In this document: positions 1 to 64,000 of the stretch, piece after piece
How positions within the stretch are numbered: the first letter of the stretch is position 1
Layout of the letters: every line of letters begins with the position of its first letter
Source of the DNA: Halopseudomonas xiamenensis
GTDB taxonomy: Bacteria; Pseudomonadota; Gammaproteobacteria; Pseudomonadales; Pseudomonadaceae
Reading direction: 5' to 3'
Length of the DNA stretch: 64,000 nt
NCBI RefSeq assembly: GCF_014219065.1
Contig: NZ_JACLGO010000017.1
Location: 28,511-92,510 of the forward strand
Made by a program: the position numbers and the translations under genes
The notes under the pieces: model-generated
What the model saw: only the letters and a program-made list of their open reading frames with translations
Told to the model about the DNA's origin: nothing
Database searches by the model: none

Positions 1-926
1 TGTCGCAAATGCGCCTGCAAAGAGCGCCTATCAGTGCAGCGCACTACAAACAGATGCCACACATGCTGCTCGGCATATTCGGACCAATACTGACTGCTGC
101 CTGGCAGAGCAATCAAGGGATTGCTGATACCGGAGAGATAACGCTGCGCCACCTTCCGTCTGGCATTAGTGTCATGATCAAGACGAACCAGCTTGACTCT
201 CAACAGCGCTGCCTGCAACTCATCTAGCCGGCTATTGACGCCCTGATAAATATTCTCGTACTTCTTCTGGCTACCGTAGTTGCCAATGGCCCGAACAGTT
301 TCAGCCAAGGCATCATCACTGGTCGTGACAGCGCCGCCATCGCCCAGCGCACCGAGGTTCTTGCCAGGATAAAAGCTAAAACCCGAAGCATGCCCCCAAC
401 TACCGGCCCTTCTCCCATCGATAGCAGCGCCATGGGCCTGGGCCGAATCTTCCAGCACCAGAAGCTGGTATTTTTCTGCCAACGTCATGATGTCAGCCAT
501 GGGAGCCAGCCGACCATACAGGTGAACCGCCAAAATGGCTTTTGTATTTGGCGTGATTGCAGCGGCAACCTTGTCTGGAGCAAGATTGCAGCTCTGCACA
601 TCAGGCTCCACCAAAACCGGAGTCAGGCGATTTTCGGTTATGGCCAGAATGCTGGCAATGTAGGTATTGGCAGGGACAATGACTTCATCACCCTCCTTGA
701 GTCGTCCCAGCACTTTCCAGGCACGCAAAACAAGAATGAGCGCATCAAGCCCATTCGCAACCCCCACACAATGCCGTGTACCGCAGTATGCCGCAAACTC
801 CTGCTCGAAGGCCTTGACCTCCTGGCCCTGAATATACCAGCCCGAGTCAATAACGCGCGTTGCGGCATTCAGCAACTCCTCGCGGAGCGAGGCATTTACG
901 GCCTGCAAGTCCATAAAAGGTATCAT
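1..926 (-). CDS. fdtB: DegT/DnrJ/EryC1-family sugar aminotransferase, FdtB-like (partial, runs off the left edge)
   Basis: My translation of the minus strand from an ATG at 926 gives an open frame of about 308 residues to the window edge, so the C-terminus is missing. It starts [11 protein letters not shown], the usual opening of this family, and has the pyridoxal-phosphate lysine motif [16 protein letters not shown] about 60% along. These PLP enzymes transaminate dTDP-keto sugars. With FdtA and RmlAB next door the likely product is dTDP-Fuc3N (or Qui3N). The start overlaps the stop of the upstream acetyltransferase by 4 bases (ATGA), so translation is probably coupled. The family is clear; the exact sugar is inferred from context. 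Confidence 0.88.
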
Positions 927-1444
927 TGTATCTTGCTGCTCAATTTTTTTTTGCTTTCTGCTACGTCTGCCTTCTGTATGGTGAAGTACAGATTCTGTTC
1001 ATCTTCACCAACAACCTCAGCACCCATTTTTTGATGAAAGGCGATGACACGCTGATTATCTTTCATCACATCAAAGTGAGACTGGGCAAACCCCAACTCC
1101 TCGAATCCAAACTGATAGACAAGAAAAGCACTCTCTACAGCCGCATAGCGTGTCTTTTCCTGATTGAGGATCCAACTCCCCCAGCAAAAAGAATCTTCAC
1201 GCAGATCATAGACACGAACCGTTCCGCAGCGAACTCCGTCCAGTCGCTCTATGATAAAATAGTATTGTATACCGGCCTGCTCATCCTGCTTGTAGCGGCG
1301 AATCCACTGACGCTGTTTGCTAACACTGGCATCGGTGCTGGACAGATATTTCCCATAGTTCTCATCCAACCGCAGCGCCAGGATAAACTCCGCATCTTCC
1401 TCTTCAACCAACCGCATACGAATAGTTTTGGCATCAAGATTCAT
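923..1444 (-). CDS. GNAT-family N-acetyltransferase, probable amino-sugar acetylase
   Basis: The 173-residue protein has the GNAT layout of the RimJ/RimL type: an N-terminal strand ([19 protein letters not shown]), a central region ending in a GTVRVYD strand, and a C-terminal GFEELGFAQ...[14 protein letters not shown] segment typical of the acetyl-CoA fold. Its ATG overlaps the fdtA stop and its stop overlaps the aminotransferase start, each by 4 bases. Lying between FdtA and FdtB homologues, it probably N-acetylates the 3-amino sugar nucleotide. The better-known FdtC and QdtC enzymes are hexapeptide-repeat proteins as I recall, so this would be a non-homologous replacement. The family is seen; the substrate is inferred. 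Confidence 0.8.
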
Positions 1445-1845
1445 ACAGGAGCCCGTTGTTTAAGAAACTCATCGTAATCACGAATATAGTCACTCTCATC
1501 ATAGTGCGCACTGGCTAATACGACGAGAACACAGTCCTGGCTGAAATCATGCATGGTTCGCCAAACCATGGTATCAATAAAGATCCCCCTGCTTGGCGAG
1601 TCAAGCCAGACATCCTGCTGCTGGACGCCATCATCCAAGCGCATTCGACAACGGCCGGAAACACAGAAAGCAACCTGTTTCAGAGCCTTGTGCGCATGGA
1701 AACCACGGGATACACCCGCCTTCGTATCAAATATGTAATACATCCGTTTGATGTCGAAGGGCACGTTGCCGGCCCCTTCGATAGCGATCAGTGACCCACG
1801 ATCATCACCCTTCAGCGGAAAATCAATCCATTGCACCAGGCTCAC
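1441..1845 (-). CDS. fdtA: dTDP-4-dehydro-6-deoxyglucose 3,4-ketoisomerase (cupin, FdtA/QdtA-like)
   Basis: The 134-residue protein is a WxcM-like cupin. It has the [11 protein letters not shown] strand, the [11 protein letters not shown] motif carrying the catalytic histidines and the late [11 protein letters not shown] and DYDEF segments typical of sugar-nucleotide ketoisomerases. It moves the keto group of dTDP-4-keto-6-deoxyglucose from C4 to C3, committing the product of RmlB to 3-amino sugars. FdtA and QdtA differ in C4 stereochemistry, which I cannot tell by eye, so the end product may be Fuc3NAc or Qui3NAc. It starts with GTG overlapping the rmlA stop (GTGA). Confidence 0.88.
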
Positions 1846-2714
1846 AACCTGCCCTCCGCCAAGCTCAGCAAATACTGGCCATAGCTGTTCTTACTGAGTG
1901 ATTGTCCTATGCGGTGAAGCTCTTCCTTGCTCAGCCAGCCGTTGTTGTAGGCAATTTCTTCGAGGCAGGCAACTTTATAGCCTTGTCGCTTCTCAATGGT
2001 TTCTACAAATAGCCCTGCTTCAAGCAAGCTCTCATGCGTCCCAGTATCCAGCCAGGCAAACCCCCGTCCCAACAGCTCGACATTAAGATCACCCCGCTCC
2101 AGATAGGCTTGATTGATACTGGTTATTTCCAGCTCGCCACGGGGTGAGGGTTCAACCTGTTTGGCCATTTTCACAACATCATTGTCGTAGAAATAGAGCC
2201 CCGTCACCGCATAGGAGGATTGTGGTTTCAGCGGCTTCTCTTCAATCGACACGGCCCGCCTGTTTTCATCAAATGAAACCACACCAAAACGCTCTGGATC
2301 TTTTACTTGATAGCCAAAAACTGTTGCCCCCGTCCCTCGCCTGGCAGCTGCCTTGAGCATGGGGCTAAAGCCTTGGCCATAGAAGATATTATCCCCGAGC
2401 ACCAGGCACACAGTGTCTGAGCCAACGAACTCTTCGCCAATGATAAACGCTTGGGCCAGCCCATCAGGGCTGGGTTGCTCAGCGTAACTTAAGGATATGC
2501 CAAAACCTGACCCGTTCCCCAGCAGACGTTTATAAGAGGAGATATCTTCAGGAGAACTGATCAACAGGATATCCCGAATACCTGCCAGCATCAGTACCGA
2601 CAACGGGTAATAGATCATCGGTTTGTCATAGATTGGGAGCAGTTGCTTGGATACCCCTTTTGTTATGGGGTAAAGGCGCGTACCCGAGCCTCCTGCCAAT
2701 ACAATACCTTTCAC
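1842..2714 (-). CDS. rmlA: glucose-1-phosphate thymidylyltransferase
   Basis: The 290-residue protein has the family's usual length and begins [16 protein letters not shown], the nucleotide-binding signature of Rml[19 protein letters not shown], the VLGDNIFYG metal/sugar motif and the EEKP segment follow. It makes dTDP-glucose from dTTP and glucose-1-phosphate in the cytoplasm. The start is GTG, overlapping the rmlB stop, with AAGGAGTGACCA just upstream as a good ribosome binding site. No rmlC or rmlD is visible, so this operon feeds dTDP-4-keto-6-deoxyglucose to the Fdt branch and not, within the window, to dTDP-rhamnose. Confidence 0.97.
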
Positions 2715-3808
2715 TGGTCACTCCTTCCTTGATGGTTAACACTAGCAGCACCGAGTCGTCCAAGATGATAGGCACCGCTCAATACCCGCTGCCACCAGAC
2801 TTGATTATCAAGATACCAGGATACCGTCTTACGAATCCCCGTCTGAAAGCTTTCCTGCGGTACCCAGGCTAGCTCACGCTCCATTTTGCTGGCGTCGATC
2901 GCATAACGTCGATCATGCCCCGGGCGATCCTCAACGAATGTAATAAGGCTTCTGTAGCTGGCTACACCTGCCGGTTTATTCGGCACGAGCTCCTCAAGCA
3001 GATCACAAATCGTTTCCACCACCTCCAGATTTGTCAACTCATTATGCCCACCAATGTTATAGGTTTCACCCGGCACGCCTGCACAAACCACTCGCCAAAG
3101 AGCTCTGGCATGATCCTCCACATATAACCAATCACGAATCTGCATGCCATTGCCATAAACCGGTAGCGCCTTGCCATGCAAAGCATTAAGAATCATGTGT
3201 GGAATCAGTTTTTCAGGAAAATGGTAGGGACCATAGTTATTCGAACAGTTGGTGACCAGCACCGGCATCCCATAGGTACGCTGCCAAGCTCGGACAAGGT
3301 GGTCAGAACCGGCCTTCGAGGCGGAGTAGGGTGAACTGGGCGAATAGCTCGTCGCTTCGGTAAACAGCTCTGTACTGCCTTCCAGATCGCCATAAACCTC
3401 GTCGGTAGACACATGATGGAAACGAAACCCGTGTTGCTCTTGCTTCGGCAAGGCCTGCCAATACTGGCGTGCGGCCTCAAGCAATACAGCCGTTCCCATC
3501 ACATTGGTTCTGACAAACTCAAGGGGTCCGTCAATCGACCTGTCCACGTGGGACTCTGCGGCCAAGTGCATAATGGCCTGCGGGCGGACGTTCTCAACGA
3601 TGCGCTGCACCTCAGTGGCATCAGTAATATCCGCCTGATAAAAGGCATATCGCTCAGAACTCGCTACATCGCCCAGCGACTCCAGATTACCTGCATAGGT
3701 GAGCTTGTCTATATTGACTATGGACACGTTTGTATTCGAAATCAGGTATCGAATCAATGCCGAGCCGATAAAGCCCGCCCCGCCGGTTATCAGAACACGT
3801 TCTATCAC
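2711..3808 (-). CDS. rmlB: dTDP-glucose 4,6-dehydratase
   Basis: The 365-residue extended short-chain dehydrogenase has the N-terminal NAD-binding motif [13 protein letters not shown], the [10 protein letters not shown] motif, the [11 protein letters not shown] segment and the catalytic [15 protein letters not shown] (YxxxK). It converts dTDP-glucose to dTDP-4-keto-6-deoxyglucose, the precursor used by the FdtA homologue downstream. It starts with GTG overlapping the stop of the family 4 glycosyltransferase by 4 bases (GTGA). The whole glycosyltransferase-rmlB-rmlA-fdtA-acetyltransferase-fdtB run is therefore overlapped gene to gene and is probably one transcript. Confidence 0.97.
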
Positions 3809-4953
3809 AACCTTCTATCCCCTTTGGACATCACCATGCTCTCAATTAATTGGCGATAGTTTTTTCTGAAATCATGGATGCTGTGCTGCTCACATAAGTA
3901 GGCGTAACCCGCTCGCCCTAGGGCTTGCAACTGAGCATTTCCCATAGACAGCAATGGCTCCAGCTCACGGGCAAGATCATCAGCATTTCCTACCTGGAAA
4001 GAACGCCCGGAGCACTCTTCCAGAATCGGCGCCAGACTGGGAATATCGGAACCAATAACCGGGCGCTGACCGGCAAGCGCTTCCAGCAGAGCCAAAGGTA
4101 ATCCTTCACTGAGAGATGGCATGGCAAAGACGTCAAACGCCCTGACATACTGAAGAGCATCATGATGAGCCCCTAGAAGTATAACCTGCTTCTGCAAGCT
4201 ATGCTCCGCAATCAGCCTCTCCAGTTCTTCCCGCGAGCGCCCTTCACCGATAATGGCAATCAAAACATCAGGATAGCTCGCGGCCAACTTTGCAAAAGCT
4301 GCAATTAATGTAGTGTGCCCCTTCACAGGTACAAGGCGGCCAATACAGCCAACGATACGACATCCCTGGGCCAATCCAAGCCTACGCCGAGCCTCACGAC
4401 CATCCAATAACATTCCAGTGGCACGCTCTATATCAATAGCATTATTGATATGAGAGGTATTACTTTCGTTGAATCCAGAAACCCTGGACAGCAAATAACG
4501 CTTTACCGCCTGGGACACACCAACAATGTGCCATTGAGGTCCAACCAGAATATTAGCTTCAAACACTCGCGCTCGCCGGTCATAGTCGCCAATACCGTGC
4601 TGAACGCCGATAAAGGCCGGGCGCGTCAAAATCCTGCTAAGCCACATCATCATGCTGATTGGTTTAAAACGATGAGCAATGACAACATCAAAGCCTTCAT
4701 CACGACAAAAACGGTACAATTTCAACATAACTGACCAGCGCTTCAGCCCTTTCAGATCTGATTTATCCAGGTCAAAATACACCGACCGCTCAGCAGCGCT
4801 GACAGGCTCATCAGGCCCTGGCTTGCCGCGCAGAAACAACGTGGTAACACCGAAGTAATCTGTGGGTAGACCGGCAATCACCTGCTCAGCCAGGTCGGAG
4901 GCGTTGACGTTGTATCGCAGCTGTATCTGTAGAACCTTTACCCTGTTACCCAC
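3805..4953 (-). CDS. family 4 glycosyltransferase (WapH-like position in the LPS core locus)
   Basis: The 382-residue GT-B protein has an N-terminal acceptor domain ([20 protein letters not shown]) and a C-terminal donor domain with [13 protein letters not shown], the [11 protein letters not shown] segment and the EX7E motif in [17 protein letters not shown]. It should transfer a sugar from a nucleotide donor to LPS core or O-unit lipid in the cytoplasm. In Pseudomonas aeruginosa a family 4 enzyme (WapH) lies beside the carbamoyltransferase gene, as here apart from one inserted gene. The start is GTG, preceded by GGAGGGCAGG. Donor and acceptor cannot be read from the sequence. Confidence 0.88.
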
Positions 4954-5043
4954 CCTGCCCTCCGCTCCATAAACTTTCCAATCGATGTAGAGTTTTCACG
5001 TGTAGAAGGATTCAGCCACAAGACATATCACCCGGCAACACAC

Positions 5044-5994
5044 TCACTTGCGTAGCCAAAGACGCAAGGCTTTGCGGGAATAACTCAGATTCAGCAATAC
5101 ACGCCAGTCCATCCTTAACGCATGCATGAAAAAGGCCTTGGCCTGAGTCTTTTCATTAGCCAGATAGGCACTGCGAAACAATGAAAGGCAGCGCTGTACA
5201 TAGAAAGCCTTACGCATTGACCGCATGGACTCCGGCAGGCGTGAAAAAACTTCATCAACGACCTGCAGACCCACCTGCTGCCCATAACCTGTGTGGTGAC
5301 GCAAGCTGTCATCGTGTTTGTAAAGCAATAATAAAGGCTCATTCAGCTGACTCACGGGGAAATGTGCCAGTGCTTGAGCAAATACCGGCAAGTCCTCCGA
5401 GTTACGGAATCTTTCTGGATAATTACCCAGATCGAACACTTCCCGGTGCATGGCACAACCACCATTGGAGAGACCCAGGGTTTTATCCAGCAGATAAGCC
5501 TTGACCCGCTCCAAAGCACCTCCAGGTAAGCGGGTATTACGGTGCCGACGTCGATTTCCTGCTGAATTGATCGAAATATGTTCACCAATGACCAAACGGC
5601 TTTGACGATTGCTCTCGATATGCTCAATTAACTTGCCCAAAGCCCCTGGTACAAATTCATCGTCAGCGTCGAGAAACACCAACCAGTCCCCTTGACTCTC
5701 ACGAATGCCCAAATTACGCACGGAAGCCAAGCCACCATTTTCCTTGCGGATACTCCTAAACTGCTCTGGATAGGCTAGGTGCAAGGCGTTGATAACATCG
5801 GGGGTCGCGTCCGTCGAACCATCATCAATAATCAATAATTCCGTGCGGGCATCGCGCTGTCCGAGTATTGATTGTGCGGCACGTGCCAATGACGCGCCAT
5901 AGTTATAGGCCGGAATGACCACAGAGATCAGCACCGGGGGCATATCCAGGGGTCGCGCCTCTCTCACGCTCAAGGATACTGGGTTATCCGACAC
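5044..5994 (-). CDS. family 2 glycosyltransferase
   Basis: The 316-residue GT-A protein has the ISVVIPAYNYGASLARA opening, the LLIIDDGSTDATPDV segment and a DxD-type metal motif (LVFLDADDEFVPG), all in the first 115 residues. The GTG start at 5994 is supported by AAGGGGGC four bases upstream and overlaps the carbamoyltransferase stop by 11 bases; a second candidate start is the Met at 5943. Its place among LPS core genes makes a core or O-antigen sugar transferase likely. It may correspond to a core rhamnosyltransferase of the WapR type, but that is a guess. About 90 bases without a gene separate it from the next gene. Confidence 0.85.
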   Translation of the reverse strand: MSDNPVSLSVREARPLDMPPVLISVVIPAYNYGASLARAAQSILGQRDARTELLIIDDGSTDATPDVINALHLAYPEQFRSIRKENGGLASVRNLGIRESQGDWLVFLDADDEFVPGALGKLIEHIESNRQSRLVIGEHISINSAGNRRRHRNTRLPGGALERVKAYLLDKTLGLSNGGCAMHREVFDLGNYPERFRNSEDLPVFAQALAHFPVSQLNEPLLLLYKHDDSLRHHTGYGQQVGLQVVDEVFSRLPESMRSMRKAFYVQRCLSLFRSAYLANEKTQAKAFFMHALRMDWRVLLNLSYSRKALRLWLRK

Positions 5995-7732
5995 ATTTGC
6001 CCCCTTCTTTCACCACCAACACATCCTCCATGATCAGATACTGCAAATCCGACCCATAGAACATATTCAACGCATCCGTCGGCGAGCACACCATCGGCTC
6101 GCCACGGCGGTTGAGGGAGGTGTTGAGGGATACACCATTGCCGGTCAGCTTCTCCAGCTCGAGCATCAGGTCGTACCACCGTGGGTTGTGGCGGCGTTCC
6201 AGGACCTGGGCGCGGGAAGTACCGTCTTCGTGTACCACCTCGGGGACGCGCTTGTCCCAGCCTTCGTTGACTTCGAAGGTGAAGGTCATGAAGGGACTGG
6301 GATGGTCGACCTTGAGCATCTGCGGGGCGACGGTGTCGAGCATGGACGGGCAGAATGGGCGCCAGCGCTCGCGGAACTTGATCTGTTCGTTGATGCGGTC
6401 AGCCACGCCGGGGACGCTCGGGCAACCTATGATGGAGCGTCCACCCAGGGCGCGCGGGCCGAACTCCATGCGGCCCTGGAACCAGGCCACCGGGTTGCCT
6501 TCGACCATGATCTGGGCGATGTGCTCGGGTACGTTGTCGATCTGCTGCCACTGCGGCTGGTTCGGGTGCCGTGCGCAGGCGGCGATGATGTCTTCGTTGC
6601 TGTAGCTGGGGCCGAGGTAGACGTGCTCCATCTTCTCCACCGGCACGCCGTTCTTCACGGAGATATAGGCAGCGGCGCCCACCGCCGTACCGGCATCGCC
6701 GGAGGCCGGCTGCACGAACAGCTCCTTGACCTCGTCACGGGCGATGATCTTCTGGTTCAGCTTGACGTTCAGCGCGCAGCCGCCAGCGAAGGCGATCTTG
6801 CCAGTTTCGCGGATGATGTCACCGAGGTAGTAGTCCATCATCTCCAGCGCCAGCTTCTCGAACAGGGCCTGCATGCTGGCGGCATAGTGGATATAGGGGT
6901 CGTCGGCGATATCCCCTTCGCGCTTGGGACCGAGCCATTCGATCAGCTTGGGCGAGAAGTAGTAACCCTTGCCCTTTTCCTTGTAGCGACGGAAGCCGAT
7001 CACGTTGGCGTAATCGGTATTGATGATCAGCTCGCCATTCTCGAACTTGGCCAGCCGCGAAAAGTCGTACTTGGCGGCATCGCCATAGGGCGCCATGCCC
7101 ATGACCTTGAACTCGCCATCGAGCATCTCGAAGCCCAGGTATTCGGTGAGCGCGCCATACAGGCCGCCCAGCGAATCCGGATCGTAGAACTCCTTGATCT
7201 TGTGGATCTGGCCATTCTCGCCGTAACCGAAGAAGGTGGTGGCGTACTCGCCCTTGCCGTCGATACCGAGAATCGCCGTCTTCTCCTGGAAGCCGGAACA
7301 GTGGTAGGCACTGGAGGCGTGGGCCAGATGGTGTTCGACCGGTTCCAGCTTGACCTTCTTCAGATCGAAACCCAGCTGCTGCAGGCACCACTGGATGCGC
7401 TTCTTGTAGCGATGATAACGGCGGTTGCCCATGAAGATGGCATCCAGAGAACGATCAGGGGCATACCAGTAGCGCTTGGCGTAATGCCAGCGGGCCTTCT
7501 CGAAAATGCTGATCGGCGCAAAGGGGATGGCGACGATGTCCACGTCCTCCGGCTTGATGCCGGCCTGCTCCAGGCAGAACTTGGCGGACTCATAGGGCAT
7601 GCGGTTCTTGGCGTGCTTGTCACGTACGAACCGCTCTTCTTCCACAGCGGCGATCAGCTTGCCATCGATATACAGGGCAGCTGATGGGTCATGGCTCAAT
7701 GCGCCGGAAAGTCCGAGAATGGTCAGGCCCAC
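5984..7732 (-). CDS. carbamoyltransferase of the NodU/CmcH family, probable LPS core heptose carbamoyltransferase
   Basis: The 582-residue protein begins MGLTILGLSGALSHDPSAAL, the ASKHA-like fold of NodU/CmcH enzymes. It has the metal-binding VEHHLAHASSAYH motif near residue 110 and ends in a YrdC-like carbamoyl-adenylate domain (GPRALGGRSIIGCP, SLNRRGEPMV). P. aeruginosa has an equivalent gene beside its LPS kinases, and its core heptose II carries a 7-O-carbamoyl group. It very probably uses carbamoyl phosphate and ATP to carbamoylate core heptose. A 118-base gap separates it from the upstream kinase gene. Confidence 0.9.
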   Translation of the reverse strand: MGLTILGLSGALSHDPSAALYIDGKLIAAVEEERFVRDKHAKNRMPYESAKFCLEQAGIKPEDVDIVAIPFAPISIFEKARWHYAKRYWYAPDRSLDAIFMGNRRYHRYKKRIQWCLQQLGFDLKKVKLEPVEHHLAHASSAYHCSGFQEKTAILGIDGKGEYATTFFGYGENGQIHKIKEFYDPDSLGGLYGALTEYLGFEMLDGEFKVMGMAPYGDAAKYDFSRLAKFENGELIINTDYANVIGFRRYKEKGKGYYFSPKLIEWLGPKREGDIADDPYIHYAASMQALFEKLALEMMDYYLGDIIRETGKIAFAGGCALNVKLNQKIIARDEVKELFVQPASGDAGTAVGAAAYISVKNGVPVEKMEHVYLGPSYSNEDIIAACARHPNQPQWQQIDNVPEHIAQIMVEGNPVAWFQGRMEFGPRALGGRSIIGCPSVPGVADRINEQIKFRERWRPFCPSMLDTVAPQMLKVDHPSPFMTFTFEVNEGWDKRVPEVVHEDGTSRAQVLERRHNPRWYDLMLELEKLTGNGVSLNTSLNRRGEPMVCSPTDALNMFYGSDLQYLIMEDVLVVKEGGKCVG

Positions 7733-7850
7733 GGGTACACCTCTTTCAGAAACTGGGTAAAGGGGACAATTTTATACACATTTGCCGCTACTGGCTCGTT
7801 TGGTCTGGCAGTTATGACAGCCCAGCGTGTTCTGTCAACTTATGCCCCTT

Positions 7851-9275
7851 TCAGCGAGGCATGACCGATTCCAGCCATTGTGCCAGGGCCGAGCCTGCAG
7901 GCCAGTTACGGATGAAGCGTGCGCGGTCTTTGGCCCAGGCCTTGCGTCGCCCGGCCTCGCTGCGGTGCGCCTGCATGACATCCAGATCGATCAGCACCAC
8001 CTGCCGGTCGTGCCACAGCAGGTTGGTGGCCTTGAAGTCGCCATGGCTGATACCCGCATCGACTACCTGCTGGAAAACTCCCAGCAAGGCATCAGCCGTG
8101 GTCGAGTCGGGAACCGCGGCACCGGTTTCGCCCAACTGCTGTAGCAGGTTCGGGCCCGGACAATACTCGCTGATCAGCCAGGCCTGGCGGCGCCAAAGCC
8201 CGATACGACGCTCGATCATCGCCAGCGGGGTGGGCGTGGCGATGCCGAGAAACTGCAGCCGCCAGGCCGCCAGCCAGGAGTGCCAGGCACGACTGGGACG
8301 CCAGAAGCGCGTGAGCCAGTGACCGAAGCCCTTGATGTTGTAGCGTTTGACGACCACCTCACGACCACCAACGGTCGCCATGGTAACCGTGCTGCTACCC
8401 CCGTCCTTGAGCAGAGGGGTGCCGCTGAAGGCACTATCGGGGTCAGCCAGCAAGGGCGCCAGCGCCTGCTGGGCCGAACGCAATACCACAGCGAAGCGGT
8501 CGAACGAGCGGTGCACCGCGAACTGACTGCAGTCGCGCAGGGTCTTGTCGAGAAAATTGTTCAGCCGGGTCTGGCGTTGCTTGTGGATCTGCGCCAGCAG
8601 TTGCTGCCGGTCCAGGCCGTGCAGCGGATTGGCGTCGAGATAGGATGGCAACAGATGATCCACCTGCGCGTCCCACTCTGGCATCAGTTGGGCAAAAAAC
8701 AGTGCGAGGTTGGCCTGGGCGGTCGTTAAGGGCAGCGGTTTTCCCGGCTCCGCCACCTCGATCGCATCCCCATCGATAACATACAACCGCTGCTGGTCCT
8801 GAAGGAAGTTGCCCAGATGCAGGTCGGTCTGCGCCAGCCCCTGGGCATGCATGGCGGCGATGGCCAGCAGGGCGTCCCGCAGAATGGCGAGCGCTTCGGC
8901 ATTGCCCGGTGATCGATCCGCCAGTTGCTCCCAATGCTGCTGCAGACTCTGTGCACCCGGCAGGTACTCGGTCAGCAGGTAGCACCCGCCGCCCGGCAGT
9001 TCACCACTGTCCAGCAGCGCAGGCGTGGTGATCCCCGCTCTCTGCAATGCTTGAATGCCCACGCTCTCGCGTTGCCAGTGCCGTTCGGCGCCGGTGGCGA
9101 TGAACAGCTTGGCGAGCACTTGCCGGCCATTCCATTCGCCGCGCCCAACCAGGCGCTTGCCCGGCAGGATACGCAGCCACTGCTGGATCAGCAGCGGCTG
9201 GCCCGCGGCAAGCGGCAGGCTGATATCGACCGGCGGGGTGCGTCCGGCCTCGCGCAGTCTGGCGGTAGTGCTCAC
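7851..9275 (-). CDS. tandem double-domain LPS-kinase-like protein
   Basis: The 474-residue protein carries two kinase-like domains of the WaaP/RIO type. The first has AQTDLHLGNFLQ followed by LYVIDGDAIEV near residue 170. The second has the catalytic loop SHGDFKATNLLW followed by VVLIDLDVMQ near residue 430. In the first loop the residue before the catalytic Asp is Thr, not the usual His-Asn/Gly context. Its stop and start fit a coupled run with the 248-residue kinase (4-base overlap). Family knowledge places it in phosphorylation of core heptoses; whether both halves are active is unknown. Confidence 0.82.
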   Translation of the reverse strand: MSTTARLREAGRTPPVDISLPLAAGQPLLIQQWLRILPGKRLVGRGEWNGRQVLAKLFIATGAERHWQRESVGIQALQRAGITTPALLDSGELPGGGCYLLTEYLPGAQSLQQHWEQLADRSPGNAEALAILRDALLAIAAMHAQGLAQTDLHLGNFLQDQQRLYVIDGDAIEVAEPGKPLPLTTAQANLALFFAQLMPEWDAQVDHLLPSYLDANPLHGLDRQQLLAQIHKQRQTRLNNFLDKTLRDCSQFAVHRSFDRFAVVLRSAQQALAPLLADPDSAFSGTPLLKDGGSSTVTMATVGGREVVVKRYNIKGFGHWLTRFWRPSRAWHSWLAAWRLQFLGIATPTPLAMIERRIGLWRRQAWLISEYCPGPNLLQQLGETGAAVPDSTTADALLGVFQQVVDAGISHGDFKATNLLWHDRQVVLIDLDVMQAHRSEAGRRKAWAKDRARFIRNWPAGSALAQWLESVMPR

Positions 9276-10018
9276 TCTCGTCCCTCGAAGAATGCCAGTA
9301 TGGCTCTGATGCGTTTCTTGTCAGCGGCGTCCAGATGCCGACGCCGGGTGTATGCCAGGTAGAAGCGGAGGCGATCAGTGCGCCTCAACTGATATTTGCC
9401 CACCTTGTCGAGGCAGGCCAGGTCCTTGATGATCCGGTAGCGCAGCAGCGGGCCAGGCCAGCGGCTGCCTGCGGGACAATCGATGAAATAGACCTGTGGC
9501 GCGGTCTGACGATCAACCAGGATATTGCGCCACTTGAGGTCGTTGTGGGCGAAACCATGCTCGTGCATGATGCGCGTGGCGTCGGCCACCTGTGCCATGA
9601 CGGCAGCCAGCCAGCGCCACTCGCGCAAGCGCGGATCCTGGCGTCTGGCCAGCTGCGCCAGATCATCGGTATCGTCGATCCCCAGCGTGATCAGCGCTCC
9701 CCGACCGAAACCGAGCCCGTCGCGCTCCATGCCATAAGCCACCACCGGCACCGTGGGGATACCCCAGCGCTGGAACTTCAGCAGATTCTCCCATTCGGCA
9801 CGGACCCGCGGACGACCGATCCAGCGTCGCAGATTCTTGCCGGCCGCCACATAGCGCTTGATGTAGTAGCAGCGCCCCTGCAGGCAGAGCCGCTGCACGT
9901 CACTGATGTCATCTGCGGTAACCGGCTCGCCCTGCAGCTCGAACACGCTGGGCAGATCGGCAAACAGACTCGCGGCCTCGCCCTCGGCGAGGTCTGTGTT
10001 GAGTACCCAGCCGGTCAT
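9272..10018 (-). CDS. LPS core heptose kinase-like protein (WapP/WapQ type)
   Basis: The 248-residue single-domain kinase has the catalytic loop HEHGFAHNDLKWRNILVD near residue 155 and the metal-binding VYFIDCPAG. The N-terminal half has a glycine-poor lobe with RCYYIKRY containing the ATP-contacting Lys. It belongs to the family of small kinases that decorate Pseudomonas core heptoses with phosphate and sits between waaP and the double kinase. Both junctions overlap by 4 bases. I cannot decide between WapP and WapQ orthology by eye, so no symbol is given. Confidence 0.85.
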   Translation of the reverse strand: MTGWVLNTDLAEGEAASLFADLPSVFELQGEPVTADDISDVQRLCLQGRCYYIKRYVAAGKNLRRWIGRPRVRAEWENLLKFQRWGIPTVPVVAYGMERDGLGFGRGALITLGIDDTDDLAQLARRQDPRLREWRWLAAVMAQVADATRIMHEHGFAHNDLKWRNILVDRQTAPQVYFIDCPAGSRWPGPLLRYRIIKDLACLDKVGKYQLRRTDRLRFYLAYTRRRHLDAADKKRIRAILAFFEGRE

Positions 10019-10830
10019 GTGCCGCTGCCAGACGCATACTTGCGCTCGAAGCGCGTTTGCAGTTTGGCCGCCTTGCGCTCGAGCATACTGAGCAGCACTG
10101 CCTCTTCGGTAAAGATCTGGCGCAGCGGCAGCTGGAAGTAACTCTTGAGAAAGCGCAGCTTGTCACGCTCGGTCAGACCGATATGCAGGGCGGAGAAATA
10201 TAGGCCGGCCAGATCCTTGTCGCGCCAGCGGCGCGGCACACTGCTGCGCACCTGGGCCCGGTGCAGGTCGATCAGCGACAGGCGCAGGTTGTCCGGGGTC
10301 GGCGGGGTGTCGGTATGCAACAGGAAGTGGCAGATATAGCAGTCACGGTGATTGACCCCGGCACGGTGCATGCGCCCGGTCATCTCGGCGACGCGGTGGA
10401 TGAGCGCATGCTTGAGCCCGGCTGGCGGCGGATAACTTGGCCAGTTTCGACTGAAGTCTTCCAGGCTGATGGTCGGCGCCAGTTCCTCGGTGATGATGAA
10501 AGAATGCCGGGCGGCGGGATTGCCGCCACGCTCGCCGAAGGCCACGGCGGTCATGGTCGGTACGCCGGCCCGGGTCAGAGCCTCGATGGCCTCCCATTCC
10601 TGGTCGGCGCCGAGCACCGGCTTCTTGAGTGTCGACCAGTTCTTGAGTATTTCGCCCCAGCCGACACCGCGATGGATCTTGACGAAGTAGCCGCGCCCAG
10701 CCACCTCGGTGCGCAGGGTGCGGCGAGCCTCCAGCTCCCGGAACACCTCGCCCTGCAGCTTTTCGACTTCAGCGAAGGCATCACCATCGGCCCACAGGGT
10801 CCTGAATGGTTCGTGCAACACCAGCTTCAA
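10015..10830 (-). CDS. waaP: lipopolysaccharide core heptose(I) kinase WaaP
   Basis: The 271-residue product has YFVKIHRGVGWGEILKNW near residue 58, RHSFIITEELAP, the catalytic loop HRAGVNHRDCYICHFLLH and LSLIDLHRAQ, all hallmarks of WaaP. It phosphorylates heptose I of the inner core at the inner membrane; in P. aeruginosa this is needed for viability. I chose a TTG start at 10830 because it overlaps the waaG stop (TTGA), has GGGAGAG six bases upstream and gives the family N-terminus (KLVLHEPF). A longer frame opens upstream inside waaG but has no family resemblance there. Confidence 0.95.
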   Translation of the reverse strand: MKLVLHEPFRTLWADGDAFAEVEKLQGEVFRELEARRTLRTEVAGRGYFVKIHRGVGWGEILKNWSTLKKPVLGADQEWEAIEALTRAGVPTMTAVAFGERGGNPAARHSFIITEELAPTISLEDFSRNWPSYPPPAGLKHALIHRVAEMTGRMHRAGVNHRDCYICHFLLHTDTPPTPDNLRLSLIDLHRAQVRSSVPRRWRDKDLAGLYFSALHIGLTERDKLRFLKSYFQLPLRQIFTEEAVLLSMLERKAAKLQTRFERKYASGSGT

Positions 10831-11948
10831 GCGAACTCTCCCAGGATCACATCCGCCGCTCGCGCCGGCATGCTGTACAGGTCGGCATGCTCGGCATAGT
10901 CCAGGGCATTCTGCTGCCATTCCTCACGGGTTTGCCGATCATCCAGGATGCGCGCCAGCCAATTGTTCAGCGTGGCCTGCTCGAAGGGCTCAGGCACCAC
11001 CAGCCCACAATCAGCCTCTTCGATGTAGTGCGCGTAGCCGCAGGCCGCCGTGGTCAGTACCGGCAACCCCGCCACCAGCGCCTCCAGCAATACCGTGCCG
11101 GTATTCTCGTTATAGGCCGGATGGATCAGCAGATCGGCGCCCAGCAGAAAGCGCGGCACATCGCTGCGACCCTTCAGGATCTGTACCTGCTCGGACAACC
11201 CCAGGCCACGCATCTGGCGCAGGAAAGGCGCCGGATCATCGGCACCCATGACGATCAGCCGGGTGCGCTGGCGCAAGGCGGCCGGCAGTGCTGCCAGCGC
11301 CTCCAGGGTACGATCCAGCCCCTTGGTCTTGAAGCCTGAACCGATCTGCACCAGCAGCAGCTCATCATCGCCCAGGTTGAACTCGGCACGCAGCTCCGCC
11401 CTGACCTCGGCGGCATTGGCCGGAGCACGTCGATCAGTGGCGATGCCGGGTGGCAGCATGTGGAAGCGCTCGAGTGGCGTGCGGTAGTGCTTCATGAACA
11501 GCGGCAGCTGCAACTCGGAGATCATCAGTATCTCGGTGCGCCCCTGCGGGGCGAATACCGCCCGCTCATAGGCGGAAAAATGCCGATAGCGCGGGCTGTA
11601 CTGATAGAACCAGCTGCGCTGATTCTGCGCCTTGTCCTCAAAACAGCCATCGGCAGCGTAATAGACATCCAGCCCCGGCATCTTGTTGAAGCCCACTACG
11701 CGGTCAACCGGATGGCGCTTGAGATCCGCCTGGACCTCGGCGACGAACTTCTCGTTGCGCCCCTGACTGGTCAGAGCCCGGGCCGGAACAATACGAATAT
11801 CGAAACCTGACGGCCGCTCCCCTTCCCAACCCATGGTATAGACGCGAATGGCATGACCGCGTTGCTGGCATACCTGGGCAATCCGCAGGAAGTCACGCTG
11901 CAGGCCGCCGAAGGGGAAGTATTTGTACAGTACGAACGCCAGTTGCAT
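10827..11948 (-). CDS. waaG: LPS core glucosyltransferase WaaG
   Basis: The 373-residue GT-B, family 4 enzyme begins MQLAFVLYKYFPFGGLQRDF, the characteristic WaaG start with its membrane-contacting segment. It has VQIGSGFKTKGLDRTLEAL in the donor domain and the EX7E-like AYNENTGTVLLEALVAG. It adds the first hexose of the outer core to heptose II (galactosamine in Pseudomonas, glucose in Escherichia). It is the first gene of the coupled waaG-waaP-kinase run; 345 bases of repeats separate it from waaC upstream. Confidence 0.95.
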   Translation of the reverse strand: MQLAFVLYKYFPFGGLQRDFLRIAQVCQQRGHAIRVYTMGWEGERPSGFDIRIVPARALTSQGRNEKFVAEVQADLKRHPVDRVVGFNKMPGLDVYYAADGCFEDKAQNQRSWFYQYSPRYRHFSAYERAVFAPQGRTEILMISELQLPLFMKHYRTPLERFHMLPPGIATDRRAPANAAEVRAELRAEFNLGDDELLLVQIGSGFKTKGLDRTLEALAALPAALRQRTRLIVMGADDPAPFLRQMRGLGLSEQVQILKGRSDVPRFLLGADLLIHPAYNENTGTVLLEALVAGLPVLTTAACGYAHYIEEADCGLVVPEPFEQATLNNWLARILDDRQTREEWQQNALDYAEHADLYSMPARAADVILGEFA

Positions 11949-12293
11949 CGAAGTTCTCTTGGGCTGGGCTCTGGATCAAGGGGCAAAGTTTAACATAGCT
12001 GGGCAGGTGCTGCGGTGGGTGGGCTGTTTCCGCCTCTCTCTCCCTCTCTCCCCCTCTCCCCAGCCCTCTCCCGCAAGGGGAGAGGGAGTCAGGCCGTGCC
12101 TATCGCAACGCCTGAGTTTTCCTGCAGAAGTGAATTTGTGCTGCTTGCAGGGGAAATACGGAGGCTCGGGCACGAGTCACCTCTCACCCCTTGCGGGAGA
12201 GGTAGCTTGTCTATGCCTATCACAACGCCTGAGTTTTCCTGCAGAAGTGAATTTGACCTGCTTGCAGGGAAAACACGGCGGCTCAGGCGCGAG
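11949..12293. repeat. waaG-waaC intergenic repeat cluster
   Basis: This gene-free stretch is made largely of repeats. 12052-12088 is a palindromic element with CCCTCTCCC on the left and GGGAGAGGG on the right. 12097-12202 and 12214-12320 are two tandem copies of a unit of about 106 bases (117-base period, about 90% alike), each starting TGCCTATC and ending in a half of the same palindromic element. The second copy runs into the 3' end of waaC. No gene is recognised here. Confidence 0.85.
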
Positions 12294-13388
12294 TCACCCC
12301 TCGCCCCTTGCGGGAGAGGGGCCGGGGGAGAGGGGGTGAACACCAAGCAACACCCCCTCCAGCTCCGTCATCACCCGCTCGGGCTGCAGCCGGGTAAAGC
12401 ACAGCGGCAATTCCCGGCGCAGGTCGAAGCGCCTGGCGTCTTCCGGGGTCGGTTCGTACTTGCACTTCTTGCTCATGCAGGGTGCGCAGGGGAAGTCGCT
12501 GGCCAGGTGTACCTGGCTGCGGCCATAGGCACCACTCCAGCCGGGGTTGGTTGGCCCGAACAGCGATAGCGTCGGTACGTCCAGCGCCGCGGCCAGGTGC
12601 CCCAGGCCGGTATCCACCGCCACGCAGGCGCTGGCGCCGGCGAGAATGCTGGCCATGCCGGCCAGCGGCAGCCTGGGCAGTACCTGTACACCGGGCAACC
12701 CCTGGGCAATACGCTCGGCGCGAGCTTTTTCCGCATCGTTACCCCAGGGCAGCTTGACCTGCAGGCCACGCTCGACGGCCAACTGCGCCAGGCGCTTCCA
12801 GTACAGCTCCGGCCAGTGCTTGGTCACCCAGGTAGTCCCATGCAGAAAAACCACATAGCGCTCAGCGGACTGCTCGCCGGCGAGGCAGCTGCGATCCAGG
12901 CCGTAATCACCGGTATCGGCCGGCAATCGGTAACCCAGCGCCTGGGCGAACAGTTGCCGCACCCGCTCCACCGCATGCTGGCCCCAGGCTACAGCGATGC
13001 CCTGGTCGTACCAGCGGCTGGCCAGCGGCTCGCGGGCCGAATGGCGATCCAGCCCGACCACCCGGGCCTTGATCCCGGTGGTCAGCAGCGCGCTCTTCAC
13101 CAGCCCCTGGGCATCGATGACCAGGTCATACCTGTGGGTTTTCAGGCGCCGGCGGAAGCGCTGCCACTCGCCACTGCGCAAGGTCTTGAGCGGGTGCTTG
13201 CGCCAACGCCGGATGGCCACCGGAATCACCTCGGCCACCGCTGGATGCCACAGCGGGATTTCGGCGAAGCCCTCTTCCACCACCCAGTCGAAGCGGATAC
13301 CGGGAATCGCCGCCTGGGCATCGGTCAACGCCGGCAGCGTATGAATGACATCGCCCATGGAGGACGTCTTGATCAGCAGGACACGCAT
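12294..13388 (-). CDS. waaC: lipopolysaccharide heptosyltransferase I (WaaC), C-terminus extended by a repeat
   Basis: The 364-residue family 9 glycosyltransferase begins MRVLLIKTSSMGDVIHTLPAL and has the C-terminal ADP-heptose site CVAVDTGLGHLAAALDVP followed by SLFGPTNP. It adds the first L-glycero-D-manno-heptose to Kdo. The last dozen or so residues (PLSPGPSPARGEG) are the translation of the palindromic repeat at about 12297-12336, so the native stop appears lost or overrun. The protein is slightly longer than the roughly 350 residues I expect. It lies 5 bases after waaF. Confidence 0.95.
   Translation of the reverse strand: MRVLLIKTSSMGDVIHTLPALTDAQAAIPGIRFDWVVEEGFAEIPLWHPAVAEVIPVAIRRWRKHPLKTLRSGEWQRFRRRLKTHRYDLVIDAQGLVKSALLTTGIKARVVGLDRHSAREPLASRWYDQGIAVAWGQHAVERVRQLFAQALGYRLPADTGDYGLDRSCLAGEQSAERYVVFLHGTTWVTKHWPELYWKRLAQLAVERGLQVKLPWGNDAEKARAERIAQGLPGVQVLPRLPLAGMASILAGASACVAVDTGLGHLAAALDVPTLSLFGPTNPGWSGAYGRSQVHLASDFPCAPCMSKKCKYEPTPEDARRFDLRRELPLCFTRLQPERVMTELEGVLLGVHPLSPGPSPARGEG
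12297..12336. repeat. palindromic CCCTCTCCC-family repeat overlapping the waaC 3' end
   Basis: This copy pairs CCCCTTGCGGGAGAGGGG with a following GGGGGAGAGGGGG arm. The same family occurs at 12052-12088, 24772-24810, 57631-57670, 57742-57781 and 57861-57900. It supplies the final codons of waaC. Confidence 0.8.
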
Positions 13389-13393
13389 GCTGC

Positions 13394-14443
13394 TCAGAGA
13401 TCCGACGGATCGGCCAGCGGATCACCCACCAGGCGATCCAGGGCATCGATTACCCGCTGCGGTTCGAGGTCGCGCAGGCAGTTGTAATGGCCGAAGCGGC
13501 AGGTCCGGTCGAAACAGGGACTGCAATCCAGGCCCAGCCGCACCACCTCCACCTGCTCGGCCAGCGGCGGCGTGAAGTCCGGGGAAGTCGAACCATAGAC
13601 TGCCACCAGCGGCCGGTTCAGTGCTGCGGCCACATGCATCAGGCCTGAATCATTGCTGACCACGGCGGTGGCACAGGACAGCAGGTCGATGGCTTCGGCC
13701 AGGCTGGTTTCCCCGGCCAGGTTGCTCGACTCTTCACGCAGACCGGGGCGCAGGCGCTCGCGGATCTGCTCACCGACCGGATGGTCGTTCTTCGAGCCGA
13801 ACAGCCAGACCTGCCAACCCTGGCGCACTTTCTGGTCCGCCACCGCAGCGTAGTGCTCGGAGGGCCAGCGCTTGGCCTCGCCAAACTCGGCGCCCGGACA
13901 CAGCGCCAGCACCGGTCGATCCAGCTCCAGGCCGAAACGTGCCAGCGCCGCCTCGCGGCTGGCTGGTTCGATCTGCAGGGTCGGTCGCGGATAGGGCCGT
14001 TCCAGCTGGTGCTGCGGCTCCGATGCCAGGGCCATGAAGCGCTCGATCATCAGCGGATACTGCGCCTTGTCCAGCACGCGGATATCGTTGAGCAGGCCGT
14101 AGCGCATTTCACCGCGCCAGCCAGTGCGCCTGGGAATACCGGCGAAGAACGGCACCAGCGCCGACTTCAGGGAATTGGGTAGCAGAATGGCCTGGTCGTA
14201 CTGGCCGGCCAGGCTCTTGCCGATGCGCCAGCGGCTGGCGATATCCAGCACGCCATGCCCCAGCGGGAAGCTCAGTGCCTGACGGACCTCGGGCATGCGC
14301 TCAAGGATCGGTCGGCTCCAGTCCGGAGCCAGCACATCGATGACGCAGTCGGGGCCGTGACGCAGCTTCAGGCAGGCAAACAGCGTCTGCGCCATGACCA
14401 TGTCACCGACCCAACTGGGACCAACAATCAGAATTCTCATCAA
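13394..14443 (-). CDS. waaF: lipopolysaccharide heptosyltransferase II
   Basis: The 349-residue family 9 protein begins MMRILIVGPSWVGDMVMAQT and has the ADP-heptose binding segment VVSNDSGLMHVAAALNRP with VAVYGSTSP after it. It adds the second heptose to the inner core. A cluster of cysteines near the C-terminus (LDCSPCFDRTCRFGHYNC) is common to Pseudomonas heptosyltransferases. It heads the core operon, transcribed waaF-waaC-(gap)-waaG-waaP and kinases, as in P. aeruginosa next to ilvE. Confidence 0.96.
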   Translation of the reverse strand: MMRILIVGPSWVGDMVMAQTLFACLKLRHGPDCVIDVLAPDWSRPILERMPEVRQALSFPLGHGVLDIASRWRIGKSLAGQYDQAILLPNSLKSALVPFFAGIPRRTGWRGEMRYGLLNDIRVLDKAQYPLMIERFMALASEPQHQLERPYPRPTLQIEPASREAALARFGLELDRPVLALCPGAEFGEAKRWPSEHYAAVADQKVRQGWQVWLFGSKNDHPVGEQIRERLRPGLREESSNLAGETSLAEAIDLLSCATAVVSNDSGLMHVAAALNRPLVAVYGSTSPDFTPPLAEQVEVVRLGLDCSPCFDRTCRFGHYNCLRDLEPQRVIDALDRLVGDPLADPSDL

Positions 14444-14457
14444 GCCTTACATCCTAT

Positions 14458-14545
14458 CCGTCATTGCGAGGAGCGTAGCCCGGTGGATTGCCACGCCCTG
14501 CGGGCTCGCAATGACGTCGCGATGACACCCTGCGAAGCCGCAATG
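14458..14545. repeat. GTCATTGCGAGG-type intergenic repeat
   Basis: The ilvE-waaF gap holds GTCATTGCGAGGAGCG followed by its near-complement GGCTCGCAATGACG, then a further partial copy (AAGCCGCAATGACGG). A related copy with CATTACGAGG lies at about 24639-24672. It looks like a dispersed palindromic element that could also end transcription of ilvE. Confidence 0.65.
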
Positions 14546-14564
14546 ACGGTATTCAGCTTTCAGC

Positions 14565-15488
14565 TCACTTGACCAGCGTCAGCCATTCACCGCGCGCTGC
14601 AACCTTGCCGTTGACCAGGTCGAAATACGCTTTCTGCAGCTTCTCGGTAACCGGGCCGCGACGGCCGATACCGATCTGCCGGCAGTCCACTTCACGGATC
14701 GGCGTGACCTCGGCGGCGGTGCCGGTGAAGAAAGCCTCGTCGGCGATATACACCTCATCGCGGGTGATGCGCTTCTCGACCACCTTGATGCCCATTTCCT
14801 CGGCCAGGCTCAGCACGGTGCCACGGGTGATGCCGTTCAGGCAGGCGGTGACTTCCGGAGTATAGATCACACCGTCCTTGACGATGAACACGTTCTCGCC
14901 GGAACCTTCGGCCACATAGCCTTCCGGGTCCAGCAGCAGCGCCTCGTCGGCACCGGCCGATACCGCTTCCTGCAGCGCCAGCATGGAGTTCATGTAGGCA
15001 CCGCTGGACTTGGCGCGGGTCATGGTGATGTTGACGTGGTGACGGGTGAACGAGCTGGTGCGGATGCGAATGCCCTGCTCCAGTGCTTCCTCGCCCATGT
15101 AGGCACCCCAGTACCAGGCGGCGACGGCCACGTGCACCTTGAGGTTGTCGGCGCGAATACCCATGCCCTCGGAACCGTAGAACACCAGCGGACGGATGTA
15201 GGCGGTGTCCAAATTGTTCTCGCGTACTGCAGCGCGGCACGCCTCGTTGATCTGCTCCTTGGTGTAGGGAATCTTCATGCCCATGATGTGGGCGGAGTCG
15301 AACAGGCGATCGGTGTGCGCCTGCAGACGGAAGATGGCGGTCCCCTGGTCGGTGTTGTAGGCACGGATGCCCTCGAACACGCCCATGCCGTAGTGCAGCG
15401 AGTGGGTCAGAACATGCACGTTGGCCTCGCGCCACGGCACCATTTGCCCATCGAACCAGATAACACCATCACGATCAGCCATCGACAT
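14565..15488 (-). CDS. ilvE: branched-chain amino acid aminotransferase
   Basis: The 307-residue fold-type IV PLP enzyme has LTHSLHYGMGVFEGIRAY near the N-terminus, the PLP lysine in TMTRAKSSGAYMNSML, and SGENVFIVKDG plus GITRGTVLSLA. It interconverts leucine, isoleucine and valine with their 2-keto acids. I chose the ATG at 15488 (protein MSMADRDGVIWF) because GGAG lies nine bases upstream and this matches the family length; five codons more upstream are open but lack a ribosome binding site. Adjacency to glnE and waaF is the Pseudomonas arrangement. Confidence 0.96.
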   Translation of the reverse strand: MSMADRDGVIWFDGQMVPWREANVHVLTHSLHYGMGVFEGIRAYNTDQGTAIFRLQAHTDRLFDSAHIMGMKIPYTKEQINEACRAAVRENNLDTAYIRPLVFYGSEGMGIRADNLKVHVAVAAWYWGAYMGEEALEQGIRIRTSSFTRHHVNITMTRAKSSGAYMNSMLALQEAVSAGADEALLLDPEGYVAEGSGENVFIVKDGVIYTPEVTACLNGITRGTVLSLAEEMGIKVVEKRITRDEVYIADEAFFTGTAAEVTPIREVDCRQIGIGRRGPVTEKLQKAYFDLVNGKVAARGEWLTLVK

Positions 15489-15600
15489 AACAACCAGCTC
15501 CATTCATATATATCTATCTACTAGGTTCAGGTGCTCCGCCAGGGAGCTTGCCCGTTGCGTTCTGGCCTGATCATGCCTGCCGAAAGATTCTCAAGGTCAT

Positions 15601-18543
15601 TCAGGCATCCGCCACGTCCGGCAGCCATTGCTGCCAGAGGCGGATGATGTCATGTCGGTAGTCATGAAACTGGTCGCCAGGTGTTTTCCCCGGCTGCTTT
15701 TGCAAAGCCAGGCGATGGGCTGCTGCTCGGTAGGCCTTGTAAGCCTCCTGCACACGCTGAACGTCCTCACCGGCGATCAATCCGGCGTCACGCAGCCCGT
15801 CCAATATTCTGATGTTATCCGTAAAGCGCAGTAACTCTGGGTACCGGCACGACCAGGCCAGGACCGCATATTGCACCATAAATTCGATATCGACGATACC
15901 TCCCGCGTCATGCTTGAGATCAAACAACGCTTCGGCGCTGAAGGCAGACTCGTCGAAACCCGCCCGTGTGGCTTGCGTGGCCAGGTTGTCGCGCATCTTC
16001 TGGCGCATGCCCAGCACTTCCTGACGCAGCACCTGCTCATCCCGCTCACGGCCCAGCACCGCCGCACGCAGGGCATCGAACTTGTGACTCAGTTGCGCGC
16101 AGCCGGCCAGTGGCCGCGCCCGTACCAGGGCCTGGTGCTCCCAGGTCCAGGCCTTTTCCTGCTGATAGCGGGCAAAGGCCTCCAGCGAAGTGACCAGCAG
16201 CCCCGAATCGCCCGAGGGACGCAGGCGCATGTCCACGTCATACAGCACACCGGAGGTGGTCTGGGTATTGAGGATATGGATGATGCGCTGGCCCAGCCGG
16301 GTATAGAAGCGGCCACCATCCAGCGGGCGCGGACCGTCGGTCTCGGCCTCGGTATCACCGTCGTGGATGAAGACCAGGTCCAGGTCGGAGCCATGCCCCA
16401 GCTCGATGCCGCCGAGCTTGCCGTAGCCGACGATGATGAAATCCAGCTCGCAGGCGCTGCCATCATGGCGCCGCGGCACGCCGTGGCGCCGGACCATGTC
16501 ACGCCAGGCCAGCTGCAGCACCTGCTGCAGGATGGCCTCGGCGATCCAGGTCAGGTAATCGCTGACCTTCATCAACGGCAGGCTGCCGGCAATTTCCGAG
16601 GCCGCCACACGCAACGTGTGGGCACGCTTGAAATAGCGCAGCACCTCCATCTGCTGTTCCAGGTCGTCTTCGGGAATGCGCAGCAGTTGCTGGCGCAGCT
16701 CGTCCAGCAGCTCACCGGTCTCCGGCGGCCGGTACAGGCGCCCGGCATTCAGCAGCTCATCGAGCACCACCGGATAACGGGCGATCTGCTCGGCGAGCAG
16801 CGGGCTGGCCGCGCACAGCACCAGCAACTCGCGCAACGCCCCGGGGTTTTCCGTCAGCAGCACCAGGTAGGCCGAGCGCCGTGCCACCGCCTCGACCAGC
16901 GGCATCACCCGCTCCAGTGCCAGGTCCGGATCATCCTGCTCGGAGGCCATGCCCAACAGGCGCGGCATGAAGATATCCAGGCGTTCACGCCCCATGCGTT
17001 GCATGGCGCGCACGCGAGCGGAGTGCATCAGGGTCTGCAGCAGGTTCCAGGCCCGCTCCGGGTCCTTGAAGCCGCCTTCGGCCAGTTGCTCCTGGGCCTG
17101 CTCCGCCTCGGGGAAACCGGTCAACAGCGTCATCCACTCGGCATAGGGTGGCTGCGCCTGGTCCTGATCCTCGTCCGGATCAGCAATCACGCCGGCGAAA
17201 TGCCGCTCCACCCGGCTGCGCTGCAGCTCCAGCTGGCGGCGGAATTCGTCCCAGCTGTCGAACCCCATGACCAATGCCACCCGCGCCTGATTCAAGCGGT
17301 CGGTGGGCAGCATCTGCGTCTGGCGGTCATCGATGGCCTGCAGCGCATGCTCGGTATCGCGCAGGAACAGATAGGCGCCCTTGAGCTCATCCACCGCCTC
17401 GTCCGGCAGGTAGACATTGGTCGCCAGCACATCCAGCACCGCCAGGATCGGCCGCTGCTGCAGGCTGCGGTCGCGCCCGCCGTGGATCAACTGGAATGCC
17501 TGACCGATGAACTCCACCTCACGGATACCGCCCGAACCCAGTTTGACGTTGTCCTGCAGGCCCTTGCGCTGCACTTCGCGCTGGATCATCTGTTTGAGAT
17601 TGCGCAGCGCCTCGATGGCGGCAAAATCCAGATAGCGCCGATAGACGAACGGCTTGAGCATGCCGAGCAACTCGGCGCCGGCCTGCTGGTCACCGGCAAC
17701 CACCCGTGCCTTGATCATCGCGTAGCGTTCCCAGTCACGGCCCTGGCTCTGGTAGTACTGTTCCAGCGCATTGAAGCTGAACACCAGCGCACCGCTGTCG
17801 CCATAGGGGCGCAGGCGCATGTCCACGCGGAACACGAAACCGTCGACAGTGACCTCGTCGAGCAGCTTGATCAGGCGCTGCCCGGCACGGGTGAAGAATT
17901 CCTGGTTGGACAGGCTGCGCCGCCCACCCTGGGTGTCGCCCTGCGCCGGGAAGGCGAAGATCAGGTCGATGTCCGAGGACAGGTTCAGCTCCTGGGCGCC
18001 AAGCTTGCCCATGCCCAGTACCACCATGTGCTGTTGCACACCGGCATGACTGAAGGGCGTCCCGAAATCGCTGGCCAGTTGCTGGTAGACCCACTGATAA
18101 GCCTGGTCCAGGCAGACATCGGCCATGTCCGACAGGTCACGGGTGGTTTCCATGGTGGCGGCCTGCCGGGTCAGGTCGCGCCAGATGATGCGCACCTGAT
18201 GCTGCTGGCGAAAGCGCCGCAGCCGCTGCGCCAGCTGGTCCTCGCTGGCGCTGTCGGCCAGCGCCGCGGCCAGCAGGCTGGCCATCTCACCGGGAACCAG
18301 CGAACGCCACAACTGCCGCTCCTGCGTCAGACGCCAGGCCATGGCCGGGTCACGGCGCAACTGCTCGGCGACGAAATCGCTGCCGGCCAGCACCTGCTGC
18401 AACTCGCTCATGAAACTGTCGCCCAGCAGCGCCAGATCAGCTTCCAGCCCCGCCTGGCGTACCGCCGCCAGCCACTGCGCGAGGTGGTGGTCCACGACCG
18501 AGTGCAGTGCGGCAGGCAATGTGGCGGGCAATGAAAAAGACAT
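15601..18543 (-). CDS. glnE: bifunctional glutamine synthetase adenylyltransferase/adenylyl-removing enzyme
   Basis: The 980-residue protein has the usual full length. It carries two nucleotidyltransferase domains: the N-terminal adenylyl-removing half with GMGKLGAQELNLSSDIDLIF near residue 170 and the C-terminal adenylylating half with GYGKLGGIELGHGSDLDLVF near residue 690. It reversibly adenylylates glutamine synthetase under control of PII, tuning nitrogen assimilation. It diverges from aceE across a 245-base region that carries two inverted repeats. Confidence 0.97.
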   Translation of the reverse strand: MSFSLPATLPAALHSVVDHHLAQWLAAVRQAGLEADLALLGDSFMSELQQVLAGSDFVAEQLRRDPAMAWRLTQERQLWRSLVPGEMASLLAAALADSASEDQLAQRLRRFRQQHQVRIIWRDLTRQAATMETTRDLSDMADVCLDQAYQWVYQQLASDFGTPFSHAGVQQHMVVLGMGKLGAQELNLSSDIDLIFAFPAQGDTQGGRRSLSNQEFFTRAGQRLIKLLDEVTVDGFVFRVDMRLRPYGDSGALVFSFNALEQYYQSQGRDWERYAMIKARVVAGDQQAGAELLGMLKPFVYRRYLDFAAIEALRNLKQMIQREVQRKGLQDNVKLGSGGIREVEFIGQAFQLIHGGRDRSLQQRPILAVLDVLATNVYLPDEAVDELKGAYLFLRDTEHALQAIDDRQTQMLPTDRLNQARVALVMGFDSWDEFRRQLELQRSRVERHFAGVIADPDEDQDQAQPPYAEWMTLLTGFPEAEQAQEQLAEGGFKDPERAWNLLQTLMHSARVRAMQRMGRERLDIFMPRLLGMASEQDDPDLALERVMPLVEAVARRSAYLVLLTENPGALRELLVLCAASPLLAEQIARYPVVLDELLNAGRLYRPPETGELLDELRQQLLRIPEDDLEQQMEVLRYFKRAHTLRVAASEIAGSLPLMKVSDYLTWIAEAILQQVLQLAWRDMVRRHGVPRRHDGSACELDFIIVGYGKLGGIELGHGSDLDLVFIHDGDTEAETDGPRPLDGGRFYTRLGQRIIHILNTQTTSGVLYDVDMRLRPSGDSGLLVTSLEAFARYQQEKAWTWEHQALVRARPLAGCAQLSHKFDALRAAVLGRERDEQVLRQEVLGMRQKMRDNLATQATRAGFDESAFSAEALFDLKHDAGGIVDIEFMVQYAVLAWSCRYPELLRFTDNIRILDGLRDAGLIAGEDVQRVQEAYKAYRAAAHRLALQKQPGKTPGDQFHDYRHDIIRLWQQWLPDVADA

Positions 18544-18628
18544 GGTCTATCCTGATTACATCCGAAGGATGCAGATTGCCACGCTCGGGACACACGGAAA
18601 AGCCTGAAACAAAAAAACGCGGTCCAGA

Positions 18629-18643
18629 TGTAGTTTCACTACA
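18629..18643. promoter_or_regulatory. putative operator 1 upstream of aceE (TGTAGT-N3-ACTACA)
   Basis: This is a perfect 6-base inverted repeat with spacer TTC. It contains the TNGT-N3-ACNA pattern typical of GntR/FadR-family operators such as that of PdhR. It lies about 146 bases before the aceE start, in the glnE-aceE divergent region. Its role is inferred. Confidence 0.55.
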
Positions 18644-18679
18644 GAAAGCCCCGTGACCGGATGGTTTTTTTGTTCCAAA

Positions 18680-18694
18680 TGTAGTAAAACTACA
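18680..18694. promoter_or_regulatory. putative operator 2 upstream of aceE (TGTAGT-N3-ACTACA)
   Basis: This second perfect copy has spacer AAA and its centre is 51 bases from operator 1, close to five helical turns. A TTGACC hexamer at 18702-18707 follows, but I see no convincing -10. The two sites fit cooperative binding by a GntR-type regulator of pyruvate dehydrogenase. Confidence 0.55.
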
Positions 18695-18788
18695 CGCACC
18701 GTTGACCATTGCATTCCCGAGCCACACCACCACGCTCAGGTAATGCGATTGTTTTTTACCCTGGGACCCACAAGGTCTGGAGAACAAT

Positions 18789-21443
18789 ATGAAGCTTGAA
18801 GATATCGATCCACTCGAAACCCAGGAATGGCTCGATGCCCTGGAATCCGTTCTCGACACCGAAGAAGGCGAAAAACGGGCCGAATACCTGATCCAGCGCA
18901 TGGGCGAACTGGCCAGCCGTTCCGGTACTCAGCTGCCCTACGCCATCACCACCCCCTATCGCAACACCATCCCGGTGACCCACGAAGCGGCGATGCCCGG
19001 CGACCTGTTCATGGAACGCCGCATCCGCTCGATGGTGCGCTGGAACGCGCTGGCCATGGTCATGCGTGCCAACCTGCAGGACCCGGACCTGGGTGGCCAC
19101 ATCTCCACCTTCGCCTCCAGTGCCACGCTGTATGACATCGGCTTCAACTACTTCTTCAAGGCCCCCACCGAAGAACACGGCGGTGACCTGGTGTTCTACC
19201 AGGGTCACGCCTCACCGGGCATCTACGCCCGCGCGTTCCTGGAAGGCCGCATCAGCGAAGAGCAGATGACCAACTATCGCCAGGAAGTCGACGGCAACGG
19301 CCTGTCCTCCTATCCGCACCCCTGGCTGATGCCCGACTTCTGGCAGTTCCCCACCGTATCCATGGGCCTGGGCCCGATCCAGGCGATCTACCAGGCGCGC
19401 TTCATGAAGTACCTGGAAAGCCGCGGCTTCATCAAGCCGGGCCAGCAGAAGGTCTGGTGCTTCCTGGGTGACGGCGAGTGTGACGAGCCGGAATCCCTCG
19501 GCGCCATCTCCCTGGCCGGTCGCGAGAAGCTCGACAACCTGATCTTCGTCATCAACTGTAACCTGCAGCGCCTCGACGGCCCAGTTCGCGGCAACGGCAA
19601 GATCATCCAGGAACTGGAAGGCAACTTCCGTGGTGCCGACTGGAACGTGATCAAGGTCATCTGGGGTCGCCTGTGGGACCCGCTGCTGGCCCGCGATCAC
19701 GACGGCCTGCTGCAGCAGCGCATGGAAGACGCCGTGGATGGCGACTACCAGAACTACAAAGCCAACGACGGCGCCTATGTGCGCGAACACTTCTTCGGTG
19801 CCCGCCCGGAACTGAAGAAAATGGTCGAAGGCATGTCCGATGCGGAGATCTGGAAGCTCAACCGTGGCGGCCACGATCCCTACAAGGTCTACGCGGCCTA
19901 CCATGCGGCCAGCAACCACAAGGGTCAGCCCAGCGTCATCCTGGCCAAGACCATCAAGGGCTACGGCACCGGCGCCAGCCAGGGCCAGAACATCGCCCAC
20001 AACACCAAGAAGGTCGATACCGAGAGCCTGCGCAAATTCCGCGACGCCTTCGGCATCCCGATCAGCGACGATCAGCTGGAGCACCTGCCCTTCTACCGTC
20101 CCGAGGAAGGCAGCCCCGAGTACAAGTACCTGCACTCGCGCCGCGAAGCCCTGGGCGGTTACACGCCGCAGCGCCGCACCAGCAGCACGCCGATCCCGGT
20201 TCCGCCGCTGGAGACCCTCAAGTCGATCCTCGACGGTACCGGCGAGCGTGAAATCTCCACCACCATGGCCTTCGTGCGCATCCTCGCGCAACTGCTGAAG
20301 GACAAGGAGCTGGGCCAGCGCATCGTACCGATCGTGCCGGACGAGGCGCGTACCTTCGGTATGGAAGGCATGTTCCGCCAGTTGGGCATCTACTCCTCGG
20401 TCGGCCAGCTGTATGAGCCGGTGGACAAGGACCAGGTGATGTTCTACCGCGAGGACAAGAAGGGCCAGATCCTCAACGAAGGCATCAACGAGGCCGGCGC
20501 CATGTCCAGCTGGATCGCCGCCGCCACCGCCTACAGCACCTACAACCAGCCGATGCTGCCGTTCTACATCTTCTACTCGATGTTCGGCTTCCAGCGTATC
20601 GGCGACCTGGCCTGGGCCGCTGGCGACAGCCGCGCCAAGGGCTTCCTGATCGGCGGCACCGCCGGTCGCACCACGCTGAACGGTGAAGGCCTGCAGCATG
20701 AAGATGGTCACAGCCACATCCTGGCCTCGACCATCCCCAACTGCCGCACCTATGACCCCACCTACGGCTACGAGCTGGCAGTGATCATTCGCGAAGGTTC
20801 GCGGCGAATGATGGAAGAGCAGGAAAACATCTTCTATTACCTGACCGTGATGAACGAAGCCTACGCCCAGCCGGCCATGCCCGAAGGCGTGGAAGAGGGC
20901 ATCATCCGCGGCATGTACCTGCTCGAGGAAGCCAAGGAGAAAGGCAAGCAGCATGTCCAGCTGATGGGCAGCGGCACCATCCTGCGCGAAGTACGCGAGG
21001 CGGCCACCCTGCTGCAGAACAACTACGGCATCAGCGCCGATATCTGGAGCGTCACCAGCTTCAACGAACTGCGCCGCGACGGCCTGGATGTGGAGCGCTG
21101 GAACCGCCTGCATCCGACCGATGCACCGCGTCTGACCTATGTCGAGCAGAACCTGGCCGAGCGCAATGGACCGGTCATCGCTGCCACCGACTACATGAAG
21201 CTGTACGCCGAGCAGATTCGCCAGTGGGTACCGGGCAACTTCAAGGCGCTGGGCACCGATGGCTTCGGTCGCAGTGACAGCCGTCGCAAGCTGCGGGACT
21301 TCTTCGAGGTCGACCGCCGCTGGATTGCCTACACCGCGTTGGCGGCGCTGGTCGAGAATGGCGAGCTGCAGCCCAAGGTACTGGTCGAGGCGCAAGCCAC
21401 CTTCGGTCTGGACCCGAACAAAACCAACCCGCTGAACTGCTGA
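18789..21443 (+). CDS. aceE: pyruvate dehydrogenase E1 component, homodimeric type
   Basis: The 884-residue protein has the usual length of the single-chain E1. The thiamine diphosphate motif GDGECDEPESLGAISLAG...NCNLQRLDGPV lies near residues 230-265; HNTKKVDTE and the transketolase central domain (MFGFQRIGDLAWAAGDSRAKG) follow. It decarboxylates pyruvate and reductively acetylates the lipoyl groups of AceF. The start is supported by GGAGAACAAT upstream. aceF follows 11 bases after the stop, so they are one operon; E3 (lpd) is not in the window. Two inverted repeats upstream may control it. Confidence 0.98.
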   Translation: MKLEDIDPLETQEWLDALESVLDTEEGEKRAEYLIQRMGELASRSGTQLPYAITTPYRNTIPVTHEAAMPGDLFMERRIRSMVRWNALAMVMRANLQDPDLGGHISTFASSATLYDIGFNYFFKAPTEEHGGDLVFYQGHASPGIYARAFLEGRISEEQMTNYRQEVDGNGLSSYPHPWLMPDFWQFPTVSMGLGPIQAIYQARFMKYLESRGFIKPGQQKVWCFLGDGECDEPESLGAISLAGREKLDNLIFVINCNLQRLDGPVRGNGKIIQELEGNFRGADWNVIKVIWGRLWDPLLARDHDGLLQQRMEDAVDGDYQNYKANDGAYVREHFFGARPELKKMVEGMSDAEIWKLNRGGHDPYKVYAAYHAASNHKGQPSVILAKTIKGYGTGASQGQNIAHNTKKVDTESLRKFRDAFGIPISDDQLEHLPFYRPEEGSPEYKYLHSRREALGGYTPQRRTSSTPIPVPPLETLKSILDGTGEREISTTMAFVRILAQLLKDKELGQRIVPIVPDEARTFGMEGMFRQLGIYSSVGQLYEPVDKDQVMFYREDKKGQILNEGINEAGAMSSWIAAATAYSTYNQPMLPFYIFYSMFGFQRIGDLAWAAGDSRAKGFLIGGTAGRTTLNGEGLQHEDGHSHILASTIPNCRTYDPTYGYELAVIIREGSRRMMEEQENIFYYLTVMNEAYAQPAMPEGVEEGIIRGMYLLEEAKEKGKQHVQLMGSGTILREVREAATLLQNNYGISADIWSVTSFNELRRDGLDVERWNRLHPTDAPRLTYVEQNLAERNGPVIAATDYMKLYAEQIRQWVPGNFKALGTDGFGRSDSRRKLRDFFEVDRRWIAYTALAALVENGELQPKVLVEAQATFGLDPNKTNPLNC

Positions 21444-21454
21444 GGAGAGCTGCC

Positions 21455-23113
21455 ATGAGTGAATTGATCAAGGTACCCGACATCGGCGGCGCAGGCGAAG
21501 TCATTGAAATCTTGGTCCAGGTCGGCGATCGCGTCGAAGTGGAACAGAGCCTGGTAACCCTGGAATCGGACAAGGCCAGCATGGAGCTGCCCAGCCCCAA
21601 GGCCGGTGTCATCAAGGCCATCAAGGTCAAGCTGGGTGACAGCCTGTCCGAAGGCGACGAGCTGATCGAATTGGAGGTCGAGGGCGGCGAGCAGGCTGCC
21701 GACGAGCAATCGGCGGAACAAGCCAAAGCCGAGCAGTCAACCGAACAGCCGGCCAAGCAGGAAGAGTCTGCCCCGGCTCCAACGGAAAAGCCGGCAGCGA
21801 AGAAAGCCGAGAGCAGCGTGCAATCGTTCAATATCCCGGATATCGGCGACGGCAGCGCGCGGGTCATCGAGCTGATGGTGCAGGTCGGTGACAAGGTCGA
21901 GGCCGAGCAGAGCCTGCTGACCCTGGAATCCGACAAGGCCAGCATGGAAATCCCGGCACCGGCGGCCGGCGTGATCGAAGCCATCGTGGTGAAACTCGAG
22001 CAGGAAGTCAAAACCGGCGACCTGATGCTGCGCATGCGTGTGGAAGGTGAGGCCGAGGAGGCAGAGCAAGCCGAGCCAGCCCCTACTGCCCAGGAAGCAA
22101 AAGAGCAAGCAGCAACGCCAGCCAAGGAAGAAAGCGCCCCGGCACCAGCCGCCAAGCAGGCTGCACCGGCCCCGGTCGGCGCGCCCAGTCGTGGCGACAA
22201 GAAGGTCCATGCCGGCCCGGCCGTACGCAAGCTGGCTCGTGAGTTTGGCATCGAGCTGACCGATATCACCGGCAGCGGTCCGCGCAACCGCATTCTCAAG
22301 GACGATGTACAGGCCTACGTGCAGAGCGTGATGCGCAAGAACAAGGAAAGTGGCGGCGCCACCGCAACCGGTGGTGCTGGCATCCCGCAGGTGCCGGAAG
22401 TCGACTTCAGCCGCTTCGGTGAAGTCGAACTGAAGGACATGACCCGTCTGCAGCAGATCGGTGCCAGCAACCTGCACCGCAGCTGGCTGAACGTGCCTCA
22501 TGTCACCCAGTTCGACCTGGCCGACATCAGCGAACTGGAAGACTTCCGCAAGGCACAGAAGACCGTGGCGGAAAAGGCCGGCGTCAAGCTGACCGTACTG
22601 CCGTTCCTGCTCAAGGCCTGTGCTCACCTGCTGCGCGAACAGCCGAACTTCAACGTCTCGCTGGCCGCCAACGGCAAACAGCTGATCCAGAAGAACTACG
22701 TGCACATCGGTTTTGCCGTGGATACTCCGGATGGTCTGCTGGTCGCGGTGATCCGTGATGTGGACAAGAAGAGCCTGCTGGAGCTGGCAGCCGAAGCGGC
22801 GGAACTCGCCGACAAGGCCCGCAACAAGAAGCTCAGCGCCAACGACATGCAGGGCGCCTGCTTCACCATCTCCAGCCTGGGGCACATCGGTGGCACTTAC
22901 TTCACACCGATCGTCAACACCCCGGAAGTCGCGATCCTCGGCGTCAGCCGCGCGACGATGCAACCGGTGTGGGATGGCAAGGCCTTCCAGCCACGGCTGA
23001 TGCTGCCGCTGTCACTGTCCTACGACCACCGCGCCATCAACGGCGCCGCCGCAGCCCAGTTCACCAAGCGCCTGGGTGAACTGCTGGGTGATATCCGGTC
23101 GATGTTGTTGTAA
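21455..23113 (+). CDS. aceF: pyruvate dehydrogenase E2, dihydrolipoamide acetyltransferase
   Basis: The 552-residue protein contains two lipoyl domains, with lipoylation lysines K40 and K161 in ESDKASME. Ala/Pro/Glu-rich linkers (about 77-121 and 200-240), a peripheral-subunit-binding domain (AGPAVRKLAREFGIEL, about 250-285) and the catalytic acetyltransferase domain follow. The catalytic His is in SYDHRAINGAAAAQF near the C-terminus. It transfers acetyl groups to CoA and forms the core of the complex. The start is preceded by GAGGAGAGCTGCC. A hairpin 8 bases after the stop ends the operon. Confidence 0.98.
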   Translation: MSELIKVPDIGGAGEVIEILVQVGDRVEVEQSLVTLESDKASMELPSPKAGVIKAIKVKLGDSLSEGDELIELEVEGGEQAADEQSAEQAKAEQSTEQPAKQEESAPAPTEKPAAKKAESSVQSFNIPDIGDGSARVIELMVQVGDKVEAEQSLLTLESDKASMEIPAPAAGVIEAIVVKLEQEVKTGDLMLRMRVEGEAEEAEQAEPAPTAQEAKEQAATPAKEESAPAPAAKQAAPAPVGAPSRGDKKVHAGPAVRKLAREFGIELTDITGSGPRNRILKDDVQAYVQSVMRKNKESGGATATGGAGIPQVPEVDFSRFGEVELKDMTRLQQIGASNLHRSWLNVPHVTQFDLADISELEDFRKAQKTVAEKAGVKLTVLPFLLKACAHLLREQPNFNVSLAANGKQLIQKNYVHIGFAVDTPDGLLVAVIRDVDKKSLLELAAEAAELADKARNKKLSANDMQGACFTISSLGHIGGTYFTPIVNTPEVAILGVSRATMQPVWDGKAFQPRLMLPLSLSYDHRAINGAAAAQFTKRLGELLGDIRSMLL

Positions 23114-23120
23114 TGCAAAG

Positions 23121-23146
23121 CGGTCGGCAACACCTGTTGCCGACCG
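23121..23146. terminator. hairpin between aceF and the convergent hydrolase gene
   Basis: An 11-base perfect stem (CGGTCGGCAAC with GTTGCCGACCG) and ACCT loop lie between two convergent genes. A T-rich CTTCCCTCC tail follows on the plus strand. It probably terminates transcription in both directions. Confidence 0.75.
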
Positions 23147-23155
23147 CCTTCCCTC

Positions 23156-24469
23156 CTACTGCTCATTCCCCCGCAACAGATCCGCCAACGCCGCCAGTGC
23201 CGGAATACTCAACGGCATGGTTTGCGCGCTGCTGGCAATCGGATGCGATGACAGGCGCACCATGACCATGCCCACCGCCGGGTTGATATGGATCATCTGC
23301 CCATGCACGCCCAGGGCCTCGAAAGCGCCATCGGCGTTATGACTGATCCACCACTGGTTGCGATAGGAATAGCCCGGCTGGAAATCCCGCCCCGAGGCCT
23401 TGAATGCCTCCCGATCAGCGCCCTCCCGGATCTTCTGGATTGCCTCGGCACTGACCACCTGCTGGCCATTGAAACGCCCCTCCAACCGCACCATCTCGGC
23501 AAAGCGCGCCAGGTCCCGCAGCGTCACGTTGAAGCCCGCCCCGGCCCACTCGGCACCCTTGGAATCGAGCAGCATATAGCCATCCTGCTCGGCACCCAGC
23601 TTGCTCCAGATCCGCTGTTCCACCAGGGCCGCCGTGGACAGTCCGCTCACCCGACGCAGAATCCAGCCCAGCACCTCGGTATGCGTGGTGCGATAACGGA
23701 ACGCCTCACCGTGCGCGTCCACACCCGCGCCGATGGTCGGCAGATAGGAATACAGGTCCCGCGCGCCCGGATAATCATGCGGCACCGGCCCCATGCCCGC
23801 CGCCAGCGAATACTTGACCACATCGGAATTGCGATCGGCATAGATTTCGCTGTAATCGATATCCGCCGTCATATCCAGCACCTGCTGCACCGTCGCCCCG
23901 CGCCAGCCACTGTTCTCCAGCTCCGGCAGGTACTCGGTCACCAGCGCATCGGGATTCAGCTCACCCTCCTCGATCAACTGCGTCGCCATCAACCCAACAA
24001 AAGACTTGGTCACCGACCACAGGATATGCGGCTCATCCTCCGGCACACCCGGCTGATAGCGCTCGAACAGCACCTTGCCGTGCTGCATGACCAGCACGCC
24101 GTCGACATAGGTCGCATCCAGGTACTGCTCGAAGCTCATCTGATTGCCGTCAGGACCGGTAAAGCGCAGATCGGCAATCTGCTGCTCCAACCCCTCAGCA
24201 CGCGGCAGCGGATAAACACCCTCGTTACCACGGGCCACCCGCCGGGACGGAAACAACTCCCGCGCATGGTGGAAACTCCAACGCGGATTGGGATAGGGAC
24301 GCATGAAGCCCGCCAACGTCACCTGCTTGTCCGCCGCCGGCGGAAAGCCCTGCATCAACTGCAAACGATCGGTACGCACCGACTCGGGATCGGGCAACTC
24401 AACGGCAACACCTTGCGCGGACAACAGAACGGCAGCCAAAGTCACCCCCCATATTCCTGATTTTTTCAT
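23156..24469 (-). CDS. secreted serine hydrolase of the beta-lactamase/class C family
   Basis: The protein is 437 residues from the ATG at 24469. I prefer this start because it gives a signal peptide (MKKSGIWGVTLAAVLLSAQG, cleavage near VAVELP); the frame stays open for 75 more codons but those look non-coding. The penicillin-binding SxxK motif is SVTKSFVGLM near residue 150 and a YSEIY tyrosine motif follows. The C-terminal part has NQWWISHNADGAFEALGVHGQ, the HxG-type third motif. It resembles 6-aminohexanoate-dimer hydrolase/EstB-like enzymes. The true substrate is unknown. It converges on aceF. Confidence 0.82.
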   Translation of the reverse strand: MKKSGIWGVTLAAVLLSAQGVAVELPDPESVRTDRLQLMQGFPPAADKQVTLAGFMRPYPNPRWSFHHARELFPSRRVARGNEGVYPLPRAEGLEQQIADLRFTGPDGNQMSFEQYLDATYVDGVLVMQHGKVLFERYQPGVPEDEPHILWSVTKSFVGLMATQLIEEGELNPDALVTEYLPELENSGWRGATVQQVLDMTADIDYSEIYADRNSDVVKYSLAAGMGPVPHDYPGARDLYSYLPTIGAGVDAHGEAFRYRTTHTEVLGWILRRVSGLSTAALVEQRIWSKLGAEQDGYMLLDSKGAEWAGAGFNVTLRDLARFAEMVRLEGRFNGQQVVSAEAIQKIREGADREAFKASGRDFQPGYSYRNQWWISHNADGAFEALGVHGQMIHINPAVGMVMVRLSSHPIASSAQTMPLSIPALAALADLLRGNEQ

Positions 24470-24900
24470 AGCAGCACCGGATATCTCTTGTTCTTGTCCA
24501 CCCGAGACTACCCAACCCGCCCCCCTTCGCCAACAAGGCAAAGGCCAGATTGTTCTGCTGAATAGGGAATGATGCGGATCAGCCGCCCAACCACCCGCGT
24601 CAAGACAACCCCGGCCACCTCGCCTGACCGTGCACCACGTCATTACGAGGCCAAAGGCCACGGCAATCCACCAACTCGAAGCCGGCCAAGCCAAAGCTGC
24701 ACAGGGGTGTAGCCCCCCCCCGCGCCACGCCAGCGCCAGGGCACATAATCACCAGCTTGCACAATCCTACTCCCTCTCCCCTCGCGGGAGAGGGCTGGGG
24801 AGAGGGGGAGCAACATCACCGCCCCTGCCATCCTGGGTCTGCCGGAAGGATACAAGCAGCATCTTCCGCCAATACAGCAGACACCCTCCATCCCGGTAAC
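24470..24900. repeat. gene-free interval with two dispersed repeats
   Basis: This 431-base interval between pilE and the hydrolase gene holds a GTCATTACGAGG-type element at about 24639-24672 and a CCCTCTCCC-family palindrome at 24772-24810. I recognise no gene in it. It must hold the hydrolase promoter and the 3' end of the pilin operon. Confidence 0.6.
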
Positions 24901-25293
24901 TTACCAGGACTTCGTTCCATCACTTCCGTAGGTCAGCTTGGGCTTCCCAGACATCAGGCCTGTCTTCGGGTTCGCCTCAATCGTATAGCTCTGATTCGAT
25001 GCACCTGGAGTGATTTTTGCTTCGTAATATTTGCTGCCACTCAATTCAGGTGCCAGTGTTGAAAGCTTCGTATCCGCATCTTTATAAGAGAAATGCTTGG
25101 CCCGATAGGCTTCGAGTGTGCTGGCCAGCTCCATGATCTGTCCTTGCGCTTCCGCCTCGCGGGTATTCTGCACATAACGCTGATAGGACGGGTAGGCAAT
25201 AGCGGCAAGTATGCCGACTATCACCACCACAATCATCACTTCGATCAGCGTAAAACCCGCGCCCCGGCGCGGCAATGATAGGACTCTTTTCAT
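24901..25293 (-). CDS. pilE: type IV minor pilin PilE
   Basis: The 130-residue prepilin has a short basic leader (MKRVLSLPRRGAG) and the processing site G/FTLIEVMIVVVIVGILAAIAY, with the conserved Glu at +5. A soluble head with a YGSDGTKSW C-terminus follows. PilD should cleave and methylate it. Minor pilins with PilY1 form the initiation complex at the pilus tip. Its ATG shares one base with the pilY1 stop (TGATG). In P. aeruginosa pilE is followed by ispH; here a repeat-filled gap and the hydrolase gene follow. Confidence 0.93.
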   Translation of the reverse strand: MKRVLSLPRRGAGFTLIEVMIVVVIVGILAAIAYPSYQRYVQNTREAEAQGQIMELASTLEAYRAKHFSYKDADTKLSTLAPELSGSKYYEAKITPGASNQSYTIEANPKTGLMSGKPKLTYGSDGTKSW

Positions 25294-28151
25294 CAGCCGT
25301 TACCTCCTTCATCGCCCGAGCCTTTCGCCTCGTTACGAATCTCATTGGCCTCATCTTTTGGCAACTGCATCCAGCGACGCTTACGCAGATTCGGGTTACC
25401 CAGATCGCCCTCGCCAATCACCTCAGTGCCAACGACCACGATCAGATCGCCCTTTTCATCCACCAACAGGGTTGGTGTAGGCGGCGGCGTACTCTGGCTG
25501 AGCATCTCGCTGCGACTGGTCGGCGTCGGCCCTTCCTTGCTGATCGACTTGGGCGCTCCTGTGCGCAGATCAACACTGTGGAAATAAGCGGCGCCATAAC
25601 GTACAGCGCAGACGTTATCATTTTCCTGGTCTTCGGTCGGCGCATAGGTGCTCAACATGATGGTGTTATCAAAGATCACCGGCGAGGCCAACGCCTTCTC
25701 TCCTGGGCGCACCGCATCCTCCTCAAACAGGTAATACCAGCCGCGATCGTCACTTTTCAGATCGCCATCTACCACATTGGCCATATTGGACAACGTAGCC
25801 ACAGGGGAGGTACCTGAATGCCGCGCATCCTTATCAATAACAACGAACAAGCCCTCGTTCGTACCCTCATCCAGCGGATGGGTACGGTAACCGGAAGCCG
25901 CCGCCACATATAGGTGGTTCTGCGCACCCGATTTAACATAGGCAACCGCCGGCGCCTCGTAGAAACGACGATGATTCACACCTTCGCCACCCAGACTGGC
26001 AATGCGATGAACCTCGTAGTTAGCAGTTGTCCCACCCATATCGACACGGAACAACTGACCACCCAGATCGCCGAAATACAGGTGGTCCGCGACACCGTCA
26101 AAATCGATATCGACCACCGAAACACCACCTGGCACCGCCCATTTCAGATCATTGTGGGCGGCTTTCCAGATCAGCTCACCAGTCTCCGCATTGACGATGT
26201 AGATGGTATTTCCCCATGTATCACCATCGTCAGCGCGGTTATGGGTGGCACTGGCAATGCCATTCTCAATGGATGTATGTTGCAGAGGACTGTAGCCGCC
26301 CCCGAACACCAGTGCTGGTACCGGCTTGTCTTCACCGGAGACCCGGACCCGGGTCAAGGTCGGGGTGGACCAGGTCTCGCCCATGTCCTTGAAGTCGCCT
26401 TCACCACCGATGATCTGCCATTTCAGCTTGGGCGCTTCCGGATTGGTGACATCCAGCGCGTAGTAGTTTCGTCCGCCACTGCGCATGCCGCCGTAAACAT
26501 AAACCTTGGCCGGTTTGTCGGTCAGACTGTCACCCGCCTGACGCCAGGCAACCCAACTGCCACCCAGCCCATAGGTCTGACGGCGGTTGTCTTGGGTAAG
26601 AGGCTTTTTCTTGATGGTGAACTCTGGCGCTTTTTCGAACAGTTCATGAGGCATAAAAGCGGCCACTTCTTCGCCAGATTTGGTGTCGATGATATGCAGC
26701 ATGCCACCATTGGTAGAGACAAACACATAGTTGTCATCTTCACCATAGTTGATCATCAGCGGCACGCTGTGCATCGGGTCGCCCCACTGGCTCTTCAAGG
26801 CTTCGAACATGGCCTTGCGTTCGTCCAAGCTATCCAAGCCAACAAAGGAACTATTGTCGGGCACAGTGCTAGTATTATTTGCGGCGTTCCAGCTTAGCTT
26901 GCTGGTGGTTCCACCATCAGCACTGCTGTAATACAGGTTGCGCGTACCCACCTGCTCCCGGGCGCCGCCCTTGGTGGCATCGGCACCGTCTTCCACAGTA
27001 CCCCAGAAGCTACTGGCATCGCTCTTGAAGTAACCAGTACTCGAGTCAATGGCGGGACCACTGCGGTCATGAATTTCCTGATTCTTCAGTTGGTAGCGCT
27101 TGAGGTTACCCTCCCAGAAGCTGCTTTCCGCCGGCTGGAATACCGCGTAGTAAAGCTCGTCAAGGTGCTGGAAGCGGTTAAGGGTATTGACTGCAACACC
27201 TGGTGCAGAAATGGAACGGGACTGGCCGTCGATCAGGTCGAGGATGTCGATAAAAGCTGCAGCCAGCGCCTCTGCTGTCTGGGCATCATAAACTTTTTCT
27301 GTACCACCTGCCGATGCCACTTCCCCCATATTCTTTAGGTTACCAGACGTCATCTGAAAACCGACCTGCCAGGTCTTTATGGGCTTTCGGGTCACCTTAC
27401 CGCCGCTGCCCAACACATCCTCTCCGTCATTGTACAGCCACTTGGCTAGATCTTTCTGGCAGTTATAGGAGGAATTACAATTACTCCCAGCCTTGCCTCT
27501 CGCATAGTCTCTCGACGCATTATCGTAATCCGACACAGGCTCACCATCGGTCATAACGATGACATGGTTACTTTCGCACTGATTATTATAGTTTATCGGC
27601 GAGTCATAACTGCTCGAGCTTACCCATTTACAGTTCTTACCGTTACTATTACATTCCTGCTGCATATTAACAGCTGGTCTCGGATTAGACTGCAATGCCT
27701 GACCACTTTTAGCATAATCACTTGGCGCCTCCCCTAGCATATAGCGCACCATTTCAGTATAAGACTCCAGAGTCGGCGTGTTACCGCTGGCCGGAAGCCC
27801 TGAAACCGCTCCCTTGACATCGGCTATCGCACTGCTATCCATAGGTGTAACCGGATAAAAAACATAACCACCGGAAGAACCGTTAAAGCGCCCCACTCCT
27901 ACACTTATATCCTCCCCCAAGCCAGACACAACTGAATTAAATGCATTTTTCAGATCTGTCATTTTTTTTCCGGACATGGACCCTGAACTATCCAACAGAA
28001 ACAGCACATTGGCCACAGGCTTGTTCTCAGTATTACCCACATTCACTTGAGCAAAGTAGATTTCCGTATCATCGGCATAACTAACGGCCGAGAACGACAG
28101 GAGCGTGGTTGTCAGTAGTCCCGTGATGAAGCCCTGCAGTTTTCCGTTCAT
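25293..28151 (-). CDS. pilY1: type IV pilus tip/adhesin protein PilY1
   Basis: The protein is 952 residues from the ATG at 28151 (AGGA upstream), with a signal peptide (GFITGLLTTTLLSFSAVSYA). Next comes a von Willebrand A domain with the MIDAS motif LDSSGSMSG near residue 50, then the PilY1 C-terminal beta-propeller. The propeller has a calcium-loop motif (DIDFDGVADHLYFGDLGG) near residue 690. PilY1 sits at the pilus tip, primes assembly with minor pilins and takes part in surface sensing. The N-terminal part is less GC-rich than its neighbours, as often seen in this variable domain. No pilY2 follows. Confidence 0.95.
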   Translation of the reverse strand: MNGKLQGFITGLLTTTLLSFSAVSYADDTEIYFAQVNVGNTENKPVANVLFLLDSSGSMSGKKMTDLKNAFNSVVSGLGEDISVGVGRFNGSSGGYVFYPVTPMDSSAIADVKGAVSGLPASGNTPTLESYTEMVRYMLGEAPSDYAKSGQALQSNPRPAVNMQQECNSNGKNCKWVSSSSYDSPINYNNQCESNHVIVMTDGEPVSDYDNASRDYARGKAGSNCNSSYNCQKDLAKWLYNDGEDVLGSGGKVTRKPIKTWQVGFQMTSGNLKNMGEVASAGGTEKVYDAQTAEALAAAFIDILDLIDGQSRSISAPGVAVNTLNRFQHLDELYYAVFQPAESSFWEGNLKRYQLKNQEIHDRSGPAIDSSTGYFKSDASSFWGTVEDGADATKGGAREQVGTRNLYYSSADGGTTSKLSWNAANNTSTVPDNSSFVGLDSLDERKAMFEALKSQWGDPMHSVPLMINYGEDDNYVFVSTNGGMLHIIDTKSGEEVAAFMPHELFEKAPEFTIKKKPLTQDNRRQTYGLGGSWVAWRQAGDSLTDKPAKVYVYGGMRSGGRNYYALDVTNPEAPKLKWQIIGGEGDFKDMGETWSTPTLTRVRVSGEDKPVPALVFGGGYSPLQHTSIENGIASATHNRADDGDTWGNTIYIVNAETGELIWKAAHNDLKWAVPGGVSVVDIDFDGVADHLYFGDLGGQLFRVDMGGTTANYEVHRIASLGGEGVNHRRFYEAPAVAYVKSGAQNHLYVAAASGYRTHPLDEGTNEGLFVVIDKDARHSGTSPVATLSNMANVVDGDLKSDDRGWYYLFEEDAVRPGEKALASPVIFDNTIMLSTYAPTEDQENDNVCAVRYGAAYFHSVDLRTGAPKSISKEGPTPTSRSEMLSQSTPPPTPTLLVDEKGDLIVVVGTEVIGEGDLGNPNLRKRRWMQLPKDEANEIRNEAKGSGDEGGNG

Positions 28152-28161
28152 GGCGCTGTTC

Positions 28162-28704
28162 CTAGTTGAGCTCCGAGGAGGGGGCGATTCCACGTTTCAG
28201 CGCCTCCTGGAAGTGATGATTCTGCAGGCTGAGGGCAGGCATTTCGCTTTCAGCCAGCATATTGATCTGATAGTCAGCAAAGATAGTGCCGGCTCCGGTC
28301 TGACTGACCTGGGAGCCATCGAGAGGGGTATAGCCGCCGAGATAACTGAGCGAGCCTGCGCGTAACAATCCTCGCTCATCCAGCCTCGCGTTGCTGCCAC
28401 AGGCGCCCTCCGACTCGGAGTTGCTGCGCTCAACACAATACTCGACTACACCTGAAGCGAAGGCAGTGTAGAGCTGCTGGTCGGTCATCTCATTGAGCTT
28501 GCGGTAGGTGACACCCAGCGCCGTTTCCGCCGCCTCAAAGGTCATGGCATCGCCCTGCACTCCGGTAGCTACCTTGCCGGAGAACAGGCTTGAACGCAGC
28601 GCAGACAGGCCCATCAACGAGACCATCAGCAGGATAATCAACGATACCAGCAAAGCCGCGCCGCGCTGGGTCTGAGGCCGACCAGTGAATGTGGATTCAT
28701 ACAT
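28162..28704 (-). CDS. pilX: type IV minor pilin PilX
   Basis: The protein is 180 residues from the ATG at 28704, with GGGGTG five bases upstream. A longer frame to 28896 lies inside pilW and has no pilin features. The N-terminus QRGAALLVSLIILLMVSLMG is the PilX-type hydrophobic helix, lacking the usual Phe+1 and Glu+5. The head includes four cysteines. PilX is a minor pilin of the priming complex. It follows pilW by one base and precedes pilY1 by 10 bases. Confidence 0.9.
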   Translation of the reverse strand: MYESTFTGRPQTQRGAALLVSLIILLMVSLMGLSALRSSLFSGKVATGVQGDAMTFEAAETALGVTYRKLNEMTDQQLYTAFASGVVEYCVERSNSESEGACGSNARLDERGLLRAGSLSYLGGYTPLDGSQVSQTGAGTIFADYQINMLAESEMPALSLQNHHFQEALKRGIAPSSELN

Positions 28705-28705
28705 A

Positions 28706-29425
28706 TCACACCCCATCCCAATCATAGTTACGCAGTTGCACGGTAGCGCTGTATACCCGGCGCAGCAGGTTGTCGTTGCTGGACACCGACTGATCGAGCA
28801 CCCAGTGCGACATGCTTGCCGACTCGGCCTGGCGGAATCTGTCTGAGGACAGCAGCAGGGCAAAGCGGATCGCGACCACCACCGAGTCATCTTCAAGTTC
28901 GCCAGCAGTGACGAAGCGAGTCACCTCAAGCCGCTGGTTGGGTTTGCCATCAATACCGTACAGCACCTGAAAGCTCTCCACCCCGCTGAGCAGATCCACC
29001 GTGCTATTGGTCAGCTCGCTGGTACATTGCAACACGCTATCTACAACCCGATAAACACTGCGGATTTCCGTTTCAGTGGTATATGTCTCGCCGGCGCAAG
29101 TGGAGGTACCCCAGTAATGGATCGCCAAAGTGTCATCCCCTTCATTTCCCCCGTCTGCGGCTATGCTGGTGGCCCCGGCATCCCCTTCCCGCGCCACAGG
29201 CGGAATGGCTCCCGACAGTGCATCACCCCGTCCGGACTGGCGTATATCCGCCACCATATAGCGAATAGCCGCCTGGCCATCTTCGTGGAGTTCAGTCAGC
29301 GCTTGTTGCAAAGTAAAGGTGCGCTGATTGGTCAGAAACAGCTGCAAGGCGGCCAGGGTGAGGATCAGCCCGATCAACATCGCCACCATCAACTCGACCA
29401 AGGTAAAGCCGTATTGTCTTTTCAT
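28706..29425 (-). CDS. pilW: type IV minor pilin PilW
   Basis: The protein is 239 residues from the ATG at 29425, with GGAGG seven bases upstream. The short leader MKRQYG precedes FTLVELMVAMLIGLILTLAA, a canonical class III signal. The head has a Cys pair (TSTCAG and VLQCTS) and the usual long PilW length. The start overlaps the pilV stop by 4 bases. It bridges the other minor pilins in the priming complex. Upstream extension of the frame lies inside pilV and is not credible. Confidence 0.92.
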   Translation of the reverse strand: MKRQYGFTLVELMVAMLIGLILTLAALQLFLTNQRTFTLQQALTELHEDGQAAIRYMVADIRQSGRGDALSGAIPPVAREGDAGATSIAADGGNEGDDTLAIHYWGTSTCAGETYTTETEIRSVYRVVDSVLQCTSELTNSTVDLLSGVESFQVLYGIDGKPNQRLEVTRFVTAGELEDDSVVVAIRFALLLSSDRFRQAESASMSHWVLDQSVSSNDNLLRRVYSATVQLRNYDWDGV

Positions 29426-29976
29426 CGGGCAACCTCCAGGACCAGGCAGTTGCTGTCCTTGTCTACATTGATCCCGGCAGCCGCCATGCAACTGGCAGGA
29501 TCATCCTGATCACCCCAGCTGACGATGACGCAGGTCAGATCAGTGGTAAAGGTGCACTCATCAACGAGGATACGCCCACCCGGCAACTGGTTGGCAGCCA
29601 GCCAAGTAAGCTGGGCAATATCCCAATCGGCCAGCTCCTCTGGATCGCAGTCGGCATCTTTGCCAATGCAGCTGGAATCCGGCTCCTCACCTTGCTCGCC
29701 CGCAGCCCAGTTGCCGGCCTGGTAATGATTGGTAGCCCATGAGTCGAGCGGATTTTCCGGCATCCCACGCCCCATCGGATTGAGTTCCAGGCGCTCGATG
29801 GCATCCTGAGCAATCAGCACCGCTGCGACCCGGTGGTTGGCGTCATCACTCTGGCTCAGGGCAGTCATCTGCAGCCCAGCAAAGCCCAACACACCAACGG
29901 CCAACACCAGCAGAGCAATGAGCACTTCCAGCAAGCCGACACCATGCTGCGGCGATATAGGGTTCATCCGCTTCAT
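29422..29976 (-). CDS. pilV: type IV minor pilin PilV
   Basis: The protein is 184 residues from the ATG at 29976. I chose this start because it shares a base with the fimU stop (TGATG) and has GGAGGG eight bases upstream. The leader ends in QHG and the mature part begins VGLLEVLIALLVLAVGVLGF, with Glu at +5. The head carries cysteines near ECTFTTDLTC and DPASC. It is co-transcribed with fimU, pilW, pilX, pilY1 and pilE. Confidence 0.92.
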   Translation of the reverse strand: MKRMNPISPQHGVGLLEVLIALLVLAVGVLGFAGLQMTALSQSDDANHRVAAVLIAQDAIERLELNPMGRGMPENPLDSWATNHYQAGNWAAGEQGEEPDSSCIGKDADCDPEELADWDIAQLTWLAANQLPGGRILVDECTFTTDLTCVIVSWGDQDDPASCMAAAGINVDKDSNCLVLEVAR

Positions 29977-30443
29977 CAGGAGCACCCTCCAGTTGTGATT
30001 TTTCCGAAGAAAGAAACGCAGAAGGTACGACTGGAAATGCTGGAGTCAGTATGGGAGACGGTGAATTCGGCGTTGTTCCCGCTGTTATCACCACGCCCCC
30101 CCCTGGCTAAAAACTCCAATGCCCCACTCCCCGCGGTACGGCTGATGCTAACGCCCTTACCGGGAGCAAACTCGGCATCCTCTCCGGCATCAACACTACC
30201 AAACTCAAGTTCCCAGCCATCGCCCCAACCGCCTGATGCCGGCTTGACCTTCACCTCTGTACGCATGCTCATGGACTGCTGGCGTGCAATGTTGATTGTA
30301 GAGATCAAGTCGTTTGTGGTGGCGCGGACGGCGTTATTGCGGGACACAGTCTGAAAAGAAGGTATCGCGATGCCCAGTAGAATCGCAGCAACCGCAATGG
30401 TCACCATGATTTCAACCAGTGTGAACCCCTTCACCCTATCCAT
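29976..30443 (-). CDS. fimU: type IV minor pilin FimU/GspH family
   Basis: The protein is 155 residues from the ATG at 30443, with GGAGG six bases upstream. The leader MDRVKG is followed by FTLVEIMVTIAVAAILLGIA and the head is of GspH/FimT type, ending in FFGKITTGGCS. It is first in the minor pilin operon. In P. aeruginosa fimT precedes fimU; no fimT is present here. The upstream 47 codons left open have no similarity to a pilin and were dropped. Confidence 0.9.
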   Translation of the reverse strand: MDRVKGFTLVEIMVTIAVAAILLGIAIPSFQTVSRNNAVRATTNDLISTINIARQQSMSMRTEVKVKPASGGWGDGWELEFGSVDAGEDAEFAPGKGVSISRTAGSGALEFLARGGRGDNSGNNAEFTVSHTDSSISSRTFCVSFFGKITTGGCS

Positions 30444-30709
30444 GACAATCCTCCTATTAGCGATGCCACTATAGAATGGGGGTTGGCAAGTGGCGCGCCT
30501 CTGACGATAAGTGGAGGAATTCGGAGCATGAGCGGTGCAGCCATTCCATGCAGACCATGCGTGGCTCGTCAGGCTCGTGGTCAAGCTACCGAATCAAGCT
30601 GGCCAAGCTGGACTATGTCTTTGCCCAGCGCATAAACTGCTTCCCTCCTGTTCGCTGGGCTTGAGTCTTATTCGGCCCCACTCTTTAATCCAGTTAGAAG
30701 ATACTGAAA
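30444..30709. promoter_or_regulatory. divergent upstream region of fimU and the membrane protein gene
   Basis: On the minus strand CATTCTATAGTG (about 30469-30480) gives a TATAGT -10-like hexamer about 30 bases before fimU, without a good -35. This would suit an activator-dependent promoter, as known for the AlgR-controlled fimU operon of P. aeruginosa. I see no tRNA or other gene here. Confidence 0.35.
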
Positions 30710-31483
30710 ATGCCCTTTCAATCTTGCTGCCATAACCACCTAACCAACGAAATACTGCAAACTCTAGAAAAGCTGAATAAGGCCGAACCCAGAAAGTACA
30801 AAAATACCAGCACCGAGGACAAAGCGAGGCGTCTATCCAACTGGTGCCTCATATTGGCAATCCTCCTGTTTCTTATCGCCCTTGCTTTTACATTATTTTA
30901 TAGGGCCGAACAACCAGCCCCTGCAGCCAAGTTTTTCCTCCTGACAATTATGACAACCGTGATATCTATGGCCCTTCTTGCCATTATCATTCCACCGGCT
31001 GCATCACTAGCAACCCTAGTGAACTGGAAAAAAAGCTCATTCACAAACCTGCAGGATGACATTCACCATGAATATGAAATAGCCGAAAACTTCAAACACC
31101 ATACAGACAGGTCGATATCTGGCGCACGATTCTGGCTTGAACGAAAAATTCTCCGAATGAGATCACGCACCACTCGTTTTTTTGGCAGAGAAACAGCAGT
31201 AATTGGCCTGGTTTCTGCGGCCATGACGTTCAATGAAAAGCTTGACTTGATCCAGCTTCTCTCAGGCCTGTTCACTGGCAAAATCAGCCTTGCCAACGTT
31301 GGCAGCGTGGCAGTCATTTTCTCTGCGGCATTCCTGGTCGGCATTTCAAGCGGAACAATGTTACTGAATGCCGTTATCAGCCGATACCAGTACCAGATCG
31401 AGATACTGGATTTAGTTGAAGAACTGAAACAACGAAAACAATCTGACAGCCAGAATGAGTACCCCGAATGTGAGTCAGAGTAA
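30710..31483 (+). CDS. hypothetical membrane protein
   Basis: I do not recognise this 257-residue protein. It has two hydrophobic helices early (about 45-66 LSNWCLILAILLFLIALAF and 73-100), a cytoplasmic-looking middle with many charged residues (about 105-160) and a hydrophobic pair about 163-178 and 190-218. It ends in a short acidic and glutamine-rich tail that may form a coiled coil (IEILDLVEELKQRKQ). GC content is clearly lower than in flanking genes, suggesting transfer. It is alone on its strand; its ribosome binding site is weak. Confidence 0.6.
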   Translation: MPFQSCCHNHLTNEILQTLEKLNKAEPRKYKNTSTEDKARRLSNWCLILAILLFLIALAFTLFYRAEQPAPAAKFFLLTIMTTVISMALLAIIIPPAASLATLVNWKKSSFTNLQDDIHHEYEIAENFKHHTDRSISGARFWLERKILRMRSRTTRFFGRETAVIGLVSAAMTFNEKLDLIQLLSGLFTGKISLANVGSVAVIFSAAFLVGISSGTMLLNAVISRYQYQIEILDLVEELKQRKQSDSQNEYPECESE

Positions 31484-31644
31484 ACCCTCACTCATATCAT
31501 ACAAACTGACGACAGCTAAAGTGATACAGGGGGAGTCGAGCCTGGTCAGAACGGAACCTCAGCCTGCCTATCAGCCCCGACGCCTATTCAGAAGCATACT
31601 TTTTGCCATCACAGAGTACGACCGGCAAGTCAGGCATCTCCTCC

Positions 31645-31838
31645 CTGTCGTCGAGCAAGCGCTCAACAACCCGGCCCCTAAGCCCCATGCCATCACCGAT
31701 GCAGCGCTTTCACCTCTCCCACCAGCACATCATCCGGCCCCTCCACTACCACATGCGGGGCGATATCCTGGATCGAAAGCATGTTTACCGGAGGCGGAGC
31801 CAGACTCATATCCTGGCGCCATGCAAGCAACCGCCGGA
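31645..31838 (-). pseudogene. 3' fragment of a nucleoside deaminase gene, duplicate of the end of the gene at 34622-35095
   Basis: These 194 bases align without gaps to 34592-34785. Translated on the minus strand they give 47 residues (including APPPVNMLSIQDIAP) of which 40 match the intact deaminase's C-terminus, ending at an earlier TGA. The first 100 or so residues, with the zinc motifs, are absent. It is therefore a truncated duplicate and not a functional enzyme. The rest of the interval 31484-31886 shows no gene. Confidence 0.8.
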
Positions 31839-31886
31839 CAGACAGTCTCCCCCCTCAAAGCCACGATGCTCAAAGCTCCAGACTGT

Positions 31887-33062
31887 TCAAGGCGACATAC
31901 GCGCTGTCAAACGTCGGAATTCCTCTTTCATGTTTTCATTCTGGAATTCGCGTACATCGGGCATCTGCAGTGAAATGAGCTGCTCGAAGGTGTTCGCACC
32001 CTCACGGATCATGCTCACGACTGCCGAGCTGAGAGACACTGTATTGTAGGTATTGTTGGCGACTCGTATTTCCTTCTCGGTTACCTGCAATGCCTTACTG
32101 ACCTTGTTCTTCTGGTCATTGAGAACCTGCTCATACAGTTCAATAACCCGCAAGGTCATTTCATTAGCTTCGATGTTGCTCTTTATCGTCTGAGGATGGG
32201 TCCCTGTTTTCAGCAGGGCTCGGGCCTCTTTCAGGTTGTCGTTGGCTGTGGCGCGGAACTCCGCCAACTTGGGTAAATACTCCCCATTCACCTCAGCCAA
32301 AAACTGTTTCTGCATGGTGCCAATAAGGCGATGCAAGACCACTACCATGCCGTAATACTTCTTTGCGTGCTCCAAATCTTCTCCGGATTCCTGGGTAAGC
32401 ACGCTGAGCTGCACCGTCAGGTCCTTGATAGCATTGAAAACCACTGTCATCCCCATTATGTCGTCTCCTGTGACAGAGGACAGCATGGTGTCGAGCTGGT
32501 CGTTCGTGAGATTCAAGCCGATGGCAGCCAGCGCCGTAGCCATCTCAGTCAACGTTTGTATCTTTTCCGCTTCAAAGCTTTCGATATTGCCTTCAGTTGC
32601 CTCAATAAGCAGGTCGTAGTCTTCCCGGGTAGAGGCCACCCACTGCTTCAGGGTTTCCCCGGGCACGAGATTGATGCTCAGACTACGCCCATCGCTGGGC
32701 GCCAGGACCCGATCCCGCCGTAACTGAGTAAGGCGCCGTCTCTCAGCGGCTACCCGGCCTTCCAGCTGTTGATACTGGCTTCGCATGGTATTGATACCAT
32801 CCGATTCAAGAAGTCCAATGGCCTCCTTGATAAGCTTATCAAGGTCAGTTTCTGCCGATTTCTGGTCCCTACCTAGAAGTCGAGACCGCTCCAGAGTTGG
32901 GATCTCATCGTGCACGGTGAGTGCCTTTTCAAGCTGGCCAAGCACCTTGCGTGTATCAAAAGACAGCACCCGCTCACGGGTCCATTCCTCAGCATGAGAG
33001 TTCACGCTGACCAGCGCACAGGTCAACAACAGACCACAGAAAAACTTCTTCACCATACTCAC
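31887..33062 (-). CDS. hypothetical exported coiled-coil protein
   Basis: The 391-residue protein is not recognised. It has a clear signal peptide (VKKFFCGLLLTCALVSVNSHAEE) and no later membrane helix, so it is probably periplasmic. The mature part is almost wholly helical with heptad-like stretches at about 88-115 (YQQLEGRVAAERRRLTQLRR) and 255-345. The start could be GTG at 33062 or ATG at 33056; AAGAGG lies 11 bases before the GTG. GC content is below that of the core genes. It converges with the membrane protein gene, so the two are not an operon. Confidence 0.65.
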   Translation of the reverse strand: MSMVKKFFCGLLLTCALVSVNSHAEEWTRERVLSFDTRKVLGQLEKALTVHDEIPTLERSRLLGRDQKSAETDLDKLIKEAIGLLESDGINTMRSQYQQLEGRVAAERRRLTQLRRDRVLAPSDGRSLSINLVPGETLKQWVASTREDYDLLIEATEGNIESFEAEKIQTLTEMATALAAIGLNLTNDQLDTMLSSVTGDDIMGMTVVFNAIKDLTVQLSVLTQESGEDLEHAKKYYGMVVVLHRLIGTMQKQFLAEVNGEYLPKLAEFRATANDNLKEARALLKTGTHPQTIKSNIEANEMTLRVIELYEQVLNDQKNKVSKALQVTEKEIRVANNTYNTVSLSSAVVSMIREGANTFEQLISLQMPDVREFQNENMKEEFRRLTARMSP

Positions 33063-33585
33063 AGCATTATCAACCTCTTGAAAGAGAATATTTGAATGTA
33101 GCCATCGTCATCGCTGAGGCCTGACCGGCGTACTACCCACTCGCTGTCACGAATAATGACGAGCCCGCCTAGAGCGTAAAGACCTTGCCTTACCCTTTCC
33201 GGTCACCGACACAACCCCGATATTCCAGCACCATGACAATAATGGCCTAATGATGCGGCACTTGGCCTTCAAGGGGAAGCGTTGGCAAGTCTCATAAAAC
33301 AAATGGACAACAGATGGACCAGGTACATTTACGGACACATTTACACATTTATGCATATAAGCGGTGTGGCTGAACTCGGGGCAGAGTTTCCGTAGCCTGC
33401 TCGACGACGGGAGTGTCCGCTATTGCCAGAACAATGAGACGAGCTATACCCCACCATCCCTGCGCTCTTGCTTGTAAGCCTGTTTCTTTGTGTGCTACTC
33501 CACAGTTCCCGCATCCTTTGGCCTGACGCTCCACTATCTGTATTAGCCTGATCCGCAACTCTCAGCCCAAGGATCGCAGCTCAGG
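33063..33585. other. 523-base interval without recognised gene
   Basis: Short frames exist here but none has a ribosome binding site plus family resemblance. The interval must hold the promoters of the exported protein (minus) and the Rpn-family gene (plus). I see no tRNA, terminator or repeat I can support. Confidence 0.5.
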
Positions 33586-34557
33586 ATGAGCCAAACCAAA
33601 CCGCCACCACAGGACCACGACAGTCCCTGGAAGGAAGCATTGGAGTATTTCTTTCAGCCCTTCATGCAGCTACTCTACCCGGACATCCATGACGCCATCG
33701 ACTGGACGGTGCCGGCGGAGTTTCTCGACAAGGAACTGCAGAAGATCAACCACAAGGCCAGCGCCGGGCGGCGTTATGCCGACAAGCTGGTCAAGGTCCG
33801 CTACCGCGATGGCGACGCCTGCTGGATACTGATTCACGTCGAGGTGCAGGGCGAAAAGGAAGACGCCTTTGCCGCACGCATGTACAGCTATTACCACCGC
33901 ATCCGCGACCGTTACGGCCTGCGAGTCATCAGCCTGGCGGTGCTGGCCGATACCGATCCGGCTTTTCGCCCGGCATCCTTTGAGGAGCAACTGGCCGGCA
34001 CCGGCGTGAGCTTCCGCTTTCGCAGCATCAAATTGCTGGATTACCTGCCGCGCCTGGAAGAGCTCAAGCACGATGACAACCCTTTCGGCCTGTTGATTGC
34101 CGCCCAGTTGACTGCCAAACTGGTCCGCGACGGCAAGACCAGGGCCGATAACCTGATCAGCTTCTACCGCCTGGCCATCCGCAAGCAGCTGGAGCGGGAG
34201 CGGCTCGGCCAGTTGGTGATCTTTCTCGAATGGATGGTCGCCTTGCCGGAATCGGTCAATGATTATTACGAAGAGCAACTGGAGACTCTGCAGGAGGAGG
34301 CAGCCATGACCTATATCAGTTCATTCGAGCGTAAAGCCATGGAGAAGGGAGTTGCTCAGGGGCTTGAGCAGGGGCTCGAACAGGGAGTTGTCCAGGGCAG
34401 CCTGAGTATTTTGCTCAAACAGCTGAGCCACCGCTTCGGTGAGCTCGACCCGACGGTGCTGCAGAAGCTGCATGAAGCCAGCCCTGAGCAGTTGGAGCGT
34501 TGGGCGGAGAACATACTTGACGCCCAGACACTGGATGAGGTGTTTAGCCTGCATTGA
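33586..34557 (+). CDS. Rpn-family (YhgA-like, PD-(D/E)XK) nuclease with DUF4351-type tail
   Basis: The 323-residue protein begins with the YhgA/Rpn N-terminal region (WKEALEYFFQPFMQLLYPDIH) and has candidate PD-(D/E)XK residues D66 (YADKLVKV) and E86-V-Q88 (HVEVQGE). A charged, Gln/Gly-periodic linker (GLEQGLEQGVVQG, about 258-270) follows. It ends in a DUF4351-like domain (LLKQLSHRFGELD ... LERWAENILDAQTLDEVF). Rpn proteins are DNA nucleases linked to recombination and phage defence. Some make a second protein from an internal start that inhibits the nuclease. A strong internal ribosome binding site is present here. Confidence 0.85.
   Translation: MSQTKPPPQDHDSPWKEALEYFFQPFMQLLYPDIHDAIDWTVPAEFLDKELQKINHKASAGRRYADKLVKVRYRDGDACWILIHVEVQGEKEDAFAARMYSYYHRIRDRYGLRVISLAVLADTDPAFRPASFEEQLAGTGVSFRFRSIKLLDYLPRLEELKHDDNPFGLLIAAQLTAKLVRDGKTRADNLISFYRLAIRKQLERERLGQLVIFLEWMVALPESVNDYYEEQLETLQEEAAMTYISSFERKAMEKGVAQGLEQGLEQGVVQGSLSILLKQLSHRFGELDPTVLQKLHEASPEQLERWAENILDAQTLDEVFSLH
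34306..34557 (+). CDS. possible intragenic short Rpn product (candidate antitoxin, 83 aa)
   Basis: AGGAGGAGG ends six bases before an in-frame ATG at 34306 inside the Rpn gene, better than the signal of the full-length start. The encoded 83 residues (starting MTYISSFERKAMEKGVAQG) cover the linker and DUF4351-like tail only. For Escherichia coli Rpn proteins, C-terminal products from internal starts have been reported to block the toxic nuclease. The site is seen; expression and function are inferred. Confidence 0.5.
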   Translation: MTYISSFERKAMEKGVAQGLEQGLEQGVVQGSLSILLKQLSHRFGELDPTVLQKLHEASPEQLERWAENILDAQTLDEVFSLH

Positions 34558-34621
34558 GCGGGGTAACGGAGCAGGTACATTTTCACCCATATCGTCGAGC
34601 AGTCACTCAACAACCCGGCTC

Positions 34622-35095
34622 CTACGCCCCGTGCCGTCGCCGATGCAGCGCTTCCACCTCCCCCACCAGCACATCAACCGGCCCCTCCACCGCCACATTC
34701 GGGGCGATATCCTGGATCGAGAGCATGTTTACCGGTGGCGGAGCCAGGCCCATGTCCTGGTGCCATGCGAGCAGTTGTCGGGCGGAGCAGATATACACGA
34801 TACGGCCCAATCCAACCCAGCCGTGGGCGGCTGAACACATAGGGCAGTGCTCGCCGGAGGTGAAGACGGTGGCAGCCGCCCGTTCTTCTGCACTCATATG
34901 CTCGGCGGCCCAACGGGCCAATTCGAATTCCGGGTGGCGCGTGTTATCGCCGCCACCAACCTCGTTGCGGGCTTCCGCCAATATCGTACCGGTAGCACCT
35001 ACCAGTACCGAGCCAAACGGCTCATCTCCCGCCTCCAGCGCCTGCTGCGCCAGTTCGATGCAGCGGCGTAGATGCTGCAGTTCTGAATCCTGCAT
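34622..35095 (-). CDS. nucleoside/guanine deaminase family protein (CDA fold)
   Basis: The protein is 157 residues from the ATG at 35095, chosen because GAGGAG lies nine bases upstream. It has the zinc site of the cytidine-deaminase superfamily: H54-P-E56 (proton-shuttling Glu) and C84-P-M-C87 in GEHCPMCSAAH. The N-terminal helix LRRCIELAQQALEAGDEPFGSVLV is typical of guanine deaminase/TadA-like enzymes, but it is not the tRNA-editing TadA by context. The substrate is uncertain. A partial duplicate of its 3' end lies at 31645-31838. Confidence 0.82.
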   Translation of the reverse strand: MQDSELQHLRRCIELAQQALEAGDEPFGSVLVGATGTILAEARNEVGGGDNTRHPEFELARWAAEHMSAEERAAATVFTSGEHCPMCSAAHGWVGLGRIVYICSARQLLAWHQDMGLAPPPVNMLSIQDIAPNVAVEGPVDVLVGEVEALHRRRHGA

Positions 35096-35219
35096 GATAA
35101 TGAACTCCTCAAAAGGAAAAGAGCCCCGGCACACCCGTGATTACGGATCAGCTCAACGCCGAAACCATTCAGCAGCAAGGATAACTCGGGACACGATAAA
35201 TGGACCGCTCAAACCTTGA

Positions 35220-35489
35220 TCATCCCTTCGCCAGACTCACTCGCCCTCGCTTGTCATCCAGCAGACTGCGCATCATGCCTCTGTCCCAGGCACGTAGCAT
35301 TTTGCTGCCCATATCGGTAAACGAGTCAGTACTATTCATGTGCTCGCGTAGCTCAGCAGCCGCTTGGCTCACCCCCTCCGCCACTCTCTCAAGACTCTGT
35401 GCAACCTGGGCCTCGCTCAGTCCACAGGCGATTCTGCCGAAGTTATAAAGCAGCCGATGCTTTGGCCAATTCTTGGACTGCAGAGTCAA
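35220..35489 (-). pseudogene. HipA C-terminal fragment behind an XRE regulator
   Basis: The 89-residue frame resembles only the last part of HipA-like kinases (AQVAQSLERVAEGVSQAAAEL ... GSKMLRAWDRGMMRSL). A full HipA is about 430 residues, so the kinase core is missing. Its ATG overlaps the XRE gene stop (4 bases), so it is still positioned for coupled translation. I read it as the remnant of a hipBA module after an internal deletion. The resemblance is from memory and could be wrong. Confidence 0.45.
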
Positions 35490-35737
35490 TCATCGAAGCA
35501 GCGCTCCTTCAGCTCATCGAGAGTGGGCCGGCCACTTTGCAGTTTCATCGAGAGGGTATGCCCTAGCACGTTAAGCAGCTTCTCATACTTGCGTATGCCG
35601 AGCTCCAGTACCGTATTGTTCTCGATACCGGACAGCGTTGCGCGGCTGATGCCAACCTGCGCCGCCAGCTCAGCCTGGGTGAGACCCCGCTCCTTACGCA
35701 GCCGGCGGATGGAGCGGCCGAGTTCTTCAACACTCAT
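35486..35737 (-). CDS. XRE-family helix-turn-helix regulator (HipB-like)
   Basis: The protein is 83 residues from the ATG at 35737; an upstream TTG at 35755 would add six residues. The helix-turn-helix is LTQAELAAQVGISRATLSGIE followed by a second helix pair. The C-terminus GRPTLDELKERC is like that of HipB-type antitoxins. Such proteins bind their kinase partner and repress their own operon. Here the partner gene is only a fragment, so it may act as a lone repressor. Confidence 0.78.
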   Translation of the reverse strand: MSVEELGRSIRRLRKERGLTQAELAAQVGISRATLSGIENNTVLELGIRKYEKLLNVLGHTLSMKLQSGRPTLDELKERCFDD

Positions 35738-35815
35738 GTCATATATCCGATGCAAAGACAGGATTCTGTTTCATTATGCATTGTATACCTGACATTACAA
35801 GGCGCTGTGCACCGC

Positions 35816-36568
35816 TTAAACCCGCACCACCGGCTCCTGCCACCCCGCCAACAGATCCTCCGGCCCCTGCACATCCTCCCGCGTATTACCCAACACCCGA
35901 ATCGCCCTCTCCGCCCGCCCCGGCTGGAACACGAAACAGGCGCCAGCCCGTGCGCGCATGGCCACGCCCGCATTGGGGATGCGGTCCAGGTCCACGCCCT
36001 TGCTCGCGGCCACCATGACGGCGCGGCGCTGTACATACAGGGCTTCCAGCTTGCGGTCATCCAGGGTCTGTTCGGCCCAGGGCATGATGCTGCGCAGGTC
36101 CTGCTGATCGAATTCATCCTGGCTGTGGATGACGGTGCCGCGCAGGCGCCAGTCCAGCAGTTTCTCGTCATCCAGCCACAGTTCGGCATGGCGGTATTCA
36201 TGCATGGCGCCGATCACCTTGGCCAGGTATTCGCGCCGGCCCGGTTGCCGCGCCTGGGCCAGGGCGACCATCAGCAGGTCATACTGATGAGTGCATTGCT
36301 GTTTGCTGTCGATTTCCGGCAGGTTGACGGCAATGCGTTGGCGCAGGGGTTGGCCGATGAAGGCCTGCAGCTGGCTGGCGGCCTGGGGGCAACTGGTCCA
36401 GGGGGTGCGTCGGGCGGTGCTGTCGATCGAGGTGATGCGTTGGCCATCATGGCCCAGGTTGAGGACGAAGTAGTGGTGTTCATCTTCCATGGCCACCTGG
36501 CATTCGGTCGCGCTCACATCAAAAAGCACACGACGGTAGAAAACATGGGGGGACTGCAACACTTGCAT
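35816..36568 (-). CDS. DUF2889 family protein
   Basis: The protein is 250 residues from the ATG at 36568, with GAGGCAG a few bases upstream. It begins MQVLQSPHVFYRRVLFDVSA and contains a DSTARRTPW segment and the MHEYRHAELWLDDEKLLDWR stretch that I associate with DUF2889 proteins. The function is unknown. There is no signal peptide. It lies divergent from the Fur-boxed sigma factor gene, 154 bases away. Confidence 0.7.
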   Translation of the reverse strand: MQVLQSPHVFYRRVLFDVSATECQVAMEDEHHYFVLNLGHDGQRITSIDSTARRTPWTSCPQAASQLQAFIGQPLRQRIAVNLPEIDSKQQCTHQYDLLMVALAQARQPGRREYLAKVIGAMHEYRHAELWLDDEKLLDWRLRGTVIHSQDEFDQQDLRSIMPWAEQTLDDRKLEALYVQRRAVMVAASKGVDLDRIPNAGVAMRARAGACFVFQPGRAERAIRVLGNTREDVQGPEDLLAGWQEPVVRV

Positions 36569-36678
36569 GGGTCTGCCTCGGATCTTTCTTATCTCTTTTC
36601 TCTTTGGCTGACAGATTACGCGGTTCTCCACACAGCAGAAAGGCTGAAGGGCGAGATGGGAGCCGATTGCCTACGTAT

Positions 36679-36695
36679 ATGATAAGCATTATCAT
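36679..36695. promoter_or_regulatory. Fur box upstream of the ECF sigma factor gene
   Basis: ATGATAAGCATTATCAT contains TGATAA-GCA-TTATCA, an almost perfect match to the 7-1-7 Fur consensus. It sits 28 bases before the sigma factor ATG, where Fur would block transcription when iron is plentiful. It could also affect the divergent DUF2889 gene. Confidence 0.82.
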
Positions 36696-36722
36696 CCAGT
36701 CAAAATCAAACCAGGCCCTGCT

Positions 36723-37238
36723 GTGAACCAATCGCATTTCAATCATGTCTTTCTCGCCCAGCGTGTTTCCCTGCTGCGTACCCTCGAACGTATGGTGCAG
36801 AATCACAGCACCGCCGAGGATCTGCTGCAGGAGACCTACCTGCGAGTCAGCCGCGCACTGGGCGAGCGGGCCATCGAGCACCTGGAGCCCTTCGTGTTCC
36901 AGACCGCACGCAACCTGGCGCTCGATCACCTGCGCTCGCGTCGTATCCAGGCGCGCATGGTCGTGGAAGATGTGCCCATGGAGGTGGTCGAAAGCGTCGC
37001 GGCTCCCGGCAGCAGCGCGGAGGATGCTGTCCATGCCCAACGCCTGCTGGAGCATCTGAACCTGAGCCTCAATCAGCTCAGTACACGCCAGCATCAGATT
37101 TTCATTCTCAGCCGGGTGCATGGCCACAGCTACCAGGACATCGCTGGACAACTCGATGTTTCCATCAGTACGGTGCAGAAGGAACTGAAGCTGATCATGG
37201 CGATCTGCATCAGTGTGGTCGAGCGTGCAACGAGATAG
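36723..37238 (+). CDS. FecI-family ECF sigma factor of a probable heme uptake system
   Basis: The 171-residue protein has sigma region 2 (TAEDLLQETYLRVSRAL ... FVFQTARNLALDHLRSR) and region 4 (STRQHQIFILSRVHGHSYQDI). It starts MNQSHFNHVFLAQR after a Fur box. It should direct RNA polymerase to the receptor gene downstream when the receptor binds its ligand. Order sigma, anti-sigma, receptor is the FecI-FecR-FecA arrangement; by gene content it resembles the HxuI-HxuR-HxuA heme system of P. aeruginosa, though that assignment is from memory. Confidence 0.9.
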   Translation: MNQSHFNHVFLAQRVSLLRTLERMVQNHSTAEDLLQETYLRVSRALGERAIEHLEPFVFQTARNLALDHLRSRRIQARMVVEDVPMEVVESVAAPGSSAEDAVHAQRLLEHLNLSLNQLSTRQHQIFILSRVHGHSYQDIAGQLDVSISTVQKELKLIMAICISVVERATR

Positions 37239-37251
37239 CCGAGGAACATTC

Positions 37252-38223
37252 GTGACGAATACCCATGACACCCCGCCCGCCACCACCCAGGACGGGGAAT
37301 CCTCAAGCGCCAGCGCCATGGACCAGGCGCTGGACTGGCTGATCCTGCTGGAAAACCCGACCCCGGAGCAACGCCGGCAGTTCGAGGCCTGGCTGCACGC
37401 TTCGCCGCTGCATGCCGAGACATTCAACAGGGCCCAGCTTATCTGGGACAGCCCACAGGTGGCACAGTGCGCCCGGCAACTGCAGGCACCTGCGGCAGCC
37501 AGCTCCCCGCCCCGCCGCCGACGCCACCCTTGGCGGACGCTGGCCATCGCTGCGGTCCTGGTGCTCGGACTGGGCAGTTTCACTGATCTGCCATTACGCC
37601 TGCAGGCCGATCATCTGACGGCGGTCGGCCAGCAGCAGCGCCTGCATCTGGATGACGGCTCCAGGGTGCTGCTCAATACCAATTCGGCCTTCTCCAGCAC
37701 CATAAACGCGCAGCAGCGCGCTGCTCGGCTGCATCAGGGCGAGGCGTTCTTCGAGATATCCGACAGCCGTGATCAGCCATTGAAGCTGGAGGTCGGCCCG
37801 GTGCGTGCCAGCGTCCGGGATACCGCCTTTGCCGTGCGCTATCAGAACGGCGTGGCCCATGTCGGCGTGCAGCGCGGCGATGTCGATCTGCAGGCGGCGC
37901 ACAGCGGCGCCTGGGTCCGCGTTTCGGCTGGCGAGAGCATCCATGTCGGCCCCAACGGTTTCAACCAGCCGACCCGGCTCGATCACACGGAGCTGGCCTG
38001 GACCCAGGGCCGACTGGTATTCGAGAACCGTCCGATGAGCGAAGTGCTGGCCGAGCTGCGCCGCTACTATCCCGGCTGGATCATCAATACCAACGAGCGT
38101 CTGGCGGATGTGGCGGTGACCGGCAACTACCGGCTGGACCAGCCGCTGGAAGTGGTGCGCTCACTGGCGCACATCACCTCTGCACGCCTGCAGGAATTCC
38201 CGGCGCTGGTCGTGCTCAACTGA
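37252..38223 (+). CDS. FecR-family anti-sigma/transmembrane sensor
   Basis: The protein is 323 residues from a GTG at 37252, chosen because GAGGAA lies five bases upstream; a frame overlapping the sigma gene is also open. An N-terminal DUF4880-type segment (ALDWLILLENPTPEQRRQFEAWL) binds the sigma factor. A single membrane helix follows (WRTLAIAAVLVLGLGSF, about 85-103), then the periplasmic FecR domain (DGSRVLLNTNSAF ... GEAFFEI ... FAVRY) and an STN-contacting C-terminus. It carries the surface signal from the receptor to the sigma factor. Confidence 0.92.
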   Translation: MTNTHDTPPATTQDGESSSASAMDQALDWLILLENPTPEQRRQFEAWLHASPLHAETFNRAQLIWDSPQVAQCARQLQAPAAASSPPRRRRHPWRTLAIAAVLVLGLGSFTDLPLRLQADHLTAVGQQQRLHLDDGSRVLLNTNSAFSSTINAQQRAARLHQGEAFFEISDSRDQPLKLEVGPVRASVRDTAFAVRYQNGVAHVGVQRGDVDLQAAHSGAWVRVSAGESIHVGPNGFNQPTRLDHTELAWTQGRLVFENRPMSEVLAELRRYYPGWIINTNERLADVAVTGNYRLDQPLEVVRSLAHITSARLQEFPALVVLN

Positions 38224-38344
38224 TCTGACAATTGTTTTTACGCGATTACCTGGGCTGATTCGTCTCGTTATTTCCAATGCAACTGATTCGCATTTGTTTA
38301 TGCGATAGAAAATCATCTGACCCTTGCGAGACGGAGCACCAACG

Positions 38345-40918
38345 ATGTTCTCTTCCCCTACCCGGCCGGCACGCATGCCGCGCTGCACGCTATCCCTTCT
38401 GACTGCCGCCATTCTGCTGGCGGGCGCCCAGGCAGCACCTGTACTGGCTGACCCGGCACCTGCCCAGCCGGCACGCAGCCTGGGGCAGTACCAGTTCGCC
38501 ATTGCTCCCCAGCCCCTGGTCCCGGCGCTGAATGCCTTCACCGCCGTCACCGGCTGGCAGGTGGGATTATCCGCCGAACTGGCTGAAGGCGTGGACTCCC
38601 CCGGCGTGACCGGTGCCCTGCCGGCGGAACAGGCCCTGGACCAGTTGCTGGCCGGTACGCAGCTGGGCTATCGCAAGCTCGGTAACAACAGCATCGTACT
38701 GGAACAGCGCAGCAACACAGCCAGCCTGACATTGCAGCCGATCACCGTCAGCGCCACCCGGCATGACCAGGACATCACCAGCGTTCCCAATACCGTGACC
38801 AGCCATACCCGCGAACAACTGGACCGCGAGAACGTCAACAGCATCCGGCAACTGGTACGTCACCAGCCAGGGGTGACGGTCGGCGGCGCCGGCCAGCGCG
38901 GCGGCATCAGCGGCTACAACATCCGCGGTATCGATGGTGACCGGGTACTGACCCAGGTCGATGGCGTGGAGATTCCCGGTGGCTTCTTCAATGGGCCCTA
39001 CGCCAAGACCCAGCGCAACTACGTCGACCCGGAAATCGTCAAGCGCGTGGAGATACTGCGCGGTCCGGCATCGGCGCTGTATGGCAGCAATGCCATCGGT
39101 GGTGTGGTCAGCTATTTCACCCTGGACCCGGAAGACATCATCAAGCCCGGTGAAGAAGCCGGCGCCCGGCTCAAGGCCGGCTACAGTTCCGCCGATGAAA
39201 GCTGGCTGAAATCCGCCACTGTCGCCGGACGTACCGGCCAGGTCGATGGGCTGCTGCACTACAGCCGCCGCGACGGACACGAAACCGAATCCTACGGCAA
39301 CGACAACAGCACCGGCCTGACCCGCACCGCCGCCAACCCGGAAGATGCCCGCACCAGCAACGTACTGGCCAAGGCCGGCTGGTACTACGCCGATGAGGCG
39401 CGCCTGGGACTGACCTATGAAAAATACAAGGACGACCGCGACACCGACCAGAGAAGCGCCGTTGGCGGCCCATTCAATAATGGCCAGCCGCTGGGCATGT
39501 ACCGCTCGCGCACTGGCAACGACACCATCACCCGCGAACGCTTCGGCCTGGAACACCGCTTCGGCATCGATTCCTTGCTGGCGGACAATGCCCGCTGGAG
39601 CTTCAACTACCAGACCGCCAAGACCGACCAGAGCACCCTGGAGAACTATTTCCCGTTCTCGCGCAACGTCATGCGCAGCCGCGAAACCCTCTACCAGGAA
39701 CGCCAGTGGGTGCTGGACGGCCAGTTGGACAAGTCCTTCAGCCTCGGTGAAACCGCACACCTGCTGACCTATGGCGCCACCCTCAAGCGGGAGAAGGTCA
39801 CCGGCTCGCGCAGCGGCAACGGCATCTGCCTGGCCATCGGCGCCGGTTGCAGCGCCGTTGGCGCGGTCAGCCCGGCTGATGTACTGGTCAAGTCCAGCGA
39901 CTTCCCGGACCCGACCATCGACACCTACAGCCTGTTCGTGCAGGACCAGATCAGCTGGAACAACTGGACCTTCCTGCCGGGCCTGCGTTACGACCACACC
40001 GAGCTGAAACCCCACATCACCGACGAGTTTCTCAACACCGTCGACCCCGATGACCTGAACACCGTCAGCGACAAGACCAAACGCTGGCAGCGTCTGTCAC
40101 CCAAGCTCGGCCTGACCTACGCGCTGACCGAGCAGCTCACCTGGTACGGCCAGTATGCCGAAGGCTTCCGCACGCCCACGGCCAAGGCGCTGTATGGCCG
40201 CTTCGAGAACGCCAGCGGCGGCTATAACGTCGAGCCGAACGCGGACCTGGAGCCAGAAAAGAGCCGCAGCTACGAAACCGGCCTGCGTGGCAACTTCGAG
40301 CATGGCAACTTCGATGTGGCGGTGTTCTACAACAAGTACCGCGACTTCATCAATGAGGATGCGATAACACCCGGCTATGAAGACGTGACCTTCCAGAGCA
40401 ACAACATCCGCCATGCCACCATCAAGGGTGTGGAGTTCAAGGGCCGGCTGAACCTCGATGTGCTGGGCGCTGCGCCGGGTTTCTACGCCCAGGGCTCGAT
40501 CGCCTATGCCCATGGTCGCAACAGGGACAGCGGCGAACCGCTGAATGCCATCAACCCGCTGACCGGGGTGCTCGGCCTGGGTTATGAGCAGGAGGACTAT
40601 GGTGCCCTGCTCAGCTGGACACTGGTACGCAAGAAGAACCGGGTCGACGACAGCACCTTCAATACCCCCGACGGCGTCAGCAGCCAGTTCAGGACGCCCG
40701 GTTACGGCGTGCTGGACCTGACCGGCTTCTATAAGGTCGGCGATGACGTCACCCTCAGCGCCGGCCTGTACAACCTGACCGACAAGAAATACTGGCTGTG
40801 GGATGACGTACGCGGTTATGACGGTGTCGGCGAAGCCGCAGTGCTCAGCCCGGCCAATCTCGACCGCCTGACCCAGCCCGGCCGCAACTTTGCCATCAAC
40901 CTGGTGTGGGATATCTGA
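38345..40918 (+). CDS. TonB-dependent receptor with signalling domain, probable heme/hemophore receptor
   Basis: The protein is 857 residues from the ATG at 38345, with GGAG upstream; a TTG 21 bases earlier is weaker. A signal peptide (LSLLTAAILLAGAQAAPVLA) precedes an N-terminal STN domain (about 45-110) that talks to FecR. A plug with LQPITVSATR (TonB box region) and ILRGPASALYGSNAIGGVV follows, then the barrel. The heme-receptor region shows EGFRTP (for FRAP) and PNADLEPEKS (for NPNL), with no His between them. It ends in WDI, not the usual aromatic. Specificity for heme is likely, not proven. Confidence 0.9.
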   Translation: MFSSPTRPARMPRCTLSLLTAAILLAGAQAAPVLADPAPAQPARSLGQYQFAIAPQPLVPALNAFTAVTGWQVGLSAELAEGVDSPGVTGALPAEQALDQLLAGTQLGYRKLGNNSIVLEQRSNTASLTLQPITVSATRHDQDITSVPNTVTSHTREQLDRENVNSIRQLVRHQPGVTVGGAGQRGGISGYNIRGIDGDRVLTQVDGVEIPGGFFNGPYAKTQRNYVDPEIVKRVEILRGPASALYGSNAIGGVVSYFTLDPEDIIKPGEEAGARLKAGYSSADESWLKSATVAGRTGQVDGLLHYSRRDGHETESYGNDNSTGLTRTAANPEDARTSNVLAKAGWYYADEARLGLTYEKYKDDRDTDQRSAVGGPFNNGQPLGMYRSRTGNDTITRERFGLEHRFGIDSLLADNARWSFNYQTAKTDQSTLENYFPFSRNVMRSRETLYQERQWVLDGQLDKSFSLGETAHLLTYGATLKREKVTGSRSGNGICLAIGAGCSAVGAVSPADVLVKSSDFPDPTIDTYSLFVQDQISWNNWTFLPGLRYDHTELKPHITDEFLNTVDPDDLNTVSDKTKRWQRLSPKLGLTYALTEQLTWYGQYAEGFRTPTAKALYGRFENASGGYNVEPNADLEPEKSRSYETGLRGNFEHGNFDVAVFYNKYRDFINEDAITPGYEDVTFQSNNIRHATIKGVEFKGRLNLDVLGAAPGFYAQGSIAYAHGRNRDSGEPLNAINPLTGVLGLGYEQEDYGALLSWTLVRKKNRVDDSTFNTPDGVSSQFRTPGYGVLDLTGFYKVGDDVTLSAGLYNLTDKKYWLWDDVRGYDGVGEAAVLSPANLDRLTQPGRNFAINLVWDI

Positions 40919-40930
40919 GCGCTCCCGCCC

Positions 40931-40958
40931 GCGCTGCACCTGACACCAGGTGCAGCGC
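40931..40958. terminator. hairpin between the receptor gene and the convergent thioredoxin-fold gene
   Basis: A 12-base perfect stem (GCGCTGCACCTG with CAGGTGCAGCGC) closes on an ACAC loop 13 bases after the receptor stop. It lies between convergent genes and has no long T run, so termination is likely but not certain. Confidence 0.65.
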
Positions 40959-40960
40959 CA

Positions 40961-41719
40961 TCAGCGCAGCAATACCTTGGCCAGCATCCACAGCGCCATG
41001 CCCACCATCATCAAGTTCTCCGTCAGCGATACGAAGCCGAGCGGCACCTGGCTGTCTCCGCCGACACAGGCGCATTTCAACTCGCGCTTGTCGATATACA
41101 CGGCCTTGAACACCGACACCGCGCCGACGCTACCGATCAACAGCGCCACCGGTATGGACAACCACAGCAACGCGCCGGCGACCATCAATACCCCTGCCAA
41201 CGCCTCGCCAAAGGGGTACAGATAAGCATAGGGCACCCAGCGCTGGGCCAGCAGGTCATAGCCCAGGAACATGCTGGAAAAGCTCTCCAGATCGCGCAAC
41301 TTGAGCAAGGCCAGGATGCTCATGGCGAAGGCCACGAAGCTCTCCAGCGCACGCACCGTGAACAGATTGCCGAGGGCCATCCAGCTGGTGGCCAGCGCCA
41401 GCAACGCCGCCATGCCAAACACCGCGATCACCGGTTGATAACTGGTCGCCTCCGGCCCCGGCACGGCCTTGCCGAAATAACGCCGCAGATCATCGTAGCC
41501 ACCGATACGCACACCCTCGATGAACACCTGCGGCGTGGTCTGCACCTCATGTTCGGCCTTGAACGCCTCGGTCTGCTCCCGGCTGGTCAGCCAGTGGTCT
41601 TCGACTTCATAGCCCCTGGCGCGCAACAGGTGGCGGGCTTTCAAGCCGAAGGGACAGATATGCTCGGGCACGACCATGCGGTAGATGGTGGCTTTTTGCG
41701 GTAGCTTGGCGGTGCTCAT
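40961..41719 (-). CDS. glutaredoxin-like/MauE-type membrane fusion protein
   Basis: The 252-residue protein has an N-terminal thioredoxin-fold domain (ATIYRMVVPEHICPFGLKARH ... TTPQVFIEGVRIGGYDDL, to about 85) of glutaredoxin type with a monothiol CPFG. Four membrane helices of DoxX/MauE type follow (about 98-118, 128-143, 175-200, 228-250). A CACVGGDS motif lies before the last helix, a typical paired-Cys loop. MauE-like proteins take part in disulfide formation or electron transfer at the membrane. It may move thiols across the membrane, but the role is unknown. Confidence 0.78.
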   Translation of the reverse strand: MSTAKLPQKATIYRMVVPEHICPFGLKARHLLRARGYEVEDHWLTSREQTEAFKAEHEVQTTPQVFIEGVRIGGYDDLRRYFGKAVPGPEATSYQPVIAVFGMAALLALATSWMALGNLFTVRALESFVAFAMSILALLKLRDLESFSSMFLGYDLLAQRWVPYAYLYPFGEALAGVLMVAGALLWLSIPVALLIGSVGAVSVFKAVYIDKRELKCACVGGDSQVPLGFVSLTENLMMVGMALWMLAKVLLR

Positions 41720-41857
41720 GATGCGGCTCTCGTTTCACCCCGTTGTTCTGTTGACTACCGCCCCGCGAGGAAATTCAGCACAGCTTTGGCGTTGCGGTGG
41801 CGCGAGGGCTAGACTTGCAGAGCAATCCATCACCCGGAGTGCCGGGAAGGAAGCCGC

Positions 41858-42559
41858 ATGTTCCGCGCCGAGATCTACCGCTACAACCCCGAGTGCGACA
41901 GCCGCCCACAGATGCAGCTGTTCGATGTGCCCGACGACTATCGCAAGGGCATGGTGCTGGATGTTCTCGAGTACCTCAAAACCGTCGACAGCTCATTGAG
42001 CTTTCGACGCTCCTGTCGTGAAGGGGTGTGCGGCTCGGACGGCATGAATATCAATGGCAAGAACGGTCTGGCCTGCATCACCCCGGTCATCGACAAACTG
42101 GATGACGAGCGGCTGATCATCCGACCGCTCTCGGGCATGGAGGTGATTCGCGACCTGGTGGTGGATCAGGCGCACTTCTTTGCCCAGTACACCAGCATCA
42201 AGCCGTGGCTGATCAATGACGGCGAACCGCCCACCACCGAATATCGCCAGTCACCGGAGGAACGCGCCAAACTGGACGGCCTGTATGAATGCATTCTCTG
42301 CGGCTGCTGCACCTCCGGCTGCCCCTCCTGGTGGTGGAACCCGGACAAGTACCTCGGCCCCGCCGTGCTGCTGCAGGCCTATCGCTTCATCGCCGACAGC
42401 CGTGACACGGCCACCCAGGCCAGGCTGCAGCGCCTGTCCGACCGTTTCAGCCTGTATCGCTGTCGAGATATCGGCAACTGCAGCTGGGTCTGCCCCAAGC
42501 ACCTGAACCCGATGAAGGCGATCAGCGACATTCGGCGGGAGATGCTGAAAAAGCATTGA
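41858..42559 (+). CDS. orphan succinate dehydrogenase/fumarate reductase iron-sulfur subunit (SdhB-like)
   Basis: The 233-residue protein has the [2Fe-2S] domain (RRSCREGVCGSDG ... NGLACITP) and the second half with [4Fe-4S] and [3Fe-4S] cysteines (ECILCGCCTSGCPSWWW, CRDIGNCSWVCPKHLNP). Length and layout match SdhB. But no sdhA, sdhC or sdhD adjoins; neighbours are a convergent Fic gene and a divergent thioredoxin-fold gene. The sequence differs from what I remember of the usual Pseudomonas SdhB, so it is probably a second paralogue. Its partner is unknown. Confidence 0.88.
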   Translation: MFRAEIYRYNPECDSRPQMQLFDVPDDYRKGMVLDVLEYLKTVDSSLSFRRSCREGVCGSDGMNINGKNGLACITPVIDKLDDERLIIRPLSGMEVIRDLVVDQAHFFAQYTSIKPWLINDGEPPTTEYRQSPEERAKLDGLYECILCGCCTSGCPSWWWNPDKYLGPAVLLQAYRFIADSRDTATQARLQRLSDRFSLYRCRDIGNCSWVCPKHLNPMKAISDIRREMLKKH

Positions 42560-42629
42560 AGTAGTGGGCCAGTGCCACCGAGACGAATGCCCCATCAGCC
42601 AGACCAGCAAGACTTACCAATTGAATATG

Positions 42630-43823
42630 CTACTGAAACCGACGATGCAGATCGGGAAATATCTCACCAGCGAACCAGGCCGGCAAACCAGGTTCAATGA
42701 TCCGCGCCTTGGGTGATTCACTGTGTACCACTCCAAGCTTGATCAGCGTTGACAGTTCATCAGTAGCCTGCCGGGAATTCAAACCAGTGAATATCTTGAA
42801 GTCCTTGCGCGGCATACTGCCCTGTACGAGCAACGCCAGCACTGCCGAAGCGGTGGCAGGCCGAACCCCACCAAGCCGTAGCCGCTCGTCATACTGGAAC
42901 ACTCTGCTCAAGCGATCCCGCAAGGTTGTCGTATTCAACGCTGCTGCCATGTAATCAACTTGGTCGTGGCAGACGTCGAGCATGAACTCAATGAAGTTGA
43001 AGTAGTGCCGCTGGGACAGTTGACCACGCCCATCCAGATCGCCTTCGCGCGGCCTGTCGGCAAGAGCGAGGTAGCGATAATAATCGTCATTCCGACGCGC
43101 TAGACCACGGGACAGCGACCATAATGCCGGCCTCAAGCCCAGATAGCACAATTGCAGGTGCGTAAGCATGCGCGTAACCCTGCCATTCCCATCGAGGAAT
43201 GGGTGTATGAACGCAGTTCTGTGATGACTGGCCAGAACTCCGATCAAACGCCGGCGAGGATCGCTGATACGCCCAAAGTGAGTCTGCAGATGCTGCAACA
43301 TCGCGCGAACAGCCGCAGCAGCAGGTGCAGCATGGTTGCCAACCATGACCTGTTCATTCTCTTCAGCACGCAGATGACCAGGTACCATTTGCCTGCCATC
43401 ACTCAAGACCAGCGCTGCAGGATCTGCATGCCTGAACAACCGATAGTGAATCGTTTCCAAAAGTTCAGGATCGAACATTGCTGCGAAATCATCGCTCTGA
43501 TAACGGCGCATCGCACGCTCAAGCACAGACTGCTCCTCCACATGCTGGGCTGCCAAGTCTGTCAATTGCTTGCGCTCGCGCTTAGGTGCACTCTGCGCGC
43601 GCTGCAGATCAGCAATCTCGGTGTACTGACCCTCGATCAAGTTGGAGTAATAGCTATTGGTAAGTCGCAGCAGTTCTGCCAAACGTTGGGAGGTCTCCGG
43701 TGCCAAGCGCCCTGCCAGAAACTCAATCTTGCGCGGCAGTGCATCGGCGGCGGCGATGATCGATGCCGGAAGGTTCTCCGGCAGAACAGGATCCAGATAC
43801 CTATGAGTCGTAATCAAAGCCAT
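42630..43823 (-). CDS. Fic-domain protein, likely AMPylator with N-terminal inhibitory helix
   Basis: The 397-residue protein carries the Fic motif H207-PFLDGNGRVTR-218 and an N-terminal inhibitory motif S60-NLIEG-65, making it a class II, self-inhibited Fic. The C-terminal part (about 320-375) looks like a winged helix (GSMPRKDFKIFTGLNSRQATD), a common fusion in stand-alone regulatory Fic proteins. Fic enzymes usually transfer AMP to Ser, Thr or Tyr of target proteins. GGAG lies before the ATG. It is alone on its strand; the 170 bases before the next gene are empty. Confidence 0.9.
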   Translation of the reverse strand: MALITTHRYLDPVLPENLPASIIAAADALPRKIEFLAGRLAPETSQRLAELLRLTNSYYSNLIEGQYTEIADLQRAQSAPKRERKQLTDLAAQHVEEQSVLERAMRRYQSDDFAAMFDPELLETIHYRLFRHADPAALVLSDGRQMVPGHLRAEENEQVMVGNHAAPAAAAVRAMLQHLQTHFGRISDPRRRLIGVLASHHRTAFIHPFLDGNGRVTRMLTHLQLCYLGLRPALWSLSRGLARRNDDYYRYLALADRPREGDLDGRGQLSQRHYFNFIEFMLDVCHDQVDYMAAALNTTTLRDRLSRVFQYDERLRLGGVRPATASAVLALLVQGSMPRKDFKIFTGLNSRQATDELSTLIKLGVVHSESPKARIIEPGLPAWFAGEIFPDLHRRFQ

Positions 43824-43993
43824 TTAGCCTGGCTCCTTACCAAAGCGTTATGCGCATTTATCTGCACATCCACAGTATCCATGAACCCTAGTAATTACAA
43901 TGCCTTCAGGCAATCCTGATTAAATCTAGCGGGTCATTTTCGCTGATTTTATTTCTGATTTTCCAGAAGATCGTGATGTGCGCATCCTGCACG

Positions 43994-44482
43994 TCAGCGA
44001 TTGAAGTAGTGAGCCAAGGCCGCCAGGGTGAAGCTGTCCTGAATTTCACCCACGCGCAGCAACGAACGCATATCAGCCAGGCTGACTCGCTCCACCGCCA
44101 CCGCCTCATCATCACGCTGTTCGGTCAGGTCGCCACTGTTGACCTGGGCCAGATACAGATCGATGGTCGATGCCAGGATCGCGGAGTTGGGCTTGAGCCG
44201 GCCGAGCAGGCTCAGCTGGCTCTCGTCGACCAGGTAACCGGTCTCTTCGGCCAACTCGCGCCGCGCGCAGGCCAGGCTGGTTTCGCCAGGTTCCCCATAG
44301 CCGCGCGGGATTTCCCGCTGGATATCGGCGTGAGCCGCGCGCTTGACGCGCAGCAACAGGAATTCGGAGCCATCGACCAGCGCCAGCACTGCGGCGCCAT
44401 TGTCAGCTCTGTTTTCCACCACGTAATGGAAGCGCCCATCACGCACCACCTTGAACCAGGGGTTCTCGTACTGAGTGCTCAT
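43994..44482 (-). CDS. Nudix hydrolase (NudE/ADP-sugar type)
   Basis: The 162-residue protein has a complete Nudix box, GYGEPGETSLACARREL followed by AEETGY, fitting GX5EX7REUXEEXGU. The N-terminus WFKVVRDGRFHYVVENRADN resembles ADP-ribose/ADP compound hydrolases. It should cleave nucleoside diphosphates linked to another moiety. Its ATG overlaps the stop of the upstream 319-residue gene (ATGA), so the pair is co-translated. Confidence 0.85.
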   Translation of the reverse strand: MSTQYENPWFKVVRDGRFHYVVENRADNGAAVLALVDGSEFLLLRVKRAAHADIQREIPRGYGEPGETSLACARRELAEETGYLVDESQLSLLGRLKPNSAILASTIDLYLAQVNSGDLTEQRDDEAVAVERVSLADMRSLLRVGEIQDSFTLAALAHYFNR

Positions 44483-45438
44483 TTAATTTCCAGCCCCATG
44501 AAGCGACGCATGCGCGGATACATGCCGAACCAGTTCTTGCGGGTCATATAGCTCTTGCCGGAATCGACCATTTTATCCTCCATATAGCTGATCGCCTCGT
44601 CGGTAAGATAACGCACGATCTCCCCTGCGCCGAAACTGGAAATGAACTCGAACACCTTGAGTGGGTACTGGATCAGGGCGATTTCCTTGCGTAATGTCTT
44701 GAGGCCGATACTGGTGTCCAGAATGACCTCCGGCAGGCCGGTGAGATAGGGAATATCATCCTGCAGAAAACCTTCATTGCTCAGTGCGAACAGCGAATTG
44801 TAGGCGGGATCGATCACTTCAGCCCTGAAGCGGGGTGCTACAGCCAGGCCACGTCTGGCAAAGAATGCCTGGGCGTAGGCATACCATTCCGACCGCGAGA
44901 TGACCTGATCTGCTCCCAACAGAAACAAATTGTAGTCCCCATCGTTTTCAAAGAAGTGGTGGAGGGCGCTGCGTTCGCGCAAACGCAAGAACACCTCATT
45001 ACGCAGACTCTCGCGCGGCAGCGAGAGGTTTTCCACCACGGGGCCGACTTGCCGTAGCGCCCGTTCCAGCCCTGCGATCCGATCGCGCATCTGCTGTCGC
45101 TGGAAGCGATCCAACTCCTGCTTGCACGGAGCACCCGGCAGGCTCGACAAGATGAAGTTGCCTGGCAATGCCTCGTAATACTCAGCCAGCCCGGCGTACT
45201 GCCCCAGACCAAAGCCGCGGATCACCAACTTCCCACTACCCTCTTCATTCAGATACTGCACCACGTTGGCCTGCCCCACCACATCGGCCACTTGCAGGTT
45301 ATCTATCAGCGTATTGGGCGACAGCACCACACCATCGGCAAACGCCAAGCCGACCAGAACACGTTTGCGCAACTCATCACTGTCCAGTGCACGCACCGAA
45401 TCACAATTGGACAGTAGCAATTTTTCCTTGAACAGCAT
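44479..45438 (-). CDS. hypothetical protein coupled to a Nudix hydrolase
   Basis: The protein is 319 residues from the ATG at 45438, chosen because AGGAGG lies nine bases upstream; 35 more codons are open but weaker. I do not recognise a family. There is no signal peptide or membrane helix. It is rich in Leu, Phe and Arg, with RFQRQQMRDRIAGLERALRQ likely helical, and contains several motifs of uncertain meaning (ADGVVLSPNTLIDN, KTLRKEIALIQYPLKVFEF). Overlap with the Nudix gene suggests a shared task on a nucleotide or nucleotide signal. Confidence 0.68.
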   Translation of the reverse strand: MLFKEKLLLSNCDSVRALDSDELRKRVLVGLAFADGVVLSPNTLIDNLQVADVVGQANVVQYLNEEGSGKLVIRGFGLGQYAGLAEYYEALPGNFILSSLPGAPCKQELDRFQRQQMRDRIAGLERALRQVGPVVENLSLPRESLRNEVFLRLRERSALHHFFENDGDYNLFLLGADQVISRSEWYAYAQAFFARRGLAVAPRFRAEVIDPAYNSLFALSNEGFLQDDIPYLTGLPEVILDTSIGLKTLRKEIALIQYPLKVFEFISSFGAGEIVRYLTDEAISYMEDKMVDSGKSYMTRKNWFGMYPRMRRFMGLEIK

Positions 45439-45607
45439 CGGTTCCGCCTCCTCGCCCCTGCGGCATGCCGACATGATATCGCCCAGGATGCGACGCCGCG
45501 AGCTGCTCGATACTGGAGAGTCGTTCGCAAAACTGTCGCACATCGGAGGCTACAATGGCGCCCCTCGCGAAAGGGCGGGGTTCGTTCTGTTATTACAAGG
45601 TATGGAA

Positions 45608-46945
45608 ATGTCGAAAATCACATCAGGATTGCAGGCCCGCATTCGGATGGTTCTTCTGGCCGGGCTCACCTGCCTGTCGACCCAGGCGCACACCGCCCCG
45701 CTACAGTTGCAGATCAACGGCTCCAACACCATAGGCGCCAAACTGGCCCCGCTGCTGGTCGAGGGCATGCTCAGGGAAGCAGGAGCCACGGATATAGATG
45801 TGCAGCTCAACTCCTCTCCCCAGGAGCACCGCATCACCGCCATCAGCGCCCAGGCCGAGCCGATTGAAATCAGCCTGAATGCCCACGGCTCCACCACCGG
45901 CTTTACCGGCCTGATCGACCAGACCGGGCAGATCGCCGCGGCGTCCCGTCCCATCAAGGACAGCGAGGTCGAAGCGCTGAAGAACGCCGGAGATATGCGC
46001 AGCAAGCAAGCTGAGCAGATCATCGGTCTGGACGGACTGGCCGTCATCGTCCACCCCGACAACCCGATCAGCACCCTGGATGTCGAACAGATCGCCCGGA
46101 TATTCTCCGGCCAGGCCACCGACTGGTCGCAGCTCGGCGGACAGCAAGGCAAGATCCGCCTGCATGCCCGGGATGGCAACTCCGGCACCTGGGAGACCTT
46201 CCGCGACCTGGTACTGACCCCACGCAAACTCGACCTGCAGGCCGACGCCCGCCGTTACGAGTCCAACTCCGAGCTGTCCCGCTCCGTCAGCATCGACAGA
46301 AATGCCATCGGCTTTGTCGGTCTGGCCTCTGTCGACCAGGCCAGGGCCCTGGCCATTTCCTCCGGCGACTCACGCGCCATGCTGCCCAGCAAGGAACTGG
46401 TCGCCACCGAGGATTATCCATTGTCACGCCGGCTGTACATGTACATCAGCCCCGAAGAGAGCAACCCGCTGGCCCAGGCGCTGATTGCCTTTACCCAAAG
46501 CCAGGCCGGGCAGGATATCGTCGAACAGGTCGGCTTCGTTGGCCAGAACATCAGCGCCATGCAGGTCACCCCGCAGCCCTACATGCCGGACGACTACCGC
46601 ACCCTGGCCGAGCAGGCCCAGCGCCTGTCGGTCAACTTCCGCTTCACCGAAGGCAGCGCCCGGCTGGACAACAAGGCCCACCAGGACATCGACCGCCTGC
46701 TCGACTACCTGCAGGCCCAGGGCAAGACGCAGAACAAGGTAGTGCTGGTCGGCTTTGGCGATCCACGCAACAGGGGCGCCGAACTGCTGTCACGCCTGCG
46801 CGCCATGACTGTCCGCGCCGCCCTGGTCGGCCACGGCATCTTCGTCAAGGACGCCATCGGTATAGGCGACGATCTGCCCGTCGCCGCCAACACCAATGAT
46901 GATGGACGCTTCAAGAACCGCCGCGTGGAGATATGGGTGTATTGA
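45608..46945 (+). CDS. exported PstS-like phosphate-binding protein fused to an OmpA peptidoglycan-binding domain
   Basis: The protein is 445 residues from the ATG at 45608, chosen because AAGG lies seven bases before it. A signal peptide ends near CLSTQAHTAP. A PstS-type domain (INGSNTIGAKLAPLLVEG, with the phosphate-loop-like ARDGNSGTWETF near residue 195) covers about 30-315. It is followed by an OmpA-like C-terminal domain (VNFRFTEGSARLDNKAHQDI ... GFGDPRNRGAELLSRLRAM). This suggests a periplasmic ligand-binding protein anchored to the wall. It is not part of a pst operon. The ligand is inferred. Confidence 0.85.
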   Translation: MSKITSGLQARIRMVLLAGLTCLSTQAHTAPLQLQINGSNTIGAKLAPLLVEGMLREAGATDIDVQLNSSPQEHRITAISAQAEPIEISLNAHGSTTGFTGLIDQTGQIAAASRPIKDSEVEALKNAGDMRSKQAEQIIGLDGLAVIVHPDNPISTLDVEQIARIFSGQATDWSQLGGQQGKIRLHARDGNSGTWETFRDLVLTPRKLDLQADARRYESNSELSRSVSIDRNAIGFVGLASVDQARALAISSGDSRAMLPSKELVATEDYPLSRRLYMYISPEESNPLAQALIAFTQSQAGQDIVEQVGFVGQNISAMQVTPQPYMPDDYRTLAEQAQRLSVNFRFTEGSARLDNKAHQDIDRLLDYLQAQGKTQNKVVLVGFGDPRNRGAELLSRLRAMTVRAALVGHGIFVKDAIGIGDDLPVAANTNDDGRFKNRRVEIWVY

Positions 46946-47038
46946 GACTGGCGCATTTTCATATCCATGTGCTATCAATATGCACATATATCGCCGTCAC
47001 TGAACGGCTCCCCAATCCCCGCCTGATGAGGTCTCACC

Positions 47039-47368
47039 ATGCGTCCAGTTCGCTTGGCTATTCTGCTGCTGTCCCTGTTCTGGGTGATGTCCTCATCCGC
47101 CGCGGATTATTACATCGACATCACCAATAAAACCGGTTACGCCATCTGGCACCTGTACGTCAGCCCCGGCAAGGCAACGGATTGGGAGGAAGATGTACTG
47201 GGCACCGAAATCCTGAAAAACGGCGCCATGAAACGCGTGACGCTCAAGGGCTACCCCAGCTCCATTTTCGACATCCGCCTGATCGACGAGGATGGCGATA
47301 CCTACACCTTCTGGAACGTGGATGTTGCCTCTCGGGATCTTGAAGTGACGTTGGATGATCTGGATTGA
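47039..47368 (+). CDS. small exported beta-rich protein, hypothetical
   Basis: The 109-residue protein has a signal peptide (RLAILLLSLFWVMSSSAAD). A single small domain follows (DITNKTGYAIWHLYVSPGKATDWEEDVLG ... GDTYTFWNVDV), seen in many bacterial exported proteins of unknown role. It is acidic overall and ends DLEVTLDDLD. It sits 93 bases behind the PstS-OmpA fusion and may share its transcript. I cannot give a function. Confidence 0.72.
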   Translation: MRPVRLAILLLSLFWVMSSSAADYYIDITNKTGYAIWHLYVSPGKATDWEEDVLGTEILKNGAMKRVTLKGYPSSIFDIRLIDEDGDTYTFWNVDVASRDLEVTLDDLD

Positions 47369-47427
47369 GCTGAGGGCAGCCCCAGAGTTGACCTGAAACA
47401 ATGTGGCGCTGCTTTACTCTACTACGT

Positions 47428-47512
47428 CGTCATCCTTCGCGAAGGCGAAGGATCCAGGGTGCCGGCTGACTCAGAGTGGCCGGTGGACCCTTCGCCTTCG
47501 CGAAGGATGACG
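47428..47512. repeat. 85-base palindromic element, copy 1
   Basis: The arms CGTCATCCTTCGCGAAGGCG and its near-complement at the right end enclose a variable centre. A second 85-base member of the family lies at 48859-48943 in the same orientation. The two copies bracket the HigBA/Rpn-tail cassette. Confidence 0.8.
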
Positions 47513-47675
47513 GGGTTTAGGGGAGGATGACAGCGTTAAGTGGATAGCATTACACCACCGATCGACGAAAGCATAATTCTATGACTCAGTCGCCCCCAAC
47601 TTCTCTTTGCTTCTCACTACTCGCTTGCCAAAATCAGCATATGCCCGCAAAGCACCATTCATCTGATTATCCTCA

Positions 47676-47704
47676 TTGACCCATATCGGATACCGATATA
47701 CGAT
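47676..47704 (+). promoter_or_regulatory. higBA promoter with embedded operator
   Basis: TTGACC (47676-47681) and TACGAT (47699-47704) are 17 bases apart. The spacer contains a perfect inverted repeat TATCGG-ATA-CCGATA (47684-47698), a likely HigA autorepression site. Transcription would begin about 47711, almost at the higB ATG (47713), so the higB message may be leaderless; no ribosome binding site is seen. Confidence 0.68.
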
Positions 47705-47712
47705 ACATCGAC

Positions 47713-47991
47713 ATGATAAAAAGCTTCCGCTGTAAGGATACACAAGCGCTTTTCGAAACCGGTAGAACCCAGCGCTGGGCCAGTATTGCGAAGGTTGCCA
47801 CCCGCAAACTGGCCCAATTGGATGCAGCAGCAACCCTGGACTTCCTGAAGAGCCCTCCAGGCAATCATCTGGAGTCATTGCAAGGTGACCGGCAAGAGCA
47901 ACACAGCATCCGTATCAACAAACAATGGCGACTGTGTTTCGTATGGCATGAAGAAGACGCATTTGATGTCGAAATCACTGACTACCATTGA
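47713..47991 (+). CDS. higB: HigB-type mRNA interferase toxin
   Basis: The 92-residue RelE-superfamily protein has the HigB-type opening MIKSFRCKDTQALFETG. The core LAQLDAAATLDFLKSPPGNHLESL and C-terminal INKQWRLCFVWHEEDAFDVEITDYH match the toxin fold with its active-site Arg and terminal His. It cleaves mRNA on the ribosome. higA follows 10 bases later, giving the toxin-first order of hig modules. It is controlled by the operator just upstream. Confidence 0.93.
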   Translation: MIKSFRCKDTQALFETGRTQRWASIAKVATRKLAQLDAAATLDFLKSPPGNHLESLQGDRQEQHSIRINKQWRLCFVWHEEDAFDVEITDYH

Positions 47992-48001
47992 GGGCAACAC
48001 C

Positions 48002-48301
48002 ATGATCAGGAACGGTATGCGCCCGGTACATCCGGGGGAAATTTTACGCGAGGACTACCTGGAACCCTTGGGCCTGTCTGCCACCGCCTTGGCCAAGGCG
48101 CTGCATGTGACACCTGCCCGCATCAACGATATCGTACGCGAGCGCCGCGGCGTCACCGCCGACACAGCTCTGCGCCTGGCCCGCTATTTCGGTGGCGACG
48201 CACAAAGCTGGATGAACCTGCAAAGCACATACGATCTGCGCAAAGCGGAAATCGAAGCCGGCCAGATCATCGACCGGGATATCATACCCAGGGCAGCATG
48301 A
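48002..48301 (+). CDS. higA: HigA-type antitoxin/XRE regulator
   Basis: The protein is 99 residues from the ATG at 48002, with GAGGG upstream; a longer frame is open into higB but is not credible. It begins MIRNGMRPVHPGEILREDYL, typical of HigA. The helix-turn-helix is LSATALAKALHVTPARINDIV. It neutralises HigB and represses the operon, most likely at 47684-47698. Confidence 0.93.
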   Translation: MIRNGMRPVHPGEILREDYLEPLGLSATALAKALHVTPARINDIVRERRGVTADTALRLARYFGGDAQSWMNLQSTYDLRKAEIEAGQIIDRDIIPRAA

Positions 48302-48315
48302 TCCAGGCTGCCTGA

Positions 48316-48588
48316 ATGCACGAATATCAAGAACGCTACCCGCAGGAGAACACCAGGATGATCGGATTGACTGAGCGTCTGCTGAATGAGGGGATGCAAA
48401 AGGGAATGCAAAAAGGACGGCAGGAAGGTGAGCTCAACCTGTTGATCCGCCAACTCACCCGTCGCTTCGGCCCGCTGGATGCCATCACCCTGCAACGCCT
48501 GCAACAGGCCGACTCAGAGAACCTTGAGCGCTGGGCCGATAATATCCTCGATGCCAACAGCCTGGATGAGGTATTTGCCAGCCGTTGA
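48316..48588 (+). CDS. orphan Rpn C-terminal tail (DUF4351-like), stand-alone small protein
   Basis: The frame of 90 residues resembles only the tail of the Rpn-family protein at 33586-34557 (LIRQLTRRFGPLDAITL ... LERWADNILDANSLDEVF), including the periodic GMQKGMQKGRQEG linker. The best translation start is the ATG at 48358 (AGGAG nine bases upstream), giving 76 residues, which matches the place of the internal start in the full gene. It follows higA by 14 bases. It may be a relic of a Rpn gene or a kept inhibitor. Confidence 0.62.
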   Translation: MHEYQERYPQENTRMIGLTERLLNEGMQKGMQKGRQEGELNLLIRQLTRRFGPLDAITLQRLQQADSENLERWADNILDANSLDEVFASR

Positions 48589-48670
48589 ACCCCAGGATGG
48601 CTGGGTTTTATCCCTGCTTGCGATGCCACAGCCGGTTCCCGTTTTCTTCCATCGTCCTCCTCGGCGAAGA

Positions 48671-48707
48671 CCGTAATGCTGTTCACTTAAGCGGAACAGC
48701 ATTACGG
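48671..48707. terminator. hairpin downstream of the HigBA cassette
   Basis: A 14-base perfect stem (CCGTAATGCTGTTC with GAACAGCATTACGG) closes a 9-base loop. It lies 83 bases after the Rpn-tail stop and may end the higBA transcript; no T run follows. Confidence 0.5.
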
Positions 48708-48858
48708 TTCACTGGGTAACGGGTCTTCGATATCTTCACCGTCCTTGGTCGTGATGGCCTTGGACGGTGATCCAGAAATAGTCCTGCGATCCCCGATCGC
48801 AATGCTGACAAGCGTCTTCCGGTCGCCGATACAGGGTTGGCAGCCGCCATGACGATCC

Positions 48859-48943
48859 CGTCATCCTTCGCGCAGGCGAAGGATCCACCTGCCGCTCTGA
48901 GTAAACCGGAACAATGGATCCTCGGCCTGCGCCGAGGATGACG
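48859..48943. repeat. 85-base palindromic element, copy 2
   Basis: It has the same left arm as copy 1 except one base (CGCGCAGG for CGCGAAGG), the same 85-base length and the same right end (GAGGATGACG against AAGGATGACG). It lies downstream of the HigBA/Rpn-tail cassette. Confidence 0.8.
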
Positions 48944-49047
48944 AAGTGATAGGAAGGCTTGTATTCAGCGGGAGCAATCTGCCTGCGCAAAGATATGAAC
49001 ATGGGTAGGCTGAGGGTTTGAAAACCATCAGCAGCATGGAGGTTTGC

Positions 49048-49186
49048 GGAACAGGTTGGCCGGCAGGGTTGGGCCGACCGTCTGCCGTCAGAGATGGCGG
49101 CAGCTGTATAGACCGGTCTATACAGCTGCGAGCCTACAGGGATGTATTCACGGCGTGTCGGCACGGCCCTGCCGGCCAACCTGTTC
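49048..49186. mobile_element. 139-base MITE-like element with 21-base perfect terminal inverted repeats
   Basis: The left end GGAACAGGTTGGCCGGCAGG plus one G (49048-49068) is exactly complementary to the right end (49166-49186 region). In the middle lies a 30-base perfect palindrome (49100-49129) centred on GACCGGTC. There is no coding frame. The layout suggests a miniature, non-autonomous element or a long structured RNA; flanking duplications are not obvious. Confidence 0.6.
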
Positions 49187-49225
49187 CTCGCAGAAGCCGA
49201 ATAAATTACCAACACCTCAAAACAA

Positions 49226-49250
49226 CTATCCCCGGGAGAGCCGGGGATAG
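49226..49250 (-). terminator. pilA terminator
   Basis: A 10-base perfect stem (CTATCCCCGG with CCGGGGATAG) and 5-base loop lie 63 bases past the pilA stop. A T-rich stretch (TTGTTTTG) follows on the minus strand. Confidence 0.78.
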
Positions 49251-49312
49251 TATCGCAGTCAGAAGCAGGGCCAGATTATGATGAATGTTCATCTGTCCCC
49301 ACACTCAGCCTC

Positions 49313-49744
49313 TTAAATGCGGCACTCAGATGGCACATGTTTATTGGACGTGTTTGCTGCCACGGCACACACCCAAGTAATTGGCTCCCCCGCGTTGGCT
49401 GTAGGCGTGAGAGCCAGCGTTACAGTACCCGCTTGGGCAGTGGTAACAACGGTAATAACACCGGTTGCATCAGCACAAGAAAGCGTAGCGACGTTATCCG
49501 TCGACTCTGTGGCAGTAATAGGAGTTACTCCCAAACAGGAGCCTGCAGCCACACCGTTATTATTCGCAATATTTTCACTTACAGTGGCCTTTGCTCCAGC
49601 GGCCAGTACCAATGCCTCTGAAACGCGTGCCCTAACCGTGTAATCCTGATAAGCCGGCAAAGCAATCGCCGCCAAAATCCCAATGATCGCCACCACGATC
49701 ATCAATTCAATAAGGGTAAAACCTTTCTGCATTTGAGCTTTCAT
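49313..49744 (-). CDS. pilA: major type IV pilin
   Basis: The 143-residue prepilin has leader MKAQMQKG, then [20 protein letters not shown] with Glu+5. The Ala- and Thr-rich head ends with a disulfide-bounded loop between the Cys of CAVAAN and of PSEC, the Pseudomonas pilin D-region. PilD processes it; PilB polymerises it. GGAG lies seven bases before the ATG and a sigma-54 promoter about 50 bases upstream. It diverges from pilBCD, as in P. aeruginosa. Confidence 0.96.
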
Positions 49745-49793
49745 TTCTCAACTCCATTTGTATGTGAGATAGCCGTTGGGCTGAAAGGGCTAG

Positions 49794-49809
49794 TGCAGAA
49801 GGTGTGCCA
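49794..49809 (-). promoter_or_regulatory. sigma-54 promoter of pilA
   Basis: On the minus strand TGGCAC-ACCTT-CTGCA gives GG and GC ten bases apart, the -24/-12 signature of RpoN promoters. It starts about 50 bases from the pilA ATG, as in the PilR/RpoN-dependent pilA promoter of P. aeruginosa. The -12 element has C for the first T. Confidence 0.78.
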
Positions 49810-50071
49810 GGTTGGTTTTGGGAGCGTCAGGGAGGGTGGGTGATCGCGCCGGGGCGGCGCTTCTACTGGGGCGGGGTGAAATTGCAGGGGCGAAGTTTGG
49901 ACGTGTTGGGCTGTCGTAGCGCGGGGGCGCTACAACCCTGCGGCGTCAGCATGTGACGTTTTTTGTCAGCTGCAACCCTTCTCCACATGCCTTTTGTGAC
50001 TATCCACTTTGTGTAGCATGGTCTTGCTGTACTATAGTCGCCGAAGCCTTTACACGTATTGAGATCGACCT

Positions 50072-51778
50072 ATGGATACCCCCGTTCTCTCCGGCTTGGC
50101 CCGGCGGATCGTTCAGGAAGAACTATTGGATGCCCAGGTGGCCGGCAAGGCCAGCAGGCAGGCCAGTCAGGACAAGATTCCCTTCATTACCTATCTGGTG
50201 CAGAACAAGCTGGCCAAGGCCCGTGACCTGGCGATGGTCTGTGCCGAGGAATTCGGTTACCCCTACCTGGATCTGGCGGCGCTGGACCGCGAGAGTCAGC
50301 CCGAACCTGAACTGGTCAGCGAGAAGCTGATCCGCCAGCATTGCGTGTTGCCGCTGTTCAAGCGCGGCAACCGGTTGTTCCTGGCCCTGTCCGATCCGAC
50401 CAACCAGCAGGCGCTGAGCGATATCCAGTTCAATACCGGCCTGATGACCGATGCGGTGATCGTCGAGGACGACAAGCTGCGCACGGCCATCGACAAGTAC
50501 CTGGACAGTGCCGGTGGCGGTCTGGGGGAGATGGCCGATGCCGATCTGGATGGTCTGGAGGTCGAGGCGGTCACCGACGATGACAAGCGCAAGGACACCG
50601 CCAATGATGCCGAAGATGCGCCGATTGTCCGCTTCGTCAACAAGATGCTGCTTGATGCAGTAAAGAAAGGCTCCTCGGACCTGCACTTTGAGCCCTACGA
50701 GAAGACCTACCGGGTGCGCTTCCGTACCGATGGCATCCTGCATGAGGTGGCCAAGCCGCCGGTGCAACTGGGGGTGAAGATCGCCGCGCGACTGAAGGTG
50801 ATGTCCTCGATGGACCTGGCCGAACGGCGCAAGCCCCAGGATGGCCGTATCAAGCTGAAGATTTCCAAGAGCAAGGCCATCGATTTCCGGGTCAACACCC
50901 TGCCGACGCTGTGGGGCGAGAAGGTGGTGCTGCGTATCCTGGACTCGGATAGCGCAAAGATGGGTATCGACGCACTGGGCTATGAGGATGACCAGAAGCA
51001 GATGTACCTGGATGCGCTGGACAAGCCCCAAGGCATGATCCTGGTGACCGGGCCGACCGGTTCCGGTAAGACGGTGTCGTTGTACACCGGTCTGAATATC
51101 CTCAACACCATGGAGCGCAACATCTCCACCGCCGAAGACCCGGTGGAGATCAACCTGGAGGGCATCAACCAGGTCAACGTGAACCCCAAGCAGGGGCTGG
51201 ACTTTGCCCAGGCCCTGCGCGCCTTCCTGCGTCAGGACCCGGACATCATCATGGTCGGTGAGATCCGTGACCTGGAAACAGCGGAGATCGCCATCAAGGC
51301 GGCGCAAACCGGCCATATGGTGATGTCGACCCTGCACACCAACAGTGCGGCGGAAACCCTGACCCGTCTGCGCAACATGGGCGTGCCCTCGTTCAACATC
51401 GCCACCTCGGTGAACCTGATCATCGCCCAGCGCCTGGCCCGCCGACTGTGCTCGCATTGCAAGAAGCCGATGGAGGTCCCCCGGGAGACATTGCGCGAAG
51501 AAGGCTTTACCGAGGACAAAATTGCTAGCGGGTTAACGATTTACGGGCCAGTGGGTTGCGAAAATTGTCAGGACGGTTATAAAGGGCGAGTCGGGATTTA
51601 CGAGGTGGTGAAGATCACGCCGGCCATGCAGCGCATCATCATGGAAGACGGCAACTCCATCCAGATTTCCGACGTAGCCCAGAGTGAAGGATTCAGGAGC
51701 TTGCGCCAATCCGCGCTGATGAAGGCGGAACAGGGTGTCACCAGCCTGGCGGAAGTGAACCGAGTGACCAAGGATTAA
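50072..51778 (+). CDS. pilB: type IV pilus assembly ATPase PilB
   Basis: The 568-residue protein has an N-terminal MshEN-type domain and the RecA-like ATPase core with Walker A GPTGSGKT near residue 330. The Asp box (AEDPVE), Walker B ([11 protein letters not shown]) and His box ([13 protein letters not shown]) follow. A zinc-binding pair CSHC ... CENC lies near residues 460-500. It powers pilus extension at the inner membrane. pilC follows after 3 bases. Confidence 0.97.
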
Positions 51779-51781
51779 GTC

Positions 51782-53050
51782 ATGGCCCAGCAAGCAGCAG
51801 TGAAACGGACCAAACCCGCCGCCAAGCCCGCCAAAAAGGCCAAGGTGGAGAAGGTCTACCCCTTCAAATGGGAAGGCAAGGACCGCAAGGGCGTCAAGCT
51901 GTCCGGTGAGATCCAGGGCTCCAACCAAGCGCTGATCAAGGCGCAACTGCGCAAGCAGGGCATCCTGGTCACCAAGATCCACAAGAAGTCATCGCTGTTC
52001 GGTCCGCGGGCGAAGAAGATCAAGCCGCTGGATATCGCTTTCTTCACCCGCCAGCTGGCGACCATGATGGCCTCTGGCGTGCCCATCGTGCAGGCCTTCG
52101 AGATCATTGCCGAAGGCACCGCCAACCCCAACTTCGCCAAGCTGATCAACGAGATCAAGACCGATGTGGCCTCGGGTAATACCCTCGCGGCATCGCTGGC
52201 CAAGCATCCGCAGTATTTCGATGAGCTGTTCTGCAACCTGGTGGAATCCGGTGAGCAGTCCGGGCGTCTGGAATCGCTGCTCGACCGTATCGCCACCTAC
52301 AAGGAAAAGACCGAGGCGCTGAAGGCCAAGATCAAGAAGGCCATGACCTATCCGATTGCGGTGGTTGTGGTGGCGGTGATCGTGACGGCCATCCTGCTGC
52401 TCAAGGTGGTGCCGCAGTTCAAGGAGGTTTTCGCCAACTTCGGAGCTGACCTGCCCAGCTTTACTCTGATGGTGATCGGGTTGTCGGAATGGCTGCAATC
52501 ATGGTGGTTCATCATCCTGATAGGTCTGATCGTGCTCGGTTGGGGGTATACGCAGGTTCACCGACGCTCCAAGCCCTTCCGCGATGGCCAGGACAGGGCC
52601 TTGCTCAAGGCGCCCATCGTCGGGCAGATCATCTACGAGGCGGCGGTAGCACGCTATGCGCGCACCCTGTCCACGACCTTCGCCGCCGGCGTACCGCTGG
52701 TGCAGGCCCTGGATTCGGTCGCCGGGGCAGCGGGCAACGTGGTGTTCTACAACGCGGTGAACGCCATCAAGCAGGACGTCTCCGCCGGTACCCAGCTGAA
52801 TTTCGCCATGCGCACCACCAACGTGTTCCCGACCCTGGCGGTACAGATGGCCGGCATCGGCGAGGAGTCCGGTAATCTCGATGGCATGCTGGAGAAGGTC
52901 GCCGACTTCTATGAGGCCGAGGTGGATAACAAGGTGGACAACCTGACTACCCTGCTCGAGCCGATGATCATGTCTGTATTGGGGGTATTGATCGGCGGCC
53001 TGATCATTGCCATGTACCTGCCGATCTTCCAGCTGGGCTCCGTTGTCTGA
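51782..53050 (+). CDS. pilC: type IV pilus inner-membrane platform protein PilC
   Basis: The 422-residue GspF-family protein has two repeated T2SSF domains, each with FxRQLATMMASGVPIVQAFE-like motifs (about 82 and 285), and three membrane helices (about 190-215, 238-255, 395-415). A basic N-terminus (KRTKPAAKPAKKAKVEK) faces PilB in the cytoplasm. It is the platform that couples ATPase motion to pilin addition. pilD starts 3 bases after its stop. Confidence 0.97.
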   Translation: MAQQAAVKRTKPAAKPAKKAKVEKVYPFKWEGKDRKGVKLSGEIQGSNQALIKAQLRKQGILVTKIHKKSSLFGPRAKKIKPLDIAFFTRQLATMMASGVPIVQAFEIIAEGTANPNFAKLINEIKTDVASGNTLAASLAKHPQYFDELFCNLVESGEQSGRLESLLDRIATYKEKTEALKAKIKKAMTYPIAVVVVAVIVTAILLLKVVPQFKEVFANFGADLPSFTLMVIGLSEWLQSWWFIILIGLIVLGWGYTQVHRRSKPFRDGQDRALLKAPIVGQIIYEAAVARYARTLSTTFAAGVPLVQALDSVAGAAGNVVFYNAVNAIKQDVSAGTQLNFAMRTTNVFPTLAVQMAGIGEESGNLDGMLEKVADFYEAEVDNKVDNLTTLLEPMIMSVLGVLIGGLIIAMYLPIFQLGSVV

Positions 53051-53053
53051 CCT

Positions 53054-53926
53054 ATGACCCTACTCGATTATCTGGCCAGCCATGTGCTGGCCTTTGTTCT
53101 GGTCGCCGGCCTGTTGGGGCTGGTTGTCGGCAGCTTCCTCAACGTGGTGATCCATCGCCTGCCGAAGATGCTGGAGCACGACTGGCTGCGCCAGGCCCGG
53201 GAGATGCTGCACCCGGATGAGCCGCAACCCGCCCAGCCGGTATACAACCTGGTACTGCCCCACTCTCACTGCCCGCACTGTCAGGCCGAGATCAAGCCCT
53301 GGCAGAACCTGCCATTGATCAGCTATGCGCTGTTGCGCGGCCGTTGCGGCAACTGCCGGGAACGGATCAGCCCGCGTTACCCGCTGGTGGAGCTGCTGAC
53401 CGCGCTGCTGAGCATGCTGGTGGCCTGGCAATACGGCTTCGGTTGGCCGGCCGCCGGTATCCTGCTGCTGACCTGGGCGCTGGTCGCCCTGAGCCTGATC
53501 GACGCCGATACCCAGTTGCTGCCCGATGCCATCGTGCTGCCGATGCTGTGGCTGGGGCTGATCGCCAACAGTTTCGGCCTGTTCACCGATATCCATTCGG
53601 CGCTGTGGGGAGCAGTGTTCGGCTATCTGAGCCTGTGGTCGGTGTACTGGCTGTTCAAGCTGGTGACCGGCAAGGAAGGCATGGGCTATGGCGACTTCAA
53701 GCTGCTGGCCATGCTCGGCGCCTGGGGCGGCTGGCAGGTATTGCCGCTGACCATACTGCTGTCATCGCTGGTCGGCGCCATTCTCGGCATCATCATCCTC
53801 AAGGCACGCGGCGACTCCAACTCGACTCCCCTGCCCTTCGGCCCCTATCTGGCGATTGCCGGATGGATCGCGATCATCTGGGGGGATTGGATTACCGGGA
53901 CCTATCTGCGGTTTGCGGGGTTCTGA
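53054..53926 (+). CDS. pilD: prepilin peptidase/N-methyltransferase PilD
   Basis: The 290-residue aspartyl peptidase has the zinc-binding CPHC ... CGNC loop (about 75-100) and the two catalytic Asp sites SLIDADTQLLPD and GYGDFKLLAMLG, with about eight membrane helices. It cleaves the leaders of PilA and the minor pilins and methylates the new N-terminus. The FGPYLAIAGWIA segment is typical. coaE follows after a 74-base gap. Confidence 0.97.
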   Translation: MTLLDYLASHVLAFVLVAGLLGLVVGSFLNVVIHRLPKMLEHDWLRQAREMLHPDEPQPAQPVYNLVLPHSHCPHCQAEIKPWQNLPLISYALLRGRCGNCRERISPRYPLVELLTALLSMLVAWQYGFGWPAAGILLLTWALVALSLIDADTQLLPDAIVLPMLWLGLIANSFGLFTDIHSALWGAVFGYLSLWSVYWLFKLVTGKEGMGYGDFKLLAMLGAWGGWQVLPLTILLSSLVGAILGIIILKARGDSNSTPLPFGPYLAIAGWIAIIWGDWITGTYLRFAGF

Positions 53927-54000
53927 ACCCGGGTACGCCTTCAGCCCCATTGTCCGTATACTTGTCGCCTTCGATATGAACGCAAGGCATTGATACCGCA

Positions 54001-54624
54001 ATGACTCCCTCGAACAAGCTCATCATCGGCCTGACCGGCGGCATTGGCAGCGGCAAGAGTGCTGCGGCGGCGCGGTTTGCCGAGGCGCACGGCATCCATG
54101 TGGTGGATGCCGACATCAAGTCGCGGGTGGTGGTCGAGCCTGGACGACCGGCATTGCATCACATTGTCGATCGTTTTGGTGATGCGGTGTTGCAGGACGA
54201 TGGCACGCTGAATCGCGCCGTGCTGCGAGAAAAGGTGTTCCAGGACCCGGATCAGCGTCGCTGGCTGGAACAACTGCTGCACCCACTGATCCGCGATGAG
54301 ATCGTCACCGACCTGGCCGCAGCCGCATCGCCCTACGCACTGCTGGTATCACCGTTGCTGGTGGAGTCGGGGCAGTATCAGATGACCCAGCGGGTGCTGG
54401 TGGTGGATGTACCCGAGGCGCTGCAGATCGCCCGTACCACCGCCCGGGACAATGTCCCCGAGCAGCAGGTCAGGGCTATTCTGCAGGCCCAGGCACAGCG
54501 TGAAGACCGTCTGCGCCACGCCCATGATGTCATCAGCAATGACCAGGACCTGGCCGCGTTGCACCGACAGGTCGATGCTCTGCACCAACGCTACCTGGCC
54601 CTGGCCGAAGGAGCCCGCCCATGA
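54001..54624 (+). CDS. coaE: dephospho-CoA kinase
   Basis: The 207-residue P-loop kinase begins [20 protein letters not shown] (Walker A) and has [16 protein letters not shown], the LLHPLIRDE helix and SPLLVESG. It phosphorylates dephospho-CoA in the last step of CoA synthesis. Location after pilD is the conserved Pseudomonas order. Its stop overlaps the yacG start by 4 bases. Confidence 0.96.
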
Positions 54625-54809
54625 CCCGTACAGTCGAATGTCCCACCTGCAAGGCACCCGTTACCTGGGATGACAGCTCTCCCGAGCGCCCGTTCTGTTC
54701 CCCTCGCTGCCGCCTGATCGATCTCGGCGCCTGGGCCGCCGAGGAGCATGTGATTCCCGGTGACGAGCAGGAGCAGGACGTGTTTTCAGAAGATATATTC
54801 AAACAGTAA
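54621..54809 (+). CDS. yacG: DNA gyrase inhibitor YacG (zinc protein)
   Basis: The 62-residue protein has four zinc cysteines in [10 protein letters not shown] and [18 protein letters not shown]. It binds gyrase and is always found with coaE and pilD in this group. It is coupled to coaE by a 4-base overlap (ATGA). Confidence 0.95.
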
Positions 54810-54818
54810 GGGCAGCCC

Positions 54819-55877
54819 ATGCGTCGTATCCATGTCATCGCCGCCGTCATCCGTGACGCGCAACACCGTATCCTGATTGCCAAGCGTCCCGAGCATGCCC
54901 ACCAGGGCGGGTTGTGGGAGTTTCCGGGAGGCAAGCTGGAGGACGGGGAAGCGCGCTTTGACGGGCTCGCGCGGGAGTTGCACGAGGAGCTCGGCATCAG
55001 GGTGACCGAGGCCCGGCCGCTGCTGGATATCCGCCATGACTATCCGGACAAGTCGGTACGGCTGGATGTCTGGCTGGTAACCGGATTCGAGGGCCAGGCA
55101 CATGGCGCCGAGGGCCAGCCGGTGCGCTGGGTGGCTGCTGCTGAACTGGATGAGCATGAGTTTCCTGCGGCCAATGGGCCCATAGTGCGCGCGGCGCAGT
55201 TGCCGGAGCGGTATCTGATCACCCCCGACATGACGGATGAGCCGGCCTTGTTTGCCGGACTGCAGCGCGCCCGCGAGGCAGGCATTCGCCTGGTGCAGTT
55301 ACGTCAGACCGGCCTGTCGGGGCAAGCCTATCAATCGTTGGTTGAACGGGTGCTGGGCGAGTTCGGTAGTGCTTTCCAGTGGATGGTCAAAGGGGATGAG
55401 GCGCCTGCCTGGCCGGGTGTTGGCTGGCATCTGACCAGTCGGCAGTTGCGGGCTATGTGGGAACAGCGTGTGGCTCAGTCTGAGGTGGTGAATGCTGAGG
55501 GTGTGGGGTTGGCCGGAGGTGGCCATCGCGGCGGGGCGCCGCTCCCACAGGGTGACTTGGAGGCCGGCCAGGCAGCTGTGGGAGCGGCGCCTCGCCGCGA
55601 TGACACTACACCCCGCCTGCTCGCTGCCTCCTGCCATGATGCCGAGGAACTGGCGATGGCAGCGGAGTTGGGGGTGGATTTCGTCACCCTGTCGCCGGTG
55701 AACTCCACCCCCAGCCACCCCGACGCGGACAGTCTTGGCTGGGAGCGCGCTGGCGAGCTGATCGATTCGGTGAATATGCCGGTGTACCTGCTGGGAGGGA
55801 TATCGCCTGCTGATCTGTCGCAGACGTTCGAGGCCGGCGCGCAGGGAGTGGCGGGTATTCGTCAGTTGTGGGATTGA
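54819..55877 (+). CDS. MutT-type Nudix hydrolase fused to a thiamine-phosphate-synthase-like domain, with an in-frame REP insert
   Basis: The 352-residue protein joins an 8-oxo-dGTP-type Nudix domain (about 1-130; Nudix box GGKLEDGEARFDGLARE followed by LHEELG) to a ThiE-like barrel (about 145-352). The latter has LVQLRQTGLSG, GWHLTSRQLR, LAASCHDAEEL and FVTLSPVNST. Pseudomonads usually carry this fusion at about 315 residues. The extra length comes from a REP pair at 55524-55603 translated in frame (about residues 228-265) between the GWHLTS strand and LAASCHD. Whether the second domain makes thiamine phosphate is unproven. Confidence 0.9.
   Translation: MRRIHVIAAVIRDAQHRILIAKRPEHAHQGGLWEFPGGKLEDGEARFDGLARELHEELGIRVTEARPLLDIRHDYPDKSVRLDVWLVTGFEGQAHGAEGQPVRWVAAAELDEHEFPAANGPIVRAAQLPERYLITPDMTDEPALFAGLQRAREAGIRLVQLRQTGLSGQAYQSLVERVLGEFGSAFQWMVKGDEAPAWPGVGWHLTSRQLRAMWEQRVAQSEVVNAEGVGLAGGGHRGGAPLPQGDLEAGQAAVGAAPRRDDTTPRLLAASCHDAEELAMAAELGVDFVTLSPVNSTPSHPDADSLGWERAGELIDSVNMPVYLLGGISPADLSQTFEAGAQGVAGIRQLWD
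55524..55603. repeat. REPIN (paired inverted REP) inside the MutT-ThiE gene
   Basis: The left REP (55524-55549) and right REP (55577-55603) are inverted copies; TGTGGGAGCGGCGCC heads the right one and its complement ends the left one, with 25 of 26 bases matching. This is the GTGGGAGCGGC-type Pseudomonas REP, here placed within coding DNA without breaking the frame. Confidence 0.88.
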
Positions 55878-56164
55878 CGGGATAGAACCCCGGCGTTCCA
55901 TAGCACTGCGCTGGGAGAGGTTCGCGGTGAGGCACTGTCGTCGCGCAGGCGCGCGACAACCCAAAACCCTGCGCCCCCGGGGTGTAGCGCCCCGTGCTAC
56001 GCCTACAGCTTCGCAGCAACCCCCACTCTGTCGTCGCGCAGGCGCGCGACAACCCAAAACCCTGCGCCCCCGGGGTGTAGCGCCCCCGCGCTACGCCTGC
56101 AGCCTCGCAGCAATCCCTACCCTATCGTCGCGCAGGCGCGCGACAACCCGGGTATTTGCTGCGG
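55878..56164. repeat. tandem repeat of about 93 bases between the MutT-ThiE gene and ispH
   Basis: The 25-base palindromic core starting TCGTCGCGCAGGCGCGCGAC occurs at 55938-55962, 56031-56055 and 56125-56149 (period 93-94). The intervening parts are near identical between the first two copies. No gene is seen. The repeat may serve as a transcription barrier between convergent genes. Confidence 0.82.
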
Positions 56165-57112
56165 TCAGGTGATTTCTACTACGCGCAATTCCTTGGGCAT
56201 GCTGAACACGATGTTCTCTGCCCGTCCGGCCAGTTCGGTGACGCTGTCCGCGCCACTGGCGCGCAGGTGTCGGATGACCTGTTGCACCAGCACGTCCGGC
56301 GCCGAGGCACCGGCGGTGACGCCGATGTTGCTGACACCTTGCAGCCATTCGGGACGGATTTCGTCGGCACCGTCGATCAGGTAGGCCGGCGTGCCCATGC
56401 GGTCGGACAGTTCGCGCAGGCGGTTGGAGTTGGAGCTGTTGGGACTGCCGACCACCAGCACCAGGTCGCACTCGCTGGCCAGTTGCTTGACCGCATCCTG
56501 GCGGTTCTGGGTGGCGTAGCAGATGTCGTCCTTGCGCGGGCCCTCGATGGCCGGGAAGTGCTTGCGCAGCGCGTCAATGACCCGGGCGGTGTCATCCATG
56601 GACAGCGTGGTCTGGGTGACGAAGGCCAAGCGGGACGGGTCTCTGACCTGCAGTCGGGCGACATCCTCTTCGTTCTCCACCAGATAGATGGTGCCCCCGT
56701 TGCTGGCATCGTACTGGCCCATGGTGCCCTCGACCTCAGGGTGCCCGGCATGGCCGATCAGCACGCACTCGCGCCCATCACGGCTGTAGCGCAGCACTTC
56801 CATGTGTACCTTGGTGACCAATGGGCAGGTGGCGTCGAACACCTTCAGCCCGCGTGCCGCGGCCTCATCCTGCACCGCCTTGGACACGCCGTGGGCACTG
56901 AAAATGACGATCACGTCGTCGGGGATCTCGTGCAGCTCATCGACAAACACCGCCCCGCGGTTGCGCAGGTCTTCGACCACGAACTTGTTGTGTACCACTT
57001 CGTGGCGCACATAGATCGGTGGGCCGAACACTTCCAGCGCACGGTTGACGATTTCGATGGCACGGTCGACGCCGGCGCAGAAGCCGCGCGGGTTGGCCAG
57101 TTTGATCTGCAT
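56165..57112 (-). CDS. ispH: 4-hydroxy-3-methylbut-2-enyl diphosphate reductase
   Basis: The protein is 315 residues from the ATG at 57112, which gives the family N-terminus [20 protein letters not shown] and has GAGG six bases before it; eight more codons are open upstream. The three cluster cysteines lie in [19 protein letters not shown] and ICYATQNRQ. It performs the last step of the MEP isoprenoid pathway. It follows fkpB, as in P. aeruginosa, though there pilE lies behind it. Confidence 0.96.
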
Positions 57113-57152
57113 GGGAGGCCTCGAATGCTGGGTCATGGATAGGGTAACAGGC

Positions 57153-57593
57153 TCAGGCGGCCTTCACCGCAATGATTTCCACCTCGAAGGTGATGATCTT
57201 GCCGGCCAGAGGGTGGTTGAAGTCGATTTCCACCACGCTGTCGTGGATCGCCTTGACCACGCCGGGCATCTCGCCGCCGGCGGCGTCCTTGAAGATGATC
57301 AGCAGTCCGGGCTCCAGCTCCATGTCGCTGAACTGGTCGCGGGGCATGGTCTGGATATTCTGTGGGCTGCCGGGGCCGAAACCGCGCTCGGGCTCGATCT
57401 CGAAACTGCGCTGGTCACCGGCTTTGAGGCCGAACAGGCTGTGCTCGAAGCCGGGCAGCAGGCTGCCGTCACCGACCTTGAAGGTCGCTGGGGCCTTGCC
57501 TTCGGTGGAGTCCACGATATCGCCATTGGGCAGCTTCAGGGTGAAGTGCAGGGTGACTTCGGTGTCTTGGTTGATGCGCAGGATATCAGTCAT
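57153..57593 (-). CDS. fkpB: FKBP-type peptidyl-prolyl isomerase (SlpA/FkpB)
   Basis: The protein is 146 residues from the ATG at 57593; the frame stays open upstream through a repeat and is not used. It has the SlyD/FkpB architecture: [35 protein letters not shown], then the inserted flap domain and [14 protein letters not shown]. It is a cytoplasmic folding catalyst. It lies between lspA and ispH, separated from lspA by 315 bases of repeats. Confidence 0.93.
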
Positions 57594-57908
57594 GTCTGGA
57601 ATCTCGTTAGGTGTACTGGGGGAGCTTGTTTCCCCCTCTCCCCAACCCTCTCCCGCGAGGGGAGAGGGAGTGAGTATGTGCCTGGCTTTGGCGTTTTGCT
57701 GTCCTGGCTTTGGTATTCTTGCGGGCTGATTTCGTGAGCTGCCCCCTCTCCCCCGGCCCCTCTCCCGCCAGGGGAGAGGGGTGACTGTACTGCGGCCACC
57801 TTGTTCTCCTAGGCCCGGTTTACCATACAGACCCATGGCAACCAGCAAGCACAATCCGGCTCCCTCTCCCCTCGCGGGAGAGGGTTGGGGAGAGGGGGGA
57901 GGAATAGC
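57594..57908. repeat. lspA-fkpB intergenic region with three palindromic repeats
   Basis: Three copies of the CCCTCTCCC/GGGAGAGGG family lie at 57631-57670, 57742-57781 and 57861-57900, two in one orientation and one in the other. Apart from short links the gap is nothing but these. They probably act as transcript-stabilising or attenuating hairpins in the ileS-lspA-fkpB-ispH transcript. Confidence 0.85.
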
Positions 57909-58409
57909 CTACGCCTTGGCCTTGCCCTGCCCCGGCCAGAACATATCCGCAATCAACAACACCGCCCCCACGGTAATGGCACTGTCGGCGATGTTGAAGG
58001 CCGGGAAGAACCAGCTCTGCTGCCAGTGCACCAGGATGAAATCCACCACATGGCCGTGCACTATGCGGTCGTACAGGTTACCCAGCGCACCACCGAGGAT
58101 CAGCGCCAGTGCGGCGGCTTCCAACCATTTGTCGCGGTGTAGGCGTGACAGCCAGACCAGCAGCATGACGCTCACCCCCACCGCGATGGTGATGAAGAAC
58201 CAGCGCTGCCAGCCACCGGCATCCGACAGGAAGCTGAACGCAGCACCTGGATTATAGGCCAGGGTGAAGCTGAACAGGCCGTCGATCACCGGCACCTGCT
58301 GGTACAGGCCGAGACTCGATTCGGCGACCCATTTGCTCAGCAGGTCCAGCGCGATGACCACGGCACTGAGCCATAACCACACCAGGCCATTCCAACGCCG
58401 CTCAGGCAT
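57909..58409 (-). CDS. lspA: lipoprotein signal peptidase (signal peptidase II)
   Basis: The 166-residue membrane protein has four helices and the two catalytic Asp motifs [16 protein letters not shown] and [11 protein letters not shown]. It cleaves signal peptides of prolipoproteins after diacylglyceryl addition. Its start lies 8 bases inside the ileS end, so the pair is coupled. Confidence 0.97.
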
Positions 58410-61233
58410 GCTGGCGAACCTCGCCCGGGCCTTCGATGTTGGTCACGCAGCGGCCGCAGATATCCGGGTGTTCCGGGTTGCTGCCGACATCCTCGAGGAA
58501 GTGCCAGCAACGGGTGCATTTGCTGTGGGCGGACTTGACGATGCTCAGCTTGAGGCCAGCCACATCAGTCTCGACGGCACCCTCGACGGCGTCAGCCAGG
58601 GGTGCAACACGGGCGGAGGAGGTGATCAGCACGAAGCGCAGTTCGTCACCCAGCTTGGCCAGTGTCGTGCTCAGTTGCTCATCGGCATACAGGGTCACCT
58701 CGGCCTGCAGGTTGCCGCCCAGCACCTTGGCGTTGCGCAGGTTTTCCAGCTCCTTGTTCACCGCCATTTTCACCGCCAGCACCTGGTCCCAGAAGGCGCG
58801 ATCCAGTTCACTGTCTTCAGGCAGCGCCGTCAGGCCGTCGTACCAGGTGTTGAGCATCACCGATTCGTTACGCTCGCCGGGCAGGTACTGCCAGATTTCC
58901 TCGGCGGTGAACGCCAGCACCGGCGCGATCCAGCGCACCAGCGCTTCGGCGATATGGTACATGGCGGTCTGGCAGGAGCGCCGCGCGGTGCTGTCGGTAC
59001 CGGTGGTGTACTGGCGGTCCTTGATGATGTCCAGATAGAAGCCACCCAGCTCCTGCACGCAGAAGTTGTGTACCTTCTGGTAGACGTTCCAGAACTTGTA
59101 GGTGTCGTAGGCTTCGCTGATTTCCTGCTGCAGCAGCAGCGCGCGATCCACCGCCCAGCGGTCCAGGTCGAGCATCTGCTCAGGGGCCAGGGCGTGCTGT
59201 TTCGGATCGAAGCCGTTGAGGTTCGACAACAGGAAGCGTGCGGTATTGCGGATGCGGCGATAGGCGTCGGCGCTGCGCTGCAGGATCTGCTTGGACACCG
59301 CCATCTCGCCGGAATAGTCGGTGGACGATACCCACAGGCGCAGGATGTCGGCACCCAGGCTGTCGTTGACTTCCTGCGGGGCAACCACGTTGCCCAGCGA
59401 CTTGGACATCTTGCGGCCGTTCTCGTCGACCACGAAGCCGTGGGTCAGCAGGCCGCGGTACGGGGCGTGGCCGTCAATGGCGCAGCCGGTCAGCAGCGAA
59501 GAATGGAACCAGCCGCGGTGCTGGTCGGAGCCTTCCAGATACAAGTCGGCGCGCGGGCCTTCGTCATGGCCCATGGGGTGCGAGCCGCGCATCACATGCC
59601 AATGGGTGGTGCCGGAATCGAACCACACGTCCAGGGTGTCGCTGATCTTGTCGTACTGGGCAGCCTCGTCGCCGAGCAGCTCCGCCGCATCGAGCTTGAA
59701 CCAGGCTTCGATGCCCTCTTTCTCCACGCGCTGGGCGACCTGCTCCATCAGCTCGACGGTACGCGGGTGCAGTTCACCGCTTTCCTTGTGCAGGAAGAAC
59801 GGGATCGGCACGCCCCAGTTGCGCTGGCGCGAGATACACCAGTCCGGACGCCCGGCGATCATGCCATGCAGACGGGCCTGGCCCCAGCCCGGTACGAACT
59901 GGGTCTGCTCGATGGCATCCAGCGCGCGACGACGCAGCGAGCTGCCGTCATGCGCGATCTTGTCCATGCCGACGAACCACTGCGCGGTAGCGCGGTAGAT
60001 CAGCGGCGTCTTGTGGCGCCAGCAATGCATGTAGCTGTGCTGGATCGGCTCGTGCTTGAGCAGCGCGCCGACTTCGTCGAGCTTGGCGACAATATTGGCG
60101 TTGGCCTTCCAGATGAACTGGCCGCCGAAGAACGGCAGGTCGCTGACATACACGCCGTTGCTCTGCACCGGATTGAGGATGTCGTCGTTTTCCATACCGT
60201 AGTGCTTGCAGGTACGGAAGTCGTCCTCACCGTAGGCCGGGGAAGAGTGGACGATGCCGGTACCAGCGCCGGTCTCGACGTAGTCGGCCAGGTACACGGG
60301 CGAGAAACGCTCGTAGAACGGGTGACGGAAGCGGATGTTTTCCAGTGCCGCGCCTTCACAACGGGCGATGATTTCGCCTTCGAGACCGTAGCGCTGCAGG
60401 CAGGACTCGACCAGCTCCTCGGCCAGCACCAGCAGCTTGTCGCCGGTATCGACCAGCGCGTAGATGAATTCCGGGTGGGCGTTCAGCGCCTGGTTGGCCG
60501 GGATGGTCCAGGGGGTGGTGGTCCAGATGACGATACTGGCGGGCTTGCTCAGCTCGGCCACACCAAAGGCCGCAGCCAGTTGGCCGGCATCCTCGACGGC
60601 GAAGGCCACGTCGATGGCATCGGACTTCTTGTCCTGGTATTCGACCTCCGCCTCGGCCAGTGCCGAGCCACAATCGAAGCACCAGTTGACCGGCTTCAGG
60701 CCCTTGAACACGAAGCCACCCTCGACCATCTTCGCCAGCGCGCGGATCTCGCCCGCTTCGTTGGGAAATTCCATGGTCTTGTAGGGGTTATCCCAGTCAC
60801 CGAGCACGCCCAGGCGGATGAAGTCGGCCTTCTGCCCTTCAATCTGCTCGGCGGCATAGTCGCGGCAGCGCTCGCGGGTCTGATCCGCCGGCTGGTTCTT
60901 GCCGAAGGTGGTCTCGACCTTGTGTTCGATCGGCAGGCCATGGCAGTCCCAGCCCGGCACATAGGGCGCATCGAACCCGGACAGGGTCTTGGAACGCACG
61001 ATCATGTCCTTGATGATCTTGTTCACCGCGTGGCCGATGTGGATGCTGCCATTGGCGTAGGGCGGGCCGTCATGCAGGACGAACTGCGGGCGGCCCTTGC
61101 TGATTTCACGAATCTTCTGATAGAGACCGATGCTGTCCAGGCGTTTCAGGGTTTCCGGCTCACGGGCCGGCAGACCGGCCTTCATCGGGAAGTCTGTTGC
61201 GGGCAGGTTCAGCGTCGCTTTGTAATCAGTCAT
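58402..61233 (-). CDS. ileS: isoleucyl-tRNA synthetase
   Basis: The 943-residue class I synthetase carries the HIGH motif ([11 protein letters not shown]), the editing domain, KMSKS ([10 protein letters not shown]) and a C-terminal zinc site CTRCW ... CGRCV. It charges tRNA-Ile in the cytoplasm. The start [18 protein letters not shown] is the usual one. It lies between ribF and lspA. Confidence 0.98.
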
Positions 61234-61243
61234 CTTTCCTGGC

Positions 61244-62182
61244 TCACTTGTTCAGTTCGGCAGCCCATTGGGCACGTGCGGTGGCGAAATCAGCCTTGAT
61301 GGCATCCTGCAAGGCCTGCAGCGAGTCGAAGCGCTGCTCTTCACGCAATTTTTCATGAAATACCACGGTAATGCGACGGCCATACAGGTCGCCATTGAAA
61401 TCCAGCAGGTGCACTTCCAGGTGCGCACGACCATCACCGTCCACCGTCGGACGGCTACCGATATTGGCCACGCCCAACTGCCGCACCCCGTCCAGCTCGA
61501 CGCTGACGCGGTAGACACCATTGAGCGGCGCGCTGATACGCTTGAGCTGGACATTGGCCGTCGGCGCACCAAGTTGCCGGCCCAGTTTCTGGCCATGCAG
61601 CACTCGGCCAGTGATGCTGAACGGGCGCCCCAGCAAGCGCTCGGCCTGGGCAAAATCACCCTCGGCCAGCACCTGGCGTACCCGGGTGCTGCTGACCCGC
61701 TCGCCGTTCTCCGCCACGGTATTGGCCGACTCCACGGTAAAGCCGTGGCGCTGGCCGCTGACACGCAGCAGTTCGAAGTCACCGGCACGGTCGCAGCCGA
61801 AGCGGAAATCATCACCCACTTCCAGGTGCTGCACACCGAGGCCATCGATCAGCACCTGCTGGATGAACTCGTCGGCGCTGAGTTCGCGCAGGCGGCGATT
61901 GAACGCCAGGCACAGCACGCGGTCGACGCCCTGCTGCTCCAGCAACGCCAGCTTGTCACGCAGGCGCGTCAGGCGCGGCGGCGCACTGCCAGGGGCAAAG
62001 TACTCACGCGGCTGCGGCTCGAAGATCACCACGCATACGGGCAGGCCGGCGCGCTCGCCATGGGCTTTCAGGCGTTTGAGAATCGCCTGGTGGCCGGCAT
62101 GGACGCCGTCGAAATTACCGATTGTCGCCACGCACCCACGGTGCTGGGGGCGCAGATTGTGCAGGCCACGGACCAGTTCCAT
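61244..62182 (-). CDS. ribF: bifunctional riboflavin kinase/FAD synthetase
   Basis: The protein is 312 residues from the ATG at 62182, which gives the usual start [20 protein letters not shown]; an earlier frame of 12 codons is open but unlikely. The N-terminal adenylyltransferase has [16 protein letters not shown] and the C-terminal kinase has [18 protein letters not shown] and the PTAN motif (GAPTANVQL). It makes FMN and FAD. ileS follows after 10 bases. No FMN riboswitch is evident. Confidence 0.96.
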
Positions 62183-62251
62183 AACGCTCGTTATTGGCAG
62201 AGAGATCAAAGCCGGCAAGTATACAGGGTTACGGGGGCTGGCGTCATGGGC

Positions 62252-63820
62252 TCACCGCCGCAGATGTCGCATGCGCAGGCCGCTGGCGACCAGGGTGGCG
62301 ACGAACACCGCGATCCCCGCCACCACCAGGATGGTCATCTGCCAGGCCTTCTGCTGCCAGCCCCAGGCGAACCACTGCTGCACATCCGCCGCCAACCACA
62401 GTACCACCACCGCCAGCGCGGCGCAGGCCAGCACCAGCCGCAGCAGGAACAGCGGCCAGCCCGGTTGCGCCTGGTAGACACCGATCTTGCGCAGCCCCCA
62501 CCAGAGCATGCCGGCATTGAGCAGGGCCGACATCGAGGTGGCCAGCGCCAGGCCGACGTGGGCCAGCGGCCAGACCAGGATCAGGTTGAATACCATGTTC
62601 GCGGCCATGCATATGATCGCCACCCGTACCGGCGTCTTCATGTCCTGGCGGGCGAAGTAGCCGGGCGCCAGCACCTTGATCAGCATGAAGGTCATCACCC
62701 CCACCGCGTAGGCGCGCAGCGCGTTGGCCGACTGCACCACGTCGCGCTCGGTCATGGCGCCATAATGGAACAGCGTGGCGATCAGCGGCTCGGCCAGCAG
62801 TAGCAGCGCCAGCGCCGCCGGCACACCGACCAGCAGCACCATGCGTACCGCCCAGTCCAGGGTCGCGGCAAAAGCCTTGGGGTCTTCGCCGGCATGCTGG
62901 CGCGACAGCGCCGGCAGGATCACCGTGCCGATGGCGATACCGAAGGCGCCCAGCGGCAATTCCGACAGACGGTCGGCGTAGTACAGCCAGGAGATGCTGC
63001 CGGTCTGCAGAAAGGACGCCAGCACGGTATCCAGCAACAGGTTGATCTGGCTGACCGACACGCCGAACAGCGCCGGCACCATCAGCGTCATGATGCGCTT
63101 GACACCCTCGTGGTGACGATCCGGGCGCGGCACCGGCAACAGGCGGATCTGCGCCAGGAACGGCAACTGGAACAGCAGTTGCGCCACCCCGGCGATGAAG
63201 ACCCCCCAGGCCAGCGCCATGATCGGCTGGTCGAAGTACGGCGCCATGAACAGCGTAGCGCCGATCATGCACAGGTTGAGCAGCACCGGCGTGAACGCCG
63301 GCACGGCAAAGCGCCCGTAGCTGTTGAGGATCGCGCCACACAGGGCGGTCAGCGAGATCAGGAACAGGTAGGGAAAGGTGATGCGCAGCATGTCCGTGGC
63401 CAGCGCCAGCTTTTCGGTCTGACCATGGAAGCCCGGGGCGAACAGCGTGATCAGCACCGGCGCACCAGCCACACCCAGCAGGGTGATACCGGCCAGGGTC
63501 AGGCCGAGCGTGCCGGTGACCCGGTTGACCAGGTTCTTCACCTCGGCCAGCGCGTATTTGGCTCGATACTCCGACAACACCGGGACGAAGGCCTGGGCGA
63601 AGGCACCCTCGGCGAACAACCGGCGCAGGAAGTTGGGAATCTTGAAGGCAATGAAGAAGGCATCGGCTTCGGACTTGGAGCCAAAGTAGGCCGCGACCAC
63701 CACATCACGCACCATACCCAGCACCCGCGACAGCATGGTCATGATGCTGACCACCATGCCGGAGCGCAGCAGACTGGGGGCCTTATCGGCGGGGGCGGCC
63801 GGTGGAGTGGTATCGGTCAT
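62252..63820 (-). CDS. murJ: lipid II flippase MurJ (MviN)
   Basis: The 522-residue MOP-family protein has about 14 membrane helices. It shows SGMVVSIMTMLSRVLGMVRD, FFIAFKIPNFLRRLFAEGAF and the conserved QAFVPVLSEYR loop. It moves lipid II across the inner membrane for peptidoglycan synthesis. It precedes ribF by about 70 bases as in other pseudomonads. Confidence 0.97.
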   Translation of the reverse strand: MTDTTPPAAPADKAPSLLRSGMVVSIMTMLSRVLGMVRDVVVAAYFGSKSEADAFFIAFKIPNFLRRLFAEGAFAQAFVPVLSEYRAKYALAEVKNLVNRVTGTLGLTLAGITLLGVAGAPVLITLFAPGFHGQTEKLALATDMLRITFPYLFLISLTALCGAILNSYGRFAVPAFTPVLLNLCMIGATLFMAPYFDQPIMALAWGVFIAGVAQLLFQLPFLAQIRLLPVPRPDRHHEGVKRIMTLMVPALFGVSVSQINLLLDTVLASFLQTGSISWLYYADRLSELPLGAFGIAIGTVILPALSRQHAGEDPKAFAATLDWAVRMVLLVGVPAALALLLLAEPLIATLFHYGAMTERDVVQSANALRAYAVGVMTFMLIKVLAPGYFARQDMKTPVRVAIICMAANMVFNLILVWPLAHVGLALATSMSALLNAGMLWWGLRKIGVYQAQPGWPLFLLRLVLACAALAVVVLWLAADVQQWFAWGWQQKAWQMTILVVAGIAVFVATLVASGLRMRHLRR

Positions 63821-63911
63821 GGATCACGTCAATCGGGTTTGGGAGTGGTTCAAGAGCGCGATCATAGCGCTAACCGGATATACTTGGACACCTTGAGCAT
63901 CTGCGCAGGTA

Positions 63912-64000
63912 TTAGAGGCCGCAGTCGTCGAGCAGGCGCTCGATAAGATGGTCTCCTCCCTCCCCCTCTACGGCGTCGCGATGCGCCAGAGGATAGATGC
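63912..64000 (-). CDS. possible 3' end of an unidentified gene (partial)
   Basis: A minus-strand frame enters from the right edge and ends with TAA at 63912-63914, giving 28 residues (start IYPLAHRDAVEGEGG, end LLDDCGL). It is too short to assign. The base stretch TCGAGCAGGCGCTCGA in it is palindromic and similar to short stretches at 31650 and 34594, so it may be repeat DNA instead. Most of 63821-63911 holds the murJ upstream region. Confidence 0.3.
   Translation of the reverse strand, partial: IYPLAHRDAVEGEGGDHLIERLLDDCGL

Follow-up and report, generated by a model that had tools for sequence, protein, structure and literature searches.

A putative internal start in a gene for a predicted nuclease

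Does a gene for a putative Rpn-type nuclease of Halopseudomonas xiamenensis also encode, within its own frame, a second protein made up of its tail? The question is raised by a 64-kb window (the whole stretch of DNA analyzed here), in which one gene carries a Shine-Dalgarno-like (SD) sequence and an in-frame ATG close to the beginning of its DUF4351 tail (Table 1). A precedent is available in E. coli RpnA-RpnE and in a C. difficile Rpn protein, which Zhong et al. (2023; PMC10327210) describe as intragenic toxin-antitoxin systems of RpnL and RpnS forms.

In the window gene the spacer CAGCC (34301-34305) separates AGGAGGAGG from the ATG (34306-34308), which is codon 241 of 323 (Met241). A preliminary description of the locus had correctly placed an SD sequence before this ATG but had put the gap at six bases, where we count five. 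Its further claim that the ATG stands right where the linker and tail begin agrees with the structure prediction, which places Met241 inside a predicted break (residues 240-242) between a helix at 222-239 and the long tail helix at 243-284. The DUF4351 profile (PF14261) scores 39.4 bits on the full-length protein and 43.7 bits on the short form (curated cut-off 25). Since the start of the long form (ATG 33586) is preceded only by AAGGA, twelve bases upstream, the internal SD sequence looks the stronger of the two. A search of the gene for an internal sigma-70 promoter found none, a search for open mRNA around the internal start gave no signal, and no Rfam element reached its gathering score between 31 and 36 kb of the window.

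Table 1. Features of the window gene and of the detached tail in the same window
Feature	Coordinates	Strand	Description
Full-length RpnL-like gene	33586..34557	+	323 aa, 37.4 kDa; predicted PD-(D/E)XK nuclease domain followed by a helical middle part and a DUF4351 tail
Predicted nuclease core, about residues 11-150	33616..34035	+	E50, D66, E86 and Q88 identical throughout the 112-sequence alignment
Internal Shine-Dalgarno-like AGGAGGAGG	34292..34300	+	Inside Gln-Glu-Glu codons (CAG GAG GAG G)
Internal frame, RpnS-like putative short form	34306..34557	+	Start ATG 34306; 83 aa, 9.4 kDa
Four-residue repeats GVAQ GLEQ GLEQ GVVQ G	34348..34398	+	First tail helix, from short-form residue 15
DUF4351 (PF14261), residues 265-318	34378..34539	+	Profile match
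HigB-like toxin	47713-47991	+	PF05015
HigA antitoxin	48002-48301	+	TIGR02607
Detached DUF4351 tail ORF (L003)	48316..48588	+	90 aa if counted from 48316, 76 aa if counted from the conserved ATG 48358; without nuclease
Signal of detached tail	48344..48360	+	AGGAG 48344-48348, nine bases, ATG 48358

By itself, the combination of AGGAGGAGG and ATG in the window gene does not exceed what chance would give. A single copy of AGGAGGAGG is present in the 64-kb window against 0.58 expected, with 48 of 100 shuffles holding at least one copy; the gene is rich in GAG, and 61% of synonymous-codon shuffles of it match the Shine-Dalgarno sequence equally well or better. As the synonymous null accounts for AGGAGGAGG, the window gene was not accepted as evidence on its own, and the case rests on comparison across the family.

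Selection on the internal start across the family

A protein search recovered 2189 homologues at E 0.001 among 7998 scored candidates, and the best 120 were listed. From these, 111 were aligned with the window protein (112 sequences in all), leaving aside one near-identical (P0001), seven short (P0033, P0052, P0058, P0064, P0070, P0104, P0110) and one long (P0089) sequence. DNA of relatives came from genomes of the genus, family, order, class and phylum of the source, and from 16 plasmid records, these being 16 of the 40 listed plasmid matches. The site could be placed in 104 of 119 frames (101 loci); with the plasmid loci included, 107 frames had it at least 150 codons in (past codon 220 in plasmid loci). 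Dropping frames more than 90% identical upstream reduced these to 93, and removal of two misplaced frames (L036_2, L090_2) left 91 non-redundant genes.

The residue at the site is methionine in 103 of the 112 aligned proteins and valine in the remaining nine, with no leucine or isoleucine. At the DNA level the codon is ATG in 83, GTG in five and another in three of the 91 genes. All five valine codons in this set are GTG, while the GTG shares among the other valine codons of those five genes are 0.71, 0.08, 0.10, 0.36 and 0.55 (product 0.001). Maintenance of an internal start would explain the near-invariance of the methionine.

An SD match of at least 5 nt upstream of the site is present in 72 of the 91 genes against 26.2 in synonymous shuffles, and the mean longest match is 5.08 nt against 3.98 (0 of 2000 shuffles as high). 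When 305 positions were scanned in the same way, the signal peaked solely around the site: z was 12.8 at position 240, 12.3 at 241 and 11.3 at 242, and no position beyond 239-243 exceeded 4.9. GAG accounts for 126 of the 138 glutamate codons at the two SD positions, where 61.9 would be expected, whereas other conserved glutamates have no such excess (Glu50, 39/83; Glu86, 33/88; Glu248, 38/82); the GAG background is itself uneven, column 78 being GAG-poor (17/70 against 33.7 expected). At 425 other internal methionine codons of the same genes the mean match is 3.05 nt, and 32 have one of at least 5 nt. The match falls below 5 nt in 16 of the 88 genes with a start-capable codon at the site, and the three genes without such a codon also have no 5-nt SD match.

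The SD excess persists when the genes are thinned to representatives sharing less than 70, 60 or 50% identity (51, 37 and 21 genes; in each case no shuffle out of 2000 is as high) and is weaker in the nine that remain below 40% (36 of 2000). It is likewise seen in the 28 GAG-poor genes (a match of at least 5 nt in 19 against 4.0 expected) and in a set of 14 genes from cyanobacteria (in 11 against 2.8 expected), with 0 of 2000 shuffles as high in both sets; the latter set does not include the cyanobacterial L114, which has no methionine candidate. The distance from SD to start, judged by the core found first, is 8-10 nt in 60 of the 91 genes. One observation counts against a simple interpretation: the proline codon just 3' of the methionine is also biased (CCT 24 times against 7.3, z 7.2), which could reflect a preference of the initiation region or shared descent.

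Together these comparisons show that the putative internal initiation signal is under selection at synonymous sites. The preliminary description had asked for conservation of the start across homologues, and the SD excess proved to be far above the synonymous null; it had also named tail-bearing homologues lacking both a start and a ribosome-binding site as evidence to the contrary, and with a start-capable codon in 88 of 91 genes the idea survived that search.

The nuclease domain and the tail

The N-terminal part is a predicted PD-(D/E)XK nuclease, as suggested by its structural model, the four invariant residues and the names of homologues. The AlphaFold model made from the 112-sequence alignment has a pLDDT of 83.3, and its best structural matches are PD-(D/E)XK enzymes at middling Z scores (EndoMS, 7.5). 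Foldseek found nothing for it at or below E 0.001, a sequence search for solved relatives gave none that was credible, and the nuclease domain of the window protein has no Pfam match. Database names of some homologues point to the Rpn family (P0056) and the RpnC/YadD family (P0112). E50, D66, E86 and Q88 may constitute the catalytic site. A PADLOC match of the full protein to PDLC01084 ('putative invertase') was set aside as weak (20.4 bits) and confined to the coil.

The tail is predicted to begin with a long helix in which E248 and F284 are set apart by a multiple of four residues in all but one of the 112 sequences, over a range of 20 to 76. Lengthening by four residues at a time is also a trait of Rpn proteins, in which the tail is a helical bundle and its long first helix bears the repeats and mediates dimerization. 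A model of the short form as a monomer (pLDDT 85.0) has helices at residues 6-44, 49-57, 60-69 and 76-81. A fold search of the PDB with the tail alone found nothing at or below E 0.001; the structure of the RpnA short form was not among the matches listed, and nothing follows from this absence.

The DUF4351 tail is found on four kinds of N-terminal domain, namely the window class and the class of L005, both without a Pfam match, PF04754 (L009) and PF12784 (L008). In the L005 class an SD-like sequence and ATG stand at the start of the tail in 14 of 14 loci, mostly as CAGGAG-N9-ATG (13 by pattern and L128 by reading); L124 and L130 among these loci are the same place, and most repeat places found by earlier searches. 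The same CAGGAG-N9-ATG occurs at the start of the tail in L009, the only PF04754 gene scanned. In the PF12784 example the aligned codon is CTG, and a comparable start is lacking. Thus, the internal signal is present in three nuclease classes bearing the tail.

Distribution and gene neighborhood

The distribution of the family is patchy. At E 0.001 it is matched in 5 of 37 genomes of the genus and at E 1e-20 in 16 of 298 genomes of the family; 65 plasmid records match, of which at least 52 bear the name of a cyanobacterial genus, and a search of phage records gave no match. A scan of genome contigs recovered two loci only. This pattern suggests horizontal transfer. Some of the phylum genomes G1047-G1187 yielded up to 81 first-look candidates, at most seven per genome being scored, which points to a possible large expansion.

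Around the window gene, a 200-nt direct repeat (31643-31842 and 34587-34786, 86% identical) flanks the nuclease gene and its 391-aa neighbor and may mark a duplication or insertion; its second copy overlaps the end of a deaminase gene (34622-35134, PF00383). The 391-aa ORF (31887-33062, minus strand), upstream and divergent, has no match in Pfam (E 0.01) or PADLOC (E 0.1). Further along, an 89-aa HTH_3 protein (35486-35755, minus strand) adjoins another 89-aa ORF without a family match (35220-35489, minus strand), and the two are possibly a toxin-antitoxin-like pair.

Detached and broken copies

Several relatives carry a tail but lack an intact nuclease part. In the window itself, a detached tail begins 14 bases 3' of HigA in a HigBA pair (Table 1), and no trace of the nuclease segment of its class was found elsewhere in the window. 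At a second locus of the source genome, L002, the first codons and the tail are kept and a gene for an addiction-module antidote (TIGR02684/PF21716) takes the place of the nuclease segment (1081-1893). The L002 tail is 86% identical to the short form of the window gene over 71 residues and has fewer four-residue repeats, so that by the repeat-number rule it would not be expected to match the window gene. In L017 (2206-3013) two detached tails lie in tandem behind a full nuclease gene; both have an SD-like sequence and an ATG of their own, and they differ in the number of repeats.

In all, we read 11 detached or nuclease-broken copies (L002, L003, L004, L011, two in L017, L027, L099, L100, L105 and the partly masked L140), which are junctions happened upon and hence an unsystematic sample. 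L155, L156 and L158 were not counted as detached on account of a best match to a full-length neighbor, a start at a contig edge and the look of the PF04754 class. The tail frame is open in ten of the 11, L105 having an internal stop, and nine of the ten open tails have retained an SD-like sequence in front of this ATG, which is conserved, the exception being the detached copy of L099; the match is only 4 nt in L002 and in both L017 tails. The L105 copy (1-2730), on a Synechococcus plasmid, adjoins the DISARM gene drmA, and downstream lies a second tail, broken by a stop and partly annotated as a separate DUF4351 gene. The reverse case, a nuclease frame with no readable tail, is seen in at least four relatives (L036, L039, L040, L071).

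Against full-length copies the dN/dS of the tails is 0.05-0.13 for L002, L003, L004 and L124, 0.06-0.09 for L017 and 0.30 for L100, the two copies of L099 being identical; between two full-length copies it is 0.17. These values are compatible with constraint on the detached tails. We give them no weight because the pairs include time before detachment and because dS in L002 is oddly uneven, at 1.09 in the tail and 0.32 just before it.

Proposed function and alternative explanations

In light of the above observations, we consider it probable that the window gene encodes an Rpn-type nuclease together with an intragenic antitoxin of the RpnL/RpnS kind, made from ATG 34306. A real short protein is favored by the selection at synonymous sites, the occurrence of valine solely as GTG and the existence of detached tails; its role as an antitoxin is proposed by analogy with E. 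coli. Ribosomes would start at ATG 34306 to give a separate DUF4351 protein of 83 residues, which may outnumber the long form, the internal SD being stronger and closer than the AAGGA of ATG 33586. The tail of the short form would then probably pair with that of the full-length protein through the long repeat helix and block the nuclease; for E. coli RpnA, PMC10327210 reports a stable long-short complex that inhibits the nuclease. The number of repeats may set the specificity of pairing, as has been shown for E. coli RpnC, and release of the nuclease under stress or infection can be envisaged from the E. coli case.

The simplest contrary explanation is that the SD sequence and ATG are by-products of protein conservation (a Glu-Glu-x-x-x-Met stretch at a helix break) combined with codon bias, and that there is no short protein. 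For the window gene this would suffice, given the codon null and the expectation of AGGAGGAGG about once per two such windows. Family-wide, however, it has to contend with a synonymous excess that forms a single peak among 305 positions, GAG enrichment at the SD that is absent at Glu50, Glu86 and Glu248, valine encoded only by GTG, and lack of a 5-nt SD in the three genes with no start codon; it is already disfavored, and we regard it as quite improbable. Still more improbable, in our estimate, is that GAGGAG...ATG owes its conservation to a role as DNA, such as a site of recombination or repeat expansion serving tail exchange. The presence of one tail on several nuclease classes implies that junctions near here may be reused, and the authors of PMC10327210 suggest that Rpn proteins may act in their own repeat changes. 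Yet the function is spelled variously (GAGGAG, CAGGAG, GAAGAGGA and, in E. coli, AAGGAG) with varied spacers, and the features most strongly fixed are the SD codons and a start-capable codon, with valine just as GTG.

An unlikely alternative, though one to be taken more seriously than either of these, accepts the start as real and selected and sees the short tail as a structural partner, comparable to Cas11d with Cas10d, or as a setter of oligomer size. All the selection evidence indeed concerns the start and not inhibition, Cas11d, made within Cas10d, offers a precedent (mentioned in PMC10327210), and nuclease frames lacking a tail (L039, L040, L071) would be odd for a tail-dependent toxin. 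Conversely, the persistence of the L002, L003 and L004 tails where no intact nuclease accompanies them better suits a free inhibitor, and according to PMC10327210 the E. coli short form prevents both growth inhibition and SOS induction and, in the case of RpnA, also the cleavage of DNA.

Returning to the antitoxin interpretation, a broader and more doubtful extension of it is that DUF4351 tails are a portable antitoxin cassette with its own SD and ATG, which has been fitted to at least four classes of Rpn-type nucleases. Freed copies might then persist as antidotes, even in type II loci such as HigBA, guarding against the Rpn nucleases of relatives, plasmids or phages.

Comparison with known systems

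The RpnL/RpnS kind of system is already known from E. coli; the intragenic-antitoxin experiments described in PMC10327210 concern E. coli and one C. difficile gene. Like these genes, the window gene has an in-frame internal start where the helical tail begins, and its four-residue repeats begin at short-form residue 15, within the range of 8-20 residues after the internal methionine given there for Rpn proteins. The window family further shares with them the occurrence of tail copies as separate genes and a patchy distribution. The detached tails that follow a full-length gene in L017 (twice), L100 and L027, and that have this ATG behind an SD-like sequence, resemble the rpnS/ypaA arrangement. 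In contrast, two detached tails of the source genome (47713-48588 in the window, and L002) lie behind type II toxin-antitoxin genes that stand in the place of the nuclease. A looser parallel is Cas11d, translated from within cas10d as noted in the same source: there too an internal start yields a second product of one gene, but Cas11d is a complementary subunit and not an inhibitor.

Other differences lie in the domains and in the signal. E. coli RpnA and RpnE have a PF04754 nuclease domain, unlike the Pfam-less domain of the window protein, and show no DUF4351 profile match, whereas the window tail does; comparison of a profile of DUF4351 tails with three E. coli tails (RpnA, RpnE, YpaA) gave only a weak relationship (probability 33%, E 4.5e-4). 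The suggestion in the preliminary description that the scheme may extend to a different tail family is new only in part: the tail does differ from those of RpnA and RpnE, but separate rpnS genes annotated DUF4351 in some species already appear in PMC10327210. In E. coli rpnA, rpnE and ypaA the layout is AAGGAG-N6-ATG, located at codon 244 or in the detached copy, while in the window family the SD is written in Glu or Gln-Glu codons at spacings mostly of 8-10 nt. Among the papers of a largely open-access library, judged by title or by the start of the abstract, searches recovered no other paper on this internal start.

The family emerges as large, mostly unannotated and nuclease-like, with a hidden start maintained in both Pseudomonadota (represented by a Halomonas record and the genome of the window) and Cyanobacteriota (by named records). 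Because this start is maintained by selection at synonymous sites, very many of the genes now labeled 'hypothetical', 'cytosolic protein' or 'DUF4351' among the homologues recovered (2189 of 7998 scored) likely encode two proteins, and the conserved methionine tells annotators where the second product belongs. The codon-shuffle scan requires no expression data and could reveal other genes within genes. New here are a tail and a nuclease class that E. coli RpnA and RpnE lack, the selection at synonymous sites in two phyla, and the presence of detached tails beside toxin-antitoxin genes.
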